Shown here in pieces: positions 1-64,000 of a stretch of 64,000 nucleotides of DNA. Position 1 is the first letter of the stretch. Every line of letters starts with the position of its first letter. The stretch is taken from assembly GCA_021498095.1 (NCBI GenBank), contig JAIZWK010000001.1, positions 2,157,666 through 2,221,665 of the forward strand, in the 5' to 3' direction. Below the pieces are notes generated by a model, which was given only the letters and a program-made list of their open reading frames with translations, had not been told where the DNA came from and ran no database searches. A program made the position numbers and the translations under genes. This DNA is from Candidatus Harpocratesius repetitus (GTDB taxonomy: Archaea; Asgardarchaeota; Lokiarchaeia; Sigyniarchaeales; Promethearchaeaceae).

Positions 1-610
1 TCCAAAATTTTTTGGATTTTCATTATATATCCTGAAATTAAGCTTTTGATTTATTATTATTTTCAAATACGAAAGATAGTAATATCCAAAAAAGTTTCAA
101 TAAAAATAATTTGTTATGATGTAATTTCTAAAGATTTCAACGTATTCCAATAGAAATTTATTTATCTACTATTAATCAGAAAAAACATCAAATTTTGATT
201 TAAAATTTTAAAAAATTGAAAACTTGTTTTCAAAAATTTCTTTACTTATTTCTGGAAAAATTTTAAATAAGATTTATTTCTCAAATATTTATATTAAAAT
301 TTTTCAAGATATTTAAACCATTTCAATCAATATTAAATCTTTAATTTATTATTGGCCCGAATTTAGAGCGTATCTTTCTTAGTATTCTGGAATAATTTGT
401 TATTTTAGAGATAAATACGTGGTAAATTATTAAATATAAAAAAAAAAGAATAATAAAATTTGAATTTTTCAGGTGAACCTTATTGTTTTTATTAAGATCT
501 TAGATATAGATAAAACGAAATTTTTAAATAGGTTTAATACTAATTATTAAAATGTTCCTTGATTTTTTAATAAAAATTCTTTATTAAAAATTAAGGAAAC
601 GAAATTATAT
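1..610. other. AT-rich intergenic region, no gene seen
   Basis: No open frame of convincing length or composition was found on either strand. The stretch is very AT-rich. A small CCAAAA/TTTTGG dyad lies at 2-15 and could be the end of a gene to the left. A TATA-like run, ttttaaata, near 523-532 lies about 80-90 bases before the first gene and could be its promoter. No tRNA-like or otherwise structured RNA was seen. Confidence 0.6.
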
Positions 611-619
611 GTGATTGTT

Positions 620-2431
620 ATGAAAAAAGGAAGCATTTATGTCTTATTAGCAGTCTTGATGATAAGCGCTTTTGCTACCGCCCCTGCCGCAGTATTTGCT
701 GCAGAAGATACTGATACCATGAACTATGGTGTTGGTTCTTTGGTGGTCGATTTAGACCCCCAAATGGCATGGGACAGCGCTTCAATTGATGTTATTGATC
801 AAGTCTGTGAAGGATTGTTTGGCTATAATTTAAGCGATCCTAACTTAGCCATTATTCCAGTTCTTGCTGAAAGTTTAGGAACTTGGAATGCTGACGCCAC
901 TGAATATACTGTCACCTTAAAAGAAGGTATTACCTTCCACGATGATACTGCTTTTGATGCAAATGATGTCAAATTCACTTTTGACCGATTGAACTATTTA
1001 ATCGAAAATGAAATGACTCAGATTGCTGAATTATATGAACCTTTAGCTTCTCTTTACCCAGGTACTCCACTACTTATCAACGAAACTGAAGTTGTTGATA
1101 GTAAGACCGTTAAATTCCACTTAAACTACCCATATGTGCCTTTTGTGCCTTTATTATGTTTCAGTGGTTCTTACATTTTACCTGATGGTGGTTCTATTCC
1201 TGCTGAAGAATTATTAGATACTGCAACTGATACTTTAGTTGGAACCGGTCCATATAAATACATTGAAACAACTGATGAATACACTAAATTAACCTATTTT
1301 GCTGACTGGCATGGTGAACGTCCAGATCGATACATGAAAAACATCGTGTTCTTATATTACAGCGATGGAACTGCAAAAAGTCAAGCTTTCCTTGCTGGAG
1401 ACTTAGATTGGGTTGATGGTTCTTTACCAGAATTCTTACCTCAATTTGAAGCTTCCGACCAATTTGTTGTTGGTGAACAACGACGAAGCACTATTATCCT
1501 TTACATGGGTATGAACAACAAAGTTATCAACAAAACAATGCGACAAGCTATCAGCTATGCCTTCGATTACGATTATGTTATCGATAACTTAGCATTAGGC
1601 AATGCCGCTCGATTAACCTCACCAGTACCAGAAGGTATCATGTATCACAATCCTGACATTGATTATCCTACCTATAATGTAACCCATGCTCGACAAATCT
1701 TGATCGATGCTGGTATCGTTAATGGTTCTGCTTATGCACCAGACGATGATTTTGCCTGGTATACTTTAGCTACTGAGAGTCCAATTGCAACCTATAATTA
1801 CACCTGGAACTCTGGAAATGAATTCCGAGCTGATTTAGGTGTTTTATGTGCTGATAACCTCAAGAAAATTGGTATTATTGTTACTTTTAATCCTATCACT
1901 TGGGGTGAATACTTACACTTATTATTTGTTGAACCTTGGAAATTAGAATTGTACATGTTAGGTTGGGGACCTGATTACAATGACCCAAGCAACTATATTA
2001 ACCCATTGTTCTCACCAACTTCTTCATCAAATGGTGCTCAAGTAGACGATCCTACCTTGAATAATTTGATGAACGATGGTTTAACCGAAACAGATCCAGA
2101 TGAACGACGTGATATCTATTACGAAATTCAACGATACATTGTTGAAGATTTAATGCCATGGGTATTCTTATATGTGCCTTTAAGCCGAGGTGTCCGAAGC
2201 ATTTATGTTGATGGAATCCAACGCAACCCAATGGGTAAATTATACTTCGCAACAATGTACTGGACCGATGGTGTAGTTGCTACCGATGATACAACAAGTG
2301 ATGATACAGCAAGTGACGATACAGCCACTGATGATGATACATCAACTGGTGGTATTCCAGGATATTCCTTCCTTGGCTTACTCGGTGCTGCTGCTATTGC
2401 ATTAGGTGTTATTTATAAAAAACGAAAGTAA
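620..2431 (+). CDS. ABC transporter substrate-binding protein, family 5 (oligopeptide/dipeptide type), C-terminally anchored
   Basis: An extracytoplasmic solute-binding protein of the OppA/DppA/NikA superfamily, expected to bind peptides or similar ligands outside the cell and deliver them to an ABC permease. The sequence starts with a signal peptide (MKKGS, hydrophobic stretch, AxA-like site near FAAED). It carries the family pattern of an N-terminal lobe (DPQMAWDSAS, VCEGLFGYN) and a late LGWGPDYNDPSNYINPLF block. The C-terminus is a Thr/Asp-rich linker, then GGIPGYSF, a transmembrane stretch and KKRK, which looks like a surface-anchoring or sorting tail. A GTG at 611 in the same frame (AAGGA at 593-597) is an alternative start; the ATG at 620 gives the cleaner signal peptide. 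No permease or ATPase gene is adjacent, and an insertion sequence follows directly. Confidence 0.88.
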   Translation: MKKGSIYVLLAVLMISAFATAPAAVFAAEDTDTMNYGVGSLVVDLDPQMAWDSASIDVIDQVCEGLFGYNLSDPNLAIIPVLAESLGTWNADATEYTVTLKEGITFHDDTAFDANDVKFTFDRLNYLIENEMTQIAELYEPLASLYPGTPLLINETEVVDSKTVKFHLNYPYVPFVPLLCFSGSYILPDGGSIPAEELLDTATDTLVGTGPYKYIETTDEYTKLTYFADWHGERPDRYMKNIVFLYYSDGTAKSQAFLAGDLDWVDGSLPEFLPQFEASDQFVVGEQRRSTIILYMGMNNKVINKTMRQAISYAFDYDYVIDNLALGNAARLTSPVPEGIMYHNPDIDYPTYNVTHARQILIDAGIVNGSAYAPDDDFAWYTLATESPIATYNYTWNSGNEFRADLGVLCADNLKKIGIIVTFNPITWGEYLHLLFVEPWKLELYMLGWGPDYNDPSNYINPLFSPTSSSNGAQVDDPTLNNLMNDGLTETDPDERRDIYYEIQRYIVEDLMPWVFLYVPLSRGVRSIYVDGIQRNPMGKLYFATMYWTDGVVATDDTTSDDTASDDTATDDDTSTGGIPGYSFLGLLGAAAIALGVIYKKRK

Positions 2432-2467
2432 TTTACGCTATTATAAATAAAAACTATTGCAAAAGTC

Positions 2468-2496
2468 GATGACTTTATGTCATCACATTTTTTTTT
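2468..2496 (+). terminator. Hairpin plus T-run after the binding-protein gene
   Basis: GATGAC (2468-2473) pairs with GTCATC (2479-2484) around a 5-base loop. A run of nine T (2488-2496) follows a few bases later. It lies 36 bases past the stop codon and just outside the insertion sequence, so it probably ends the binding-protein transcript. T-tracts alone can terminate archaeal polymerase. Confidence 0.55.
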
Positions 2497-2499
2497 CTT

Positions 2500-2524
2500 C
2501 AGTCTTTAAGGTTATGTTCTAAAC
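2500..2524. repeat. Left terminal inverted repeat of the IS
   Basis: Begins CAGTCTTTAAGGTTAT and continues to TAAAC. It matches the reverse complement of 3941-3965 at 22 of 25 positions. The transposase stop codon (TAG, complement of 2519-2521) lies inside it. Confidence 0.85.
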
Positions 2525-3601
2525 TTCAAAGAACAACCTCCTTTTTTCTTTTTGTAAAAACCACACATTTTCTTTAGTATTTTCAAGCATCTCCCTCTCG
2601 ATCACCTCAGTTATGCTTGATTGATAAACATTTAAACTCGTTTCCCATAATTTAGTGTGACATTTGATTTGTTGTTTGCGGTAAAATTGCCAACAGTTAA
2701 AAATATATGCTCTCAGATATATCTGAGCTAATTGTGGGAAGGGATAGTGATTTCGGAATGATTCATGGATAGAATTAAGCATGCGAAATCCAGTTTCTTC
2801 GAACCATCTTTTTTTATAAGTTCTGGAGAGCCAGCGGCTCCATCGAGCTAAATTCTTTCGAGGATGAAGAGTGGTAAAAAAACCTTCAATTTCTTCAACC
2901 GCTTCATCAAGCGCAAGTTTTTTTCTGCGGAATTGCTCACGAACCTGCAAAGCTGATTTACTTCGATGTGCAGTTAATACTAAATTCACATAAACGGAGC
3001 TCGGCCAAGGTTTGGTCTTTGGACTCTGTGCGAACAGATATTTTTCACATAATCCCTTTTTACCATACAAAAATTCCTTGAAAAGCCTCTTAACTTTATG
3101 GAATTTTTTAGCAGGAATTAAAACGGGAAGTTTTTGATCTTTTAATTCTTTGATAAGCGAAGCGCGGTAGAATTCGCGGTCCATTAGCGCATAACTGAGG
3201 TTAAATCCTTGAAATTTGAGCCATTTTGCGGAAAGTCCAATATGTTTTGCACGGTATTGTTTGTGGCGAAGGAGTCGGAATTCTGAAAACAGAGTCATAC
3301 CACATCCTTGAATTGCTATGCCTTGAAACAAACGGGCTTTACGAGTTCCCGGTTGTTTATGAGTTCCAACTTCAAAAGGCGGTCTAGGTTTTCTATAGTA
3401 CGGATACTCTGTGTTGTCGACCAGCAACCGCATTTTTGACCCACCAATCGAATGACTTCGAATTTTTTGATTCACATGGTTTAAAAGGTTTCCGAAGATA
3501 AAGTGAATATCTTTCTCAGATAATAGCCTAAAGAATTTATCAACATCAGTCTGATGAGGGACTAACCGTCTCTTACGAACTCCATCGCGAAAGTCCTTCA
3601 A
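2519..3601 (-). CDS. IS transposase, catalytic part (ORF B)
   Basis: The catalytic domain of a DDE transposase. Visible acidic residues are the first Asp in LLVDNTEYPY, the second in ALMDREFY and a Glu in YKKRWFEETGFR, which resembles the Y-x2-R-x3-E signature of IS4-type enzymes. The frame has no ATG at its beginning: the first usable codon is TTG at 3601, overlapping the TGA of the upstream frame (TTGA). The reading frame is open upstream through a slippery heptamer at 3610-3616, so it may be made mainly as a -1 frameshift fusion with ORF A. If frameshifted, the protein would be about 450 residues, a normal size for this kind of transposase. Confidence 0.85.
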   Translation of the reverse strand: MKDFRDGVRKRRLVPHQTDVDKFFRLLSEKDIHFIFGNLLNHVNQKIRSHSIGGSKMRLLVDNTEYPYYRKPRPPFEVGTHKQPGTRKARLFQGIAIQGCGMTLFSEFRLLRHKQYRAKHIGLSAKWLKFQGFNLSYALMDREFYRASLIKELKDQKLPVLIPAKKFHKVKRLFKEFLYGKKGLCEKYLFAQSPKTKPWPSSVYVNLVLTAHRSKSALQVREQFRRKKLALDEAVEEIEGFFTTLHPRKNLARWSRWLSRTYKKRWFEETGFRMLNSIHESFRNHYPFPQLAQIYLRAYIFNCWQFYRKQQIKCHTKLWETSLNVYQSSITEVIEREMLENTKENVWFLQKEKRRLFFEV

Positions 3602-3870
3602 TTTAAGATTAAATTTCTTTCGGTAGTGCTTAGAAAGTTTTTGTTAAGATAATTTGAAGCATATTCGATGGATTTCTTGCTGGCTAAAGCGTATAGTTTG
3701 ACTAAAATGAAATCACAATAGGTATACAGTCTTGGACGAAATTTCTGAGCGATTTCCGATCGACCCACCAACTTGTTAACATAAGATTTAAATTCTTCAC
3801 GGAGAAATAAATTTATAGGGAAAGGTGGGAGGGACGATTGGGGAATCGTCGTTTCTGTAAAAGAACTCAT
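3598..3870 (-). CDS. IS transposase, N-terminal part (ORF A)
   Basis: A 90-aa frame encoding the probable DNA-binding N-terminus of the transposase. It starts with ATG at 3870 and ends in TGA overlapping the possible TTG start of the catalytic frame. It is rich in basic and aromatic residues (EEFKSYVNKLVGRSEIAQKF, then RLYTYCDFILVKLYALA). Four codons before its stop it contains A AAT TTA in the zero frame. It is either the first product of a programmed frameshift pair or the front half of a transposase broken by an indel. Confidence 0.75.
   Translation of the reverse strand: MSSFTETTIPQSSLPPFPINLFLREEFKSYVNKLVGRSEIAQKFRPRLYTYCDFILVKLYALASKKSIEYASNYLNKNFLSTTERNLILN
3610..3616 (-). promoter_or_regulatory. 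Candidate -1 ribosomal frameshift heptamer A AAT TTA
   Basis: Read on the minus strand, codons AGA AAT TTA of ORF A contain A_AAT_TTA, a canonical X_XXY_YYZ heptamer in the correct phase. Slipping back one base moves the P- and A-site codons to AAA and TTT and enters the ORF B frame exactly, with no stop in between. A short GGACT/AGTCC pairing lies downstream, but its spacing (13 bases) and length (5 bp) are not convincing. Confidence 0.5.
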
Positions 3871-3940
3871 AATCTATCAAATAAATTTTCTCCTTTCCCT
3901 TCAAAACTGTTTCGGTCTTCGCTTATTGTCGTATTGATTC

Positions 3941-3965
3941 GTTTAGATTATAACCTTGAAGACTG
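3941..3965. repeat. Right terminal inverted repeat of the IS
   Basis: Ends in CCTTGAAGACTG on the plus strand. Its reverse complement matches 2500-2524 at 22 of 25 positions. It lies 70 bases upstream of the transposase start, so the transposase promoter should be between it and 3870. Confidence 0.85.
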
Positions 3966-4046
3966 TTTCTTCTTAAAATAAAGAATTTTTCTGTTAACAA
4001 GAGGGTTTTTGTAGAGAGAAAGGAAAAAAATAAAAGAAACAAAAAA

Positions 4047-5831
4047 TCATTCATTAGGGATTTCAGTATCAATTTTATTTTTGATCTTATTAATCATTTC
4101 ATCTATATTGTCTTTAGGTCCAAAAATATAAATTCTGACACCAGGACCGGTTCCTGACGGCCGAAAATAAATATCCGTTTTTGGATTATATAAATGAATT
4201 ATTGCTGTTCGACCATTTACTTCAGAAAAACATGAAATTGTTAGTTTGTCTTCATCGATTTTATAGATTTGATCAATTTTTGAGTTGAAATTTTCAACAA
4301 TTCGTAATTTACGCTGATCATTGGCTGATATCATGGATCTAATTCCTTGAATATTTTGATCAATAAATTTTGAAAGATCAAAACCCATTTCAATTAAAGT
4401 AGTTAATATTAGCAAGGCTTCTGCTGGATATTTATCCCCGATTGGCAGATATTTTGCTTTTATTTTTATATTATTTTCTTCATTATTATCTTCTTTTCTC
4501 ATTTCTAATATATTAAATGTGTGCCCTCCAGACTCTTCCCATAATGCCATAATTAGAGAATTCTGGGTTAATTTTATCATTTTTTTGAAAACAAAAGGAA
4601 TTTCTTTGATAGAAGTAATTTTCTTATATTTTCCATCTGAATCTTTAAAATATAATATTGCAGTTTGAAATACATTATTATCGATAGAATCCTCTATAGC
4701 TGCATATAATATAATCCCTAAATGTTTATATCCCACTCCTGTTGCAAATGTCAATAATGCATTTGAATCTGATCGAGGGTCACTAGGAATAGTTCTAACG
4801 TTAATTAATGGAATTTTAAATTTTGTTGAAAGAATATTATGCATGGCTGTATACAACGAATTTGGTTGAAATATTTCAAGATTATTCGTAGAATTGTTGT
4901 AAATTGCAAAAACAATCCGGTCTCTATCAGTATCTAGTAAAATTCCTGTATTTACTTTATTTTTCTTCATAATTTCTAATAATTTAGATTTATTAAGATT
5001 AACTGTAGGGTTTGGTGGCTCCATTTCTTCTTCAACTAATATTACTTGCATACCAACTTGATGAAAAAGATCTTGTAATTCTGGTGCTGTTCCCATATAT
5101 GGCCAAAGAAGGACTTTTTTTCCATTTAAAATATCTAAATTTATAATTTCATTTACTATTTTTAAGATATATTGATTATTTTTCGAATTTGCATCTAAAT
5201 AACCAACTTGGAAATCATTTTTAAGATAAATTTCAGAATATTCTAATGATTTTTCTGAAACTGCTTTCATTATGCTTCCAGATATTGGAATAGGTCGTTC
5301 GATGTAAAACTTAATTCCATTCCATATAATTCCATTATGACTTGCTGTTAAAACGATAACTAAATCAATCTCTTCAAATAAGCCGACACTTGCACTAGCA
5401 TATGGAGTACTCATTCGTGAGTAATAAGGATCTTTTTTTACAATTTCTTTTTCAAAATCATAAATTGGTTTTTGAAAATAGATCCGATATTCATCATAAG
5501 CGAGGATTTTTGCAAAAAATTTCAGTAAATAACTTGAAGATGGGCGATCATCGGAAACTAATAATACACCTGGTTTTTCTTTTTTTATTTGTTTTTTAGC
5601 AATTTCACTTATTGCTCTAAATGCTCGAAGAAAAAGGAACTGATATTCTTCCGGCATAAATAATTCATTATTCTGTCTTATTTCATAGATTTCCATGCGT
5701 AATCCCGAAGTTGGAGGCACAAGAGGGTTTAATTTTTCTTTACCTTCTTGATTCAAGCTTGGAAGCTTAACACAACTTATATCTTTATGTTCTTCGATAG
5801 GAATTTGTTTGTGAATTGTAATATATTTCAT
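4047..5831 (-). CDS. Phosphohexomutase (phosphoglucomutase/phosphomannomutase family)
   Basis: Interconverts hexose 1- and 6-phosphates through a phosphoserine; the exact sugar cannot be told. All four family landmarks are visible: the phosphoserine loop TASHNG (about residues 162-167), the metal-binding loop DTDRDR (D300, D302, D304, in place of the usual DGDGDR), the sugar-binding EESGGHTF, and the phosphate-binding RPSGTGPGVR near the C-terminus. Length (594 aa) is somewhat above the usual 450-570. I chose the ATG at 5831 because GGTGAT precedes it at a good distance; an in-frame ATG lies four codons upstream at 5843. Unusual features are Thr for Gly in the metal loop and Gly for the common Glu in the phosphate loop (SGTGP rather than SGTEP), so substrate or activity may differ. 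Confidence 0.85.
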   Translation of the reverse strand: MKYITIHKQIPIEEHKDISCVKLPSLNQEGKEKLNPLVPPTSGLRMEIYEIRQNNELFMPEEYQFLFLRAFRAISEIAKKQIKKEKPGVLLVSDDRPSSSYLLKFFAKILAYDEYRIYFQKPIYDFEKEIVKKDPYYSRMSTPYASASVGLFEEIDLVIVLTASHNGIIWNGIKFYIERPIPISGSIMKAVSEKSLEYSEIYLKNDFQVGYLDANSKNNQYILKIVNEIINLDILNGKKVLLWPYMGTAPELQDLFHQVGMQVILVEEEMEPPNPTVNLNKSKLLEIMKKNKVNTGILLDTDRDRIVFAIYNNSTNNLEIFQPNSLYTAMHNILSTKFKIPLINVRTIPSDPRSDSNALLTFATGVGYKHLGIILYAAIEDSIDNNVFQTAILYFKDSDGKYKKITSIKEIPFVFKKMIKLTQNSLIMALWEESGGHTFNILEMRKEDNNEENNIKIKAKYLPIGDKYPAEALLILTTLIEMGFDLSKFIDQNIQGIRSMISANDQRKLRIVENFNSKIDQIYKIDEDKLTISCFSEVNGRTAIIHLYNPKTDIYFRPSGTGPGVRIYIFGPKDNIDEMINKIKNKIDTEIPNE

Positions 5832-5935
5832 TTTAATCACCATTTTTTATAATGCAATAAGTAATATCATGATCTCCTAACTCTATTTTATTCTAAAGAT
5901 CAAAGATCAAGATTAGAGAAAAAATTTCTTTTTAT

Positions 5936-6838
5936 TTATTTTTTTAATAATCCATCTTGTTCATTAATTGAATCAATGATTTTCTTCAAAATTTCTAGTA
6001 TAATAATTCTGTGATCAGGATTTATCGAAATCATCGCATAAGTAGGAATATTGAGTATTTTTTCAATAAATTGAGGAGTTAATCTATTAGATAAATCTTG
6101 TTTATTTGCAATTCCAATAATGATTGCTTCTTTATAGCGTTTTGTGAGAAATCTTTCCAAAATTTTTTTTGTTTCTTGAACGTTTGTATAAGTTGAATCG
6201 GTAACTAATAAAACAATGCGAGTTCCTCTTAATAAACTGTCCCATAAGTCCGTAAATTGAATTTGTCCAGCAAAATCCCATAGAACGATCTTTCTCGGGC
6301 CTAACTTATCAAAATTCGCTATATCAGCTGTAATTGTCGGTACATATTCAAGGTTTACTTCTTCTCCAACAATTAATCTGGTTAGTGTGGTTTTTCCTAC
6401 TCCAGCATAACCTAAGATTGAAACCTTTATTGGTCCTAAGATAATTCGATCAATTTCTTGTTTGAATTCTTTAAAAACAGTTCGTTCTCCATCCCAGTCA
6501 TTATTCTCAAAGATTGTATGGTATCTAGACCAAAACCCCTCCATAATTGATTCAATTTTAGGAGATATTTCTTCTTCTTGGTCATAAATATCAGTACATA
6601 TAACAACAATAATATCATGAGCGATACTATATATGAATTTAGAATTTCCTGTAATAGTTGATTTAATTTCTGCTTGAGAGATTTCCATCATAAATCCAGA
6701 AAAGGCGCTTAAAAAACCCGCTAGTAAATCTTGATCGACTTTTGTTGCACCGTACTCTCTAAATAATAAAGATTTTCCATCAATGGTGAGAATATTTACA
6801 TGTTTGATTGTCATCGAATCCACCACGATTTTAGCCAC
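5936..6838 (-). CDS. Longin-like domain fused to an Arf/Ras-superfamily small GTPase
   Basis: A two-domain protein of a type common in Asgard archaea. Residues 1-125 look like a longin/roadblock-type fold: strands ahead of GKSLLFREYG, then a helix with DLLAGFLSAFSGFMMEI, then FIYSIAHDIIVVICTD. Residues 136-300 form a GTPase with G1 GYAGVGKTT (143-151), a G2 threonine in PTIT (167-170), G3 DFAGQ (188-192) and G4 NKQD (235-238). The Gln in G3 is the catalytic position of Ras-type enzymes. No lipidation motif is seen. In eukaryotes such domains act in membrane trafficking and nutrient signalling; the role here is unknown. The adjacent divergent coiled-coil gene at 6938 could be a partner, by position only. 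Confidence 0.87.
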   Translation of the reverse strand: MAKIVVDSMTIKHVNILTIDGKSLLFREYGATKVDQDLLAGFLSAFSGFMMEISQAEIKSTITGNSKFIYSIAHDIIVVICTDIYDQEEEISPKIESIMEGFWSRYHTIFENNDWDGERTVFKEFKQEIDRIILGPIKVSILGYAGVGKTTLTRLIVGEEVNLEYVPTITADIANFDKLGPRKIVLWDFAGQIQFTDLWDSLLRGTRIVLLVTDSTYTNVQETKKILERFLTKRYKEAIIIGIANKQDLSNRLTPQFIEKILNIPTYAMISINPDHRIIILEILKKIIDSINEQDGLLKK

Positions 6839-6899
6839 AGAAAAACGTTCATATTATAAGAGCAAAAGTAATTTGAAGTTTAAAGTATAAGTATTATTT

Positions 6900-6912
6900 A
6901 TCTATATATACT
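6900..6912 (+). promoter_or_regulatory. TATA box for the coiled-coil gene at 6938
   Basis: TATATATA at 6903-6910 is centred about 31 bases upstream of the ATG at 6938. With usual archaeal spacing, transcription would begin a few bases before the start codon, giving a very short leader or none. Confidence 0.5.
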
Positions 6913-6937
6913 AAATACTTTTGGATGCGATACTTCA

Positions 6938-7573
6938 ATGGAGAATTCAAACCCGAGGCTACAAAATAATATTACAAAAATGGAAAAACAATTACAAAAT
7001 TTTGGAGAAATCCTTCAAAAATTTGGACTTGATCTGATTCAATCTATAGGTGAAATGAAACATAATCTTTCGGTGTTATCAGATAAAATTGAAAAAATAG
7101 AATATGAACTAATCGAATTAAAAGGTCTCAAAAACCAACTCCAAGAAAGTAGTAAATTAAGAGAAGAGATTTTACTAAAAAGTAATAGAATTGAAAAACA
7201 AATTAAATTGCTAAATTCTAAAGTAGATCAATATTATCAAGTTAATTTTCCTTCAGGAAATAATTTAAGACCATCTACTTCATCAAGATCACAATTTTCT
7301 CAAGATAATTATAATAATTCACCAAAAAATCCTGAGCAGATTATTCAAAAATATTATAACCAAATTTCATCCATTACAGATTTTTCAGGTTTGACACAAA
7401 TTTTAAGAGATTTACGAGAACAAATTTATGTTTCAACTGGTGGTCACAAGATATTGCTCGAAATACGTGGTTATGAAAAAAATCTTGAAAAAAAAAATAA
7501 TAAAAATAATTTGGATAGTATTAAAGCAGAGCTAAAAGACAAATTGATAAATTGGAAAAAAGAAATTAAATAA
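6938..7573 (+). CDS. Coiled-coil protein of unknown function
   Basis: Not recognised. The 211-aa product has a long heptad-rich N-terminal half (about residues 12-105, with leucine/isoleucine spacing through ENFGEILQKF-like and IEKIEYELIELKG segments), a Ser/Asn/Pro-rich linker around residues 108-135, and a charged helical C-terminus. There is no signal peptide or membrane segment, so it is probably cytoplasmic. It diverges from the longin-GTPase gene and converges with the methyltransferase gene, overlapping it by 8 bases at the 3' ends. Confidence 0.7.
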   Translation: MENSNPRLQNNITKMEKQLQNFGEILQKFGLDLIQSIGEMKHNLSVLSDKIEKIEYELIELKGLKNQLQESSKLREEILLKSNRIEKQIKLLNSKVDQYYQVNFPSGNNLRPSTSSRSQFSQDNYNNSPKNPEQIIQKYYNQISSITDFSGLTQILRDLREQIYVSTGGHKILLEIRGYEKNLEKKNNKNNLDSIKAELKDKLINWKKEIK

Positions 7574-8417
7574 AAGGAATTGAAATTGGCCAAATATCAT
7601 CTAAATTTTCAGTAAATCTATAATATTGTCTATACTTTAGAATATTATCACTTACTTTTTTTTCTGATATCCTTTTTCTAATGATTTTTATATTTTTTTC
7701 ACTCTTTTCAATTCCAATACTTCTACGACGTAATTGTTTTGCAACAATATTTGTTGTACCTGTTCCAGCAAATGGGTCTAAAATTAAATCATTTGGTTTG
7801 GTTGAAGAAAGCAAAATTCGCAACAATAAAGCAATAGGAGATTGCTGTTTATGTAAACGTTTATTTGATTTCTCTTCTCTTAAGGCTTCGTGACCAGCAA
7901 AATAACCGGATGTTAATTCTCTAATATCAGTCCAAACATCTGTACAAAATAGTCCATTATCTCTCTTAATTTTCATATGGGGTTCTAATGGTGCATCATA
8001 TCTAATTTTATGAAAGGTCTTAGGTCGTTCTCCTTTACTAAAAAAAGCAATTATCTGATAATGTTTTCCATAACGATATTTTTGAGGCACTGCAGATGTC
8101 ATTTTTTTCCATATTATTAAGTTTTGAAAAACCCAATTTGTTTCTCTCAAAATTCTGAGAACTTCTTCAGTATTTTTTTCTCTCTGCATAAAATATATTA
8201 CTCCACCATCCTTAGTTTTTTGATAGATCATTTCACAAATCGATTTCATCCACGTCCAATATTCATTTGTTTTCATATTATCTGAATGATTATGATAATA
8301 TTTATCTTGATTAAACGGCGGGTCTAAAAAGGAGAGATCTAAAGATTGATCTTTAATTTCTCTTTTTATTGAATTTTCACAACTTCCATGGAAGATTAAC
8401 GGTTCATATTTTTCCAT
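7566..8417 (-). CDS. DNA methyltransferase, beta class (N4-cytosine or N6-adenine)
   Basis: Transfers a methyl group from S-adenosylmethionine to a DNA base amino group. The catalytic motif DPPF (residues 32-35) comes before the SAM-binding motif DPFAGTG (214-220), the order that defines beta-class enzymes. The intervening region (about 110-190) would hold the target recognition part. No restriction nuclease, specificity subunit or Vsr-like gene is nearby, so it is probably a solitary methyltransferase. DPPF does not by itself distinguish adenine from cytosine targets. Its 3' end overlaps the preceding convergent coiled-coil gene by 8 bases. Confidence 0.88.
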   Translation of the reverse strand: MEKYEPLIFHGSCENSIKREIKDQSLDLSFLDPPFNQDKYYHNHSDNMKTNEYWTWMKSICEMIYQKTKDGGVIYFMQREKNTEEVLRILRETNWVFQNLIIWKKMTSAVPQKYRYGKHYQIIAFFSKGERPKTFHKIRYDAPLEPHMKIKRDNGLFCTDVWTDIRELTSGYFAGHEALREEKSNKRLHKQQSPIALLLRILLSSTKPNDLILDPFAGTGTTNIVAKQLRRRSIGIEKSEKNIKIIRKRISEKKVSDNILKYRQYYRFTENLDDIWPISIPFI

Positions 8418-8533
8418 TTTTATAACTCACTTAAAAAAAGGATATAATTTTAGATTTTAAAAAAGATGTAAATAAGAATACGCTAAAGAAATAAAAGAAG
8501 TAAATTAAATAGGATAAAACAAGACAGGTTTGC

Positions 8534-9325
8534 TTATTTTTCTTTTCGTTTGTATCCTTCGATTACCATATTTTGCAATTCTATCTTTTTTTCTAATTCT
8601 TTTATTTTCTTTTCCATGCTTTTTTGTAATTCTTCTAGTTGAATAACTTGATTTTCTTTATTTTTAAGCGTGTTATTCAAGTTTTTATTTTCTTTTAATA
8701 ATTCTTCTTTTTGAGCAAAAAGATTTGTAATTTCTTGTTGTAATTGTTGAATTCCTTTATCAATTTCTGAATATTTTTCATTTTGAGCAATAACCTGCTC
8801 TAATTTTGAACGAAGTTGTTCAATTATTTTTTCATATTCTATAGATTGCTTTTCGAATTTTTGTTTAAATTGCTTTTCCATCTCTTCAATCTGATTTTTT
8901 AGATTATTATTTTGAACAATAACTGCTTCAATTTGTTCTTCTGCTTCTACTTGTGTTCTTAAAGCATTCTGTTGTAAAGCTTGATTCTCTTCCTTCATTG
9001 ATTCAATTTCTAATTTTAATTGCATAATTTCTTCTCTTAATGCTTCGTTCGGAGTATCAAGTTCAATTTCATGAATTAATGTTGTTTCATTTAGTGGTTT
9101 GTTCATTAACAGAAATTGATATAGTCGTAATAAATTTCGGGCTGTAATCTCTGCTTTTTTTTCAAAATCTAAATTTGAATATATTTTTTGCTCATTTGAT
9201 GAGTTAGACTCTGTTTTTGGTGCTGGGGGTATTGGAAGATTAGCTTTTGATTTACTTGAAGAAATCTTTTTTGATATTTTAGCTGTATGTGTTTTCTTTT
9301 TTGAAGTTGATTTTTTAGGATTCAC
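8534..9325 (-). CDS. Long coiled-coil protein of unknown function
   Basis: Not recognised. A Lys/Ser-rich N-terminus (residues 1-45) precedes a short, possibly globular helical stretch (LDFEKKAEITARNLLRLYQF, about 52-71). From about residue 90 to the end the protein is an almost uninterrupted coiled coil rich in Glu, Lys, Gln and Leu. It has no membrane segment. Such proteins are often scaffolds; nothing here names a partner, though it lies among several other coiled-coil genes. A weak resemblance to myosin-tail or SMC-like coils is compositional and should not be taken as homology. Confidence 0.72.
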   Translation of the reverse strand: MNPKKSTSKKKTHTAKISKKISSSKSKANLPIPPAPKTESNSSNEQKIYSNLDFEKKAEITARNLLRLYQFLLMNKPLNETTLIHEIELDTPNEALREEIMQLKLEIESMKEENQALQQNALRTQVEAEEQIEAVIVQNNNLKNQIEEMEKQFKQKFEKQSIEYEKIIEQLRSKLEQVIAQNEKYSEIDKGIQQLQQEITNLFAQKEELLKENKNLNNTLKNKENQVIQLEELQKSMEKKIKELEKKIELQNMVIEGYKRKEK

Positions 9326-9537
9326 TGCGTTTCTTTCCTTATGTTATGAATTTTTAATTATAATTTACTAAATCTTACTTTGATTTTTCACCTTTTTTAT
9401 TTTTTGTTTAATTACTGCACAATTTCATTAAATGGTTTTTATTCATTCCAATAAAAACGAGATTTCTCAAAAAATGAATCATTAGTAACAATTTTTAATG
9501 ATAGTAACATAGAATTTACATATTATATAAAATAGGG

Positions 9538-10731
9538 ATGGTTATGCCAACAAAAATAAATGATGATGAATTACTGCGTTATCTTGAAGATCATACATAT
9601 GATGAAACTATGGAGCATTTTGGTATCAGTAGAATGACTATTGCCCGAATTCGAAAACGTAACAAAATCAAATTCTCTCCTAATAAAATTAAATTAGCTA
9701 TAGTTGGAATTGGAAATGCGGCCTCTGCACTTATTCAAGGAATTGAATATTACAAAGCTCGAGGTAACAATATTGGATTACTTCATCCAATTTTAGCAGG
9801 ATACCATATTTCCGATATAGAAATCGTTGCAGCATATGATATCTCAGAAAAAAAAGTAGGAAAAGATCTTAGTGAAGCAGTTTTTGAAAATGAACTTGCA
9901 CATTATATAGATCTTCCTAAAATGAATGTAGTGGTTGAGATGGGGGAATTATTGGATGGTGTTATTGATCAAACAAGAAAAATAATCAAACCAGCAAGTC
10001 TTAATTCTGTTGATATTGTTAATTCCTTAAAAAAGAGTGAAGCTGAAATTTTGTTATGTTTACTTCCATCTGGCGCAGATAAAGCGGTTAATTTTTACGT
10101 TCAAAAAGCTTTAGATGCAGGATGTGCATTTATTAATGGTACTCCCTCATCTATTGCTACAAATAAAACTTTGGCTAGAAAATTCTACAATAAAGGGCTA
10201 CCTCTTATTGGAGATGATTTACAAGATCAGTTCGGTGCTACAATTGTCCACAAATTGATTTTGCAGCAAATGATTCGTCAAGGTATAGATATAAAGGAAA
10301 GTTATGCTTTAGATGTCGGAGGAGGGGCAGAAAGTTTAAATACAATTCATCGTTCTCGCGAAATAAAACGGGAAATTAAAAGTGAAACTGTTTCTTCTTC
10401 TTTAAACATTAATACGCCAATTGTAGCTGGAACTTCGGATTATGTTCCTCATCTGAAAAATGGTCGAAATTCTATGCTTTGGATTGTTGGACGAGGATTT
10501 TTGGGTAATGAAGTTATTTTGGATATCAAAATTCAATCTCAAGATGGGCCTAATGGAGGTAGTGTTTTAGCTGATGTAATTAGGGCTACAAAAATTGCTT
10601 TATTGCAAGGTGAAGCAGGTGCTATAAATGAAATTTCATGTTATGGTTTTAAACATCCTCCTCACGGCACAGAAACTCCCGAAATTGCTTTAAAAATGTT
10701 AGCCGATTTTGTTTTAGGAAGAAAACAGTAA
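9538..10731 (+). CDS. Inositol-3-phosphate synthase family protein with N-terminal HTH extension
   Basis: Likely converts glucose 6-phosphate to 1L-myo-inositol 1-phosphate with NAD, supplying inositol for archaeal phospholipids or solutes. The Rossmann loop VGIGNAASALIQGIEYY (about 55-72) and the GDDLQDQFGATIVHK segment match the compact actinobacterial/archaeal type, and the C-terminal part fits. The first 45 residues are an extra module (DELLRYLEDHTYDETMEHF, then GISRMTIARIRKRNKI) that reads as a helix-turn-helix. A TATA-like sequence at 9520-9532 is unusually close to the ATG at 9538, so a start further downstream cannot be excluded, but the HTH codons look genuinely coding. A CDP-alcohol phosphatidyltransferase lies at 29673 in the same window. 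Confidence 0.85.
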   Translation: MVMPTKINDDELLRYLEDHTYDETMEHFGISRMTIARIRKRNKIKFSPNKIKLAIVGIGNAASALIQGIEYYKARGNNIGLLHPILAGYHISDIEIVAAYDISEKKVGKDLSEAVFENELAHYIDLPKMNVVVEMGELLDGVIDQTRKIIKPASLNSVDIVNSLKKSEAEILLCLLPSGADKAVNFYVQKALDAGCAFINGTPSSIATNKTLARKFYNKGLPLIGDDLQDQFGATIVHKLILQQMIRQGIDIKESYALDVGGGAESLNTIHRSREIKREIKSETVSSSLNINTPIVAGTSDYVPHLKNGRNSMLWIVGRGFLGNEVILDIKIQSQDGPNGGSVLADVIRATKIALLQGEAGAINEISCYGFKHPPHGTETPEIALKMLADFVLGRKQ

Positions 10732-10791
10732 AAAATTATCATATTGTAAATACAGTGATAAATTCACATTTTTTCTTTATTTCATTAAGTA

Positions 10792-12612
10792 TCACTTAGT
10801 ATTGAATAATCCTGGAAAATAAAATTTCTCTCGTTGATTATATTTAATCAGATTATGTTCATAAAGAAATTTAATTAATCCTTCAAGTTTTTTAATCGAC
10901 CAGCCAAGAACTTGTTCCATTTCACTATAATTCATTTCACCATGAAGAATAAACTGTTTAATAAAAATTTCTATTTCATCTGTAATTTCTACTTTTTCAT
11001 AAATAAAGGCTTGAACTCCACTTTGTTCAATTGTTTTTAGAAATATTTTTCGAATTTTAAGTTCTTCTACTAATTCTTTCCATTTCTCTTCTGAAATTTG
11101 CCTAATTCCTTCTTGATTGCAATAATATTGAAGAGCTTGCAAAACAATTAAACCTCCTGTCATTTTCTTAAAATTTTCTAAGATTTGTTGAACTATTGGT
11201 ATCATATCGTCAAATTCTGGGTTAGATTTCATTAATGAAGATGATGAAGGTTCTTGTTTTGATTTTGTTTTGATTTTATTTGGAAGAGTTTGAATTTTAG
11301 GGCGCGGCATTGACTTAATTTTTTCAATTCGTTTTAATTCTTCTTGTTCGGTAAGTTTTTCTGCTACTTTTCTCGCATTTTCTGCTTCTTCTTTAGCTTT
11401 CAAACGAGCTTCTTGTAGTATTTTATCTTGCTTTTCCTTAATTCTTAATTCTTCCTTCCTTTTTTTCTTCTGTTTAAGTGATTGTTCGAATTTTCGTTTT
11501 TCTTCTGCAAGTTTTGCTGCTTTTAGCTCCTTTTCTCTTTTAATTTGCTCAAGTTTTTCAAATTGAGAATGTAATTCTTGGAATTCTTCTTTAGATATTA
11601 AGCCAGGAGCTACTATTACGCCATCGTTTTGATAAATGTAATTCTTTTTGATTAAGCCATCTATAATTTCATTTAAATAATTAGATTTCCATTGAGTAAA
11701 TTTTAGTAATTTCTCAAAAGTGGTCGGAAAATTATTTGCCATATAAAAGAAGACTACTTTTTCAGGAACAGAAAGATCTATTGGTGTTTTTGAAAAATTT
11801 AAAAGAGTTGTCATTTCATTAATTAAAACAATTTCTTTGATAATTTCAACTTCCTTCATGATCTTTAGAGTTTCTCTGAAATTTTCATGAGATAGGTTTT
11901 TTATTGTTTGTAATGCATAACTTTCTAATTTTTCTGCTTGAATAAATGGTAATTTCTTAAATTCATGATTCTTGATTATCTTTTGAAGTTTTTGAGAAAC
12001 TGAATCATAAAACATACCAACTCCCATATCAATCTTCTTGTTTTCATCTGGATGATAATGACTCAAATCAAGTGATTCTAAAGATTCAATAGTACGCATA
12101 AGATTTTGAAGATCAATTTGCTGCTCAGATGAAGTTCTAGGAGTTGCATCAAATAAATCTTCATTAAATTCACTGTATAATCGCTCACCTTCTGAAATCA
12201 ACTGTTCTTCAGCGGGTTGAATTGTCAAAGGACTAATTATGTTTGGGGCTGATGAAATTGACTCACTAATGGTATTTTCTACTTGTGCAATTTGTTCTTG
12301 AATTGCAACCATCTCTCGCTCCTTAAATAGATCATCTAGCATCTTTGGTTCTTCAAGCGTAGTTGTATCATCTGTTTGCTCTTCTGAAAAGGATTGTTCT
12401 AAATGAAGTTTCTCTTCATCTATTTTCTTTTTATGAAAGAAATGACTGATCAGTAAATAAATATAATATACAATAATTAATCCAATAGAAATCATAAATT
12501 CAATTCGAATTGATACCATTTTCAACAAGGTTACTTTAGCGGGAACTTTTATTATTATTTCCTTCCGAAATACATTTAAGATTGATTTCGTTTGTATATG
12601 AATAGTTATCAT
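10792..12612 (-). CDS. Membrane-anchored coiled-coil protein with winged-helix-like segments
   Basis: Not recognised as a family. A single transmembrane helix lies near the N-terminus (about residues 34-57, FMISIGLIIVYYIYLLI). An acidic region follows, then a helical domain, then a strongly charged coiled coil around 335-440. Three segments look winged-helix-like: about 265-330 (PEKVVFFYMANNFPTTFEKL), about 460-535, and the C-terminus (GEMNYSEMEQVLGWSIKKLE). The membrane helix and these folds together suggest a cytoplasmic, membrane-tethered scaffold or regulator. The start is uncertain: the Met at residue 32, just before the membrane helix, is an attractive alternative. The gene converges with the inositol-phosphate synthase gene. 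Confidence 0.7.
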   Translation of the reverse strand: MITIHIQTKSILNVFRKEIIIKVPAKVTLLKMVSIRIEFMISIGLIIVYYIYLLISHFFHKKKIDEEKLHLEQSFSEEQTDDTTTLEEPKMLDDLFKEREMVAIQEQIAQVENTISESISSAPNIISPLTIQPAEEQLISEGERLYSEFNEDLFDATPRTSSEQQIDLQNLMRTIESLESLDLSHYHPDENKKIDMGVGMFYDSVSQKLQKIIKNHEFKKLPFIQAEKLESYALQTIKNLSHENFRETLKIMKEVEIIKEIVLINEMTTLLNFSKTPIDLSVPEKVVFFYMANNFPTTFEKLLKFTQWKSNYLNEIIDGLIKKNYIYQNDGVIVAPGLISKEEFQELHSQFEKLEQIKREKELKAAKLAEEKRKFEQSLKQKKKRKEELRIKEKQDKILQEARLKAKEEAENARKVAEKLTEQEELKRIEKIKSMPRPKIQTLPNKIKTKSKQEPSSSSLMKSNPEFDDMIPIVQQILENFKKMTGGLIVLQALQYYCNQEGIRQISEEKWKELVEELKIRKIFLKTIEQSGVQAFIYEKVEITDEIEIFIKQFILHGEMNYSEMEQVLGWSIKKLEGLIKFLYEHNLIKYNQREKFYFPGLFNTK

Positions 12613-12813
12613 TTAATATATTTACAAATGAAATTTTAAGATATGTTCTCTGTGGAAAGTGTGTTTTTTTTCAAAAAAGTTTCAAAGTTTATCCTATTTT
12701 GATGCACCGATAAATGACACTTAGATTGAGGGAAATATCATGATCAGCTTCTTGTATAAAATAAGATAAATATCAATACTGAGTAAAATTACATAATAAA
12801 TGGTGAATTTTTG

Positions 12814-13668
12814 ATGGCAGAATCCCAAGAAAATATAGGCGATAAGAATTTCGAAATTGTTGAAAAAGCAAAAAAAGCTTTTAAAGATGGAAATTTTCAA
12901 ACTGCAATCGATCTCTTTAAACAATCAATCGAAATTTGTGAATCTCAAAATTGGATCGATGGAGTTCGATACGCTAAAGGAATGATTGAAGATGCTCTAG
13001 AAATGATAAGAATACAGAAAGAAGAAGAGAAATTTCTTGAACATGAAAAAGAACAAGAACAACAAGAACAAGAAATTCTAAATAAAGATTTTGAAAGTGA
13101 ACAAATAACTAATGAGCAACAAAAGAAAATAGAAGAGCAAAAGAAAATAGAAGAGCAGAAAGAAATTGAAAAACAAAAGAAAATAGAAGAGCAGAAAGAA
13201 ATTGAAAAACAAAAGAAAATAGAAGAACAGAAAAAAAAAGTGAAACAAAAAAGATTTGATGAAGAAAAAAGAAAGGAAGAGCAGAAGAAAATAGAAGAAC
13301 AGAAGAAAATAGAAGAACAGAAGAAAATAGAAGAGCAGAAAGAAATTGAAAAACAAAAGAAAATAGAAGAGCAGAAAGAAATTGAAAAACAAAAGAAAAT
13401 AGAAGAGCAGAAAGAAATTGAAAAACAAAAGAAAATAGAAGAGCAAAAGGAAATTAAAAAAGAAACTCGCGTAGAAAATGAGAAAAGTATAAAAATTTAC
13501 GTCCAAAAAGGATCTGGACGATTGCAATGCCCTGTTTGTGATAACAATAAAAGAAATATGATACGTGAAGTAATAGATAAAAGCCATATTATTATGGATT
13601 ATCCATTAATTTATGGAAAGAAGTATATTTGCGGTAAATGCGGTGCACAGTGGAGACGAGAAGAGTAA
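12814..13668 (+). CDS. Repeat-rich coiled-coil protein with TPR-like N-terminus and C-terminal zinc ribbon
   Basis: Not recognised. Residues about 9-65 (KAKKAFKDGNFQTAIDLFKQ, SIEICESQNW) look like a TPR-type helical hairpin pair. The middle, about 75-225, is a highly charged coiled coil built from repeats of KKIEEQKEIEKQ. The C-terminal 50 residues form a zinc ribbon: CPVCD, later CGKCG before QWRR, two CxxC pairs that can bind one zinc. Its zinc ribbon and TPR-like start suggest a binding adaptor. GGTGA at 12801-12805 sits eight bases before the ATG at 12814, which decides the start over the in-frame TTG at 12811. Confidence 0.78.
   Translation: MAESQENIGDKNFEIVEKAKKAFKDGNFQTAIDLFKQSIEICESQNWIDGVRYAKGMIEDALEMIRIQKEEEKFLEHEKEQEQQEQEILNKDFESEQITNEQQKKIEEQKKIEEQKEIEKQKKIEEQKEIEKQKKIEEQKKKVKQKRFDEEKRKEEQKKIEEQKKIEEQKKIEEQKEIEKQKKIEEQKEIEKQKKIEEQKEIEKQKKIEEQKEIKKETRVENEKSIKIYVQKGSGRLQCPVCDNNKRNMIREVIDKSHIIMDYPLIYGKKYICGKCGAQWRREE
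13120..13458 (+). repeat. In-frame 36-bp tandem repeats encoding KKIEEQKEIEKQ
   Basis: A 36-bp unit (aaagaaaatagaagagcaga followed by aagaaattgaaaaaca) recurs almost identically in two blocks, about 13142-13240 and about 13316-13450, separated by degenerate half-units. The near-identity at third positions points to recent expansion by slippage or recombination; length may vary between strains. Confidence 0.8.
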
Positions 13669-13783
13669 TTTTCTTCTTCTTTTATTTTTTCTCTCTTCTT
13701 TTATGATTTATTATTTAAATTTTTTAGAATTATTTTTCTCAACAAAACCAAAACCAATTAAAAAAACATTCTTTTTTATTAAT

Positions 13784-14191
13784 ATGAGTATAAAAAATTT
13801 TATCTTATCTTATTTTAAGCCGGATTCATCCCAAGATGAATCAAAAACCTTTACAGACTACTATTATTTTATCATTTCATCAATAATTTTATTATTTATT
13901 GTTACAATTATCATTTTTAGTACTATTTTTAGACATTGGGCTTTTATTTTTATAATAATTATTCCAATTGTTTTTTTCATTGTCGAAGTGTATATATTTT
14001 CGAAAAAAAGAAGTTCTCTTCGAGTCTTGGCTTTATTTGTTACATTATTGGGATATATTATGCTTTTTATCTTATATTTTTATAAAATCCCTCATGTTAT
14101 CATCATTACTTTTATTGTCCTAACTATCTTAATTTTCTGGAAAAATTATCGAGATACTCGATTTCCTTATCAAAATAAGCGGATCAGATAG
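13784..14191 (+). CDS. Small four-helix membrane protein, unknown function
   Basis: Not recognised. The 135-aa product starts MSIKNFILSYFKPDSSQDES, then has four hydrophobic segments (about residues 28-50, 50-68, 80-98 and 102-122) and a basic C-terminus (YRDTRFPYQNKRIR). The same frame is open further upstream to 13613, but that part overlaps the preceding zinc-ribbon gene and its composition looks like read-through, so the ATG at 13784 is preferred. It could be cotranscribed with the zinc-ribbon gene 115 bases upstream. Confidence 0.55.
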   Translation: MSIKNFILSYFKPDSSQDESKTFTDYYYFIISSIILLFIVTIIIFSTIFRHWAFIFIIIIPIVFFIVEVYIFSKKRSSLRVLALFVTLLGYIMLFILYFYKIPHVIIITFIVLTILIFWKNYRDTRFPYQNKRIR

Positions 14192-14236
14192 AACAAAAGT
14201 GTTGATAATTTTTTCTTGTGTTTTTTTAATAATTTT

Positions 14237-16861
14237 TTAAAATATTATTTCAAATATCGAAAAAAGAGAAGGAATTTCTATTTTTAGGAAAGATAAGCCA
14301 TTAAATAAAATAAAAAGAATCGTTAAACCAAATATAGATATAAAAAGAAAAAACCATTCGTGCCAGTCCCATTTGACATGATGAAGATTGGTTCGGTTTG
14401 GAAAAGCACCAAATCCTCTGGATTCAATAGTCATTGCTGTAATTTTTGTCTTTCTTAAAATTGAGATTAGTAAAGTTGAAATTTGCTGAATTATATGTCT
14501 ATAAATTTTTTTAATTGAACTTCCTTTTTTAATACCAAAACCCCGTAATGTTTGAGCTATTTCAATGGTATTTGATTCTTTTTCTATTAGAGGGATATAT
14601 CGCATTCCAATCATAAAAGCAAAAACAAATCGATAAGGAATACCAATTTGGATTAATGAAAAAATAATATCCTTTGGTGTGGAAGTTTTAGTAAATATAA
14701 CTCCTGTAGAAATCAGAATTAGAATAATAATTCCAGTTCTTAATGAATAGTAAAAAGCAAGGCGTCTTACAGGTAAATTGGTAGTAAAGAAATAAAATAA
14801 AATTTGATCATCTGATATGAAATCTGCTGAAAATAGCGTATTTAATGGAATATAAATAATTGTTAAAATAAATATCCATCGAATTTGACGCAATAGTCTT
14901 ACTGTTGAAATATCACCAGTTTTTGCCAAAATAAGTATTGCGATATAGGAAAAAAGGAGCACAAGAATGCTTTTAGAAGTAAATAAAAATCCTGTAAAGA
15001 AAATTAATGCGATTATTTTTGCAACTGGATTTAGTCTGTGAAGCCAATTATTTGATGGAGAATATTGGTCTTGTTGATAAAGAAAATGCTCGATACGCTT
15101 AATTTTTCTCGTTTTAGAATGATCATGTTCTTTTTTCTTTTTTTTTTTTGATCTTTTTTTCGATATTTTTTCAATTCTTGGAATTTGGTTATAACTTTCT
15201 TTCTTAATTTCTTTCTTAGAGTTTGCTTCTTTTTTAATTTCATCTAAATTTAAAATTCGGGTGCAATTAGATTTGAGTAATTTTCGATCGTGAGATACAA
15301 TTACAATTGTCTTTCCTTCTTGATGAAATTCTTTCAAAATGTGAAATATTTGTTGAACAGCACTAGCATCTTGACCAATGAATGGTTCATCAATAAGCAA
15401 AATTTCAGGAGAATAACTAAAAATTGATGCTAAATTTAGCCTTCTTTTCTGTCCCCAACTTAAATTGAAAGGATTTCGATTTTCAAGAGATTTCAGATCA
15501 TTTCTATATTCTCCAATTAATGGTAATAGGTTTGAGAGAATTTCTTTTTCATTAATATTTGCTAATCTAGAATTGTTCGATTTTTTATTTTTTTTATCAA
15601 ATAATTTAAAATTCCTAGGAGCGTAAAGTATCTCTTCATCTATTTTCATTTCAAAAATTTGATTTTCTGGATTTTGAAAAATAAATCCAATATTTGGGAT
15701 GAATTCTTCTATATCATAGGCATTTAAAGAAATTCCATTATAAAGTATTTCCCCCTCGTTAGGTTCTAAAATATGAGCTAAAAGATATAATAGAGTTGTT
15801 TTTCCACTTCCATTATCCCCCACGATGCCTAAAAATTCTCCTGGATATATTCTTAAAGAAAAATTATGGAAAACATAGTTTTGAGCACTAATTTTTTCCC
15901 GATAATAAGAATAAGTAATATTGTTAACTTCCATTATTGCTGTCTGTGTTATCATAGGAAGAATTGGCGTTTGAGTTAATGAATATTGTAGATTATTTGA
16001 TTTTAGTAAAAATGAATCATCACGTAGGTATCTTGATTCTTGCATTCCAATCCAAGATTGATACTTTTTAAGATTATCATAAAAAACAAGAGTTCCTTTT
16101 GAATCAAGTATTAAGACTTTATCAAGTAAATCAGAAAACGGATTTAATCGATGTTCCACAATAATTATTGTCAACTTTGGATTATCTTTATGGATTTTTT
16201 TAAGAATGGAATAAAGCATCATTTCTCCTTTTTTATCTAAAAAAGCGAGAGGTTCATCCAAGATTAAAATTTCAGGAGACATAACCAAAACTGCGGCGAT
16301 TACAACTTTTTGCATTTCACCTCCGCTTAAATGAAGAATTGGGCGATCTAAAAGGGATGATATTCCTAATGAATCTGCGATTTTTTCAACACGATTTCGA
16401 ATTTCATCTTCTTCTAATTTTAAATTTTCCAAAACAAACGCCAATTCGTCATAAACCGTAAAAGTTACTAGCTGTTCTTCTGCATTTTGAAAAATTACAC
16501 CTATTCTTTTTGAAAGATCTTCAGGAGAGTGATCCCAAATGTCTTTTCCAAATATATGAATACTTCCAGACATTTGTCCTGTTATACTATAAGGTATTCT
16601 TCCTGAAATCGCATTACATAGTGTTGATTTTCCAGACCCACTAATTCCACCAATTAAAACAACTTCACCATAAGAAATTGAAAGTGTAATTTTTTTTAAG
16701 ACAAATGGGGATTTCACATTAGATCCATATCGAAAGGAAAAATTAGAAAAATGTATACATGAAGATAGTTTGTTTTCTTCCTTATTTAATGGAACACTTG
16801 CATTTTGCAATGAAAAAACTATCTTTTCTGTTTCAGAGTTATCCATATTTTTACTTTCCAC
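14237..16861 (-). CDS. ECF transporter: two ATPases and EcfT fused in one protein
   Basis: The energy-coupling module of an ECF importer in one 874-aa chain. The first ATPase (about 36-290) has Walker A GGISGSGKST (71-80), a Q-loop in VIFQNAEEQ, signature LSGGEMQ (178-184) and Walker B ILILDEP (198-204). The second (about 310-560) has Walker A GDNGSGKTT, FIFQNPENQ, a modified signature LSWGQKRR and Walker B ILLIDEP. After a Lys-rich linker, residues about 600-874 form EcfT, with several membrane helices and the coupling motif in AMTIESRGFGAF. ECF parts are normally two or three genes, so the A-A-T fusion is notable. GTG at 16861 starts the frame; ATG five codons later is possible. The S-component gene lies just upstream. 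Confidence 0.88.
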   Translation of the reverse strand: MESKNMDNSETEKIVFSLQNASVPLNKEENKLSSCIHFSNFSFRYGSNVKSPFVLKKITLSISYGEVVLIGGISGSGKSTLCNAISGRIPYSITGQMSGSIHIFGKDIWDHSPEDLSKRIGVIFQNAEEQLVTFTVYDELAFVLENLKLEEDEIRNRVEKIADSLGISSLLDRPILHLSGGEMQKVVIAAVLVMSPEILILDEPLAFLDKKGEMMLYSILKKIHKDNPKLTIIIVEHRLNPFSDLLDKVLILDSKGTLVFYDNLKKYQSWIGMQESRYLRDDSFLLKSNNLQYSLTQTPILPMITQTAIMEVNNITYSYYREKISAQNYVFHNFSLRIYPGEFLGIVGDNGSGKTTLLYLLAHILEPNEGEILYNGISLNAYDIEEFIPNIGFIFQNPENQIFEMKIDEEILYAPRNFKLFDKKNKKSNNSRLANINEKEILSNLLPLIGEYRNDLKSLENRNPFNLSWGQKRRLNLASIFSYSPEILLIDEPFIGQDASAVQQIFHILKEFHQEGKTIVIVSHDRKLLKSNCTRILNLDEIKKEANSKKEIKKESYNQIPRIEKISKKRSKKKKKKEHDHSKTRKIKRIEHFLYQQDQYSPSNNWLHRLNPVAKIIALIFFTGFLFTSKSILVLLFSYIAILILAKTGDISTVRLLRQIRWIFILTIIYIPLNTLFSADFISDDQILFYFFTTNLPVRRLAFYYSLRTGIIILILISTGVIFTKTSTPKDIIFSLIQIGIPYRFVFAFMIGMRYIPLIEKESNTIEIAQTLRGFGIKKGSSIKKIYRHIIQQISTLLISILRKTKITAMTIESRGFGAFPNRTNLHHVKWDWHEWFFLFISIFGLTILFILFNGLSFLKIEIPSLFSIFEIIF

Positions 16862-16923
16862 AAATTTTATGATTTTTTTTATTAATATTTTACTGTCTTT
16901 AATTTTTTCATCTTTTCTTTAAA

Positions 16924-17571
16924 TTAAATTATCTGAGCCGCTAAAATTCTATCCACAACTAATTTTGCAATCAATCCTGCAATTAAAAATCCTGATAGGA
17001 ACCCAAACATGCATGACATCACAAATAAAGACCAATGTAAAATAAAAATTTTTCCAGTAATTATCCAAAAAAGAGGTACTTGAGAGAGGTTTCCTAAACC
17101 TGCAGCAAGACCCCAACCCAGTTTCGTATCATTTTCGCCAAATAATTGCATTATTGATAATCCAAAAAATAGAAACACACTTTCATAAAATGTAAATCCA
17201 ATTTCTAAAATACTCCATTGAGATCCAAAGAGATAGTTAAGGAATCCTTGAATAATCGCCGTTAGGAATATTATCGGCTTTTTTCTTCTCAATCCATAAG
17301 CAATCATCATCCATAATAAGCGGTGTCCACTGATCAATTGAGTTCCACCGACAAATGGATACCAAGTTTTTACTAAAAGATCGAATTTTACTAAACCAGA
17401 AATAAATCCTCCCATAATTCCCAAAATCGAACCAATTAATAAATCTTCGGTTGAAAAGTAGTATTTACTATGTTTTCGTTGCTTTTCTTGAATTATTTTT
17501 GAACGTGAACCTGTGGGAATTAATGTAGATGAATCTAAATCATTGTTGCTTTTTTCAAAGTTATTTTGCAT
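16924..17571 (-). CDS. ECF transporter substrate-binding (S) component
   Basis: A polytopic membrane protein of 215 aa with five or six hydrophobic segments, beginning with a cytoplasmic Ser/Lys-rich stretch of about 45 residues. It is placed directly between the ECF energising fusion and the surface-protein genes, which strongly suggests the S component that binds the micronutrient. Helix order and GHRLLWMMIAYGLRRKKPI followed by LNYLFGSQW recall the YkoE (thiamin/hydroxymethylpyrimidine) family, but this is a weak resemblance; the substrate is not established. The gap to the next gene upstream is only 15 bases, so they are in one operon. Confidence 0.75.
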   Translation of the reverse strand: MQNNFEKSNNDLDSSTLIPTGSRSKIIQEKQRKHSKYYFSTEDLLIGSILGIMGGFISGLVKFDLLVKTWYPFVGGTQLISGHRLLWMMIAYGLRRKKPIIFLTAIIQGFLNYLFGSQWSILEIGFTFYESVFLFFGLSIMQLFGENDTKLGWGLAAGLGNLSQVPLFWIITGKIFILHWSLFVMSCMFGFLSGFLIAGLIAKLVVDRILAAQII

Positions 17572-17586
17572 TTTAATTTATTCCTT

Positions 17587-18213
17587 TTAATAAAATTTTA
17601 TTGCATCTAAATATTTTACGTTGAATTTACTGTTATGAACAAAATTTTGATTATATTTCTCAAAAATTTGTTGCATTTCATCACTTTCTTCTAATATTGT
17701 ATATATTACACCTGATTTAAGAGGTCCATCACCACCTTCTGATTGAGGTGCAATTGGCTTTCCATCTATTTGAGTAATAATAAAAAATGCATCATGATTT
17801 TTTTGCAGTAATGAAATTGGAATTTCAAAGGTTTTATATCCATCGCTTGATTCAAATCTTAAATATTGTACGTCACTTAAATCTATTCTAAGTTTTTCAA
17901 GAATATCCCACAAAAGAACTGCAGAAATGGTGGTAATCATGGTATTATTAACTGAATTTAAGGTAAAATATGTAATATTTTCAACTCGAGCGAATGTTCC
18001 ATCCATTAATTCTGAGATTCCGATAAATCTTTCTGATGGAATATTCCCATAAATTCTCAAACATGCAGAATCATGACATTCCCCATATTTTTGCTGAATT
18101 TCCTGATATTGCACCCAATTATAGTAAAATAGACTTCCTAAAACTAACATGAAAATAGTTCCAGCTATAATTATATTTCGAGTACGACTTTTTATGTGAA
18201 GCCTTTGATTCAT
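17587..18213 (-). CDS. Membrane-anchored extracellular protein with sulfite-oxidase-like (SUOX-type) domain
   Basis: One N-terminal membrane helix (about 12-33) is followed by an extracellular domain of about 170 residues. The pattern (IYGNIPSERFIGISELM, then VLLWDILEKLRID, YLRFESSDGYKTFEIPISLL) resembles the molybdopterin-binding fold of sulfite oxidases, especially the conserved DGY. No cysteine sits where a molybdenum ligand would be expected, so it is more likely a binding protein than an enzyme. It is clearly related to the next gene upstream (DGYKSYYFPI, NFVYNSLFNVHYL versus NFVHNSKFNVKYL). Tight linkage to the ECF genes suggests a role in substrate capture. The fold call is inference from motif order. 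Confidence 0.6.
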   Translation of the reverse strand: MNQRLHIKSRTRNIIIAGTIFMLVLGSLFYYNWVQYQEIQQKYGECHDSACLRIYGNIPSERFIGISELMDGTFARVENITYFTLNSVNNTMITTISAVLLWDILEKLRIDLSDVQYLRFESSDGYKTFEIPISLLQKNHDAFFIITQIDGKPIAPQSEGGDGPLKSGVIYTILEESDEMQQIFEKYNQNFVHNSKFNVKYLDAIKFY

Positions 18214-18283
18214 TTCCTCCTTCCTCTGCTTACATTTGATTTTGTTATATTTTTGATTGTTATTCTGATTTATATTTCTGCTC

Positions 18284-19162
18284 TTAATTTCTGAGTTGTT
18301 TTCTATTCTTTTTTTTATTAACTATTGTCACCAGCATGATGATAAATGTAAATGAAAATATTTCTATCCATTCGCTATATCCAAGAATAGACAATTGGTT
18401 CTCTTTCTCTTTTGTATCATTTATAGATGGATTATCATCGTTTTCAATTGTATTATTATAATTTAGATGAATTGTTGAAATTTCTATAGCAGATAGGTAA
18501 TGAACATTGAAAAGTGAATTGTATACAAAATTTTCCCCAGGTTCACCAAGTTCTTTAAACATTGCAATCATTTCTGAATCATTAACGATACTTTCATATA
18601 GAACATTGGATTCTATTGGACCCTTTGGTGGAACTTCTCCATTTTCTTCAGTTGTAATTATAACAGAATGTGTATTATTTTTCATGATTCGAATCGGAAA
18701 ATAATAACTTTTATATCCATCATTTCCCACAAATCGAATATATGTTGCATTTTCCTTTAAAACATCCAAATTATTAAAGATAGAATACAGAAACACACCT
18801 GAGATTTGCAGATAATTCTTAGTTCCCATTTTATTCAACCAAGTAAAATTAAGATTATTACAAGTTTCATATGTATTGTTTAATAGAGCCGTTTTGGATA
18901 TATTGAATGATTCTATGACTCCATCACCGTAAAAATGAAGAATTTGGTTATTGTAATAGTTTTCTAAATCTTCTATAGACGGATCATCAGAGTTTTTTTG
19001 ATTAGATGACAAGATGAAGGAGTAATTTTGAGAAAAACTTGAATTTTCGTGAGTATTTATTTTAATACTTAAAGGAAATAAAAGAAAAATGGTTAGTTCC
19101 ATAAAAATTAATATGGAAAAACCAATAATACGAATTTTCTTAAAATCTAAATGGTTTCTCAT
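18284..19162 (-). CDS. Surface protein, paralogue of the downstream SUOX-like protein
   Basis: A 292-aa protein with an N-terminal membrane/signal segment (residues 9-31), an extracellular domain rich in NxT/NxS sites, a second transmembrane helix near the C-terminus (WIEIFSFTFIIMLVTIV) and a basic KKKNRKQ tail. The core (FLYSIFNNLDVL, YIRFVGNDGYKSYYFPI, FVYNSLFNVHYLSAI) aligns by eye with the 17587-18213 protein, so the two arose by duplication. One cysteine (ETCNNLNF) lies in the region where sulfite-oxidase-type domains have their ligand. Function is unknown; co-localisation with the ECF transporter suggests recruitment of ligand at the cell surface. Confidence 0.6.
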   Translation of the reverse strand: MRNHLDFKKIRIIGFSILIFMELTIFLLFPLSIKINTHENSSFSQNYSFILSSNQKNSDDPSIEDLENYYNNQILHFYGDGVIESFNISKTALLNNTYETCNNLNFTWLNKMGTKNYLQISGVFLYSIFNNLDVLKENATYIRFVGNDGYKSYYFPIRIMKNNTHSVIITTEENGEVPPKGPIESNVLYESIVNDSEMIAMFKELGEPGENFVYNSLFNVHYLSAIEISTIHLNYNNTIENDDNPSINDTKEKENQLSILGYSEWIEIFSFTFIIMLVTIVNKKKNRKQLRN

Positions 19163-19227
19163 GTTGATTTACCTTATTTCTTATTTTTCTTAAATTTTAG
19201 GATTCTTCTTTTTTTAATTAACGATGT

Positions 19228-20430
19228 TCAAGCTATTTTCTTTTTCTTTTTTATTTGACTAAGTACCAAAGCAATAATCCCAATGCTTATCACTCCAAGT
19301 TTATTGACTGTATATCCTGGAATACTATTATCATCCGGTAAATCTGATGGAATAATTGTAATTCTAATTTCAATTACTCCTCCAATATAATTTTTCTTGC
19401 TTGCTCCTGGAATAATTAATTGGTAGGGTCCCCGTGAAAATCCAAGATCTTTTCCATCTTTCTGAACCATCAACATTGCCTGTTTTCCTTCGTTTGAAAG
19501 TTCAACTGCAGGATCATTAATCATAGTTCCAGTAAATCCATTCTCCATTTGCTCTTTAGTAAAAACCATATTTGCTCCATAGCCATCATAAGCGATAAAG
19601 GATATATTGTAATTTTCATTAGTTATTTGTTGCATTAAGCTGGCAACTGTGAAGCCAGTTGAGAGCGATCTACTCCAACCATACCCTGATGCATTGTCGA
19701 AATATCCCCATGTATAACTAGTAAAATTGACTGAATTTGTGTTATTTTGGCTGTTGAAATAACCGATTTTTGTTCCATTTACCGTGAAACTTAATGTCCA
19801 AGGATCTGTATAATCAATTGATACAATATCCCTAACTTTTTGCTTTCCAATTAGGTTCTCTCCCCAGATATAAAAGTTTCCATAATCTGGATTGTAATCA
19901 TGGAGCCATTGATTATTCCATGCAATCAGAATAATAGTAGCGTTGTCAGTCTCAGGATATTTAGAATAATCTGAATCTGCCATTAAGAGTTGAGTTGTAT
20001 TAATAACAAAACTGTATCCATCTCCCGCTTTAACTGTGAAATTAAAGATGTCGTTCCATCCAGCAATTTCAAATAAATGTAATGGATTAAAGCCAATTAC
20101 TGGGTAAAAACTTCCCTCTTTTTCAATTGTATAGTTTTTCATTTGAAATGTATGATTTTCATAAGTTGTATAGTTAATAATTTGACTCAAAGTAAATAAT
20201 CTGGAGTAATCTCCCTTATGGAGGGTGATATTTGCATCTGGAATATCACCAGCTGGAAAAGTTACATTATTCCATAAATCATCGGCTACGATTGGAACGA
20301 GATTATATTTTGATGCCGATTTCATCTTCTCATTGGAGTATTGAACGTTAGATACAAATGAATTGCTCAAAATCATTAATCCAATTAAAAATCCTAATAA
20401 CAGAGAATTTGTTATAAATTTTTTCTTCAT
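19228..20430 (-). CDS. Secreted, C-terminally anchored protein with two SUOX-like domains
   Basis: A signal peptide (MKKKFITNSLLLGFLIGLMI) starts the protein; the ATG at 20430 is preferred over a TTG three codons upstream because GAGAT precedes it. The ectodomain seems to hold two related units: one with FNPLHLFEIAGW and FTVKAGDGYSFVINTTQLL, the other with VASLMQQI, FIAYDGYGANMVFTKEQM and RGPYQLIIPG. Both keep the DGY pattern of the two downstream proteins. The end (DDNSIPGYTVNKLGVISIG, then KKKKK) matches the IPGY-membrane helix-Lys tail seen on the 620-2431 protein. This is the first gene of the ECF operon and probably the outermost receptor; that role is inferred. Confidence 0.62.
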   Translation of the reverse strand: MKKKFITNSLLLGFLIGLMILSNSFVSNVQYSNEKMKSASKYNLVPIVADDLWNNVTFPAGDIPDANITLHKGDYSRLFTLSQIINYTTYENHTFQMKNYTIEKEGSFYPVIGFNPLHLFEIAGWNDIFNFTVKAGDGYSFVINTTQLLMADSDYSKYPETDNATIILIAWNNQWLHDYNPDYGNFYIWGENLIGKQKVRDIVSIDYTDPWTLSFTVNGTKIGYFNSQNNTNSVNFTSYTWGYFDNASGYGWSRSLSTGFTVASLMQQITNENYNISFIAYDGYGANMVFTKEQMENGFTGTMINDPAVELSNEGKQAMLMVQKDGKDLGFSRGPYQLIIPGASKKNYIGGVIEIRITIIPSDLPDDNSIPGYTVNKLGVISIGIIALVLSQIKKKKKIA

Positions 20431-20439
20431 TTTTATCAA

Positions 20440-20806
20440 ATCTCTTTAAATTTTCTAAGTTTTTCTAATTCTAGCATTTATGTATCAATATATCCATTTT
20501 ATACTATCTTTCGATATGAACAATGATACATAACGGTAAATAATATAAAAGCGACATATTTTTAAATATTTTTCATTATTTTTCTGAGTGATTTTAACAT
20601 TTCGTCCAAAATTAGAAAAAAAAATTTTGTTTTCTTGCATTCAACACCAATAAAATGCACAGATACGTCTATTTTATGAGATTCTATGGGCTTTTTAGAA
20701 TATTTTTAAAAAATCAAGAAAATCAATAAAAAATTTTGAAAATTCACGATAATTCACAAAATTAAATAAAAAGCTTTTAGAAGTCTGCCTCTCAAAATAA
20801 CACATT
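20440..20806. other. Divergent intergenic region, likely promoters only
   Basis: About 370 bases of AT-rich DNA between the ECF surface-protein operon (minus) and the iron-sulfur protein gene (plus). A TATA-like taaataaaaa at about 20763-20772 lies some 40 bases ahead of the ATG at 20807. A second AT-rich element, atatttttaaatattttt near 20557-20575, could serve either strand. I see no small gene or structured RNA. Confidence 0.4.
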
Positions 20807-22006
20807 ATGGTTACTATCGATTCAAAATGTGTTCAACAACTGGTTATTTTTTGCAAAAACTGTGGGCAATGTTCACTTTCTTGCCCAACTCATTTTGTCG
20901 GGTTATTTAATCCATTAGGGGTGCTCAGAGATATTCAAATGGAAGGCCCAGAAGCTGCGATTTTAAATCAACCTATCTTTAACTGTTTTACTTGTAACCG
21001 ATGCATGGTAAACTGTCCTGGTTCAAATGGACATGAGGGAATGAGTTTTGGTGAATTAATTAGGGATTTACGCACTTATGCCTATGAAAATCAAATATTG
21101 CCTAAAGACTATATTGAGTTTCCAGGAATTGCTACCATCTTGACTCACTCATCAGATTTTAAAGAATCTGCAACTAAATTGGAAAATATTCCTGATGTTG
21201 ATGTTGTTTCTTATTTCTCAAAATCAAATCATTTGAAAATTGCCTCAAAAGGTGAGATTGCTTATTTTCCTGGTGATCTTCCATTATATCTGCAAAAATA
21301 TCCACAATATTCTCCTGAATTAATTGAAATTCCAACCAGTGTGGTAAAAATTTTAAACCAAGTTGGAATTTCTCCAGTTGTAATAAATATAAAGCCACTA
21401 GGGCATGATGACTACTGGGCAGGATTTAGTGATCAATTTAAAATTTTGGCAGAAGAGAATGTAAAAATATATCGTACTGCGGGTATAAAACAAATTATTG
21501 TAGAATCTGCAGAAGCTTATAGGACGTGGAAATTCGATTACCCATCTGTAGTTTCTGATTGTGATTTCGAAGTCTATCATCTTAGTGAGTATTTAGAGAA
21601 ATTTAACTTAATTCACAAATTGATTTTTGATTTCGATATCGATGTAAAAATTACAATTATGGATTCAAGTCGATTGGGTCGATTAGGTGGAAAAGTTTAT
21701 GAACCTCTCAGAAAAATTTTGAAACATTCGCAAGGCATATCAATTCATGAGTTAGAATCAAATCGAGATGATGCCTATGATTGTGCGATTAGCATCCATT
21801 TTCCAGAAAATCAAGAAGTTAAAAAAATGCAAAATCAACGATTAAGAGAGATAATAGATGTTGGAGTTGATTATGTAGTAACAACTTCCCCAAAACAGAT
21901 AATTCATTATTTACATGCTATCCGAAATTCCGATTTGGAGCAAAGTTCATTTCCTATTATTCAAGATTGGGCAGTGATGCTGAATCGTTTACTTTATAAA
22001 CAATAA
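20807..22006 (+). CDS. HdrD/GlpC-like iron-sulfur protein with degenerate CCG domains
   Basis: The N-terminus carries two classical [4Fe-4S] motifs, C16-x2-C19-x2-C22-x3-C26-P and C60-x2-C63-x2-C66-x3-C70-P, as in HdrC/GlpC/LldE-type electron carriers. The remaining 300 residues have the layout of two cysteine-rich CCG domains, but their cysteines are gone: GHDDYWAGF stands where a CCG sequence is expected and DSSRLGRLGG where DPCxLGR is usual. The protein should pass electrons through its two clusters but cannot build the catalytic noncubane cluster of heterodisulfide reductase. No flavoprotein partner is adjacent. It is monocistronic as far as can be seen. Confidence 0.8.
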   Translation: MVTIDSKCVQQLVIFCKNCGQCSLSCPTHFVGLFNPLGVLRDIQMEGPEAAILNQPIFNCFTCNRCMVNCPGSNGHEGMSFGELIRDLRTYAYENQILPKDYIEFPGIATILTHSSDFKESATKLENIPDVDVVSYFSKSNHLKIASKGEIAYFPGDLPLYLQKYPQYSPELIEIPTSVVKILNQVGISPVVINIKPLGHDDYWAGFSDQFKILAEENVKIYRTAGIKQIIVESAEAYRTWKFDYPSVVSDCDFEVYHLSEYLEKFNLIHKLIFDFDIDVKITIMDSSRLGRLGGKVYEPLRKILKHSQGISIHELESNRDDAYDCAISIHFPENQEVKKMQNQRLREIIDVGVDYVVTTSPKQIIHYLHAIRNSDLEQSSFPIIQDWAVMLNRLLYKQ

Positions 22007-22066
22007 GTGATAAATCTTTGATTTTTTCTATTTTTCTTTGAATTTCTTTTCAAATTTTATATATTA

Positions 22067-22117
22067 TTTCAATTCTTGATTCTCTATTTTAATTCTTGAT
22101 CCTCTATCTTAATTCTT
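22067..22117. repeat. Short 20-bp tandem repeat, 2.5 copies
   Basis: tttcaattcttgattctcta (22067-22086) is followed by ttttaattcttgatcctcta (22087-22106) and a partial third copy. It lies between the iron-sulfur protein and peroxiredoxin genes. No function is evident; slippage in AT-rich DNA would explain it. Confidence 0.6.
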
Positions 22118-22269
22118 TTTAATTTTGCTTTATCTTATTCTTTTATTTTTCGTTAATTATTATTAACAATTATTTTTGCAAAAAATCATATTTTTTGAAA
22201 GCAGATTCTTTAATTCGTGAAGATTTCTAATTAATTTGATGAAATTTACTTTTTAGGAGAATTAAAAAT

Positions 22270-22707
22270 ATGTTAAAAAAAGGTGAAAAAGTCCCAGAAA
22301 ATATTGAATTATTCGATCAAAATGGAAAATTATGGAAATTATCTGATTTTATTGGAAAACGAACTATTTTTTATACATACCCCAAGGACTCTACTCCTGG
22401 TTGCACTACTGAGGCTAAAAATTTTCGAGACTCGATAAAAGAATATGAGAATGCAAATATAAGAATTGTTGGAATTAGTGCTGATTCTGTCAAATCTCAT
22501 AAACGATTTGCCGAGAAACACAACCTTCCTTTTATTTTATTATCTGATCCTGAGAAAAAGTTTTTAAATCTCTTAGGTTCACTTGAAGGAGGAAGGATAA
22601 AGAGAAGAACATGGATTATGGATGAGCAAGGAAGAATTGAGAAGGTATTTGAAAAAGTATCCGCTTCTAAGCATAATACCGAATTATGTGAGTATCTACT
22701 TAATTAG
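22270..22707 (+). CDS. bcp: Peroxiredoxin, Bcp/PrxQ type
   Basis: Thiol peroxidase that reduces hydrogen peroxide and organic hydroperoxides. The peroxidatic Cys45 lies in TPGCTTEAKNFRD, in the usual PxxxTxxC-like setting with the thioredoxin-fold start LFDQNGKLWKLSDF. Many PrxQ proteins have a resolving cysteine five residues later; here that position is Lys50, so it is either a 1-Cys enzyme or uses the cysteine close to the C-terminus (ELCEYLLN). A good AGGAG (22256-22260) precedes the ATG. Length (145 aa) is normal. Confidence 0.9.
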   Translation: MLKKGEKVPENIELFDQNGKLWKLSDFIGKRTIFYTYPKDSTPGCTTEAKNFRDSIKEYENANIRIVGISADSVKSHKRFAEKHNLPFILLSDPEKKFLNLLGSLEGGRIKRRTWIMDEQGRIEKVFEKVSASKHNTELCEYLLN

Positions 22708-22764
22708 CAATATGAAATACCTTTCAGATTTAATAGATAAAAGAAATATATTTACCAAAAATCA

Positions 22765-22780
22765 AAAAAAAAAAAAAAAA
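22765..22780 (-). terminator. T16 tract ending the DsrE-like gene
   Basis: A run of sixteen A on the plus strand is a T16 tract on the minus strand, 13 bases beyond the stop of the gene at 22794-23156. Long T-tracts are sufficient for archaeal RNA polymerase to terminate. Confidence 0.55.
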
Positions 22781-22793
22781 GAATAATCATACT

Positions 22794-23156
22794 CTAAAAT
22801 GTAATTATCTTATATCCTCTATCAATATATGATACCATTGAAGGATGTCCGTTCATATCTCCGACAACAGGGAGATTTTCTGCTATTACATCATCAATGA
22901 CTCCCATTTTGGTAGAACAGACGCGACACACTGCTGAAATCAGACCTGCTTCTTTAACTTTTTTATACAAATCAAAAAATGGATGATCTGGTTGATCTCT
23001 GAATGTTTTTATTAATTTTGTTGCAGTTCCTTCAACTACAATTGTTACATCATAATCTTGGGAGCGCATATGTAAAGCATTAAGTAGTACATGTAGAAAG
23101 CACATCATATCTCCATTAAATGCAAATAAACAGAATTGTAAGGACATTTGAATCAA
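22794..23156 (-). CDS. DsrE-like family protein
   Basis: A 120-aa protein with the DsrE/DsrF-type alpha/beta layout: a first strand with FCLFAFNGD, a central strand and helix (DVTIVVEGTATKLIKTF) and a cysteine-bearing loop before a helix (ISAVCRVCSTKMGVIDDVI), ending in GHPSMVSYIDRGYKIITF. Family members carry or sense protein-bound persulfide through a conserved cysteine; the CRVC pair here is the candidate. It is cytoplasmic and stands alone, diverging from the ABC exporter operon. ATG at 23147 is a possible alternative start. The call is by fold pattern. Confidence 0.72.
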   Translation of the reverse strand: MIQMSLQFCLFAFNGDMMCFLHVLLNALHMRSQDYDVTIVVEGTATKLIKTFRDQPDHPFFDLYKKVKEAGLISAVCRVCSTKMGVIDDVIAENLPVVGDMNGHPSMVSYIDRGYKIITF

Positions 23157-23208
23157 ATAAAGATATACGTTTAGCTTGATAAATAATTCTTTTTAAAGAT
23201 ATTACAAT

Positions 23209-23219
23209 TTTTATATATA
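23209..23219 (+). promoter_or_regulatory. TATA box and GGTGA site ahead of the ABC exporter operon
   Basis: ttttatatata at about 23209-23219 is a strong TATA candidate 62-72 bases before the ATG at 23282, predicting a leader of about 40 bases. GGTGA at 23270-23274, seven bases before the start codon, is the ribosome binding site. Confidence 0.5.
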
Positions 23220-23281
23220 GCGGTGTCTTATCTACATTCAACCAGAACATTTTAAATTAGGGCGCGCTTGGTGAAAAAACA

Positions 23282-24316
23282 ATGAATTCTAATGATGTTG
23301 TAATTGAACTTCAACATTTAACTAAAAATTTTGGTAAATTTACCGCGGTTAAGAATATTTCACTTGAAATTCATCGAGGAGAGTGTTTAGGATTTTTAGG
23401 GCCAAATGGTGCCGGAAAATCAACTACTATGAAGATGATTGCCTATCTTTTACGACCCAGTAAAGGAATCATTAAAATTAGAACAGATGGCCAGTTAAAA
23501 TCTTTAAATGGACAAAATAAGGATAGATTGTTGGAACATGTTGGATTCTTAATTGAAAATCCGCGTTTTTATAAAAACAGTACACCTCGACAAATTTTGA
23601 CATATTTTGCTAAATTGAAGGGATATCCTCGTCAACAAATTAAATCACGGGTAGAACAAATTGTTTCTATGATGGGATTAAATAAGTGGATTGATGAAAA
23701 ACTGCATAAATTTTCGAAAGGAATGCGACAAAAAGTTGGAATTTTGAGTGCGATTGTTCATGATCCAGATATTCTTATCTTTGATGAACCTTATACCGGA
23801 TTAGATCCTGCGGTTAGAATAGAAGTACGAGATTTTATATTAAAATTGAAAGAAATGGGAAAAACTGTTTTCCTCAGTAGTCATCTATTATATGAAATCA
23901 GTGAGGTTGCTGACCGCATTGCAATAATTTCTCATGGAAGAATTATTGCATGCGATACTTTAGAGAATCTCGAACAACAAGCTCAAAGTAGTAAAATTCA
24001 TTTAGAAGTTTTAAATGCAAAGGAAATAGGTTCCTCGTTAATTACAAAACTATATGAAATTTTGCAGAATTATATTGCAGCTAATTCTATTTCATATTAT
24101 GATGATGGATCGTATTATACAATCAAATTTGATGGAAATCCAAATAAGCAGCATCAAATCTTGAAATTACTAATTGAGAATGATATTAAAGTACTTGAAT
24201 TTTCTGTTCCTAAAGCAGGATTGTTAGAATCTTTATATCTTGATTACATTTCAAAAAGCGAAGATCAAGCTTTACAAGAGCAGAAAACGGCAATTAAAGT
24301 GGAGGCGATTTTATAA
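23282..24316 (+). CDS. ABC-2 type transporter, ATP-binding protein
   Basis: The ATPase of a two-gene exporter. It has Walker A GPNGAGKST (about residues 37-45), signature FSKGMRQKVG, Walker B ILIFDEP and the D-loop GLDP, followed by the H-loop in LSSHLLYE. The order and the C-terminal extension of about 100 residues are typical of the DrrA/CcmA/NatA group that drives export of drugs, lipids or ions. The permease gene begins on the base after the stop codon, so both are translated together. Substrate unknown. Confidence 0.92.
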   Translation: MNSNDVVIELQHLTKNFGKFTAVKNISLEIHRGECLGFLGPNGAGKSTTMKMIAYLLRPSKGIIKIRTDGQLKSLNGQNKDRLLEHVGFLIENPRFYKNSTPRQILTYFAKLKGYPRQQIKSRVEQIVSMMGLNKWIDEKLHKFSKGMRQKVGILSAIVHDPDILIFDEPYTGLDPAVRIEVRDFILKLKEMGKTVFLSSHLLYEISEVADRIAIISHGRIIACDTLENLEQQAQSSKIHLEVLNAKEIGSSLITKLYEILQNYIAANSISYYDDGSYYTIKFDGNPNKQHQILKLLIENDIKVLEFSVPKAGLLESLYLDYISKSEDQALQEQKTAIKVEAIL

Positions 24317-25168
24317 ATGGCAGTAGAATTGCAAAAAGAGCAAGATCGTAACTATAGTCGTCAAAGACGCATTACTCAAATAATTGATACAATTTATTTT
24401 GAAATTCAATTAAATATTCGAAAAATGATTATTTTAGGTATTGTAGCATTAGGAATATTTATTTTATCTTTATTTTTAGGTTTATGGCAATTGAACAATA
24501 ACTCTGAAGCTTTTCCTACCGTCGAATCATATATTTTAAACTATCTTTCTTTTATTCGGTTGTTTATCCTAATTTTAGCCGTAAGTTACGGTTCTAATAT
24601 GATTGTTATAGATTTTCAAGAACAAACAGGTAATATCATTTTTCCAAAAATTTCCAAAGATCGGCTCTTTTTAGGTCGATTTTTGAGTAGGATCATCCAA
24701 GGAGGGATTATTATTCTATTTTATTATTGGTTAATCCTTATTCCCATTTACTTTGAATTTCACTTGATTCCAATTGATTTTTGGAAAAGCTTAGGATTTG
24801 CACTTTTTTATTTTGTTGATCTCTTAGCATTTTGCATCCTTTTTAGTGCTATTGCAAAAAGAACAAGTGGTGCTGTAATCATAAGCTTATTAATAATAAT
24901 TATTGCATTTCCAATTATTAATTCTATTTTCTCTCTAACAACTGATTTTGAACCACTATTCCTGTTAGATTATTATGGAAATATTATATCATCTATTTTA
25001 AATATGCCAGAGCCTCGGTTTTCATCAATAGAAATTGAAGGTTTGACAATCTATACATGGTTTACTCCCAGTGTTAGAGATGCATTAATCGGATTAAGTA
25101 TTTATCTTCTGATTATGCTAGGAATCGCCTTTATTATATATTTTTTTCGGCAGGTAGAAGAACAATGA
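24317..25168 (+). CDS. ABC-2 type transporter permease
   Basis: A 283-aa integral membrane protein with six hydrophobic segments in the ABC-2 pattern: helix 1 near 38-58, two helices flanking the GNIIFPKISKDRLFLGRF coupling loop, and a last helix near 255-278. The start ATG is immediately after the TAA of the ATPase gene, a sign of coupled translation. With that ATPase it should form a 2+2 exporter. No substrate can be inferred. Confidence 0.85.
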   Translation: MAVELQKEQDRNYSRQRRITQIIDTIYFEIQLNIRKMIILGIVALGIFILSLFLGLWQLNNNSEAFPTVESYILNYLSFIRLFILILAVSYGSNMIVIDFQEQTGNIIFPKISKDRLFLGRFLSRIIQGGIIILFYYWLILIPIYFEFHLIPIDFWKSLGFALFYFVDLLAFCILFSAIAKRTSGAVIISLLIIIIAFPIINSIFSLTTDFEPLFLLDYYGNIISSILNMPEPRFSSIEIEGLTIYTWFTPSVRDALIGLSIYLLIMLGIAFIIYFFRQVEEQ

Positions 25169-25461
25169 AAACTCTAATTCTATTTTTTTCCTATTTTAAT
25201 TTTTTATTTAAATGCATTTTAAGGAATTATTTCCAATATGATTTCTAAGAGTGATACTAATTAAACGAGTCAAAATGAATAATGTCGTTTGTTAAGAGTT
25301 TTTAATATTAACCCATTAACTTTATTCATAAATGTTTCGATCTTTAATCAAATACTTATTTGAGCAAAAATTGTCTCTTTTTTCTGAATATTGGAAAAAT
25401 TCGAATTGGAAATCTTAAATAGATTACATTTTTTTATTGATTATTGTTAGGTGTATTTTCA

Positions 25462-25755
25462 ATGAAAACATTTCTGAAAAAAAAGATGGCTAAAGCCGCA
25501 GAACAAAGAGAACAAGAGTTACATTATCTATTAGATGGTTTTTCTGCCGAATTGGAAGAAATGAAGAAGAAATTAGCCAATTTAACCTATCAAATTGAGT
25601 TTTTTGGGGCAACTCCAGAATTAACTGAAAAAAAGCAAGACTGTGAAGTTATGATGGCTTGGATCAAAAACCAATTTGAAGAAATTAATAATTCTTTAGA
25701 TTCTCATTCCTCTTCTTATTCGTCTTCTCATTCTCAACCTCTTTATACAAGTTGA
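25462..25755 (+). CDS. Small coiled-coil protein, unknown function
   Basis: Not recognised. The 97-aa product begins MKTFLKKKMAKAAEQREQEL, has a helical middle compatible with a coiled coil (about 13-50 and 58-80) and ends in a Ser/His-rich tail of about 20 residues. A TTG at 25444 in the same frame is a weaker start. It stands alone in plus orientation, nearly 300 bases after the exporter genes, with its own AT-rich upstream region, and a T-tract at about 25781-25788 follows the stop codon. Confidence 0.6.
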   Translation: MKTFLKKKMAKAAEQREQELHYLLDGFSAELEEMKKKLANLTYQIEFFGATPELTEKKQDCEVMMAWIKNQFEEINNSLDSHSSSYSSSHSQPLYTS

Positions 25756-25819
25756 GATTAAAAAATAAAAAAGAAAGTATTTTTTTTTAAAATTGAAAGA
25801 ATTGATAAAAAAAGACATT

Positions 25820-27064
25820 TTACGAGTATTTTTCGACAAACAACTTAATTATATTCAATATTACCTGCACTGCTTTTTCCATAGCTGGGATAGGAATAAA
25901 CTCTTTTTTACTATGAAAATTATATCCACCTGTAAAAATATTGGGTGTAGGCATTCCTTCAAATGAAAAACGTGCTCCATCGGTCCCTCCCCGAATTGGT
26001 TCTTCAATAACTTCTAAATCTGCAAGTTGAATCGCTTTTTTAGCAATTTGAACCACTTCTGGATATTGATCTAGAATTACTTTCATATTTCGATAAGATT
26101 TCTTAATTTTCACTTCAATAGGAAAATCAGGATGTTTGGATTGAATTTTCCTTACTCCTTCTTTAATATGGTTTATTTGCCGTTCCAAATCTTGTTCATC
26201 AAAATTTCTAAGAATAAACATTAATTTTGTTTCATCGGTAGAAGATTGGAGATGAATAGGATAGTAATATGGTTCATAATCTTTTGTTGTTTCAGGTGCT
26301 TGATCGGGTGGGAAAAGTGATAGGATTTCAGGAACTAAATGCATGCTGTTTTTCATTTTCCCAAAAGCTGATCCTGGGTGAACATTATAACCTTTTACTA
26401 CTATTTTTCCACTAGCTGCATTGAAATTTTCTATTTCAATTCCACCCATTCTTCCACCGTCAATGGTATATCCATATTTTGCACCAATTTCTGAAACAGA
26501 AATTGAATCTGCTCCTTTTCCAACTTCTTCATCTGGTGTAAACACTATCTTTATCGTTCCATGTTTGATCTCTGAATTTTTTGAGAGAAATGATAATGCT
26601 GTCATAATTTCAGCAATTCCTGCTTTATCATCTGCACCAAGTAAAGTCGTTCCATCGGTAATAATCAATTCTGAATTAATAAATCGGGATAAATCGGGGA
26701 TTTCTTCAATATTAATGGACAATTCCAGATTATTTTCTAAGTAAATGGGTTCTCCAGTAAATTTTACGATCCTTGGATGAACATTTTCACCTGGTGCTGC
26801 AGGTGAAGTATCTATGTGAGAATTGAAACATATGATTGGAATTTTTTGAGTTATTTCATCTGGTAAATTGCTTGGAATTGTGGCTATTACAACTCCTTTT
26901 TCAGTTAACTTCACATCGGAATATCCTAAACTTTTAATTTCATCTACTAAAAGTTTTCCTAAATTAAATTGACGATCGGTACTAGGGATTTTATCAATTC
27001 CTTCTTGGCTTGTTGTATGAATTGATACATATTTAAGAAAACGTTCAACTACTTCGGAATTCAT
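25820..27064 (-). CDS. pepT: Peptidase T (tripeptide aminopeptidase), M20B family
   Basis: A cytoplasmic zinc aminopeptidase that removes N-terminal residues from tripeptides. Metal-site motifs are present in order: NSHIDTSPAAPGENV (first zinc His and its Asp), DGTTLLGADDKAG (bridging Asp), FTPDEEVGKG (catalytic Glu and metal Glu), and a late His in GYNFHSKKEF. Length (414 aa) matches PepT of bacteria. It fits with the oligopeptide binding protein at 620 and the dipeptidase PepD at 37815 in a peptide-using metabolism. Confidence 0.93.
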   Translation of the reverse strand: MNSEVVERFLKYVSIHTTSQEGIDKIPSTDRQFNLGKLLVDEIKSLGYSDVKLTEKGVVIATIPSNLPDEITQKIPIICFNSHIDTSPAAPGENVHPRIVKFTGEPIYLENNLELSINIEEIPDLSRFINSELIITDGTTLLGADDKAGIAEIMTALSFLSKNSEIKHGTIKIVFTPDEEVGKGADSISVSEIGAKYGYTIDGGRMGGIEIENFNAASGKIVVKGYNVHPGSAFGKMKNSMHLVPEILSLFPPDQAPETTKDYEPYYYPIHLQSSTDETKLMFILRNFDEQDLERQINHIKEGVRKIQSKHPDFPIEVKIKKSYRNMKVILDQYPEVVQIAKKAIQLADLEVIEEPIRGGTDGARFSFEGMPTPNIFTGGYNFHSKKEFIPIPAMEKAVQVILNIIKLFVEKYS

Positions 27065-27174
27065 GGTTGAAATTTAAGAAAGGAAGAAAAAAAAGGTTTT
27101 TATTTTAATTTTTGTCTTTTCAATTTTCATTTTTTCTATAATTAAGTAAGGAAGAATTATAAATAGAAAATAGA

Positions 27175-28170
27175 TTAAGAAGATGGAATTTTCTTTAGTT
27201 CACGCTTTTTTTCAGAATTTCCTTTCTCTTTCTTGTCTTTATTTGATTCTTTTCCCTTTTGATAAATTTCAATACCTTGTACTTCATTGTTTTTACAATA
27301 AATTCTTAACAAATTTGATTCAATGTCAATATTTCCATCTGGAATATTCTCCATTTTAGACCATTGAATTTCTTCTACTTCTTTACCAAAAAGAGTCGAA
27401 ATCATACGTTTTGGTGCATAAACAGAGTTTCCAATAATAATGTTCATCCGAGTTAAATTTTCAGGAGGTGTGGATTCAAGTATCAAATCTAAGATTTCTT
27501 TTTCAATTTCCTTAGAAATCTTGGATGATGAATAAGGTTTAGGAGAATATGATTGAGTAGTATGTCTTTTTCTTGGAATAGGATTAGAAATTATTGTTTT
27601 ATTATAAGATGAGACTGAGCTACTCTTTGATGAAGCTAAATTTTGACTTCCTTTGGCGACAGCTTTTTGTTTGGCTTTCTGGATTTTCTCTAACTGTTTC
27701 TGTTCTTCAAGAATTGGGCTCCAATATTCTTCTTTTTCTTTCTTTTTAGTGTTTTTTCCTTTTAATAATTGTTCTTCTTCTAGTTTTCTTCGTTCTTCAT
27801 TTCGTAAGTAATACATATCTTCAGGTTTTTCTTCTTCTGAAACTTCGTAAGAATTGATATTAAATGCTCGTAAGAACTCAATAGGTTCGTCTCCTGCGTC
27901 TACACTTACTATTTTTAAATGCATTCCTAATTTTGCAGATTCTTCTTGAATTTTACTTCCTACTCGGGAAGAGATAAATCTTTGACGGACTGGAGATTTT
28001 GGACCCTTCCATATAAAAATTCTGCGGATATCATAGCGAACTAGTAAAAAAACTCCTTCACTTGTAAATAAACTGGACACCTCTTCCATGGGAACATCCA
28101 ATTCTTCCTTATCGCCTTCGTGGGTCAATTGAAATACTCGGAAATCCCTATAATCTGAATCTAAATTCAT
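27175..28170 (-). CDS. Gelsolin-like domain protein (putative actin regulator)
   Basis: Residues about 28-105 match a gelsolin/severin-type domain: SSLFTSEGVFLLVRYDIRRI, then IWKGPKSPVRQRFISSRVGS and a final strand with KIVSVDAGDEPIEFLRAF. The IFIWKG core and the following RxxA-like helix are characteristic. A charged helix (about 118-165) and a Ser-rich linker (about 170-215) lead to a second small domain (about 218-310, MNIIIGNSVYAPKRMISTLF) of unknown type and a Lys-rich tail. Gelsolin-like proteins of Asgard archaea have been shown to affect actin assembly, so this is probably a single-domain actin regulator. No actin gene is in the window. Confidence 0.78.
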   Translation of the reverse strand: MNLDSDYRDFRVFQLTHEGDKEELDVPMEEVSSLFTSEGVFLLVRYDIRRIFIWKGPKSPVRQRFISSRVGSKIQEESAKLGMHLKIVSVDAGDEPIEFLRAFNINSYEVSEEEKPEDMYYLRNEERRKLEEEQLLKGKNTKKKEKEEYWSPILEEQKQLEKIQKAKQKAVAKGSQNLASSKSSSVSSYNKTIISNPIPRKRHTTQSYSPKPYSSSKISKEIEKEILDLILESTPPENLTRMNIIIGNSVYAPKRMISTLFGKEVEEIQWSKMENIPDGNIDIESNLLRIYCKNNEVQGIEIYQKGKESNKDKKEKGNSEKKRELKKIPSS

Positions 28171-28282
28171 TCGTTTCTCCTCATCTAAGAATAATCAATA
28201 TATAATTCGTATGTTGCTCTTATAAAAAATACTTTTCTTTAGAAATTTTTGAAATATTTTTCAAAAAAAACTAGGAATAATT

Positions 28283-28855
28283 TCAATTTTCTACGAGTTT
28301 ATCTTGAAGTACTTGATAAAATATTGAATAATCTTCTTCTTTGAACAAGCATATACAAACATGTATTTGTTTTGGAGAATTCGTTAAATAATCAAGAATT
28401 TCCATAATAATATTTTTAGCAGCTCTCTTTAAAGGAAATCCAAATATTCCAGTAGAAATTGCAGGAAAAGCGATTGATGATAAATTAAGTTCAATTAATT
28501 TTTTAAGAGAATTTGATATTGTGTCTCGTAATAGTATATCCGCTTCATTTGGTGAATAGGAATGATATTTAGGCCCAACAGCATGAAAAATGTATTTAAC
28601 ATCCTTTAATTCTCCTGCAGATGTTACTGCTACTTCACCAACTGGTGTATATCCTATATTCTTGCATTCTTCTTGAATTTGTGATCCGCCTTTTCTCCTA
28701 ATTGCTCCTGCCACACCTGCTCCTAATAATAATTGTTCATTTGCTGCGTTCACAATAACATCTAATTTTTGGTTTGTTATATCACCTAAAACTAACTCAA
28801 TTTTTGGTTTATGGGGATAATTTTCAAGAATAATTTGATAATTATTAGAGTTCAT
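28283..28855 (-). CDS. Macrodomain protein (ADP-ribose/O-acetyl-ADP-ribose hydrolase type)
   Basis: Binds ADP-ribose and its derivatives, and in the MacroD group removes acyl or ADP-ribosyl groups. The signature GDITNQKLDVIVNAANEQLL (from about residue 23) and the following GAGVAGAIRRKGG loop are clear. The second ligand loop is visible as AISTGIFGFPLKRAA. Length is about 190 aa, as for stand-alone macrodomains. It begins 8 bases after the membrane-protein gene at 28864-29526, and the two are probably cotranscribed; the gelsolin-like gene is 112 bases further on in the same direction. Confidence 0.92.
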   Translation of the reverse strand: MNSNNYQIILENYPHKPKIELVLGDITNQKLDVIVNAANEQLLLGAGVAGAIRRKGGSQIQEECKNIGYTPVGEVAVTSAGELKDVKYIFHAVGPKYHSYSPNEADILLRDTISNSLKKLIELNLSSIAFPAISTGIFGFPLKRAAKNIIMEILDYLTNSPKQIHVCICLFKEEDYSIFYQVLQDKLVEN

Positions 28856-28863
28856 TATTAGCG

Positions 28864-29526
28864 TTATTTAATAATTGAAAACCCACTTTCAAGGGTAATT
28901 TGTTGTTTTTTATTGATTTCTCTTAAAATTGGATTCGTTCTTGGAAGGTTGTTTTCAATTAATAGTCGTTCTTGAAGAGAAGATTCATAAATTAAACGTT
29001 CTTTCTCATAATGTTCTATTTTTTCTCCCTTTCCAAGCCGATATGCTATTTCAATTGGAGGTTTTAAATAATAACCATAAATTTTTTGAAGTGAATTAAA
29101 ATCATAATTATGCTGTTTGGAATATTCAAATAATTTCTGGGCATAAGGAGGTAATTGTTTAAAAAGAAAAGGATCTTTTGTTATTAATTTTATAACTAAG
29201 GGCATATAATCAAGATTTTGAGCATAAATTTCATGAAATTTTGAGTGAATTATTTTTTTCTTTGAGACTAATCCAAATTTTTTAAATAAAATGAAATTAC
29301 GATACCATGAGAAGGGAAATACAAAAAGCGAAAATCGCAGTAAAAATATATCTACAATATAAAAACGTTTGAAAATGATGATAAGAACTTGAATAAATAC
29401 CACTCCTGAAAAAATATATAATAATGGAAGCCAAAGCTTGTATTGAATGATAATAAACGTAATATATAAAAGAAAAATACTAATTAATGATGAAAGTATG
29501 GCTTTTTTTATTCGTTTTAATAACAT
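28864..29526 (-). CDS. Membrane protein of unknown function
   Basis: Not recognised. Two closely spaced hydrophobic helices (about residues 8-30 and 33-52) and a weaker third (about 55-75) occupy the N-terminal third. The remainder is a basic, probably cytoplasmic domain with LPPYAQKLFEYSKQHNYDF and RLGKGEKIEHYEKERLIYES, rich in helices. It is the first gene of a pair with the macrodomain protein. No enzyme motif was seen. Confidence 0.6.
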   Translation of the reverse strand: MLLKRIKKAILSSLISIFLLYITFIIIQYKLWLPLLYIFSGVVFIQVLIIIFKRFYIVDIFLLRFSLFVFPFSWYRNFILFKKFGLVSKKKIIHSKFHEIYAQNLDYMPLVIKLITKDPFLFKQLPPYAQKLFEYSKQHNYDFNSLQKIYGYYLKPPIEIAYRLGKGEKIEHYEKERLIYESSLQERLLIENNLPRTNPILREINKKQQITLESGFSIIK

Positions 29527-29672
29527 TTAAATCCCAAAAGCATTCAATAATTAATTGATTTTTATTAATTAAAAAAAAAAAGAAAGTTTATAATTTTAAG
29601 GCTTTGCATTTTATTTTTTCATCTTAAAAAAAAGAAGCTAATTTTTTAATGGAATAAAAATCAAAGAAATAC

Positions 29673-30473
29673 ATGCTAAAAAATCTGAAGCTTAAAGATT
29701 ATGCAACCTTGCTAGGAACATTATGTGGTACTTTTGCGATATATCTTTCAATATCTCCTTATAGAGCGTATAGGGGGGCAATGTTCATGATTTTTCTAGG
29801 GGTTATTGTAGATCTTTTTGATGGATTTATCGCTCGTAAAACCCAGCAAATCAACAAGTTTGGAATAGAAATAGATTCACTAAGTGATGCTATTGTTTTT
29901 GGTGTTGCACCAACAGTTATTTTAATTATGAATTATACAGAACCTGATGTTGTTATAATTGATCCTGCATATTCGGTCTGGTTTATCATAATTCCTGGTT
30001 TTTTGTTAATTTCTGCAGGAATTGTTCGGTTAGCTTGGTTTAATATTTCTGAGAATACGGAAGTTTATCAAGGTATGCCTATTCCAATGACAGCAAGTGC
30101 TTTGTGCTTAATTATGTTGAGCGATTATTTTGCATGGGCGATAAATCAAGAAGTTACGCTCTATAATCGCATTATTTATTGGATGATGCCAGTAATCATC
30201 ATATTTTTCGCTTGGACTAATGTTACAGATCATATTTTATTTGGTAAAACCTATCGGAAGAAGTCGGGATTTTTAAAATGGATATATTTATTTTTAAGCA
30301 TAAATTTCTGTATTCTTCCAGTACTTGTTTTTATTGATCGATTTAAATTTGCAATAATTATTTTCATTGCAACTCTTGTATTTATAGGAATGTATATATG
30401 GTTTCTAATAATTGGAATGCGCACTGCAAAATTAAAAAAATTAATTAGAAATGAAAAAAAAGGAGAATCTTGA
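29673..30473 (+). CDS. CDP-alcohol phosphatidyltransferase, probably archaetidylserine synthase-like
   Basis: An integral membrane enzyme that joins CDP-archaeol (or CDP-diacylglycerol) to a small alcohol. The full catalytic signature is present: D47-x2-D50-G51-x2-A54-R55-x8-G64-x3-D68-x3-D72. The later YQGMPIPMTASA resembles the GLPIP motif of PssA-type serine transferases, which suggests serine as acceptor, though inositol phosphate cannot be ruled out given an inositol-phosphate synthase in the window. Six to eight membrane helices are visible. It converges with the PIN-ATPase gene 12 bases away. Confidence 0.85.
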   Translation: MLKNLKLKDYATLLGTLCGTFAIYLSISPYRAYRGAMFMIFLGVIVDLFDGFIARKTQQINKFGIEIDSLSDAIVFGVAPTVILIMNYTEPDVVIIDPAYSVWFIIIPGFLLISAGIVRLAWFNISENTEVYQGMPIPMTASALCLIMLSDYFAWAINQEVTLYNRIIYWMMPVIIIFFAWTNVTDHILFGKTYRKKSGFLKWIYLFLSINFCILPVLVFIDRFKFAIIIFIATLVFIGMYIWFLIIGMRTAKLKKLIRNEKKGES

Positions 30474-30485
30474 TTCTCTTATGGC

Positions 30486-32213
30486 TCAATTTCTTGACGC
30501 ATATAAATTTCTATTTTTTTTTAATAATGAAATTATTTTTGAATAAACTGGACTATTGTTACGAATGGATAGATCTCCTTGTTTATTTAGTGTTGCAGAA
30601 AATAACAATTTATCATTTGCATAAAAATTCACATATTGATTAGCAAGTGAGGGATCAACTGAAAGAATATACGCTTTTTTTCTTCGATAAATATCACAAG
30701 GAATCATATCATTGTTAATAGTTTCTTTCCAATTTCGCTTGCTTTGACCTTCTAATGGTCCATAAACTTCTCTTTTAGAATAGCTATTTCTTTTCTTCTT
30801 TGCACCCACAGGTGCTACAATTACATCAGAACCAAAAGCATAAATTTCATAATATAATTCATTTGAGAGGAAATTTCTTACTTCTATTACAGGTCGAGAA
30901 AGATCTCTATCAGTAAAACCACTTGGTTTTTTCACAGTCATTTCGAGACATAGAATCTGAACAACTCTACCTGCATCTATAAAAATGATAGTATCTATGA
31001 TATTTGGAATAACTCCCAATTCTACCCGTCGAATAAAGCGTTGTACTGCATCTACTGGACGAGAAGCATGAACAACACCAACTAATCCGATTCCAGCTAA
31101 TCGCATATCTGCAAAAATTTTAAAATCTGATTCTACTCGCACTTCATCAAAAATGGTAAAATCTGGACGAATCAATAAAATTATATCCGAAGTTTGTTCT
31201 AAACTTCCATTTAAAGGAGCATATTGGGAAACCTCAGGAGGAACGTCTAAATCTCGAACACTCTCCAGAGTTTTTACTAATTTATTTTTTTTTAAGTAAT
31301 ATTTTGAAAGTGCAGCAATAAATGTACTTTTTCCTGCCCCGGGATTTCCAGCAACAAGAATTCCTTCGGCAATTTCTAAACGATCGTAAACTTTTTGAGG
31401 GAGATTATAATCATCTAATGACAAATTCACTAAAGGTTTTACTGCAGTAATTTCATAAGAATTACTAAATGGTGGACGACAAATAACAATTCGAAATTTT
31501 CTCAATTGAATAACAGTTACTCCTGATTCATTTCGCTCAATGAATGATTTTTCATCATTTTTTGCCTTACGAATAATTCTATTTGCGATTTCTGCAATTG
31601 CAAACGGTTCCATAGGTGTGTCTGATATCGCTTCAAGTTTCCAATCACCTGGTCGACCTCGTTTGGCCATTGGTAAACAATGTCCTCGAAGATGAACCGA
31701 CATAGTATGATCATCGAAAAAGTCTTCAATTACTGCGTTACTTAAGTCAGAGTGAATTTCTTCTTGAATTTCAGGAATGTTCATGGTAAAAAGAACATCT
31801 ACTCCTTGAACTAAAGCAATCGAAGATTGAACTTCATCAGCAGTTATTAAGATAGCTTTTGCATCAAATGCATCTTTTCTAATTTGAGCATCCAATTCAC
31901 CACCTGGGTTAAGTTTAATTTGTTCTAATGTTGGTCGATTTCCAAATGTTTCAAGTTTGATTATTCCCTTTTTAGATAGAGCATATAATTCTTGAAGTAC
32001 TTCTAAGCCTACATTTTCTTGAGGTTTTGTCTGATTTGCTTGATTTTCAACTTCAGCTAACATAATTCGTGAAAGAATTATTGTTAATTTTTCAACTTCA
32101 GTAACCCGCTCTTTTTCAATAGGTACATATTCTTGTAGCGTCTCATTTTGAATTAAATCGATGATTTTTCGATTATAAATAACGGAAGTATCGGGTAAAA
32201 ATGTATAAGGCAT
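30486..32213 (-). CDS. PIN-domain ATPase (PilT/VapC-type archaeal PINc-ATPase)
   Basis: A widely conserved archaeal protein: an N-terminal PIN nuclease-like domain (LPDTSVIYNRK, with catalytic-type Asp8, and further acidic residues in DAFDAKAILITADE), a linker, and a PilT/VirB11-type ATPase with Walker A GNPGAGKST (289-297) and Walker B-like DFTIFDEVR. Walker-containing segments before and after (LNGSLEQ, GLVGVVHASRP) fit secretion-type ATPases. The C-terminal 100 residues have no obvious KH motif. Cellular role unknown; an RNA-related role is likely. It lies 44 bases downstream of a splicing-endonuclease-like gene and is probably cotranscribed. Confidence 0.88.
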   Translation of the reverse strand: MPYTFLPDTSVIYNRKIIDLIQNETLQEYVPIEKERVTEVEKLTIILSRIMLAEVENQANQTKPQENVGLEVLQELYALSKKGIIKLETFGNRPTLEQIKLNPGGELDAQIRKDAFDAKAILITADEVQSSIALVQGVDVLFTMNIPEIQEEIHSDLSNAVIEDFFDDHTMSVHLRGHCLPMAKRGRPGDWKLEAISDTPMEPFAIAEIANRIIRKAKNDEKSFIERNESGVTVIQLRKFRIVICRPPFSNSYEITAVKPLVNLSLDDYNLPQKVYDRLEIAEGILVAGNPGAGKSTFIAALSKYYLKKNKLVKTLESVRDLDVPPEVSQYAPLNGSLEQTSDIILLIRPDFTIFDEVRVESDFKIFADMRLAGIGLVGVVHASRPVDAVQRFIRRVELGVIPNIIDTIIFIDAGRVVQILCLEMTVKKPSGFTDRDLSRPVIEVRNFLSNELYYEIYAFGSDVIVAPVGAKKKRNSYSKREVYGPLEGQSKRNWKETINNDMIPCDIYRRKKAYILSVDPSLANQYVNFYANDKLLFSATLNKQGDLSIRNNSPVYSKIISLLKKNRNLYASRN

Positions 32214-32257
32214 AATATTTCACTTTGTTTCTTGTTTTTTATTTCTTTAACTTCTAA

Positions 32258-32950
32258 TTACCAGTTTAATTCTTTATTTTTATTTAGAGGAAGGCTAAAT
32301 TGTTCTAATTGATAATATGTTATATCTCCTAAACGATCTACTGTTGCAAGGATTAAAATTTTACGAGAATTTATTGATTGTTTTGTTATTTTATCTAATA
32401 AATCTAATCGAACTGCATTATCTTCTTCTAAAATGAAAATAAAGTACTTTGCAATATCAGTTTGGGGATTTGCACCTCGGGGAAATATTCTAAAATGTAT
32501 ATCATCTCCATAACCCAATCGCACAATATAACCTCGTTGACGTAGATCTCGATATACTAAATATCGGATCCAGATTTGCGGATCATCTTCTGCAATTTTA
32601 GTAAGTATTTGATCGCTACGAATCTGATTTCCATCGTTTGTATGAATTTTGAGTCGATTTCGCTCAACAAGTAGCAATGCTTCAATTATACTTAATTCCA
32701 ATCTACTATCTGGTAAAAGTTCGCCAAAATAATTTTTTTCATGTAATATTTGTGCAGTTGGTGAATTATCTATTAATACTTTGTTGTTTGTCCAAAGACC
32801 AGTCAAAATTTCAATTTCTAAAGATTGAGAAGTGCTTTTATTTTCAACAATTGATTCTTCCTTTTCGTTAAGATAAATATCTTCTTGTGGAAGATTGAAT
32901 TTATGGGGGAACATTCCAAATATCCTCAAATTTTTCTTATTTACTCGCAT
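32258..32950 (-). CDS. tRNA-splicing endonuclease family protein, probably non-catalytic subunit
   Basis: The two-domain layout of archaeal EndA is recognisable: an N-terminal domain with TAQILHEKNYFGELLPDS and the SIIEALLLVERNRLKI helix, and a C-terminal nuclease domain with WIRYLVYRDLRQRGYIVRLG. Comparing the catalytic block with typical EndA (FRxY, EHxxYLV, RKxL), the tyrosine is Phe156 and the histidine position is Ile166; only the Lys (R196-K197) remains. It therefore probably does not cut by itself and would be the structural subunit of a heteromeric enzyme, or has another role. Gene order endonuclease-like then PIN-ATPase suggests RNA processing. Confidence 0.78.
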   Translation of the reverse strand: MRVNKKNLRIFGMFPHKFNLPQEDIYLNEKEESIVENKSTSQSLEIEILTGLWTNNKVLIDNSPTAQILHEKNYFGELLPDSRLELSIIEALLLVERNRLKIHTNDGNQIRSDQILTKIAEDDPQIWIRYLVYRDLRQRGYIVRLGYGDDIHFRIFPRGANPQTDIAKYFIFILEEDNAVRLDLLDKITKQSINSRKILILATVDRLGDITYYQLEQFSLPLNKNKELNW

Positions 32951-33111
32951 ATTCCAGTTAAATTACAAAATAAAAAAGGAGACAATTGCAAAAAAGTTTG
33001 TGATTTAAATTTGTTATTGATAATTCCCACAAAATTCCATCATTTTATTAAAATAAGCAAGAGATCAAAATTCCTCAAAATTTTTAAATAATTAATTCAA
33101 AAATTAAACAA

Positions 33112-34158
33112 ATGTCGAATTTTGATCTGAAACGAAAGGAATATATTCAAAAGCTTTTTCCTACCGGAATTCCTCCGTTATGGTGTCCTCCACTAACTCA
33201 TTATCGATCAGATAAAAGTATTGATTTTGAGCGAATGAAGAAACATATAAACCATATCGCACCTTATATCAACTCTTTTTTGATTCCAGGGAGTACTGGA
33301 GATGGATGGGAGATTAATTTTGAAGAATATAAGCAAATTCTGCAATTTATTTTCAAAGATTTCACACCTGAATGCGAAATTAACGTTTTAATTGGTTTAT
33401 TACGAACCGAACCTGAAGAAATGCAGAAATTTTTGGATTATGCGATTCAGTTTTTGCATGAAAATAAAATAAAAACAGATATCGATCAATATACACCATC
33501 TCGATTTAAGGGATTCGTTTTATGTGCTCCAAAAGGGAAGGATTTATCCCAAGATGAAATAAGTAAGGTAATAATTCCTATATTAGAAAAAAACTACCCA
33601 ATTGTTCTTTATCAACTTCCCCAAATCACAGAAAATGAATTAAGTCCTACCTTGATAAGTGAGTTAGCTGCTAAATATCCTAACTTTTACATGATGAAAG
33701 ATTCAAGCGGCCAAGATAAGGTGGCAAATGCTGGACTAGATTATCATGGTGTTGTCCTTTTACGAGGTGCAGAAGCTGATTATCATAAGCATTTAAAAGC
33801 ATCTGGAGGCGTCTATGATGGATTCTTATTAAGTACCGGAAATACTTTTGCAAAAGAACTGAGACTTATTGTAGATAATATATTATCTGGGGAAACATCT
33901 AAAGCAGAGGCAGAGTCTATTTCTTTAACGCAAGTAATTAATCAAGTTTTTGAAATCGCAGCAAAAATTCCATTTGGGAATGCCTTTACGAATTCAAATA
34001 AGTTATTGGACCATATATTTGCATATGGAAATGAATGGTTAAAAGCCGAAAGACCCTTAACACATGCTGGAGAAAATCTCTCTGAAGATACTTTGCTAAA
34101 GGTTGATGAAATTTTAAAGAATAGTCCTTATTACCCAAAAAAAGGTTATATTATGTAA
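33112..34158 (+). CDS. DapA/NAL-family aldolase or lyase (Schiff-base class)
   Basis: A TIM-barrel enzyme using a lysine Schiff base. Visible landmarks are the substrate-binding loop PGSTGDGWEINFEEY (about 59-73, corresponding to GTTGE), the catalytic tyrosine in LYQLPQ (Y167) and the Schiff-base lysine in YMMKDSSG (K196). At 348 aa it is longer than dihydrodipicolinate synthase (about 290), with an extra loop between 117 and 135. The substrate is unknown: family members act in lysine synthesis, sialic acid or sugar-acid breakdown. It is followed 26 bases later by an unknown gene with a good ribosome binding site, so they form an operon. Confidence 0.85.
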   Translation: MSNFDLKRKEYIQKLFPTGIPPLWCPPLTHYRSDKSIDFERMKKHINHIAPYINSFLIPGSTGDGWEINFEEYKQILQFIFKDFTPECEINVLIGLLRTEPEEMQKFLDYAIQFLHENKIKTDIDQYTPSRFKGFVLCAPKGKDLSQDEISKVIIPILEKNYPIVLYQLPQITENELSPTLISELAAKYPNFYMMKDSSGQDKVANAGLDYHGVVLLRGAEADYHKHLKASGGVYDGFLLSTGNTFAKELRLIVDNILSGETSKAEAESISLTQVINQVFEIAAKIPFGNAFTNSNKLLDHIFAYGNEWLKAERPLTHAGENLSEDTLLKVDEILKNSPYYPKKGYIM

Positions 34159-34184
34159 GATTTTTTTTTAATGAGGTGAAAAAA

Positions 34185-35441
34185 ATGAGTTTACAGAATA
34201 AATTACGAATTTCAGAAGAAAGTGTTAAAACAATCAATGATTTTTTGCTGGACCCTGCAAATCCATTAATCCAAAAATTTTTAGATGTTGTGGAAAAATA
34301 TGGAGGTCCTGAAGCAATTAATGAAAAAGCTGCCAAAGCGCGTCAATTAGATCATCTAATGGATCAGTTAAAAGCAAAAAATTCTCCATACATAAAAGAT
34401 TTAGAATGGTTAATTGAACAGCGCGACTCAGGGAAATTTATCAAGCTTGAAGATTATTATCGAAAAATTCTTGGTGATAATTATAACCCCGATTCTATGA
34501 AGAAAGATTTTGCAGTAACCTTAGAATTAAGCGCTTTGCAATATTTTCCTTTTCTAATCGAACAAGCGAAACAAGCAATCGAAAAACAAGAACTCATGCC
34601 TGGAAGAATCATTCGTGTGCGAAAAATGAAAGAACAAGAATCAGATGATGACATTCTCGCTGTAGCCGCTGCAATGAATATAATTGGTGCATCATATGTA
34701 GAGACTCTTGATACTAAAGGTACAGATGGATCAAATATCCATTTAGGGGGTCCTGAAACAATTACTGGTTATTTTGGAGGTGTTGGACAACCTAATGATT
34801 ATCCTATTAAATGGATTGATGAATTTCTTTATTACTATACCACATATGGTGTTCGACAAGTATTAAACGTAAATCCTGGAACAGTATTATTAGGATATTT
34901 CTTGCATAAGATTGGTGTGGATATAGAATTTAAAATCTCAGTTTACATGGGGAATGATAATCCATACAGCGTACTTTGGACATTATTGACCGCCAAACTT
35001 TTCACTCGCGAAGATGGAACCACCTCGTTAATCGGATTTAATTTCTCCAATTCCGTGAATAATGAAACCATTGAACTTAGTGCCGTTCCAAGAAAAGCCT
35101 TTGGATTGGAAGATGTAGTTCGTTTCGAACATCATATTACAGAAACCTATAAATCAATTGTTCGCCAACCCTACAATCGCCGGGATGAGCTTGTAGAAGT
35201 TGCTGCGAAAGTTAGAAATATTAGTGCAAAGCATGAAGGTGCCGATCCTGAGATTGATGAGAAACGTGAGCATCCATCAGATATTTTAGATTATTTTATG
35301 GATAAGGAAGATGTTCTCAAGCAAAACTTGATGGATAAATTGCTTCGAAATTATTTAGATAAACATGAAGCAATTGCAAAAACCGCCAATGCATTAATAA
35401 AAAATAATATTCCAGTAATTCCAGCTAAAAATCTTCATTAA
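34185..35441 (+). CDS. Conserved-looking cytoplasmic protein of unknown function, paired with the DapA-family gene
   Basis: Not recognised. The ATG at 34185 is chosen because GAGGTG (34173-34178) precedes it by six bases; GTG within that site (34176) is in frame but would consume it. The 418-aa product has a helical N-terminal third and a more conserved-looking core: DTKGTDGSNIHLGGPETITG, YYTTYGVRQVLNVNPGTVLL and SVYMGNDNPYSVLWTLLTAK. Gly-rich loops and acidic residues suggest an enzyme, possibly barrel-like. It has no membrane segment. Cotranscription with the aldolase/lyase suggests the same catabolic pathway. Confidence 0.7.
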   Translation: MSLQNKLRISEESVKTINDFLLDPANPLIQKFLDVVEKYGGPEAINEKAAKARQLDHLMDQLKAKNSPYIKDLEWLIEQRDSGKFIKLEDYYRKILGDNYNPDSMKKDFAVTLELSALQYFPFLIEQAKQAIEKQELMPGRIIRVRKMKEQESDDDILAVAAAMNIIGASYVETLDTKGTDGSNIHLGGPETITGYFGGVGQPNDYPIKWIDEFLYYYTTYGVRQVLNVNPGTVLLGYFLHKIGVDIEFKISVYMGNDNPYSVLWTLLTAKLFTREDGTTSLIGFNFSNSVNNETIELSAVPRKAFGLEDVVRFEHHITETYKSIVRQPYNRRDELVEVAAKVRNISAKHEGADPEIDEKREHPSDILDYFMDKEDVLKQNLMDKLLRNYLDKHEAIAKTANALIKNNIPVIPAKNLH

Positions 35442-35528
35442 TTGATATGGGAAGATTTTTATTTTTTTTATTTTTCGATAGATTCATAATCTTAACCGAA
35501 TTGCATTTATTAGGAGTATAAGAAGTGC

Positions 35529-36893
35529 ATGCGAAAGGATTATTTTTTAGTAGGGTTGGGTTTTCGATTTATTATGCTATTTTTTTTTATCCAATTAAAC
35601 GAAGTAAATCACTATAATGATGCATCATTAATTATCTATAAAGCTTTTCTTCATTTATTGGATTGTGAAAATCCTTATTCTTTTATCTATGAACTCCCAT
35701 GGGGAACTGGGACATTCACTCAACCCTTCAATTATGGACCTATGATTTTTTTTATATATTTACCCGCAATGTTGCTCCCTATTTGGTATCATGATTTATG
35801 GATTGGAATGGCTGTTATGATTAATTTATACAGTTTTGGCATTGCAGAAATACTTTCCCGTATAGGTTCTCAAGATTTATCTTTTCAAGTTAATTCAACT
35901 TTATCCATTACTGATAAAGATCCTCACAAAAATCGTTTATTATATTATGGAGGGTTGTTTTTTTGGATGCTCCCTTTTGGAACCACAGTAATTTCTGTTT
36001 TTATTTATGCTCCCATATTTTTATGTACATTAGCTTTTATTTATAGAAAATATCCATTAATAGCAGGTTTTTTCTTGATGAACGCAGCCTTAAGTTATCA
36101 ATTAGTTCTCTTATTCGTTCCTATTTTTGGAATATATTACCTAAAGCAGAATTGGAATGCTACTTTAAAATTTGTTATTGGTTGTATTCCAGCGTTATTA
36201 ACCTTGTGTTTTTTCATTCTCTGGCAATTTCCTGCTGGAACCATTGATAGTTTATTTCTCTATACATCTAGAATGCCTTATATAAAGTGTGAAAACTGTG
36301 GAAATGATCTTGATAAATGGTCCATTTTTTCCATCCCCCATCTCTTATATGTATTGAGTGGTGGAGTGACTCAAATTGGTAATTATTTTCGCTTAGGTGT
36401 AATAATTGTTTTAGGAATTTATTGTTGTATTTTATTATTTAAAAAAGAAACCAATAATCAACTTGCGATTACAATAATTAAATATCAAATTTTAACTACC
36501 ATTCTTTTTACTCTCTCAACTAATTATGGGCAAGTTCACTATTTATTTTTCCTTTTTGTTCCATTACTGTATCTATTTCAATATTTTAAACCCGATTTTC
36601 AAAAAAATAGGCTTATTAAAGAAAGAGAAGTAAAAACAATTAAAAAATGGAAGATTTTTCAAATTGGAAATGAAAACTTCTCAATTTTTACTATTTTAAT
36701 GATAATTGTGCTTGGTATTTTTTTGTTTTTTGGATTATTTATGATTTATTTGTTAAAACCAGATATTTTTTATGAAGGAAAATTAGATGGTTTGCTTAAT
36801 CATCTTTGGTTAAAATGGGGGTCCTTTTCAATCGGAGTTGTTTGTATTTTATGTGGTTTTTTCGTCTACAAACAAGAAAAGACTGTAAGCTAA
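35529..36893 (+). CDS. Polytopic membrane protein, GT87-like glycosyltransferase candidate
   Basis: About eleven or twelve transmembrane segments in 454 aa. An acidic pair in the first external loop (NEVNHYNDASLIIYK) and a following NPYSFIYELPWGTGTF resemble the arrangement in polyprenol-phosphate-dependent membrane glycosyltransferases (GT-C fold, GT87-like), in which the first loop holds the catalytic Asp. This is an architecture-based guess; no diagnostic motif is certain. An AGGAG-like site lies around 35512, somewhat distant from the ATG. It precedes the rhomboid gene by 25 bases in the same direction. Confidence 0.65.
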   Translation: MRKDYFLVGLGFRFIMLFFFIQLNEVNHYNDASLIIYKAFLHLLDCENPYSFIYELPWGTGTFTQPFNYGPMIFFIYLPAMLLPIWYHDLWIGMAVMINLYSFGIAEILSRIGSQDLSFQVNSTLSITDKDPHKNRLLYYGGLFFWMLPFGTTVISVFIYAPIFLCTLAFIYRKYPLIAGFFLMNAALSYQLVLLFVPIFGIYYLKQNWNATLKFVIGCIPALLTLCFFILWQFPAGTIDSLFLYTSRMPYIKCENCGNDLDKWSIFSIPHLLYVLSGGVTQIGNYFRLGVIIVLGIYCCILLFKKETNNQLAITIIKYQILTTILFTLSTNYGQVHYLFFLFVPLLYLFQYFKPDFQKNRLIKEREVKTIKKWKIFQIGNENFSIFTILMIIVLGIFLFFGLFMIYLLKPDIFYEGKLDGLLNHLWLKWGSFSIGVVCILCGFFVYKQEKTVS

Positions 36894-36918
36894 AATTTAA
36901 AGAAAAATACTTAAGGAA

Positions 36919-37791
36919 ATGAAAAAAATGGCTATAGAAATATCAGAAGAATCTATGAAAAATGCACATTTTACCTTCTCTCTTATTATCATAAATATTT
37001 TGATTTTTATTATTGTAAATCTCATTTCAGGTTCAAATGTTGTATTATTTTTAGCTCAGTCAAATCATCTTATTGTTCATGGCCAAGAATTATGGGGACT
37101 CTTTACATCCATGTTTATACATGCTGATGCAGCCCATTTGATTTTTAATATGATTTCATTATTCATTTTTGGAATATTTGTCGAGAATAATTATCCAAAA
37201 TGGCAGTTCCTTCTTGTATATTTGATTTCTGGATTAATTGGATCAGTATTTTCATTTCTTTATTATCTTATTATTTCTCAAGGTATTTACTATCCAATTT
37301 ATGGATTAGGAAGTTCAGGTGCTATATATGGTTTAATGGCTGCTGCATTTGTTAAAATCCCCAGATCGAATTATTATATGTACATTTTTGGGATAATCTT
37401 TGTACTATATCGTATATTAAGTTCATTAGATAATTGGGCGCATATTTTTGGATTTGTAAGTGGATTTCTCATGGCGCGGATATTTGTACATCAAAAATAT
37501 CATAATTTATCAAGATTTCAGAAAAAAACAGAGAACTATGGGGAAGAATTTCGTAAAGAAGAGCCAAAATCATCAGAACGAAAAATTTTTAATCGTTTTT
37601 GTATAATTCTGCAAATTAATAATCCAATTTCTATCAATATTATGGCTAATTATTTACAGTTAACTGAAATGGATTTAATGAAGCGTTTAGTTGTTTGGAA
37701 AGAAAGATTACCGTTTCTAATTAAAAGGAATAAAATAATCATTCCTAATATGGATGAATTTCTCCTTGCACTTGAACGGTTCCCCTCTTAA
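36919..37791 (+). CDS. Rhomboid family intramembrane serine protease with cytoplasmic winged-helix-like domain
   Basis: Cleaves substrates inside the membrane. Six transmembrane helices carry the motifs: SMFIHADAAHLIFNMISL (H-x-x-x-x-H-x-x-x-N), the catalytic GSSG with Ser133, and the partner His175 in DNWAHIFGF. After the last helix (about residue 190) comes a cytoplasmic domain of about 80 residues (RKIFNRFCIILQINNPISIN, then LQLTEMDLMKRLVVW) that looks like a winged helix. The fusion is unusual and may link proteolysis to a cytoplasmic binding event. ATG at 36928 is an alternative start with a better spaced AAGGAAA. Confidence 0.88.
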   Translation: MKKMAIEISEESMKNAHFTFSLIIINILIFIIVNLISGSNVVLFLAQSNHLIVHGQELWGLFTSMFIHADAAHLIFNMISLFIFGIFVENNYPKWQFLLVYLISGLIGSVFSFLYYLIISQGIYYPIYGLGSSGAIYGLMAAAFVKIPRSNYYMYIFGIIFVLYRILSSLDNWAHIFGFVSGFLMARIFVHQKYHNLSRFQKKTENYGEEFRKEEPKSSERKIFNRFCIILQINNPISINIMANYLQLTEMDLMKRLVVWKERLPFLIKRNKIIIPNMDEFLLALERFPS

Positions 37792-37814
37792 ACTATGGGT
37801 CCTTATAATCATAT

Positions 37815-39323
37815 ATGGTACTAGAACACTTAAAACCACAAATCGTATGGGAAATTTTTGAGAATCTATTTCTTGCAACTCCCCATGAATCAAAGCATGA
37901 AGAACCAATTCGAAAAAAAATAAAGGATTGGATTGATTCAGTTGTAAAACCCAAAATTCCTGCTATTACTATTGATGAAGATGAGATTGGAAATCTCTTT
38001 ATTTCTGTTCCTGCCTCACCAGGATATGAAAAGGTTCAACCCTTACTTTTACAAGGGCACATGGATATGGTTTGCGTTTCTAATGAGCCCTTTGATTTTC
38101 AAACCAATTCCATCACTCCTGAAATTGAACCTAATGGAGAATGGATTACTGCCCATGGGACTTCTTTAGGCGCAGATAATGGAATTGGGGTTTCTATGGC
38201 CCTTGCTCTTCTAATCGATCCGGACTCTGATTTTAAACATGGACCTTTGGAAATTTTGATTACAGTGGATGAAGAAACAGGGTTAACTGGTGCTTTCGAA
38301 TTAGATATTGAAAAATTCAAAATTAAAAGTCGGGCAATGTTAAATGTGGATTCTGAAGAACTGGGTGTAATAACCATTGGTTCAGCAGGTGGTGGGGATT
38401 CAAAATTAGAGAAAAGACTTACTAAATTTTCAGATTTTTCTAAATTTGATACATTTTTCACTTTAAATATCAGTGGTTTGATTGGTGGCCATTCTGGGGG
38501 TGATATTCATTTACCAAGGGCAAATGCTAATAAATTAATCGCACGGATGTTAAGCAAACTTGTTATTGCCAAAGTACCATTTGTAATAACTAAATGGAAC
38601 GGTGGTACAAAACACAATGCGATTACACGCAATTCAGAAATTGTATTTGGGATTCAAAAAGAGTATGAGGATCAAATGAATAAAATTTTAATTAATGAAA
38701 AGAATGCTCTTTTTTCCTATTATCAACATGGTGAAAATCCATTTGAACCAAATCTTTCAATAACTATAACATCAACGACACCCCAACCCTATTTTTCACC
38801 TGAAGAAAGTGCTTTAATTATTACCACTGGAAATTTAATTCCTAGTCGAGCAATTGTCCTTTCACCAACAATTCCAGGTTTGACAGAAACATCAAATAAT
38901 TTTGCTATTGTAAAAACTACAGATTCTGGAATTATATTCCACTTATCCAGCAGAAGTTCAGTGCAAGCAGATCTCGAATGGATTCGGGATCAACTCGAAC
39001 AATTAGCTTCAATTACAAAATGGCATTATATCCGAGAGAAAGCTTATCCAGGATGGAACCCTGATCCTCAGAGCTCATTTTTAGCTTATGTTAAGAAGAT
39101 ATATATGCAAGAACTCGGCAAAGAAGTGGGTGTTGGTGCAGTTCATGGTGGATTGGAAACTGGACTGATAGGAGCTAAAATTCCAGGAATGAAAATGGTT
39201 GCAATTGGACCAGATATTCATAATCCACATTCTCCTGATGAACGAGTAAATATACACAGTGTGGAAAAAATGTATCAGATTATAAAAAGTATTATTAAGG
39301 ATTTCAAATCATATAATTCTTAG
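37815..39323 (+). CDS. pepD: Cytosolic dipeptidase PepD (M20C aminoacyl-histidine dipeptidase family)
   Basis: Hydrolyses a broad range of dipeptides in the cytoplasm with two metal ions. Motifs are in order: LQGHMDMVC (zinc His and Asp), SLGADNGIGVSMALAL (bridging Asp), TVDEETGLTGA (catalytic and metal-binding Glu), NVDSEELG, and GAVHGGLETG near the end. The extended 502-aa length and the inserted lid domain are as in E. coli PepD. It begins 23 bases after the rhomboid gene and may share its transcript. Together with PepT it supports growth on peptides. Confidence 0.92.
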   Translation: MVLEHLKPQIVWEIFENLFLATPHESKHEEPIRKKIKDWIDSVVKPKIPAITIDEDEIGNLFISVPASPGYEKVQPLLLQGHMDMVCVSNEPFDFQTNSITPEIEPNGEWITAHGTSLGADNGIGVSMALALLIDPDSDFKHGPLEILITVDEETGLTGAFELDIEKFKIKSRAMLNVDSEELGVITIGSAGGGDSKLEKRLTKFSDFSKFDTFFTLNISGLIGGHSGGDIHLPRANANKLIARMLSKLVIAKVPFVITKWNGGTKHNAITRNSEIVFGIQKEYEDQMNKILINEKNALFSYYQHGENPFEPNLSITITSTTPQPYFSPEESALIITTGNLIPSRAIVLSPTIPGLTETSNNFAIVKTTDSGIIFHLSSRSSVQADLEWIRDQLEQLASITKWHYIREKAYPGWNPDPQSSFLAYVKKIYMQELGKEVGVGAVHGGLETGLIGAKIPGMKMVAIGPDIHNPHSPDERVNIHSVEKMYQIIKSIIKDFKSYNS

Positions 39324-39384
39324 AATAAATGAAAAAAGAGAGATATTTTGTTCTTTACAACTAATCTCTCAGTGTTGTATTTTT

Positions 39385-40641
39385 TTAATTTTTAATCTCT
39401 TCTTTTACTTGGTTTTTTGAACTTTCTGTGTCATTAATTGAATAGCTTTTGAGTAACCAAGGTATAATAATAACACTAAAGTATAGGGTAAACGCTATCA
39501 GTAATGACTGCATAGGAGACAATCCAAATATGTATAATCCATCCAAACCAAGTCCAATTAAGAGTGCTAAGCCACTATAAACCAAATTTAATGCAAAATT
39601 AATAATCGATAATACAGTTGCTCGCTTGTTTGATGGGATATGATCATTGGTGTATTTGTCCAAAACTGTCCATGTATAATCCCTTGTAAAGAATAAAATG
39701 AATAAGAAAATAATACTAAAGGGTTGCATGAAAATAGCCATTAACAAGAACATAACTGTAAAGACTCCTGTAATTAGGAAAAGAGATCCTTTTTCTCCTA
39801 ATTTTTGTTCAATTTTATAGCGTAATGGACCGAAGAAACCTATCACACCTCGAGTAAATGCAAATATTAAGCCGAAATATATTATTGGTACTCCAGATTG
39901 CTTAAGATAGGGCTGTTCCATAATATTTACAAAAACCATAGGAATCATTAGAACTAAAATATTGAAAAACAACAAAAATCTCACAATTTTTGATTTCCAG
40001 GTAAAAGATAGAGAGTGTGTAATTAACTGGAATTGAGCTGCAATAGATTTCTGGTTTTCTGATTCATTTGGCTCGATCATACTAAAGATAAATATTGCTG
40101 CAATCAAGCTTGCAATACCGTGAAGATAAAAGGGTAGTGATATATTAATGGAATATGTTACTCCACCTAAGATTGAAGAAAGAATAATTGAAAATGCAGT
40201 AAAAAGATCACGCCTACCAATATATTTAATATATTGTGATTCTCTTCCTAATTCTTTGAGAGTATCATAAAAAAGAGCTCTTTCTGCTCCAGAGATAAGT
40301 GAGTCACTTAATCCTAATAAGATTCCTGCAATAAAATATACCCAGAATTCTGTTGAAAATGCAATCATAAATAAACTGAATCCCCAAATAGAGAATCCCA
40401 AACCAGTTGATAATTTTCGTCCAAATATGTCTGCAAATGCACCACTGGGAATATCAGTGAGTATTACAATAACTGCTACTATAGATTCAATTGCGCCCAT
40501 TTGTAAATATGATAATCCACGATCTTGAAAATAAATAATTCCAACAGGCATAGAAATCCATAAATTCCGGAATATCATTGCTAAAAAATATTTCGGAATG
40601 TTCTTTTCCAACTTTTGTTGAGAATACTGTTTATTCTCCAT
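39385..40641 (-). CDS. Major facilitator superfamily transporter
   Basis: Twelve transmembrane helices in 418 aa. The region after helix 2 (GAFADIFGRKLSTGLGFSIW) is the MFS motif A (GxxxDxxGRK). A large cytoplasmic loop lies after helix 6 (SMIEPNESENQKSIA). The profile fits drug-efflux or sugar-type MFS proteins; the substrate is unknown. The gene diverges from an HTH regulator gene at 40813, and an 11-bp perfect inverted repeat lies just before its start codon, so it is probably regulated by that protein. Confidence 0.9.
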   Translation of the reverse strand: MENKQYSQQKLEKNIPKYFLAMIFRNLWISMPVGIIYFQDRGLSYLQMGAIESIVAVIVILTDIPSGAFADIFGRKLSTGLGFSIWGFSLFMIAFSTEFWVYFIAGILLGLSDSLISGAERALFYDTLKELGRESQYIKYIGRRDLFTAFSIILSSILGGVTYSINISLPFYLHGIASLIAAIFIFSMIEPNESENQKSIAAQFQLITHSLSFTWKSKIVRFLLFFNILVLMIPMVFVNIMEQPYLKQSGVPIIYFGLIFAFTRGVIGFFGPLRYKIEQKLGEKGSLFLITGVFTVMFLLMAIFMQPFSIIFLFILFFTRDYTWTVLDKYTNDHIPSNKRATVLSIINFALNLVYSGLALLIGLGLDGLYIFGLSPMQSLLIAFTLYFSVIIIPWLLKSYSINDTESSKNQVKEEIKN

Positions 40642-40645
40642 AATA

Positions 40646-40677
40646 TTTGTATAAATCTTTGGAAATATTTATACAAA
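40646..40677. promoter_or_regulatory. Candidate operator: 11-bp inverted repeat before the MFS gene
   Basis: TTTGTATAAAT (40646-40656) and ATTTATACAAA (40667-40677) are perfect reverse complements separated by 10 bases. The dyad begins 5 bases before the MFS start codon and contains TATA-like sequence in both arms. A dimeric HTH regulator bound here would cover the core promoter. The divergently transcribed HTH gene at 40813 is the obvious candidate regulator. Confidence 0.55.
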
Positions 40678-40812
40678 ACGATTTTTGAGAAGGTTTTCTT
40701 AGATTTTTCATTTATTTTTTATAGTTCTTTCATTGATCAATTTTGTCCTTTTTTTTGAAACAAAAATGATTACTTTTTTAATTAGCGTTAATTACATAAT
40801 TATTGACATAGG

Positions 40813-41613
40813 ATGACAAAAAAAGGAGAACAAATTCAATCTCAAATATTGCGATTTTTAGAAAGAAATCCTGATGGGCTCCGAATTGGCCAACTTACCG
40901 AACTTTTAGGGGTTTCGAGGAATTCTGTTTATCGATATTTGAATATTCTTGTAGAAAAGGATTTAGTTCGAAAACAACCTAATAAATTGTGGGTTTTAAC
41001 AACTCCTCTAAAACCACAGACTATTTTAGGATATCAATACCATGCTCTATTACAAGGACTGTGTCATATTGGGGGAAATTTATGGGATATAAAAACTGAA
41101 AAAGGTAGGTCAAATTTCAAAGAATTAGGTAAATGGATTTCACCACGTATGAAGGAATCTACCAAATTGGATTTAGAAGAATTAAAACAAAAGACTCATT
41201 TTTTACAGGATATTCTTGAATTTGGTATGAAATTAGTAGATGAAGCTAGTTCAGTTGAGCAATTTACAACAAGTTTTTCTTTAGACGCAAATGGATTTCC
41301 TAATGAAAATACTAATCTTGCTGCTGTTGTCAGTTTTCAAGGTGGTTATGTACAGACATCAAAAGTTCATGGTAATGGGTTTGCGCATTATTATATTATA
41401 GCTGGAATTATTGAAAGAAGTATGGAACAAATTATTCCTGCAATTTATGGAGGTAGAGTTTATGTAGATATTTTGAATATGGATGAAGAAAATCAGCATG
41501 TCGAGCTAGGACTCTATGTAATTTTTGATAAAGTAACACCCTTTATTGATCCATATACAAAACGACGAATTCCTTTTCCACAGCGTGAGATTCGCCTCCA
41601 TGGGCATTATTAA
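40813..41613 (+). CDS. HTH transcriptional regulator with unknown C-terminal domain
   Basis: Residues 1-65 form a winged helix-turn-helix (QILRFLERNPDGLRIGQLTE, LLGVSRNSVYRYLNILVEKD) of the general ArsR/IclR/DeoR-like type. The C-terminal 200 residues are not recognised; they include AAVVSFQGGYVQTSKVHGNG and AGIIERSMEQIIPAIYGGRV, which may sense a ligand. The gene diverges from the MFS transporter gene across about 170 bases that contain a strong dyad, so it is likely a local regulator of that transporter. A T9 tract at 41648-41656 follows the stop codon. Confidence 0.75.
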   Translation: MTKKGEQIQSQILRFLERNPDGLRIGQLTELLGVSRNSVYRYLNILVEKDLVRKQPNKLWVLTTPLKPQTILGYQYHALLQGLCHIGGNLWDIKTEKGRSNFKELGKWISPRMKESTKLDLEELKQKTHFLQDILEFGMKLVDEASSVEQFTTSFSLDANGFPNENTNLAAVVSFQGGYVQTSKVHGNGFAHYYIIAGIIERSMEQIIPAIYGGRVYVDILNMDEENQHVELGLYVIFDKVTPFIDPYTKRRIPFPQREIRLHGHY

Positions 41614-41988
41614 TTAAAGTATTAGTAATTAGAATAAAATATAATGATTTTTTTTTCTAAATTAAAATAATTCCTAGAAAAAACATCAAAAATTGAAAGA
41701 GAAGAAAAAGAGTGGGAGAATGTGTGAAGTTCTCCCACAAGAGCTATGGATGTGTGATGATAGATTTACTTAGTGGAGCTTTTTTGCAGTTCAACTTTAG
41801 TTCTATAATTTATTTTATTATAATTTCAAATTAGAAAATGCACACTATTTTGATCTTCTCTGAATATGATCGATTTATCTTGAAATATAAATTTTAAATC
41901 CAGATAATAAAAGAATGAAACGATAAACGAATAAAACAAAAAAAAAGAACAAACCAATTTTTCAATTATAGTCACAAAATGGTCGTGC
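41614..41988. other. Convergent intergenic region with a possible structured RNA
   Basis: 375 bases between convergent genes. A T9 tract (41648-41656) probably ends the regulator transcript. A relatively GC-rich hairpin follows at 41712-41738, with a second possible pairing and T-run at 41739-41785. The rest is AT-rich and shows nothing further. Confidence 0.4.
41712..41738 (-). terminator. 9-bp hairpin: terminator or part of a small RNA
   Basis: GTGGGAGAA (41712-41720) and TTCTCCCAC (41730-41738) pair perfectly around a 9-base loop, which is striking in DNA this AT-rich. Read on the minus strand the stem is followed by a T-rich tract (tctttttcttc), like an intrinsic terminator for the CoA-disulfide-reductase fusion gene, although about 250 bases past its stop. 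Read on the plus strand, AAGAGCT (41739-41745) can pair with AGCTTTT (41777-41783) ahead of six T, which would fit a small RNA of about 90 bases. Strand is uncertain. Confidence 0.4.
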
Positions 41989-44484
41989 TTAAATAAACAA
42001 TGTCATATTAGAACGATCAGAAGCGCCTAACATTGTTGCTACGCCACCAATTTCTACACCATCAATAAGTTCTTCTTTTTTAATTCCCATTAAATCCATG
42101 GTCATTTGACAGGCGATTAATTTAACTCCATTCTTTTGAGCAGATTGAATCAGTTCTCTTAAAGATGCAATATTTTGAGATTTCATTAAGTACTTTATAA
42201 GTTTTGTTCCCAAACCGCCCATATTCATTTGAGAAAGTGATAATTTATCTGAACCACGTGGCATCATTTTACCAAACAGTCTTCCAATAAATGATTTATT
42301 TACCCGCACTTTTTTCGGTTTACGCAGTATATTTAATCCCCAGAAGGTGAAAAACATATTTACTTCTTTTCCCATGGCTACTGCACCGTTGGCAATAATA
42401 AATGAAGCAATTGCTTTATCAAAATCACTACTAAACACGATCATATTCTTTGCATCAGGAAATTCAAAACCCAATGATGGAATAGCAGATTTCGGCTTGG
42501 GAATTTCTTTTTTCAAAAACGCTGTTATTTTACCTGCTTCTCTATCAATTTTCAACAACTTGTTTTGAGTTGTTTCTGCCCAAATTTTAATATCATTATA
42601 AAACCCAGGATCTGTGGCAGTGACCTTCAAAACTTCGCCCGTATTTAAACTTTTAATATGTTCTGCTACACGCATAATTGGTCCTGGACAGGCAAGCCCA
42701 CATGCATCTATTTCAATGGAACTTTGAGAATCGGGAATTTCATCTGATTTACTAACTTGTGTTTGCACTGCATGAATTACATCATCTACGTGAATACTGA
42801 GATCATCAAAAATTCCTTCATTTGATTGCTTTTCTAGGACAATTTTATACGCTTTATATCCACCGCTTAAATTTTTAACTTGAAATCCATTTTGAACGAG
42901 AATTCGAGATGCATAATACCCTCTTTGACCTGCTTGACAGTAGACCCAAATTTCCTTATTTTTATCTAATTCATTCATTCGATCTCTAAGTTCATCTAAA
43001 GGAATGTGGAGAGACTCTGGAATTGCACCAAGCTTTACTTCTTCATTTGTTCTAATATCTAATAGAATAACTTTTTTGAAATCAATGGAATTCATATCCT
43101 CTGGATAGAACACATCCATATCTCCCTTTAAAATGTTGGATGCCACAAACCCTGCAATATTTACTGGATCTTTAGCACTGGAGTATGGTGGTGCATATGC
43201 TAATTCCAATTCTTCTAAATCAAAGACTGTTAAGCCCATTCTCAGTGCTGTCGCCAATACATCAATTCGTTTATCTACTCCTTCATACCCAACGATTTGA
43301 CATCCTAATATTTTTCCATTTTCAGGAGAGAAAAGTAGTTTTATTGCCATTGGAATTGCATTTGGATAATATCCTGCATGAGAAGAATTTTGAGTATATG
43401 ATTTTCGATAGGGAATATTAAATCGACGTAATGTTTTTTCATTATTTCCTGTAGTAGCGATAGTTAAATCGAATATTTTTGCAATAGAAGTACCTTGAGT
43501 TCCTTTGTATATTTCTTTTTTACCTGCAATATTATTCGCTGCGATTCTTCCTTGTTTATTTGCTGGTCCCGCTAAAGGTATTAGTGTATTTTTTTTATTA
43601 ACTAAATCTTTTACTTCAATAGCATCACCAATAGCATATATATCGGGATCAGATGTTTGAAGGTATTCATTAACGAGAATTCCACCTCTTTCACCAATTG
43701 TCAATCCAGCTTCTTCTGCTAGTTTTCTTTCTGGTTTTACACCTATGCCTAAAATCACTATATTAGTTTCAATAATCTTTCCACTTTGCAATTCAACGCG
43801 AATAATTGTATCTGAGACCTTTTCAAAAGCTTTTACTCCATCGGAAAGATATAATTCCACTTCATGCTGTTTTAAATGTTGATGTACATAAGCTGCCATT
43901 TCTGGATCAAGTGGTGCCATTACTTGTGGTGCCAGTTCATTTACTGTGACTTTTAATCCTGCGTGAGCCAGGTTTTCTGCCATTTCTAAGCCAATAAATC
44001 CTCCTCCTATAACTGTAGCGTGAATCGGGTGGTTATTTTCGATGTATCTTTTAATTGCCCGCATATCTGGAATATTTCGTAATGTAAAAATATTTGATGC
44101 ATTGATACCAAGAATTGGGGGCCGAAGTGGTTGTGCTCCAGGGCTGAGAATTAGTTTATCATATTGTTCTTCATATTCGTTATTATTTGTCAAATCTTTT
44201 AATAGAATTGATTTTTTTAGTGGATTTATCGAGATTGCTTCTGTTTTAATCCGAACATCAATATTAAAATTCTTTCGCAAGTTGTCAGGCGTTTCTACCA
44301 ATAATTTTTCTTCATCTTTAATGACATCTCCAATATGATAAGGAAGCCCACAATTAGCAAATGAAATATATTCTCCACGTTCGATCATGATGATATTTGC
44401 ATGTTCATCCACACGACGTAAACGAACCGCAGCAGATGCTCCTCCTGCGACTCCTCCAATTACAATGTATGTTTGTTTAGACAT
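41989..44484 (-). CDS. CoA-disulfide reductase fused to rhodanese, TusA and DsrE-like domains
   Basis: A four-domain sulfur-redox protein. Residues 1-455 are an FAD- and NAD(P)H-dependent oxidoreductase of the CoA-disulfide/CoA-persulfide reductase type with one redox cysteine, Cys45 in FANCGLPYHIG. Residues about 465-550 are a rhodanese (catalytic-type C516 in VYCQAGQRG). Residues about 589-660 are TusA, with C599 in ACPGP and C595 before it. Residues about 680-831 are DsrE-like, with a Cys in LIACQMTMDLMG. The order allows persulfide to be handed from domain to domain and reduced at the flavin site. Reductase-rhodanese fusions are known; the addition of TusA and DsrE makes an extended version. 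ATG at 44484 is chosen over GTG three codons upstream. Confidence 0.9.
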   Translation of the reverse strand: MSKQTYIVIGGVAGGASAAVRLRRVDEHANIIMIERGEYISFANCGLPYHIGDVIKDEEKLLVETPDNLRKNFNIDVRIKTEAISINPLKKSILLKDLTNNNEYEEQYDKLILSPGAQPLRPPILGINASNIFTLRNIPDMRAIKRYIENNHPIHATVIGGGFIGLEMAENLAHAGLKVTVNELAPQVMAPLDPEMAAYVHQHLKQHEVELYLSDGVKAFEKVSDTIIRVELQSGKIIETNIVILGIGVKPERKLAEEAGLTIGERGGILVNEYLQTSDPDIYAIGDAIEVKDLVNKKNTLIPLAGPANKQGRIAANNIAGKKEIYKGTQGTSIAKIFDLTIATTGNNEKTLRRFNIPYRKSYTQNSSHAGYYPNAIPMAIKLLFSPENGKILGCQIVGYEGVDKRIDVLATALRMGLTVFDLEELELAYAPPYSSAKDPVNIAGFVASNILKGDMDVFYPEDMNSIDFKKVILLDIRTNEEVKLGAIPESLHIPLDELRDRMNELDKNKEIWVYCQAGQRGYYASRILVQNGFQVKNLSGGYKAYKIVLEKQSNEGIFDDLSIHVDDVIHAVQTQVSKSDEIPDSQSSIEIDACGLACPGPIMRVAEHIKSLNTGEVLKVTATDPGFYNDIKIWAETTQNKLLKIDREAGKITAFLKKEIPKPKSAIPSLGFEFPDAKNMIVFSSDFDKAIASFIIANGAVAMGKEVNMFFTFWGLNILRKPKKVRVNKSFIGRLFGKMMPRGSDKLSLSQMNMGGLGTKLIKYLMKSQNIASLRELIQSAQKNGVKLIACQMTMDLMGIKKEELIDGVEIGGVATMLGASDRSNMTLFI

Positions 44485-44845
44485 TGCTTTCACTTTTTAA
44501 AATAAAGAGAGTATATTTAAGTAAAAAAAGCAATTTTTCTACTTAGGTTTTGCTATTATAATGCACAACTAAAACCTTATGATAACTTTACTTCAATTGG
44601 TATACATTTTTTTAAGACAGAGACAAAATTTTGATGGAATTGATCGATTTATAACATATATCAAATAAAAATTGATCATTTTGTTAATACATCAGAAAAA
44701 AATTAAATAAAATTTTCATGGAATGAAAATCGATAAACTAGAAATCTTTTTTTGAAAATTATAATTTATAAGTGAAAAAAAAGTTAAGTATACTCTTTTA
44801 ATGCTATTCTTATTCGTATAGATGGTACTGATAAAGATAATTAAG
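44485..44845. other. Intergenic region with a minus-strand TATA box
   Basis: About 360 AT-rich bases between two genes on the minus strand. TTAAATAT (complement of about 44511-44518) lies some 27-35 bases before the start of the CoA-disulfide-reductase fusion and is a good TATA box, giving a short leader. Nothing else distinct was seen: no hairpin of note and no small open frame. Confidence 0.4.
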
Positions 44846-45838
44846 TTATTCTATAGAAGGATAGGCGCCTGCACACCCTAATACTTCCTTATTTTTACGT
44901 TTCATCATCTTTATTAACTCATCTCGAGCTGGACCTAAGTACTTGCGTGGATCAAACACTTTGGGCTTCTCATTGAAGATTTTCCGGATAATTGCAGTAA
45001 CAACCAGCCGACCATCAGAATCAATGTTAACTTTTGCCACTCCATATTTAGTCGCTTCACGAATTTGATCTTCGCGCACACCAAAGGCTTTCTCCAAATT
45101 ACCTCCATTATCATTAATCATTTTAACATATTCTTGAAGGACTGAGGAAGATCCATGTAAAACAATTGGATATTTGCGCCCTAATTTTTGCTGAATTTCT
45201 TTTAAAATATCAATCCGTAGTGGAGGGACATCTTCGATGCGATCAACTTTAAATTTATATGCACCATGAGAAGTTCCAATTGAGATTGCCAGGCTGTCAC
45301 ATCCTGTTCGGTTAACAAAATCAACGACCTTATCTGGATCTGTGTATGTGCTCTCTTCTGCATGAACATCATCTTCAATTCCTGCTAAAACACCTAATTC
45401 TGCTTCAACTGAGACACCACGGGCATGAGCATATTCCACTACTTGTTTTGTTATTTTGATGTTTTCTTCATAAGGTAGGTGAGATCCATCATACATTACG
45501 CTCGAAAATCCTGAATCAATGCAAGATTTACAAATCTCAAAATCTCCTCCATGATCTAAATGTAATGCGATGGGGATCTCCGATTTTAATTCTTCACGGA
45601 CCATTTTTACTGCCCCATGCGCCATATAGATTAACATCGTTGAATTTGCGTAAGCACGAGCACCTTTTGAAACTTGTAGAATCACTGGAGATCCACTTTG
45701 TGCACAAGCTGTAACAATTGCTTGGAGTTGTTCCATATTGTTAAAATTGTATCCAGGAACTGCATAACCTTCATTTAATGCTTTTTCAAACATTGCCTTG
45801 GTGTTTGAAAGACCCAATTCTTCGTATTTAAATGGCAT
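44846..45838 (-). CDS. Class II fructose-bisphosphate aldolase family protein
   Basis: A zinc-dependent aldolase of the Fba/Gat/Kba family, most likely cleaving or forming fructose 1,6-bisphosphate. The catalytic and metal-binding blocks are present: IALHLDHGGDFEICKSCIDS, FSSVMYDGSHLP, the zinc His in ISIGTSHGAYK, the phosphate/zinc block IVLHGSSSV, and the late NIDSDGR phosphate loop. Length (330 aa) is typical. Many archaea use an FBP aldolase/phosphatase instead, so a bacterial-type class II enzyme suggests transfer. Phosphoglycerate mutase (50624) is the other glycolytic gene nearby. Confidence 0.88.
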   Translation of the reverse strand: MPFKYEELGLSNTKAMFEKALNEGYAVPGYNFNNMEQLQAIVTACAQSGSPVILQVSKGARAYANSTMLIYMAHGAVKMVREELKSEIPIALHLDHGGDFEICKSCIDSGFSSVMYDGSHLPYEENIKITKQVVEYAHARGVSVEAELGVLAGIEDDVHAEESTYTDPDKVVDFVNRTGCDSLAISIGTSHGAYKFKVDRIEDVPPLRIDILKEIQQKLGRKYPIVLHGSSSVLQEYVKMINDNGGNLEKAFGVREDQIREATKYGVAKVNIDSDGRLVVTAIIRKIFNEKPKVFDPRKYLGPARDELIKMMKRKNKEVLGCAGAYPSIE

Positions 45839-45891
45839 AATACAAAATATGTGTTCATTCCATTTGAATTTAGGGGTTGATATGTTTCTTG

Positions 45892-46377
45892 TTATAATAT
45901 AAGCGAAAACTCGTTTTTAGAATTGAAATAGAACAGATGGGAGTTACAACTACAATCAGAGCTCCCAAATTTAGGAATTGAACAATCTGCATAGTTTTGT
46001 AATATTTGAGCAAAATCACATTCATAGCGATCAGTCGAAGGAAAAATGAACAATTTTTCTATAATCAACACTGAAGGAGAACATTGAAGAAAATAATCAA
46101 TATGCCAATGAACTTTTTTCTGAGCAGCAGGTTTCACATGACGGAGTAATCGGTGGTATAAGCGACCTTTCAAAGCCGATCCCACATAAATATATCTTCC
46201 TGGTTTGAAAATTAGTTCACCCAGCGCGCCAACTTTAATTTTTTTTGGATAAGATAAATTCATTAATAATAGATATGTTCCTGATATTTTAGGAAATTCT
46301 TTAGAACTCATAATCTTATAGGAGAAATAATTTTCACTTTGTGATAACTTTTCTGATTCAATATAGAAGTATTTCAT
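45892..46377 (-). CDS. DUF123 / GIY-YIG-like protein
   Basis: A 161-aa protein of the DUF123 family, a GIY-YIG-related group sometimes found attached to endonuclease III in archaea. Characteristic parts are SGTYLLLMNL, ELIFKPGRYIYVGSALKG (containing the YIYVGSA core), LYHRLLRHVKP and the cysteine/histidine-rich VHWHIDYFL and SDCSCNSHLFYF. Whether it has nuclease activity is not known. Residues 1-23 are poorly conserved-looking, and the Met at residue 24 (MSSKEFPKISGTYLL) may be the real start. It is cytoplasmic and monocistronic. Confidence 0.8.
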   Translation of the reverse strand: MKYFYIESEKLSQSENYFSYKIMSSKEFPKISGTYLLLMNLSYPKKIKVGALGELIFKPGRYIYVGSALKGRLYHRLLRHVKPAAQKKVHWHIDYFLQCSPSVLIIEKLFIFPSTDRYECDFAQILQNYADCSIPKFGSSDCSCNSHLFYFNSKNEFSLIL

Positions 46378-46515
46378 TTAGAGTAATTCTTTGTGATTCT
46401 GAGATATTCACCAATATTATATTATAATTATTTTTTACTGTTGAAGTGTCATAATTTTTCAATTTCTCGCAGTTCTTAAAGTAATTCTAATCTATATTAA
46501 TGGAGGTGAAATTCT

Positions 46516-46875
46516 ATGGTGTTATCGAAACCGAAACAGAAAAATCAAAGTGCTGTTCTGGAAGATGATCTTGAAATTCAAAGGAATTTAGGAAAATTTA
46601 TCGAAAATTTTGATAATTTTCAGTCAGGAAAAGAGGGTAAAAAAGAAAAAATTGCAAAACAAAAAAAATCAATCAATCTTTCAATATATTCAACCGAAGA
46701 ACTTAAGCGATTAAGGAAAAAAGATTTGGTCAAGTTGATATTTCAAGTAAATTGCCAATTCGTGGATCGTTTCTTCCGAAAAGATTATTTCTCTAAATTA
46801 ATCAAATTATCTAAAGAAGAACTGGAAAAAATGGCATTTCACTTAAATCAACAAGCAGATTTCTTATTACTTTAG
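46516..46875 (+). CDS. Small basic protein of unknown function
   Basis: Not recognised. GGAGGTG (46502-46508) lies seven bases before the ATG and is one of the strongest ribosome binding sites in the window, so the gene is certainly translated. The 119-aa product is Lys-rich, mainly helical, with a flexible N-terminal half (KPKQKNQSAVLEDDLEIQRN) and a C-terminal helical unit (STEELKRLRKKDLVKLIFQV, then LSKEELEKMAFHLNQQADFL) whose repeated TEEL/KEEL pattern suggests two helix hairpins. No cysteine pairs or membrane segments are present. Confidence 0.65.
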   Translation: MVLSKPKQKNQSAVLEDDLEIQRNLGKFIENFDNFQSGKEGKKEKIAKQKKSINLSIYSTEELKRLRKKDLVKLIFQVNCQFVDRFFRKDYFSKLIKLSKEELEKMAFHLNQQADFLLL

Positions 46876-46982
46876 AATTAATGCATCGATCAAGGTTATT
46901 TCTTTTAGGTTAAATGCAGAATCTACTTTACCAAGGCAAGTGAATGCTCATTTGTCCTTTTTTTTCAAAGTATTTTCGATAT

Positions 46983-48344
46983 TTATTTTAAATTCTTTCG
47001 AGCAATATTGGCAGCAATAAGAATAGGATCCCAAACTGGAGCAAATGGAGGTGCGTAACTTAAGTCAAGTTTTTGAATATCTTCAATTTTCATATGAGCT
47101 GCTAAAGCTGTAGCCAAGACATCAATTTTTTTTGCTCCTAATGGACTGGGTGCTGTAATTTCTGCACCTAATAGGTGGTGAGTGCTTCTATCATAGATAA
47201 GCATTACCGACATTTTTTGAGCATTTGGATAATAGTGTGCTATTTCATTATTGGTAATTAATGTGGATCCAACATCAAATTCTGCAGATTTCGCCTGATT
47301 TTCAGAAATTCCCGTACGGGCACAATAAAGATCAAATACCTTAAAAATTGCAGTGCCGACCACTCCTCCGAATGGATCAGTTGGTTTTCCAGCAATATGT
47401 TCTCCTGCAATTCGACCTTGTTTATTTGCTATAGGTGCTAAGGGTAGGTAGATATTTTTTTTCAAAATTGTGTGATAAGATGTTGCACAATCACCTGCTG
47501 CATAGACATTTTCTATATTTGTCCTGCCGAATTCGTCAATGACAATTGCTCCATTTGGTAACATCTCCAATTTCGAATTACGAAACATATCTGTGGCGGG
47601 AAGAACTCCTATTGATAACTGAACCGCATCTGTAGTAATTGATTCTCCATTATTTAAAACTACCTTAAGTTTATTCTCAGAAATTATTTCAACATTTTGA
47701 ACCCGAACTCTAAGTCTTATTTGTATATGGTGCTTTTCTAATTCTTTTTGAATAAATTCCTGACTTTTTGAATCAAAATTTAATCTCGGACCAATAAGGA
47801 TAATGTTTTTTACTCCTTGTGCCTCATATGCTTCTATCATTTCCAATCCGATGTAACCGCTCCCAATTACCACAACATTCTCGATTGGAGTACTGGTTAA
47901 GAATTGTTTTAACTTCTTGGCATGTTCTAATGTATGAACTCGAAAAACTCTTGGATGATGTAATATTTTATCCGTTATATTAATTTTTTTGATGTTTGAT
48001 TTTCCGCCAACAGCAATAACAAGATAATCGTAATTTTTCGTGAATTCTGTTCTAGATTCTAATTTTTTTATTAAAACTTGTTTTTTATCAAAATCTACAT
48101 TAGTTACCTCATGAAAGAGATGGACAGGTATTTTACGTTTTTTTTCCAAGATTTCTGGAGTTAAAGTCATTAATTTATCTATTTTTTTCACACTATCGGC
48201 TACATAATAGGGAATTCCACAAGATCCATATGATATATATTCTCCTTTTTCATAAACATCAATATCCCAGTCTGCATGAGCTTTACGAATAGCACTTGCT
48301 GCACTTAGACCCGCTGGATTTCCTCCAATTATAATTACTTTCAT
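46983..48344 (-). CDS. CoA-disulfide reductase / NADH oxidase-like flavoprotein
   Basis: An FAD- and NAD(P)H-binding enzyme of the single-cysteine disulfide reductase group. FAD site IIGGNPAGLSAASA (from residue 5), redox Cys42 in SYGSCGIPYYVAD, NAD site VVIGSGYIGLEMIEAYEAQG, and the second FAD motif NVYAAGDCAT are all present. The C-terminal dimerisation domain ends with DLSYAPPFAPVWDPI, as in CoA-disulfide reductases. It is a paralogue of the reductase domain of the 41989-44484 fusion but has no extra sulfur domains. It lies near an OsmC gene in the same orientation. Confidence 0.92.
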   Translation of the reverse strand: MKVIIIGGNPAGLSAASAIRKAHADWDIDVYEKGEYISYGSCGIPYYVADSVKKIDKLMTLTPEILEKKRKIPVHLFHEVTNVDFDKKQVLIKKLESRTEFTKNYDYLVIAVGGKSNIKKINITDKILHHPRVFRVHTLEHAKKLKQFLTSTPIENVVVIGSGYIGLEMIEAYEAQGVKNIILIGPRLNFDSKSQEFIQKELEKHHIQIRLRVRVQNVEIISENKLKVVLNNGESITTDAVQLSIGVLPATDMFRNSKLEMLPNGAIVIDEFGRTNIENVYAAGDCATSYHTILKKNIYLPLAPIANKQGRIAGEHIAGKPTDPFGGVVGTAIFKVFDLYCARTGISENQAKSAEFDVGSTLITNNEIAHYYPNAQKMSVMLIYDRSTHHLLGAEITAPSPLGAKKIDVLATALAAHMKIEDIQKLDLSYAPPFAPVWDPILIAANIARKNLK

Positions 48345-48421
48345 TTTATTTACCTTTTTTTAGTAATTTGTTGTAGTATTTGAAATTTTTATTGTTTTTA
48401 TTTCATTATTTAGCTATGAAT

Positions 48422-48892
48422 TTATTCCTGTACAATAATAATATATTCATTAGTGATTTTTGATTTAATTGAATTTCCTAATGCACATCTTTTTTCTGCA
48501 ATTTCTAGCACTTTTCTGGCTTTTCTTTCACGAGTTTTAGGTGGAACTATTAGTGTAATTTTCTGGTGAATTTCAGTTAATCGTTTAACATCATCAATCT
48601 CTTCTAAATTTCCTTCTGTTTCAATTTTGATTGATTCATATTTTAAATTAGAATTAGTAGCAACTACACTGAATGTAGTATATAAACAACCTGAAACTGC
48701 ACCTAAGAATAGATCTTCGGGAGTATAGCACACATTTTTTCCATCTTCATTCGTTGGGCCACCATAAACTATGGGTAATTGAATTGAAATCGGTTCAATA
48801 TTATCTGCTACAAATAAAGTATTTACACGTTTAAGGAGATTTTCTGATTTTCTATCTTCTTCTCTCTGCTTCAAAGTAATATGGAATTTCAT
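48422..48892 (-). CDS. OsmC/Ohr family peroxiredoxin-like protein
   Basis: A thiol peroxidase-like protein with the OsmC fold. Two conserved cysteines are present: Cys69 in LGAVSGCLYTTF and Cys136 in AEKRCALGNSI, the pair that reduces organic hydroperoxides in this family. The ATG at 48892 (MKFHITLKQR) is preferred; an in-frame ATG ten codons upstream adds residues not typical of the family, and GTGAT sits just before 48892. Length is 156 aa. It is upstream of, and in the same direction as, the CoA-disulfide reductase, with a 77-base gap, so they may act together against oxidative stress. Confidence 0.87.
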   Translation of the reverse strand: MKFHITLKQREEDRKSENLLKRVNTLFVADNIEPISIQLPIVYGGPTNEDGKNVCYTPEDLFLGAVSGCLYTTFSVVATNSNLKYESIKIETEGNLEEIDDVKRLTEIHQKITLIVPPKTRERKARKVLEIAEKRCALGNSIKSKITNEYIIIVQE

Positions 48893-49108
48893 AGTATCAC
48901 TGGGAGCGTAAATAATACACAATATATGAAAATTACTTTTTTAATTTATAAATATTAAAAAAATTAATAGTTTAAGACTATTTTTAGGAATGAAGGATCA
49001 ATTAAGAGAAGCCTTATTTTTTAAATTATTTCAATATTATCGTTCAAAAAAATCTCATTGACAATTTCATTGAAGTTTTAGAGCAAAACATACACTATTC
49101 TAAAACTT

Positions 49109-49504
49109 ATGACAAAGAAAAGCAAGGATATACATAAATTGATATTTTTTATAAAACTCTCAAACTGGCAAAAATATGCTTTCCGCAGTTACAGTTGCTA
49201 TAAAGGAAATACAAGACTATTTGTGACAAAAGTTTTATTAAATAATCTGGCGAAGAATATTAATAGTAGGATTAAGACTCGTGTGCATTTAACTGTTCCT
49301 AAAACACCTGAGGGTTTAGAACAGCGATTTCAGGGATATATTACAGTCATAAATGAACCCGAAATCTTAGGAATTACCATTGTTCTGCACCGATTTAGCC
49401 CAAAAATTCTCTCTAATGAGTGGAATAATTCAGAAATTAAACAATTATTTCAATTAAACGAAAAATGGGGGAAAAAAATTCAAACCGAAGTGTCAGTGAA
49501 TTGA
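49109..49504 (+). CDS. Small protein of unknown function
   Basis: Not recognised. The 131-aa product is basic (many Lys/Arg in the first half: KLSNWQKYAFRSYSCYKGNT) and has alternating strand-like stretches (RVHLTVPKTPEGLEQRFQGY and ILGITIVLHRFSPKIL), suggesting a small alpha/beta fold. A single start ATG is available. It lies alone between the divergent OsmC gene and the LRR membrane protein gene. No motif gives a function; the coding status is supported by length and amino-acid composition only. Confidence 0.55.
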   Translation: MTKKSKDIHKLIFFIKLSNWQKYAFRSYSCYKGNTRLFVTKVLLNNLAKNINSRIKTRVHLTVPKTPEGLEQRFQGYITVINEPEILGITIVLHRFSPKILSNEWNNSEIKQLFQLNEKWGKKIQTEVSVN

Positions 49505-49644
49505 TCCTTCGTAATTAAAAATAGCCTAGTTTAATCATATTTCGTAAAAAAAATCTAATGAAATTAATCTATTTTTTCTGAATATATAATAATTTTGGAA
49601 AAAATTTTATTAATCACGTTCGATTTTTTAAAAGCGAGTCAACA

Positions 49645-50535
49645 ATGGGCTTTAATTATGCAAATGATCCTAAAGAACGATACCCAATTGTTAAATGGGA
49701 CATAATCTTTAATATAGTATTCTTTTCTGCTTGGCTATGGTATACAGATAAGATATATCTACAAATCTTGGCTGTATTTCTTTTTCTTCAAGTGTATGTG
49801 GCATCATACTACATTTTTCATTATTATAAAATATGGATACCTTTATTGTTAACTGGAATTGCTTTCATGCTTTGGTTTGTTTTCATAATTTCTCAACCAT
49901 TTTTAATTCCTGTTGCTCGAGATGCCTTTTTATTTATTTGTATTGCTTCTTCAATTTATGCAGGATTTAGTTATATTATTAAGGAGAAGAACTATAGAGC
50001 ATATTTAAAAGCAATTGGTCCACAACCTTGTCCTATTTGTGGTATGGAAAAATGGAAACATGTAATTCACTTAGGTCAAGACATGTGTAAAGATTGTTTT
50101 GAAAAACTTGCAACTTCTCAAGTTTATTATCACAATTCACTTGTTTATCAGTGGGATTCTGATGTATTATTGTTTTTAGAAAAAGAATTGAAGAAAGAAA
50201 TTCCCCTTTTAGACCCAGTCTTAAATTACACGAATCCAAAAGATATTAATCCAGATGAATTATTTGGTTTTGTTCTTGAAGATCGTAATATTTCACGTCT
50301 CTATTTGAATAACCAAAACTTAAAACATTTACCCCCATTTATTGGATTACTAATTGATCTTAAAGAGATTCATGTAAAGAATAACAAACTTGCCACTCTT
50401 CCTGTTTCTATCATTGATTTGGTAAATTTGAAGATTCTAGACTACCGGAAAAACCCAATAAAATATCGTTCAGGAAACTTAGAACGTTCTCTCTTGAGTT
50501 TGACTAAAAGGCGTTGTAATATTTTAGAAGATTAA
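49645..50535 (+). CDS. Membrane protein with zinc finger and leucine-rich repeats
   Basis: The N-terminal 120 residues carry four hydrophobic helices. A short zinc-binding-type segment follows, with CPICGMEKW and MCKDCFEKL (two CxxC pairs spaced for one zinc). The C-terminal third contains leucine-rich repeats: LYLNNQNLKHLPPFIGLLID, LKEIHVKNNKLATLPVSIID and LVNLKILDYRKNPIKY, about three units of 23 residues. LRRs bind proteins, so this is probably a membrane-attached adaptor with a cytoplasmic binding face. Such domain mixing is common in Asgard archaea. Partner unknown. Confidence 0.78.
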   Translation: MGFNYANDPKERYPIVKWDIIFNIVFFSAWLWYTDKIYLQILAVFLFLQVYVASYYIFHYYKIWIPLLLTGIAFMLWFVFIISQPFLIPVARDAFLFICIASSIYAGFSYIIKEKNYRAYLKAIGPQPCPICGMEKWKHVIHLGQDMCKDCFEKLATSQVYYHNSLVYQWDSDVLLFLEKELKKEIPLLDPVLNYTNPKDINPDELFGFVLEDRNISRLYLNNQNLKHLPPFIGLLIDLKEIHVKNNKLATLPVSIIDLVNLKILDYRKNPIKYRSGNLERSLLSLTKRRCNILED

Positions 50536-50623
50536 CTTTATTTTATTATTTTTTAATCTTATCATCATTAACAACACGTAAAAGAAGATAGAAAAGAAAA
50601 AAAAGTTATTAATTTGATTTTTT

Positions 50624-51367
50624 TTATTGTTTTGCTTGGTTAGCCACTTTATTCGTTGCTTTTTCGATTTCAGCTTGATCGCCCAAATAATAATGTTTAA
50701 TGGGTTTAATATTTTCATCCAATTCATAAACAAGTGGAAATCCAGTTGGAATATTTAAATGAGGTATGTCTTTTTCACTTACATTATCCAAATATTTTAC
50801 AATTGCTCTTAGACTGTTACCGTGAGCAACAATTAATATTTGCTTGTTTTCTTTAATCATTGGGACAATAGTTTCATTCCAATAGGGTAAAACCCTTGCG
50901 ACTACATCTTTCAAACATTCAGTTGCAGGAAGGTCTTCTTTTTGTAAATTTTGATATTTTAATTCATGGCTTGGATGACGTTCATCTGAAATTTCCAAAG
51001 GTGGCGGAGGAACATCATAACTTCTTCTCCAAATAAAAACTTGCTCTTGTCCATGCTTTTTTGCGGTTTCTGATTTGTTTAATCCTTGTAATGCCCCGTA
51101 ATGACGCTCATTAAGCCGCCAATGGCGTATTACAGGGAGCCACATTATATCTAACTCATCCATCACAATCCACATTGTACGGATGGCACGTTTTAAAACT
51201 GAAGTAAAAATAATATCAAATGTAAAACCTTCTTGTTTTAGAAGCTGTCCTGCGCGCTTGGCTTCTTCATACCCGTTGGTGGATAAATCAACATCTGTCC
51301 AACCAGTAAATCGGTTTTCGAGATTCCAAAGACTTTCTCCATGACGCAAAAATACTATTCTAAACAT
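50624..51367 (-). CDS. gpmA: 2,3-bisphosphoglycerate-dependent phosphoglycerate mutase
   Basis: Interconverts 3- and 2-phosphoglycerate in glycolysis/gluconeogenesis through a phosphohistidine. The signature [18 protein letters not shown] (His9 phosphorylated) and [15 protein letters not shown] are as in E. coli GpmA, with the second His in [15 protein letters not shown] and the substrate block [15 protein letters not shown]. Length (247 aa) is standard. Most archaea use the unrelated cofactor-independent enzyme, so this bacterial-type gene was probably acquired. It converges with the LRR protein gene. Confidence 0.94.
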
Positions 51368-51517
51368 TGTATGTCTAAATAATGTAAAAAGAACATGATT
51401 TTATACATTGCTAGTTAAAATTGATTAATATTTTAAATCAGTATAGGTTAATTTATCCTATAAATAAGAATTATTTTTCATATTTAATTTAAGTAAATCA
51501 TTTAATTGGTTTAAATT

Positions 51518-52468
51518 ATGCAAGACATAGCTTTAAACAGAGAGAATCTTTCACAATCATCTGGAAATATTAAATCTTTTTTACTTTTTCTTTATTTAAG
51601 TGAATATTTTGTTTTTGCGTTTTTATTCGATAATCCAATCATTTTGGTTCTTTTATTTATATTACTTATTATTATTATTTGCATTTTTAAAATTCAAAAA
51701 AAAATTGCTATGTTATCCAGAATGATTTTAATTATTTCACTTTTTATGATGTTGATCAGTACATTGTTGAATCCAAGTGGAGATCATGTGATTTTTAGTT
51801 TATGGGAGCCAAAGCACTTTTTTCCTATAATAAACATAACAATCGAAAATCTTGTTGGAACAGGAATAAATATTCTTCGTTTATGTATTGTATTATATTG
51901 CTTTGGGATATTCAATATTCTTATTGATAATGATGATTTACTACGAATTTTAATGAAACTCCATATTCCTCATAAAATTATCCTATTAATTACTCTTTCT
52001 TTGAAATTTTTTCCATTATTAAATCGAGATTTTAACCATCTGCAAGATATTAATAAACTTCGAAGATATTCAATAGAACCTAATAAAAAAAATCGCAGAA
52101 GCGACATAAGGATTAAGGGGGAAATCTTACTTCCATTACTGACAAATTCGCTAGAAAGATCAATTCAAATCGCTCAAGCTCTTGACGTCAGAGCTTTTGG
52201 TTATAGTAAAAAAAGAACCAATTTCTTTCAATATAAAATTAGTAAATTTGACATTATAGCGATTATAAATTTAATTCTCTTAGGAAGCGGAGTTATTCAT
52301 CTTTGGATAATTGGATTGTTGGAATTTTCTGTATATCCGAGCATTTCCTCAAGTATTTTAACACAGTTGGATTTATTTACAATATTATTCTTATTTGTTC
52401 TAAATCTCTTTTTAATTTTATATTTCTCATTCTCAAAAAAAGATTTTCAGGAGGAATTTAATGATTAA
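51518..52468 (+). CDS. ECF transporter transmembrane protein (EcfT/CbiQ type)
   Basis: The scaffold subunit of a second ECF importer. About six membrane helices; the cytoplasmic coupling segment contains the family motif in IQIAQALDVRAFGYSKKRT (A-x-x-x-R-A/G-F), which contacts the ATPases. An upstream block HIPHKIILLITLSLKFFPLL also fits EcfT. It overlaps the following ATPase gene by 8 bases and is the first gene of a four-gene operon (T, A-A, S, surface protein). Substrate unknown. Confidence 0.88.
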   Translation: MQDIALNRENLSQSSGNIKSFLLFLYLSEYFVFAFLFDNPIILVLLFILLIIIICIFKIQKKIAMLSRMILIISLFMMLISTLLNPSGDHVIFSLWEPKHFFPIINITIENLVGTGINILRLCIVLYCFGIFNILIDNDDLLRILMKLHIPHKIILLITLSLKFFPLLNRDFNHLQDINKLRRYSIEPNKKNRRSDIRIKGEILLPLLTNSLERSIQIAQALDVRAFGYSKKRTNFFQYKISKFDIIAIINLILLGSGVIHLWIIGLLEFSVYPSISSSILTQLDLFTILFLFVLNLFLILYFSFSKKDFQEEFND

Positions 52469-54209
52469 AATATCAAATTTTACTTTTCAATATAATTCTA
52501 GTCCAAACCCAATATTAACTAATATAAATCTAAAAATCAAATCTGGTGAATTTGTTCTTCTCTTAGGTTCTTCTGGAAGTGGAAAATCGACTTTATTACG
52601 TGCATTAAATGGACTAATTCCACATTTTTTTGGTGGAATATATAAAGGTGAAATTATTATTGATGATAAGAATCCAATTCAATATCCTCCAAATCAATTA
52701 GCTCAAAAAATTGGTTATATCTTTCAGAATCCTGATAATCAGTTATTAATGGAAAAAGTTTTCTCTGAATTGATATTTGGACTGGAAAATCTGGGCTTTT
52801 CCCGAGATGTAATCGAAGATCGAGTTAAATACCAAATTTCCCGATTCAATTTGGTTCCTATATTAAATCAAAAAACATATAATTTATCTGGAGGACAAAA
52901 GCAAATTGTAGCATTAGCCTCAATTTTAGCTATGTCTCCTAAGATTTTACTTTTAGATGAGCCAACATCTGAGTTAGATCCATTTGCGCGCGCTCATTTT
53001 CTACAGAATCTTTTCAATTTACATGCAACACACCAATACACAATAATTATGATCGAACATAATATAGAACATGTAATTGATTATATTGATCGTATCATAT
53101 ATTTAGAACATGGTAAAATTATTTTCAATGGAATTCCTAAACAATTTTTTAACCAATTTGCAGAAAATTCTATGATCCCTACGACTTCCCTAATCAAATT
53201 AGCTTATCAAGTCAAAAAATATGAGAATAGGAATAATAATTATTTGAAAAATGAATATCTTCCTCTCAATACACAGCAGTTTTCATCTGAATTTTCAGAC
53301 TTTTTTCTCGCAAGACAGGAAAAAATTTTATTTAATTTCCAGAACCCCTTAAATTATAAGCAAGAATGCAATAATTCAACAAATTACCGTTTAAATGTGA
53401 AAAATCTTGAATTATCATATACTTTAACTATCCCTATTCTACAGAATATTTCATTTTCTGGTTGTTCTCATGAAATAATTTGTATTATGGGTAAAAATGG
53501 GTGTGGTAAAACCACATTATTAAAATCTATTGCTGGTTTAATCCATCCGACTAATGGAACAATTAAAATTAGTATAGATAAAAAAGAAAATGCTTCAGAT
53601 TTCCAATCAACATCGCAAATTAGTCTTGTATTTCAAAATCCTTCCATTCAATTTTATCGAGATAGTGTATATGAAGAATTAGATGCGCAATTACTTCCTT
53701 TTTGCAATTCTAAATTAGAGCGTGATAAAAGAATTGAAAATATTCTAGATTTTTTCGATCTTAAACAATTTAAACTTCAATATCCTCGTTATTTATCATT
53801 AGGAGAACAACAAAGATTAGCGTTAGGTTGTGCATTAATTACAGAACCTGCAATTTTATTACTTGATGAACCCACTCATGGAATGGATCAAAAACAAAAA
53901 GTTCGTCTACTTCAATATATTGAAAGAATTAAGGAAAAAGGATGTCTAATTTTAATTGCTACCCACGATTTAGAGTTAGTTTCATCTATTGCATCAAAAA
54001 TTCTGTATTTAGAAGATAAAAAGATTAAATGGCAAGGAATTCCACAAGAAATTCTCCCTTATTATACTCCATTTACTACTGAAATCAACTCTGCCATGAA
54101 TCTTATTTTTCAACGACCGACCCCTTTTTTAACAGTAGAGAACGTTATTGAAGTATTCATGGATGATGCAAAAGAATGTTTTGAGCAGAATGTAATGGAT
54201 GTGTTGTAA
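52461..54209 (+). CDS. ECF transporter duplicated ATPase (EcfA-EcfA' fusion)
   Basis: Two ABC ATPases in one 582-aa chain. The first (about 1-235) has Walker A GSSGSGKST, VIFQNPDNQ-like Q-loop (YIFQNPDNQ), signature LSGGQKQ and Walker B ILLLDEP. The second (about 308-545) has Walker A GKNGCGKTT, VFQNPSIQ, signature LSLGEQQ and Walker B ILLLDEP. A strong GGAGG (52450-52454) precedes the ATG, which lies inside the EcfT gene. It powers the importer formed with the EcfT upstream and the S component downstream. Confidence 0.92.
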   Translation: MIKISNFTFQYNSSPNPILTNINLKIKSGEFVLLLGSSGSGKSTLLRALNGLIPHFFGGIYKGEIIIDDKNPIQYPPNQLAQKIGYIFQNPDNQLLMEKVFSELIFGLENLGFSRDVIEDRVKYQISRFNLVPILNQKTYNLSGGQKQIVALASILAMSPKILLLDEPTSELDPFARAHFLQNLFNLHATHQYTIIMIEHNIEHVIDYIDRIIYLEHGKIIFNGIPKQFFNQFAENSMIPTTSLIKLAYQVKKYENRNNNYLKNEYLPLNTQQFSSEFSDFFLARQEKILFNFQNPLNYKQECNNSTNYRLNVKNLELSYTLTIPILQNISFSGCSHEIICIMGKNGCGKTTLLKSIAGLIHPTNGTIKISIDKKENASDFQSTSQISLVFQNPSIQFYRDSVYEELDAQLLPFCNSKLERDKRIENILDFFDLKQFKLQYPRYLSLGEQQRLALGCALITEPAILLLDEPTHGMDQKQKVRLLQYIERIKEKGCLILIATHDLELVSSIASKILYLEDKKIKWQGIPQEILPYYTPFTTEINSAMNLIFQRPTPFLTVENVIEVFMDDAKECFEQNVMDVL

Positions 54210-54210
54210 T

Positions 54211-54942
54211 ATGAAGAAATCGAGAATAATTCTTTTCCTTTTAGTTATATATAGTATTTGTTTGCTCGTTTTCCAAGATTTAATAACATGGCGTTTTCTT
54301 GGTAGTAAAAATTCTATCTTTGGGATTTTGATAAACGTATTCATTATCTTTTTCTTTCTAATCATGGGAGTATATTTCCATTTAGAAGAAAGTACTCTCT
54401 CTTCGAAAGAGATTACATTAATCGCCATCTATAGTGCTTTTACCGCTCTTGCCAGGGTACCATTTGTGGCTTTACCAAGTGTTCAACCTTGCTCTTTTCT
54501 AATATTTGTTTCTGGTATTGTATTTGGATCATTTATTGGTTTTATGATAGGAGCAAATACTGCCATTTTATCAAATATGTTTTTAGGACAGGGTCCATGG
54601 ACAATTTATCAAATTATTGCTTGGGGTTTTGTTGGGATTGTTGGTGGATTATGTCACCCTTTGCATCGTAAACTATATATCAAAAAATATTTGTATTTTC
54701 TAGCCATTTTAATTTTCATTTTAGGATTTATTTATGGTGGTATAATGAATATATGGTCTTGGCTCTTAAACCCCCCTTTGACCTTAACTTCATTTTTAGT
54801 ATTGTATCTTTCAAGTTTTCCATTTGATTTGGCACATGCAATCTCTAATTTCACGTTTTTTATTTACTTTGGGGAGAAAACCATAAATATACTAAATCGA
54901 TATCATGATCGATTTTATCTGCAAATGAATCAGGAAAAATAA
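54211..54942 (+). CDS. ECF transporter substrate-binding (S) component
   Basis: A membrane protein of 243 aa with about seven hydrophobic segments. The block LIAIYSAFTALARVPFVALP, VQPCSFLIFVSGIVFGSFIG and FLGQGPWTIYQIIAWGFVG is characteristic of ECF S components. It begins one base after the stop of the ATPase gene (TAA, then ATG at 54211); an in-frame ATG at 54199 overlaps that gene and is less likely. The NMFLGQGPWT motif is shared with S components predicted for cobalamin or queuosine-type substrates, but the substrate is not decided by sequence alone. Confidence 0.83.
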   Translation: MKKSRIILFLLVIYSICLLVFQDLITWRFLGSKNSIFGILINVFIIFFFLIMGVYFHLEESTLSSKEITLIAIYSAFTALARVPFVALPSVQPCSFLIFVSGIVFGSFIGFMIGANTAILSNMFLGQGPWTIYQIIAWGFVGIVGGLCHPLHRKLYIKKYLYFLAILIFILGFIYGGIMNIWSWLLNPPLTLTSFLVLYLSSFPFDLAHAISNFTFFIYFGEKTINILNRYHDRFYLQMNQEK

Positions 54943-55009
54943 TTCCAAAATTTTTTATTTAGATAAAATTATCTTTCCGTTATTAGTCGTATTTTATCGA
55001 GGTGAGTTT

Positions 55010-56206
55010 TTGAATAATCAATCTTCAAAATTATCTAAAATTGTATTTATCTTACTAATGATTTCATTTGCTAATGGCTTTTTCTTTGGTTTTCTTTATT
55101 CTAATGAGGGTGATTTACGAAATAATCATAAAATTGAACATCTAAATTCAGAAAATATAAATAAAATGATCCAATCCCCTCTAAAAGCAGATTTAGATAA
55201 TCCAATAATCGCTGATCATAGAATTGCAAATATAGTTCGCTTAGATCAAATTCCTGAAACAGCTATTGAGCAGGCTAAACAAGCTCTTCATATTGCTTAT
55301 CAACACACTTCACATGGATCACAAATTATTAGTGGTATGAATTATCTTCCAAATTTTAAGGAAAATAATGGGGGAACTCTCGGTTTGTACGCATGGAATG
55401 ATGGACCTTTAGAAGGGGCTCTTGATATTGATGATTACTTTGCAGATGGGGGGGATTTAGGTCATTTAGGTGATTTAACGTGGGCAGAACAAACTAGAAC
55501 ATATTTAGATGATTCTAATCATGCAGATGTTAATGTAATTATGTGGTCTTGGTGTGGTGGCGTCTCCGATAACACAGAAGAAGGAATAAATACTTATCTA
55601 AATGAAATGAATTCACTTGAAAATGAATATCCAAATGTTTTATTTATTTATATGACAGGTCACGCAGATGGCTCAGGTCTTGAAGGTAATTTACATATAA
55701 GAAACCAACAAATTCGAGATTACTGCATAGCTAATAACAAAATTCTCTATGATTTCTATGATATTGAATGTTACAATCCTGATGGAGATTATTTTGGTGA
55801 TAAATATATGACAGATGCTTGCGACTACGATTCCGATGGAGATACATACCCAGATTCAAATTGGGCAGAAGAATGGCAAGAAAATCACACAAAAGATATT
55901 GAGTGGTACGAGTGTAGTCCTGCCCACGCTTCAACCGCTCATGTAATGGGTAATATGAAAGCATATGCAGCATGGTGGCTTTTTTCAGTTCTTGCAGGAT
56001 GGAATTCAACTATAACATCAACAACTACTTCTTCAAGCAGTTCATCAACTTCATCTGATTCAACTAATGATACAAGTAACTCACAAAATGCTGATACATC
56101 TGATAATTTATTTGATAATAAACCTGTGATAATTGGTTTGGGATTTACTATGGGGATGTTTGTTCTTTTGGGAGGTGTGTATAGCTTAATAAAGAAAAAT
56201 TGGTAA
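55010..56206 (+). CDS. Membrane-anchored extracellular protein, SGNH-hydrolase-like, in ECF operon
   Basis: Starts with TTG at 55010; GAGGTGA (54999-55005) immediately before it decides the start. A signal/anchor helix (about 9-29) leads to a large extracellular domain of about 320 residues, then a Ser/Thr-rich linker and a C-terminal membrane helix with a KKNW tail. The domain has HIAYQHTSHGSQIISGMNYL and FIYMTGHADGSG, with a late SPAHASTAHVMGNMKAYA, which could supply Ser, Asp and His of an SGNH-type esterase. This is a tentative reading. Linkage to the ECF genes suggests it frees or captures the substrate taken up. Confidence 0.68.
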   Translation: MNNQSSKLSKIVFILLMISFANGFFFGFLYSNEGDLRNNHKIEHLNSENINKMIQSPLKADLDNPIIADHRIANIVRLDQIPETAIEQAKQALHIAYQHTSHGSQIISGMNYLPNFKENNGGTLGLYAWNDGPLEGALDIDDYFADGGDLGHLGDLTWAEQTRTYLDDSNHADVNVIMWSWCGGVSDNTEEGINTYLNEMNSLENEYPNVLFIYMTGHADGSGLEGNLHIRNQQIRDYCIANNKILYDFYDIECYNPDGDYFGDKYMTDACDYDSDGDTYPDSNWAEEWQENHTKDIEWYECSPAHASTAHVMGNMKAYAAWWLFSVLAGWNSTITSTTTSSSSSSTSSDSTNDTSNSQNADTSDNLFDNKPVIIGLGFTMGMFVLLGGVYSLIKKNW

Positions 56207-56249
56207 AAAAACAAAAATAAATAGTAAACAAATGAAGAAAAATTGCATT

Positions 56250-57590
<1,341 letters not shown>

Positions 57591-57797
57591 TTAAAAAACC
57601 GATAAAATTTAAGATTTTTCACAGTAATTTCATTACTCTAAATACTAAAAGAAATCTAAACCAACAGCAGAAAAAATCAAACACTAAATTTTATATGTTA
57701 AAATAATCAAATCTTAAATAATAATTAATTTGGATATACATTAGATCAGGATTAAATGTGATCATCTTAATAAATTTTATAATCGATTGTAAACGAG

Positions 57798-58577
57798 ATG
57801 TTTCGTGTGGTTAAAGATAAACTTAATCAAATCATTAAATTTCTTTCAGAAGGAATGGATGAACTATCTGATACTTTAGAATCAACTGCCAAAGCAATCA
57901 ATGCATTTCAAAAATCTTTAGTTAAGGTAAAAAAAGATCTGAAGCGAGTAAAGGAAATAAAAAACAAAGAAGGAACTACGGCAGTTACAGTGGAAAAAAC
58001 TGCACCCTTATTAGGGAGATCAAAAGGTAAAGAAGCTGCAAAAGAGAAAGCTGCCTCGCTTTTATTTAATATGCTTTCTGGTGGAAAAGCGGAGATATCT
58101 TCGACTTCTCCAGCTACTGTTTCAAGTTCATCTGCAGTTAAGACACCTTCTGGATCGCCAAAAGCTGGATCTCCAAGTGGACCACCTAAAGCAGGACCTC
58201 CAAGTGGACCACCTAAAGCAGGACCTCCAAGTGGACCACCAAAAGGACCTCCAAGTGGACCACCATCAAGTCCTCCTGGAGGAATGCCTGCACCTCCAAA
58301 AATGCCTCCCGCAGCATCAAAAGGTTTACCTGCACCTCCAAAAATGCCTCCTTCAGGACCTCCTAAAACTGGGCCTTCAGCTCCACCTAGTGGTTTGCCA
58401 AAACCTCCAAGTGTTCCTCCTACAAGTCCCCCAAAAATTACTCCTCCAAGTGCACCTCCATCAGCATCAAGTACAGCTCCAAGTACAGCAGCAGCTTCAA
58501 ATGCTGGATTAGGAGGTTTGAGGGAGGAAATGTTAAAGGAATTAGATAGGCTTAAAAAAATAATGCGAGGAACTTAA
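57798..58577 (+). CDS. Polyproline-rich protein with N-terminal coiled coil
   Basis: A 259-aa protein with three parts. Residues 1-60 form a helix with heptad pattern (LNQIIKFLSEGMDELSDTLE, AFQKSLVKVKKDLKRVKEIK), likely an oligomerising coil. Residues about 115-235 are a proline-rich region built of repeats such as SGPPKAGPPSGPP and LPAPPKMPP, several with consecutive or regularly spaced prolines. The last 20 residues (LREEMLKELDRLKKIMRGT) form a short amphipathic helix. The layout (coil, polyproline, short C-terminal helix) recalls actin-nucleation-promoting factors of eukaryotes, whose polyproline binds profilin. No WH2 consensus is certain; function is inferred only from architecture. Confidence 0.75.
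   Translation: MFRVVKDKLNQIIKFLSEGMDELSDTLESTAKAINAFQKSLVKVKKDLKRVKEIKNKEGTTAVTVEKTAPLLGRSKGKEAAKEKAASLLFNMLSGGKAEISSTSPATVSSSSAVKTPSGSPKAGSPSGPPKAGPPSGPPKAGPPSGPPKGPPSGPPSSPPGGMPAPPKMPPAASKGLPAPPKMPPSGPPKTGPSAPPSGLPKPPSVPPTSPPKITPPSAPPSASSTAPSTAAASNAGLGGLREEMLKELDRLKKIMRGT
58167..58268 (+). repeat. 27-bp tandem repeats encoding GPPSGPPKA
   Basis: Unit GGATCTCCAAGTGGACCACC plus taaagca (58167-58193) recurs almost identically at 58194-58220, with shortened copies at 58221-58244 and 58245-58268. It is the repetitive core of the polyproline region and may vary in copy number. Confidence 0.75.
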
Positions 58578-58583
58578 TTAAAA

Positions 58584-61469
58584 TCATTTAATTCTTTTCT
58601 TTTTTATTCTCATTTCGATTATTTTCTGAAGATCTCTATGAAATTGTTGAATTTGTACAGAACATTCAAGAATTGAAAGAATTTTCTGATCTAACTTAAT
58701 TTTTTCTTTTCTTTGAATATCTTGACTAACTGGTAAGAATTCGATTTTTAGAATGTTTTGGGATAACGCTATCAATTCTTTTTTCTGAGAAACAGTTAAT
58801 TTTTCAATTTTTAAAATCATTATTTTTGCTATATCGAAACTTGCAGTATCGAGAGCTCCACCTCCAAAATTAGTTCTGCCATGCAATTCTATGCTAAAAG
58901 GAAATAGTGAAGATAATAAAATAGCTATAACTAAATTTCTATCGTTAGAATATAAAGGAAAAAGATCTAACTGATAAAATGTATTATTTGCAATAATATC
59001 TGGTTTAGTAAGAACGACTCGAAAAGTATCATTGAATATCTTTTGAATATAAATATTTTGATAAATTTTGGTTTTTGATTTTTTAGAAATATCATTCAAC
59101 TGGCTTTTTTCGGTTTTTGGTTTAAGACAATACCATGAATTTGGATCTTTCTTATATTTTTGATGAAATGATGCTAGATTATTGATACCTTGGATAATTC
59201 TTCCCCGATTTGCACCTTTTTTGATTGTAATTCTTTTTGATTCAGCATATTCAATATATTCCAAGGTATGATAAAATCCTTGCTGTTTAAGTTCCATTTT
59301 AGTCAAATTTGTATAGAAAAGATATGTATTTAGATCCTTATTATCAAGTAATGGAATATTTACCTGTTTAGGAGATAATAAAAATGGACGAAGAACTTGA
59401 TCTTCAAGAATAAAAGTATCCCCATAACCATTTTTATAAGAATTATCTGAAACTTTTCTTAACACAAAAAAATCGTTGCAGTTAGTTGTGATTCCTCTTG
59501 TAATTTTTCCGTAATCGCCCAAATATGCCAATTTTGAACCCAAAAGACTTCTAAAAACAAAAAAACTTTTGGGTGCAATAAAAAAGTAATTTCCCCATTG
59601 ATATCCTTGATAAATAATATCAGATATATTTGGTCTAATTCTGTTTTCGTTTTTTCTTTCGTTCGTCCAATTAAACATAGTCATTGAAGAGATCTGGATT
59701 AATCTATAGGACATATCTTTAGAATTTATTATGGACCACTTACTAAAAGAATTAGAATTGTTAGTATGGTTTTTAATTAAATAGGGACTTTGATTTTTTA
59801 TTTTAATTTGATTCCACAATTCTTGGGAAAGAATTAGTTGAAGGAATGGCTTGAAATCTTGAAAATCTAATAAATGAAATGGTTTGTTCCAGCGAATAAA
59901 AGAATTATTTACTTCAAATGTTGGAAGAAGGAATTTTTCTTCTTTGTTTTTTCTTATTTTACTAAAAAATGATATTACTGTATTGATCTCTGCAAATTTG
60001 AACGAACGGGCTGAATTATCAGCTATTTGCCATATTTTCATGAAACGGAGTAAAAATTCTTGAAATTGATAGCCATATTTAACATTCATCCATGAATTAG
60101 AAGTGATGAATGATAAAACACCGTAAGGGGATAATAATTCGGCGCTATGCAGAAAAAAATACAGGCTGTAATCCATATGATTGTTGAAATCTATTTTAAA
60201 TTGATTCTTGAATTGAATTAATTTTTTGTTTAATTTATCTCTATATTGCTCAGGAGAAAGAAAAGGTATGCTTCGCATATCACGCAAGTCTCGATGGCGA
60301 ATGTATGGAGGATTACCAATTATAAGATCAAATTTAATAGATTTATTTGGTAATTTTTCATTGAATTCAAATAAATAATCTGCTTGAATTAAATGGACAG
60401 AATGATTAATAAATTCTTGAATTTGATTGAGATTTCTCTCAAATATCAAGAATAATACGCACCAAATTCTAAAATTAGTTATATAAAGTGCAGTTAAACG
60501 TAAATCGCATCCGAATATTTGAAAATTTTTTAATAATTCATGATAATCTTTAGGATTATTAAATGAGGGGATAATAAATTTCATTAATTGGAGAAATCTA
60601 ATAATAAAGGCGCCAGATCCACAAGATGGATCTAAAACATTAAATGAATTTGATAGAAATAATCCTTCTTTATTAAAATTTTGATTTGAAAGTATTTTTT
60701 TTCTAAAATTCATGATTTCATTTTGGTTAATTATAAATTCATTATCATGTTTTGATTGAAAAACGCGTTGAAATAATAAAATAATCCATTTTTCTGCATT
60801 AATTCGCGTATTTTTTGTGAATTTATCCGAAATATTCAAAATGTAATATACTAAACTAAATAGAATCGAATATGATACTTCTGCCAATGGAGAGAAAAAT
60901 GTTCCACTATGAGCTAGATCTTGCTCTTCATTTAGAATTATATGTTGATAAAAGTAATCTAAAAATGCAGGAGTTATTTTAGTTGTAGAATTCGAGTTAT
61001 TTTTATGTAAATCAGAAGATTCTTTTATATTATATATAATCGATGATTTTTGTAATTTTTGAAAGCCTTTAACTATATCTGAATTAACAAAAATCGGTTG
61101 TTCTTCTTTATTTTCATGTTTTTGATACTGAAATATCTCTGGAAGTACATCCTTCTCACAATGGAATATATCTGAAAGTTCTTTTTCGAATGCCTGTTCA
61201 TTAACAAGATAAAGTTGATCAAGATTTGATTGATCCTGTTTCTCGAAAAGAATTGAAATAATATTTCGAGAATTCTTTTGGGATTGCAATTTTTGATGCT
61301 TTGTTGACTTCAAAATCATAAAACCCACAAATCTTAAGAAGAATAGATTAATTCGATCTATATTTTGCTTTATGATCAAAGTTTTATCTATACTCACATT
61401 CATCCTTTGAAAATTAATCCATTTTTTACGGATAGTATCAAGTTGTTGGATCCATTCCCTAATATCCAT
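58584..61469 (-). CDS. Large N6-adenine DNA methyltransferase (Eco57I/type IIG-like)
   Basis: A 961-aa protein with a gamma-class methyltransferase core: SAM motif DPSCGSGAFIIRF (about residue 272 on), preceded by SGTFFSPLAEVSYSILF, then catalytic NPPY in LIIGNPPYIRHRDL. The C-terminal 450 residues would be target recognition regions (GRTNFGGGALDTASFDIAKI). In type IIG enzymes a PD-(D/E)xK nuclease occupies the N-terminus; I see no clear motif in the first 260 residues, so cleavage activity is doubtful. A BREX PglX-like role is another option, but no partner genes are present. It converges with the polyproline-protein gene 6 bases away. Confidence 0.85.
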   Translation of the reverse strand: MDIREWIQQLDTIRKKWINFQRMNVSIDKTLIIKQNIDRINLFFLRFVGFMILKSTKHQKLQSQKNSRNIISILFEKQDQSNLDQLYLVNEQAFEKELSDIFHCEKDVLPEIFQYQKHENKEEQPIFVNSDIVKGFQKLQKSSIIYNIKESSDLHKNNSNSTTKITPAFLDYFYQHIILNEEQDLAHSGTFFSPLAEVSYSILFSLVYYILNISDKFTKNTRINAEKWIILLFQRVFQSKHDNEFIINQNEIMNFRKKILSNQNFNKEGLFLSNSFNVLDPSCGSGAFIIRFLQLMKFIIPSFNNPKDYHELLKNFQIFGCDLRLTALYITNFRIWCVLFLIFERNLNQIQEFINHSVHLIQADYLFEFNEKLPNKSIKFDLIIGNPPYIRHRDLRDMRSIPFLSPEQYRDKLNKKLIQFKNQFKIDFNNHMDYSLYFFLHSAELLSPYGVLSFITSNSWMNVKYGYQFQEFLLRFMKIWQIADNSARSFKFAEINTVISFFSKIRKNKEEKFLLPTFEVNNSFIRWNKPFHLLDFQDFKPFLQLILSQELWNQIKIKNQSPYLIKNHTNNSNSFSKWSIINSKDMSYRLIQISSMTMFNWTNERKNENRIRPNISDIIYQGYQWGNYFFIAPKSFFVFRSLLGSKLAYLGDYGKITRGITTNCNDFFVLRKVSDNSYKNGYGDTFILEDQVLRPFLLSPKQVNIPLLDNKDLNTYLFYTNLTKMELKQQGFYHTLEYIEYAESKRITIKKGANRGRIIQGINNLASFHQKYKKDPNSWYCLKPKTEKSQLNDISKKSKTKIYQNIYIQKIFNDTFRVVLTKPDIIANNTFYQLDLFPLYSNDRNLVIAILLSSLFPFSIELHGRTNFGGGALDTASFDIAKIMILKIEKLTVSQKKELIALSQNILKIEFLPVSQDIQRKEKIKLDQKILSILECSVQIQQFHRDLQKIIEMRIKKKRIK

Positions 61470-61595
61470 ATAATTTCATAGGTATATAGCTTTCTTTAAA
61501 AATATCTTTTTTTCTTGTTTTAATATTTCATTAGAAAATTCTTATTCCGTTTTAATTTAGAATTCTAAAATTTGATGTGATTAAAAATTTAAAGG

Positions 61596-63104
61596 ATGAT
61601 ACCCAACAAAATACAAATGGACTCACCACTTTCTATATCTAAAACAATTGTTGAACCTGAATCTTTTCATACTCTGTTTTATCCTAAATCCATTGCAATT
61701 ATTGGCGCATCTAAAAATCTTATTGGTGGAAGTAAATATTATATTGCGTTAAAATCATCAAGATATATTCCAGATAAGGGGAAAGTCTATTTAATTAATC
61801 CAAAAATTGATACTCTTTTTGGAGAACCCGTTTATCCAAGCATCTTAGATCCTAAAGTTCCAAAACCGATTGATCTGGCGATTATTGCAGTTTCAGCTGC
61901 TATTGTTCCTAAAATTCTATTGGAATGTCATACTAATGTTAAGTTTGCAGTGATATATGCATCTGGTTTTGGAGAAGCAGGAAATGAAGAATTGGATAGA
62001 AATCTTAAAGAAGTTATTGCTCAAATCGATACTCGAGTAATTGGTCCAAATGGTTTAGGAATATTAAATCCTTATTCAAAAGTTCAAATCTACCCAGATT
62101 GGGCTCCATATAAAGGAAATTTATCGTATATTGCCCAATCAGGGGGAACAATGGCTCGTTTATATTTATGTTTAGGTCCATTAGGTATTGGATTTCATAA
62201 TGTTGTATCCATTGGAAATGCTTATGATATTTCCATAGCTGAACTAATCTCATATTTTAATAAAGATTCTCGAACTAAAACCATTGCACTTTACTTAGAA
62301 TCAGTTCCTAATGGACGAGAATTTATGCAAATTGCGAGAAAAATAACTCCCAACAAACCGATTGTGTTATGGAAAGGGGGACAATCAGAAAGAGGAATAA
62401 CGGCAACTTTTTCTCATACTGGAGGAATGGCTGGAAGATACGATGTTTGGAAGGCAATGTGTAAGCAATCTGGAATAATACTGGCGGATCATTTTGAATT
62501 ATTCCAAGATTTAGTTCAAACAATATGTGTCCGACCATCGCTGCCTAATGGATTACGGGTTGCGATATTAGTAGCTGGTGGTGGAATAGGTGTTGAATTT
62601 ACGGACACTTTTGAAAAATTCGGATTGGAAATTCCTGATTTTGATCCAGAAACGGTCCAAACCTTATCTGAAATCTTTCCTCATGTTAATACTAATTTTA
62701 AAAATCCTGTGGATTTAGGAGAATGGGGTTATAATCCTGTATTATTTGAAAAAGCACTAGATGCTGTTGTGAAAGATAAAAATGTGGATATTGTAGTTTT
62801 CGTTCGAGAACCTGAACGATTTAGAATAATATCAGAATTACTCAATATTCCTGATGCACAAAAAGAAACAATTGATTCATTAGCAAGAATTGCGAAAAAG
62901 ACAGAAAAACCATTATTCTGCAATCCTAGTATGAATAAAGATGATACCGAATCTTATAAACTGCGACATGAATTTCAAATTGCTATGATTAAAGCAGGTA
63001 TACCTGTAATAAATTATATGTTAAATATTCCAAAAATAATATTACAACTTTGGAATTATCGTAAATTCCTAAAACATGAAATTTTTGATAAAAATATTAC
63101 TTAA
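61596..63104 (+). CDS. ADP-forming acyl-CoA synthetase, alpha-subunit-like protein
   Basis: Resembles the alpha subunit of archaeal acetyl/acyl-CoA synthetase (ADP-forming), which makes ATP from acyl-CoA. The CoA-binding domain (about 25-155) holds the nucleotide loop IAIIGASKNLIGGSKYY; the succinyl-CoA-ligase-like domains follow. The phosphohistidine motif is FSHTGGMAG with His274. No beta subunit (ATP-grasp) gene follows, so a partner must be elsewhere. Length (502 aa) is slightly more than the usual 460. ATG at 61617 is an alternative start. It fits with amino-acid fermentation, in which acyl-CoAs are formed. Confidence 0.87.
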   Translation: MIPNKIQMDSPLSISKTIVEPESFHTLFYPKSIAIIGASKNLIGGSKYYIALKSSRYIPDKGKVYLINPKIDTLFGEPVYPSILDPKVPKPIDLAIIAVSAAIVPKILLECHTNVKFAVIYASGFGEAGNEELDRNLKEVIAQIDTRVIGPNGLGILNPYSKVQIYPDWAPYKGNLSYIAQSGGTMARLYLCLGPLGIGFHNVVSIGNAYDISIAELISYFNKDSRTKTIALYLESVPNGREFMQIARKITPNKPIVLWKGGQSERGITATFSHTGGMAGRYDVWKAMCKQSGIILADHFELFQDLVQTICVRPSLPNGLRVAILVAGGGIGVEFTDTFEKFGLEIPDFDPETVQTLSEIFPHVNTNFKNPVDLGEWGYNPVLFEKALDAVVKDKNVDIVVFVREPERFRIISELLNIPDAQKETIDSLARIAKKTEKPLFCNPSMNKDDTESYKLRHEFQIAMIKAGIPVINYMLNIPKIILQLWNYRKFLKHEIFDKNIT

Positions 63105-63106
63105 AA

Positions 63107-64000
63107 TTAGACATATATTGGATCTGGTTCAATACCCGGGCTGATTAATAATTTCATTGTTTTTTTTAAGATATTAATACTATTCTTCATTTCTAATGAA
63201 ACTTGTTCAGGAGATTTCCACACTACATACAATGGGTACGTCTTACCTTTTTTCTTTATAAAAAATTTAGAAAAATATATTTTACAATCATTGATATTGA
63301 TTTCTAATTCGCTAATGATATTCAGTGATTCATCGATTTTTTGCAGATAAAATAAGATTTGATTATTTAATTCTCTATCAATGTAGATATTTTCTGAGAA
63401 AATTGCACCTACTTGATAGAAATTAGAGGTAAAGAGAAATATTTCGTTAATTTTCCAATTAGATGCAAAATTTCTCAATAACATCTTTACTGGTTGTCTA
63501 TATTCCATTTCTTCAAATATCGGATCCGAAAAGGCTGATATAATTGAGATTGGATGCTTGATTGATGTGTTGAAAAATTGATATTTAAAATTTTTTGAAT
63601 CAAATAAATCTATAATCTTTTTTTGATAAGTAGAAGCTATTTTATTATATTTTGAAGAATTAGGCTCATCAAATTTATGAAAAAAAATAGAAAACATTTG
63701 GAGATGAGATAAATTAGAATTTCTGATTAGTTGATTTATAAAATGAATGTTTTCTTGAAATCGTTCTTCATCTTGGATATCAATAACTAAAATAGCTAAT
63801 TCAACATTATTTAATTCCGATTTTTCATTTTGAATAATAAATTCGCGAAAATGAATTTGGCCTGGATAATCCGAAATTATTAAATGATTTCCAAGAAATT
63901 CAGAAAAATAGTGCTCGATATTGGTAGTAGGAATATTATTGAAATAAGATTGGTAATCACCTCTTAAAATATGGATAATTGATGTCTTTCCTGCATTATC
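63107..64000 (-). CDS. Rag/Gtr-like small GTPase, N-terminus cut by the window edge
   Basis: The frame runs off the right edge, so the start is missing. The visible part begins in the P-loop (DNAGKTSII, last residues of G1), then has the switch I threonines in IPTTNIEHY, G3 DYPGQIHFRE, and a G4 of the form HKFDEP instead of NKxD. An HKxD motif is the mark of Rag/Gtr GTPases. The C-terminal part from about 63500 down (LNNQILFYLQKIDESLNIIS, CKIYFSKFFIKKKGKTYPLY) resembles the roadblock-type C-terminal domain of Rag proteins. These act as dimers in nutrient signalling at membranes in eukaryotes. It converges with the acyl-CoA synthetase gene 2 bases away. Confidence 0.85.
   Translation of the reverse strand, partial: DNAGKTSIIHILRGDYQSYFNNIPTTNIEHYFSEFLGNHLIISDYPGQIHFREFIIQNEKSELNNVELAILVIDIQDEERFQENIHFINQLIRNSNLSHLQMFSIFFHKFDEPNSSKYNKIASTYQKKIIDLFDSKNFKYQFFNTSIKHPISIISAFSDPIFEEMEYRQPVKMLLRNFASNWKINEIFLFTSNFYQVGAIFSENIYIDRELNNQILFYLQKIDESLNIISELEININDCKIYFSKFFIKKKGKTYPLYVVWKSPEQVSLEMKNSINILKKTMKLLISPGIEPDPIYV

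Follow-up and report, generated by a model that had tools for sequence, protein, structure and literature searches.

A group I energy-coupling factor importer with SUOX-fold ectodomains, a candidate for molybdopterin-type cofactor salvage in Asgard archaea

Our analysis of a 64,000-nucleotide stretch of the Candidatus Harpocratesius repetitus genome (the window) revealed five consecutive genes on the minus strand, at positions 14237-20430, that constitute a group I energy-coupling factor (ECF) importer together with three membrane-anchored SUOX-domain proteins (Table 1). We consider it probable that this operon is a dedicated importer that salvages a molybdopterin-type cofactor, either molybdopterin or its Mo/W complex. 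The proposal is based on the identity of the transport module, the SUOX/PruR fold, the linkage and fusion of the ectodomains to the importer, the co-localisation with moa, moe and mob genes, the near-exclusion of MoaC/MoaE and the presence of AORs. Pterin binding, the exact ligand, its hand-over and the direction of transport are proposed on these grounds.

Table 1. Genes of the importer operon, with positions counted within the window
Gene	Predicted product	Position	Strand	Evidence
AAT	EcfA-EcfA'-EcfT single-chain energy module	14237..16861	-	Pfam ABC_tran x2 + CbiQ; NCBIfam ECF_ATPase
S component	YkoE/PF09819-like, 215 aa, predicted substrate-binding membrane subunit	16924..17571	-	PF09819, PDB match, fused homologues
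SUOX-A	N-terminal TM anchor + one extracytoplasmic SUOX/PruR-fold domain	17587..18213	-	AlphaFold2, Foldseek, HMM match, conservation
SUOX-B	Second A-type SUOX domain between two TM segments	18284..19162	-	SUOX-A homology, tree, TM segments
SUOX-C	N-terminal signal anchor, two tandem SUOX/PruR-fold domains, C-terminal TM	19228..20430	-	AlphaFold2, Foldseek

A preliminary description of this DNA had recognised one operon with an ATPase-ATPase-EcfT single-chain fusion, an S component and three surface proteins, and our results agree. In the 874-aa AAT protein, which starts with a GTG codon, two ABC ATPase domains (approximately aa 36-264 and 310-541) precede a CbiQ/EcfT domain (aa 604-824). Pfam detected two stretches of ABC_tran (196.9 bits) as well as CbiQ (PF02361, 81.4 bits), and the ECF_ATPase models of NCBIfam scored 334/299 bits. 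Only the family of the window (close relatives L031 and L032) has the triple fusion, other relatives carrying an AA gene and a T gene. Two ABC ATPase domains, EcfT/CbiQ and a small membrane S gene directly upstream are the group I ECF features of the operon, and ATP-driven micronutrient uptake is its function as predicted from sequence. In relatives, the operon is flanked by conserved neighbours, a coiled-coil pair and MoxR/VWA genes; we do not count these as parts of the system and regard them, on present evidence, as general chromosomal context.

The S component scored 20.7 bits against PF09819, under the Pfam cut-off of 25.2, and was tentatively placed in this family because its fused relatives, joined to it via a sequence profile, score 61-78 bits. 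Its best PDB match was YkoE (5edl, E value of 0.022). This nearest characterised relative binds thiamine, which counts against the cofactor reading and suggests as an alternative a YkoEDC-type thiamine/HMP importer with added ectodomains, whose SUOX fold would have been recruited for a pyrimidine ligand. In a weak alignment with YkoE, the position of E77 is occupied by E in 15 of 19 rows (Asn in the S component of the window) and that of Q95 by E in all 19; both contact the pyrimidine in YkoE (PMC5037267) and speak for this alternative. However, the same weak alignment replaces the thiamine-site W49 with H and D131 with W in the S proteins, and the complete W49/E77/Q95/D131 set is not found in the S component. 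The residues invariant among its relatives are K68, Q78, E130, W153, N161, Q164, W169 and H179.

In molybdenum enzymes, the SUOX fold is what holds the pterin. SUOX-A carries its TM anchor at approximately aa 9-43 and the motifs D124-G-Y126 and G163-P164. Its AlphaFold2 model (pLDDT of 92.4) matched PruR (1.3e-5), sulfite dehydrogenase (3.5e-5) and YedY (6.1e-5) in Foldseek, and an HMM search matched it to PruR (7kom, 1.4e-4). Pfam detected PF00174 only marginally in SUOX-A and SUOX-B (E values of 0.14 and 0.27, respectively); SUOX-B was assigned the fold because it is homologous to SUOX-A (31% identity, E value of 4e-20). SUOX-C consists of two domains (approximately aa 66-210 and 211-360), each half carrying its own DGY motif, and its model (pLDDT of 73.5) matched PruR (1.1e-5) and the PruR-neopterin complex (7rkb, 7.5e-5). 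A sequence search of the PDB with SUOX-C gave no match and only the fold search succeeded; its profile matches SUOX-A over 48 columns, and a tandem PF00174 in a relative (L095) supports the tandem arrangement. PruR, a molybdenum-free SUOX-fold pterin binder, was thus the best PDB match for both models. The earlier claim of four SUOX-like domains with a repeated DGY pattern is thereby upheld, by modelling for SUOX-A and SUOX-C and by homology for SUOX-B, and neither model showed the unrelated fold that had been named as counter-evidence. In contrast, the suggestion that two of the proteins are recent duplicates did not hold, as the tree shows the A/B pair to have arisen by duplication at the level of the family, with a long branch.

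In the SUOX-A alignment, D124 is conserved in 28 of 29 and Y126 in 29 of 29 sequences. PruR is a periplasmic pterin binder that has no Mo cysteine, and its residues Asn102/Tyr104 (PMC13259868) seem to match the Asp and Tyr of the DGY motif in the HMM alignment; judging from the models, the SUOX domains may likewise bind a pterin. No Mo-ligating Cys is conserved in the SUOX-A alignment, where a conserved Asn86 lies near the corresponding position, and this Cys is present in a neighbouring true enzyme of a relative (L037:11374-12423). We therefore rejected the SUOX proteins as sulfite oxidase/YedY-type enzymes. A PruR-like function of the SUOX domains would also fit an importer of small free pterins, such as monapterin, neopterin, or folate or methanopterin precursors: the nearest folds are those of PruR, the neopterin complex included, and PruR favours small reduced pterins and is itself thought too small for Moco, the latter counting against the cofactor reading (PMC13259868). 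Nevertheless, the SUOX-A model fits full-size YedY (approximately 178 columns, 2.5-2.8 A) better than it fits PruR, and a small-pterin importer predicts neither the co-localisation with moa/moe/mob nor the near-exclusion of MoaC/MoaE described below. We regard it as rather unlikely.

The operon is conserved across Lokiarchaeales, where SUOX-A directly adjoins the S gene in 33 of 35 cases of strong S genes, and four other Asgard families contain S-TM-SUOX gene fusions, in which SUOX is joined to S via an extra TM helix. These fusions imply that the ectodomains belong to the importer. The preliminary description had proposed that membrane-anchored SUOX ectodomains work with the ECF S component and that a loss of linkage in other genomes would speak against it; linkage was retained, and the proposal stands except that position B is usually not a SUOX protein. 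In most relatives this position, held by SUOX-B in the window, encodes an unrelated DOMON/EB_dh-like protein that matches EB_dh and DOMON below the Pfam cut-offs and NxrC in the PDB (E value of 2.8e-4). This protein, with an invariant His250 and a near-invariant Met149, resembles heme-b proteins and would suit an importer of heme or another tetrapyrrole, but the window operon lacks the DOMON copy, and the SUOX and Moa context would be left unexplained. HemB is scarce throughout the Asgard genomes (14/228) and therefore uninformative here; we hold heme import to be very improbable. Even less credible is a surface redox chain, in which SUOX and DOMON proteins would be electron-transfer or oxidoreductase parts merely sharing the ECF operon. 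Both folds are found as molybdoenzyme subunits, yet the Mo-ligating Cys is absent from SUOX-A and, given the S-SUOX fusions, the ectodomains are probably coupled physically to the importer.

Biosynthesis genes linked to the system in relatives had been suggested as a clue to the substrate, and those that we found, moa, moe and mob, point to the Mo/W cofactor. In one locus (L039), a complete moaC-moaA-moaD-moaE-moeA-moaB-moeA cluster comes after T in the operon, and a second (L052) has the same ORF layout; this extension was found in one genus. The order T-MobB-SUOX-S occurs in 5/5 loci of family f17 that hold all four genes, and in two further loci (L037 and L047) a true SUOX-b561 enzyme and a MoaB-type gene follow T. 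No thi genes were among these neighbours. The riboswitch that had also been proposed as a guide to the substrate was absent, an Rfam search of the window and of eight loci from relatives yielding tRNAs only and no TPP riboswitch; both observations argue against thiamine/HMP.

We then compared 228 Asgard genomes, several of them incomplete MAGs. A SUOX-linked S component occurred together with MoaC/MoaE in 6 genomes and alone in 51, whereas 94 had Moa alone and 77 neither (stratified P of 2.4e-4 for near-exclusion); the respective counts in genus g7 were 0, 3, 16 and 0 (P of 0.001). Nearly all genomes with a SUOX-linked S component also lacked MoeA, and the exceptions holding both systems were four g14 genomes, G040 and G013. 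AFOR_N was present in 80/80 genomes tested, and a tungstopterin AOR in each of the 43 genomes tested that carry the system and lack MoaC. These include the single-contig genome of the window, in which we found 6 AFOR_N matches and none of the three genes sought, MoaC, MoaE and MoeA; the organism seems to need the Mo/W cofactor but to be unable to make its own. The pattern of a de novo pathway replaced in cofactor users is thus present, with exceptions and double negatives remaining. Since AORs were also found in all 27 tested genomes with neither system, the importer as detected does not explain every apparent auxotroph; one possible reason is that the S-component profile misses divergent S components such as those of f17. 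ThiC is missing from the genome of the window, as a thiamine/HMP importer would lead one to expect, but it showed no association with the SUOX-linked S component across the 228 genomes (P of 0.17), and we judge that alternative unlikely.

If the operon does import a molybdopterin-type cofactor, the SUOX/PruR-fold ectodomains beside the S component would bind and protect the reduced pterin and pass it to the YkoE-like S component, which would then topple into the AAT energy module. ATP hydrolysis would free the ligand inside the cell for tungsten or molybdenum enzymes such as AORs. Among open-licence PMC papers on molybdopterin with energy-coupling factor and on DOMON with ECF, we found no such system described.

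Asgard archaea are related to the microbes that gave rise to complex cells. We see roughly even chances that the operon encodes the first described membrane importer of a finished molybdopterin-type (Mo/W) cofactor and that many Asgard archaea are tungsten-cofactor auxotrophs dependent on their neighbours. Uptake of external Moco has been demonstrated in C. elegans alone, and its path across membranes is unknown (PMC9793310), as is the route of pterins across bacterial membranes (PMC13259868); the operon would name a candidate transporter for the Moco crossing. A survey left unexplained several hundred prokaryotes that have molybdoproteins but an incomplete cofactor pathway (PMC6147048). Salvage would explain how MoaC, MoaE and MoeA can be absent from an Asgard archaeon that has six AOR matches, would add the cofactor to the metabolites that syntrophic Asgard archaea may take from partners, and would show ECF importers with extracellular binding domains.

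Four known systems resemble parts of the operon. The DOMON/ethylbenzene dehydrogenase gamma-like heme proteins (PF03351, PF09459) recall the position-B protein of most relatives, although these proteins fall below the Pfam cut-offs and the window operon has none. YedY/MsrP and the sulfite oxidase family (PF00174) share the fold, and four relatives (L095, L104, L118 and L128) pass the PF00174 cut-off, whereas the operon has neither the Mo-ligating Cys nor a redox partner. The thiamine/HMP importer YkoEDC of Bacillus, also group I ECF, has an S component of the family to which that of the window probably belongs (PF09819), a dedicated EcfT and a single protein that carries both ATPase domains, as in most relatives of the window operon; it has no ectodomains, while here EcfT is also fused in the window operon, Trp49/Asp131 are replaced and the gene context is that of Moco instead of thiamine. 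Finally, PruR of the PruR-DcpA signalling system has a SUOX fold without the Mo cysteine, an extracytoplasmic location, an [N/D]-x-Y motif and a membrane partner in common with the ectodomains, but PruR is soluble, has approximately 170 aa and serves in signalling with small pterins, whereas the proteins described here are membrane-anchored, tandem or S-fused, and encoded in an importer operon.

The genome around the window spans 4.36 Mb in one contig, and the single-chain energy module of the operon (AAT; coordinates are collected in the table) combines two ABC ATPase domains with a CbiQ/EcfT domain. Judged by its sequence, the S gene product is a distant YkoE-family protein; it scores 20.7 bits in Pfam, below the 25.2-bit cut-off, and the relatives retrieved with its profile reach 61 to 78 bits. 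The named relatives are Asgard MAGs throughout (Ca. Prometheoarchaeum sp., Lokiarchaeota/Lokiarchaeia and one under a Bathyarchaeota label).

The preliminary description had read the surface proteins as sulfite-oxidase-like (SUOX) domains. PF00174-type Pfam evidence (E values of 0.14 and 0.27) is not decisive alone; the claim was borne out by the fold matches of the SUOX-A and SUOX-C models. The AlphaFold2 model of SUOX-A, built with 28 aligned relatives (pLDDT 92.4), matched PruR pterin-binding proteins best in the PDB, followed by sulfite dehydrogenase, YedY (aligned across ~178 columns at 2.5-2.8 Å) and sulfite oxidase. PruR was also the top match of the SUOX-C model (pLDDT 73.5), with a neopterin complex among the PruR matches, and a SUOX-A profile searched against PDB sequences retrieved PruR 7kom first (1.4e-4). 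The DGY motif noticed earlier lines up with Asn-x-Tyr of PruR, whose pterin-site residues include Asn102 and Tyr104 (PMC13259868); we take these two to be the positions aligned with the DGY Asp and Tyr, which are conserved in 28/29 and 29/29 sequences, respectively. SUOX-A has no Mo-ligating Cys; in some relatives, a true SUOX-b561 enzyme encoded beside the operon does have it. SUOX-B, a homologue of SUOX-A, arose inside the family to which the window belongs and sits on a long branch.

The suggested coupling of these surface proteins to the ECF S component is well supported by both adjacency and fusion. By coordinate comparison, SUOX-A directly adjoins S at 33 of 35 strong S genes in Lokiarchaeales, which keep the order SUOX-C, B, SUOX-A, S, AA (ATPase-ATPase), T (EcfT), where position B mostly holds a DOMON/EB_dh-like protein instead of a SUOX protein. 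In four other Asgard families (f11, f15, f18 and f28), S runs via an additional hydrophobic segment to a C-terminal SUOX domain, and genes for tandem SUOX domains lie nearby, as do genes for a calcineurin-like phosphoesterase, either joined to SUOX (L103) or on its own (L107). Such gene fusions are strong evidence that the SUOX ectodomains are physical partners of S and part of the importer.

Three gene contexts in relatives point to molybdopterin as the cargo. At one locus of genus g14 (L039), the operon continues on the same strand with MoaC, MoaA, MoaD, MoaE, MoeA, MoaB and MoeA; a second locus (L052) has the same ORF layout, and the moaC and moaE positions in two genomes (G161 and G058) agree with such a cluster. 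In family f17, the order is T, MobB, SUOX, S in the five loci with all four genes. In the third context, at L037 and L047, the genes that come after T are one for a true SUOX-b561 enzyme and one of MoaB type. Against a molybdopterin cargo, the sole characterised close relative of S binds thiamine, with the site partly kept in relatives, and PruR is deemed too small for Moco (PMC13259868), although SUOX-A also aligns with YedY, as noted above. ThiC showed no association with S among 228 Asgard genomes (P 0.17).

Across these 228 genomes, SUOX-linked S and MoaC/MoaE occurred together in 6, S only in 51, Moa only in 94 and neither in 77. The naive Fisher P of 1.3e-9 for this exclusion is inflated by relatedness, and tests were therefore stratified by taxon, which gave P 2.4e-4 with the g14 exceptions counted in. 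Genus g7 had 3 S-only and 16 Moa-only genomes with an overlap of 0 (P 0.001); the corresponding counts (both/S only/Moa only/neither) were 0/11/5/8 in genus g11 and 0/8/16/23 in family f28, to which unlisted genomes were assigned by numbering as an assumption. The distribution of MoeA parallels that of MoaC/MoaE. Separately, HemB was present in just 14 of the 228 genomes, most of which seem to be without standard tetrapyrrole synthesis.

The tungstopterin enzymes (AOR, searched as AFOR_N) were found in 80 of 80 genomes tested, including 43 with the system but without MoaC. The window's genome has six AFOR_N matches and yielded no MoaC, MoaE or MoeA when searched; the organism thus appears to require a tungstopterin that it cannot synthesise. 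AORs were likewise present in all 27 tested of the 77 genomes with neither system detected, which counts against a molybdopterin cargo: AOR presence is therefore non-discriminating, and there must be further routes or S components that have diverged. Family f17 illustrates the latter, since the profile used missed some S components there. Many surveyed genomes are incomplete.

The lack of MoaE and MoeA along with MoaC makes molybdopterin or the metal-loaded cofactor a more likely cargo than cPMP, an early intermediate. In the proposed mechanism, a reduced pterin would be bound outside the cell by the SUOX ectodomains and passed on to S, with entry powered by the AAT module; the phosphoesterase of other lineages could, speculatively, trim nucleotide or phosphate forms ahead of uptake.

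Coordinates of the operon, its neighbours and related features
Feature	Location	Strand
SUOX-C, SUOX-B, SUOX-A, S, AAT fusion (consecutive genes)	window 20430 to 14237	minus
ORF mostly of KKIEEQK-type repeats, Cys-rich segment at C-terminal end	window 12811-13668	plus
Long ORF antisense to, and mirroring, the KKIEEQK-type repeat; probably spurious	window 13078-13587	
Stop-riddled remnant of DOMON/EB_dh-like position-B gene, same genome beyond the window, ~6 kb from AOR gene	L115:6590-6781 (G000:C1:2099589-2099780)	minus
Calcineurin-like phosphoesterase fused to SUOX, N-terminal anchor, directly upstream of S-SUOX fusion	L103:7523-9115	
Calcineurin-like phosphoesterase without SUOX, N-terminal anchor, directly upstream of S-SUOX fusion	L107:8085-9362	
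Coiled-coil protein pair (~245-250 aa each) close to importer, Lokiarchaeales	L035:2363-3855	
Coiled-coil protein pair (~245-250 aa each) close to importer, f17	L118:2881-4390	
SUOX-family molybdoenzyme fused to b561-like membrane domain, just downstream of importer, genus g7	L037:11374-12423; L047:12206-13255	

In open-licence papers, we found no ECF importer with SUOX ectodomains for molybdopterin salvage; each of its parts is already known, from ECF importers and their YkoE family to PruR and the SUOX fold.
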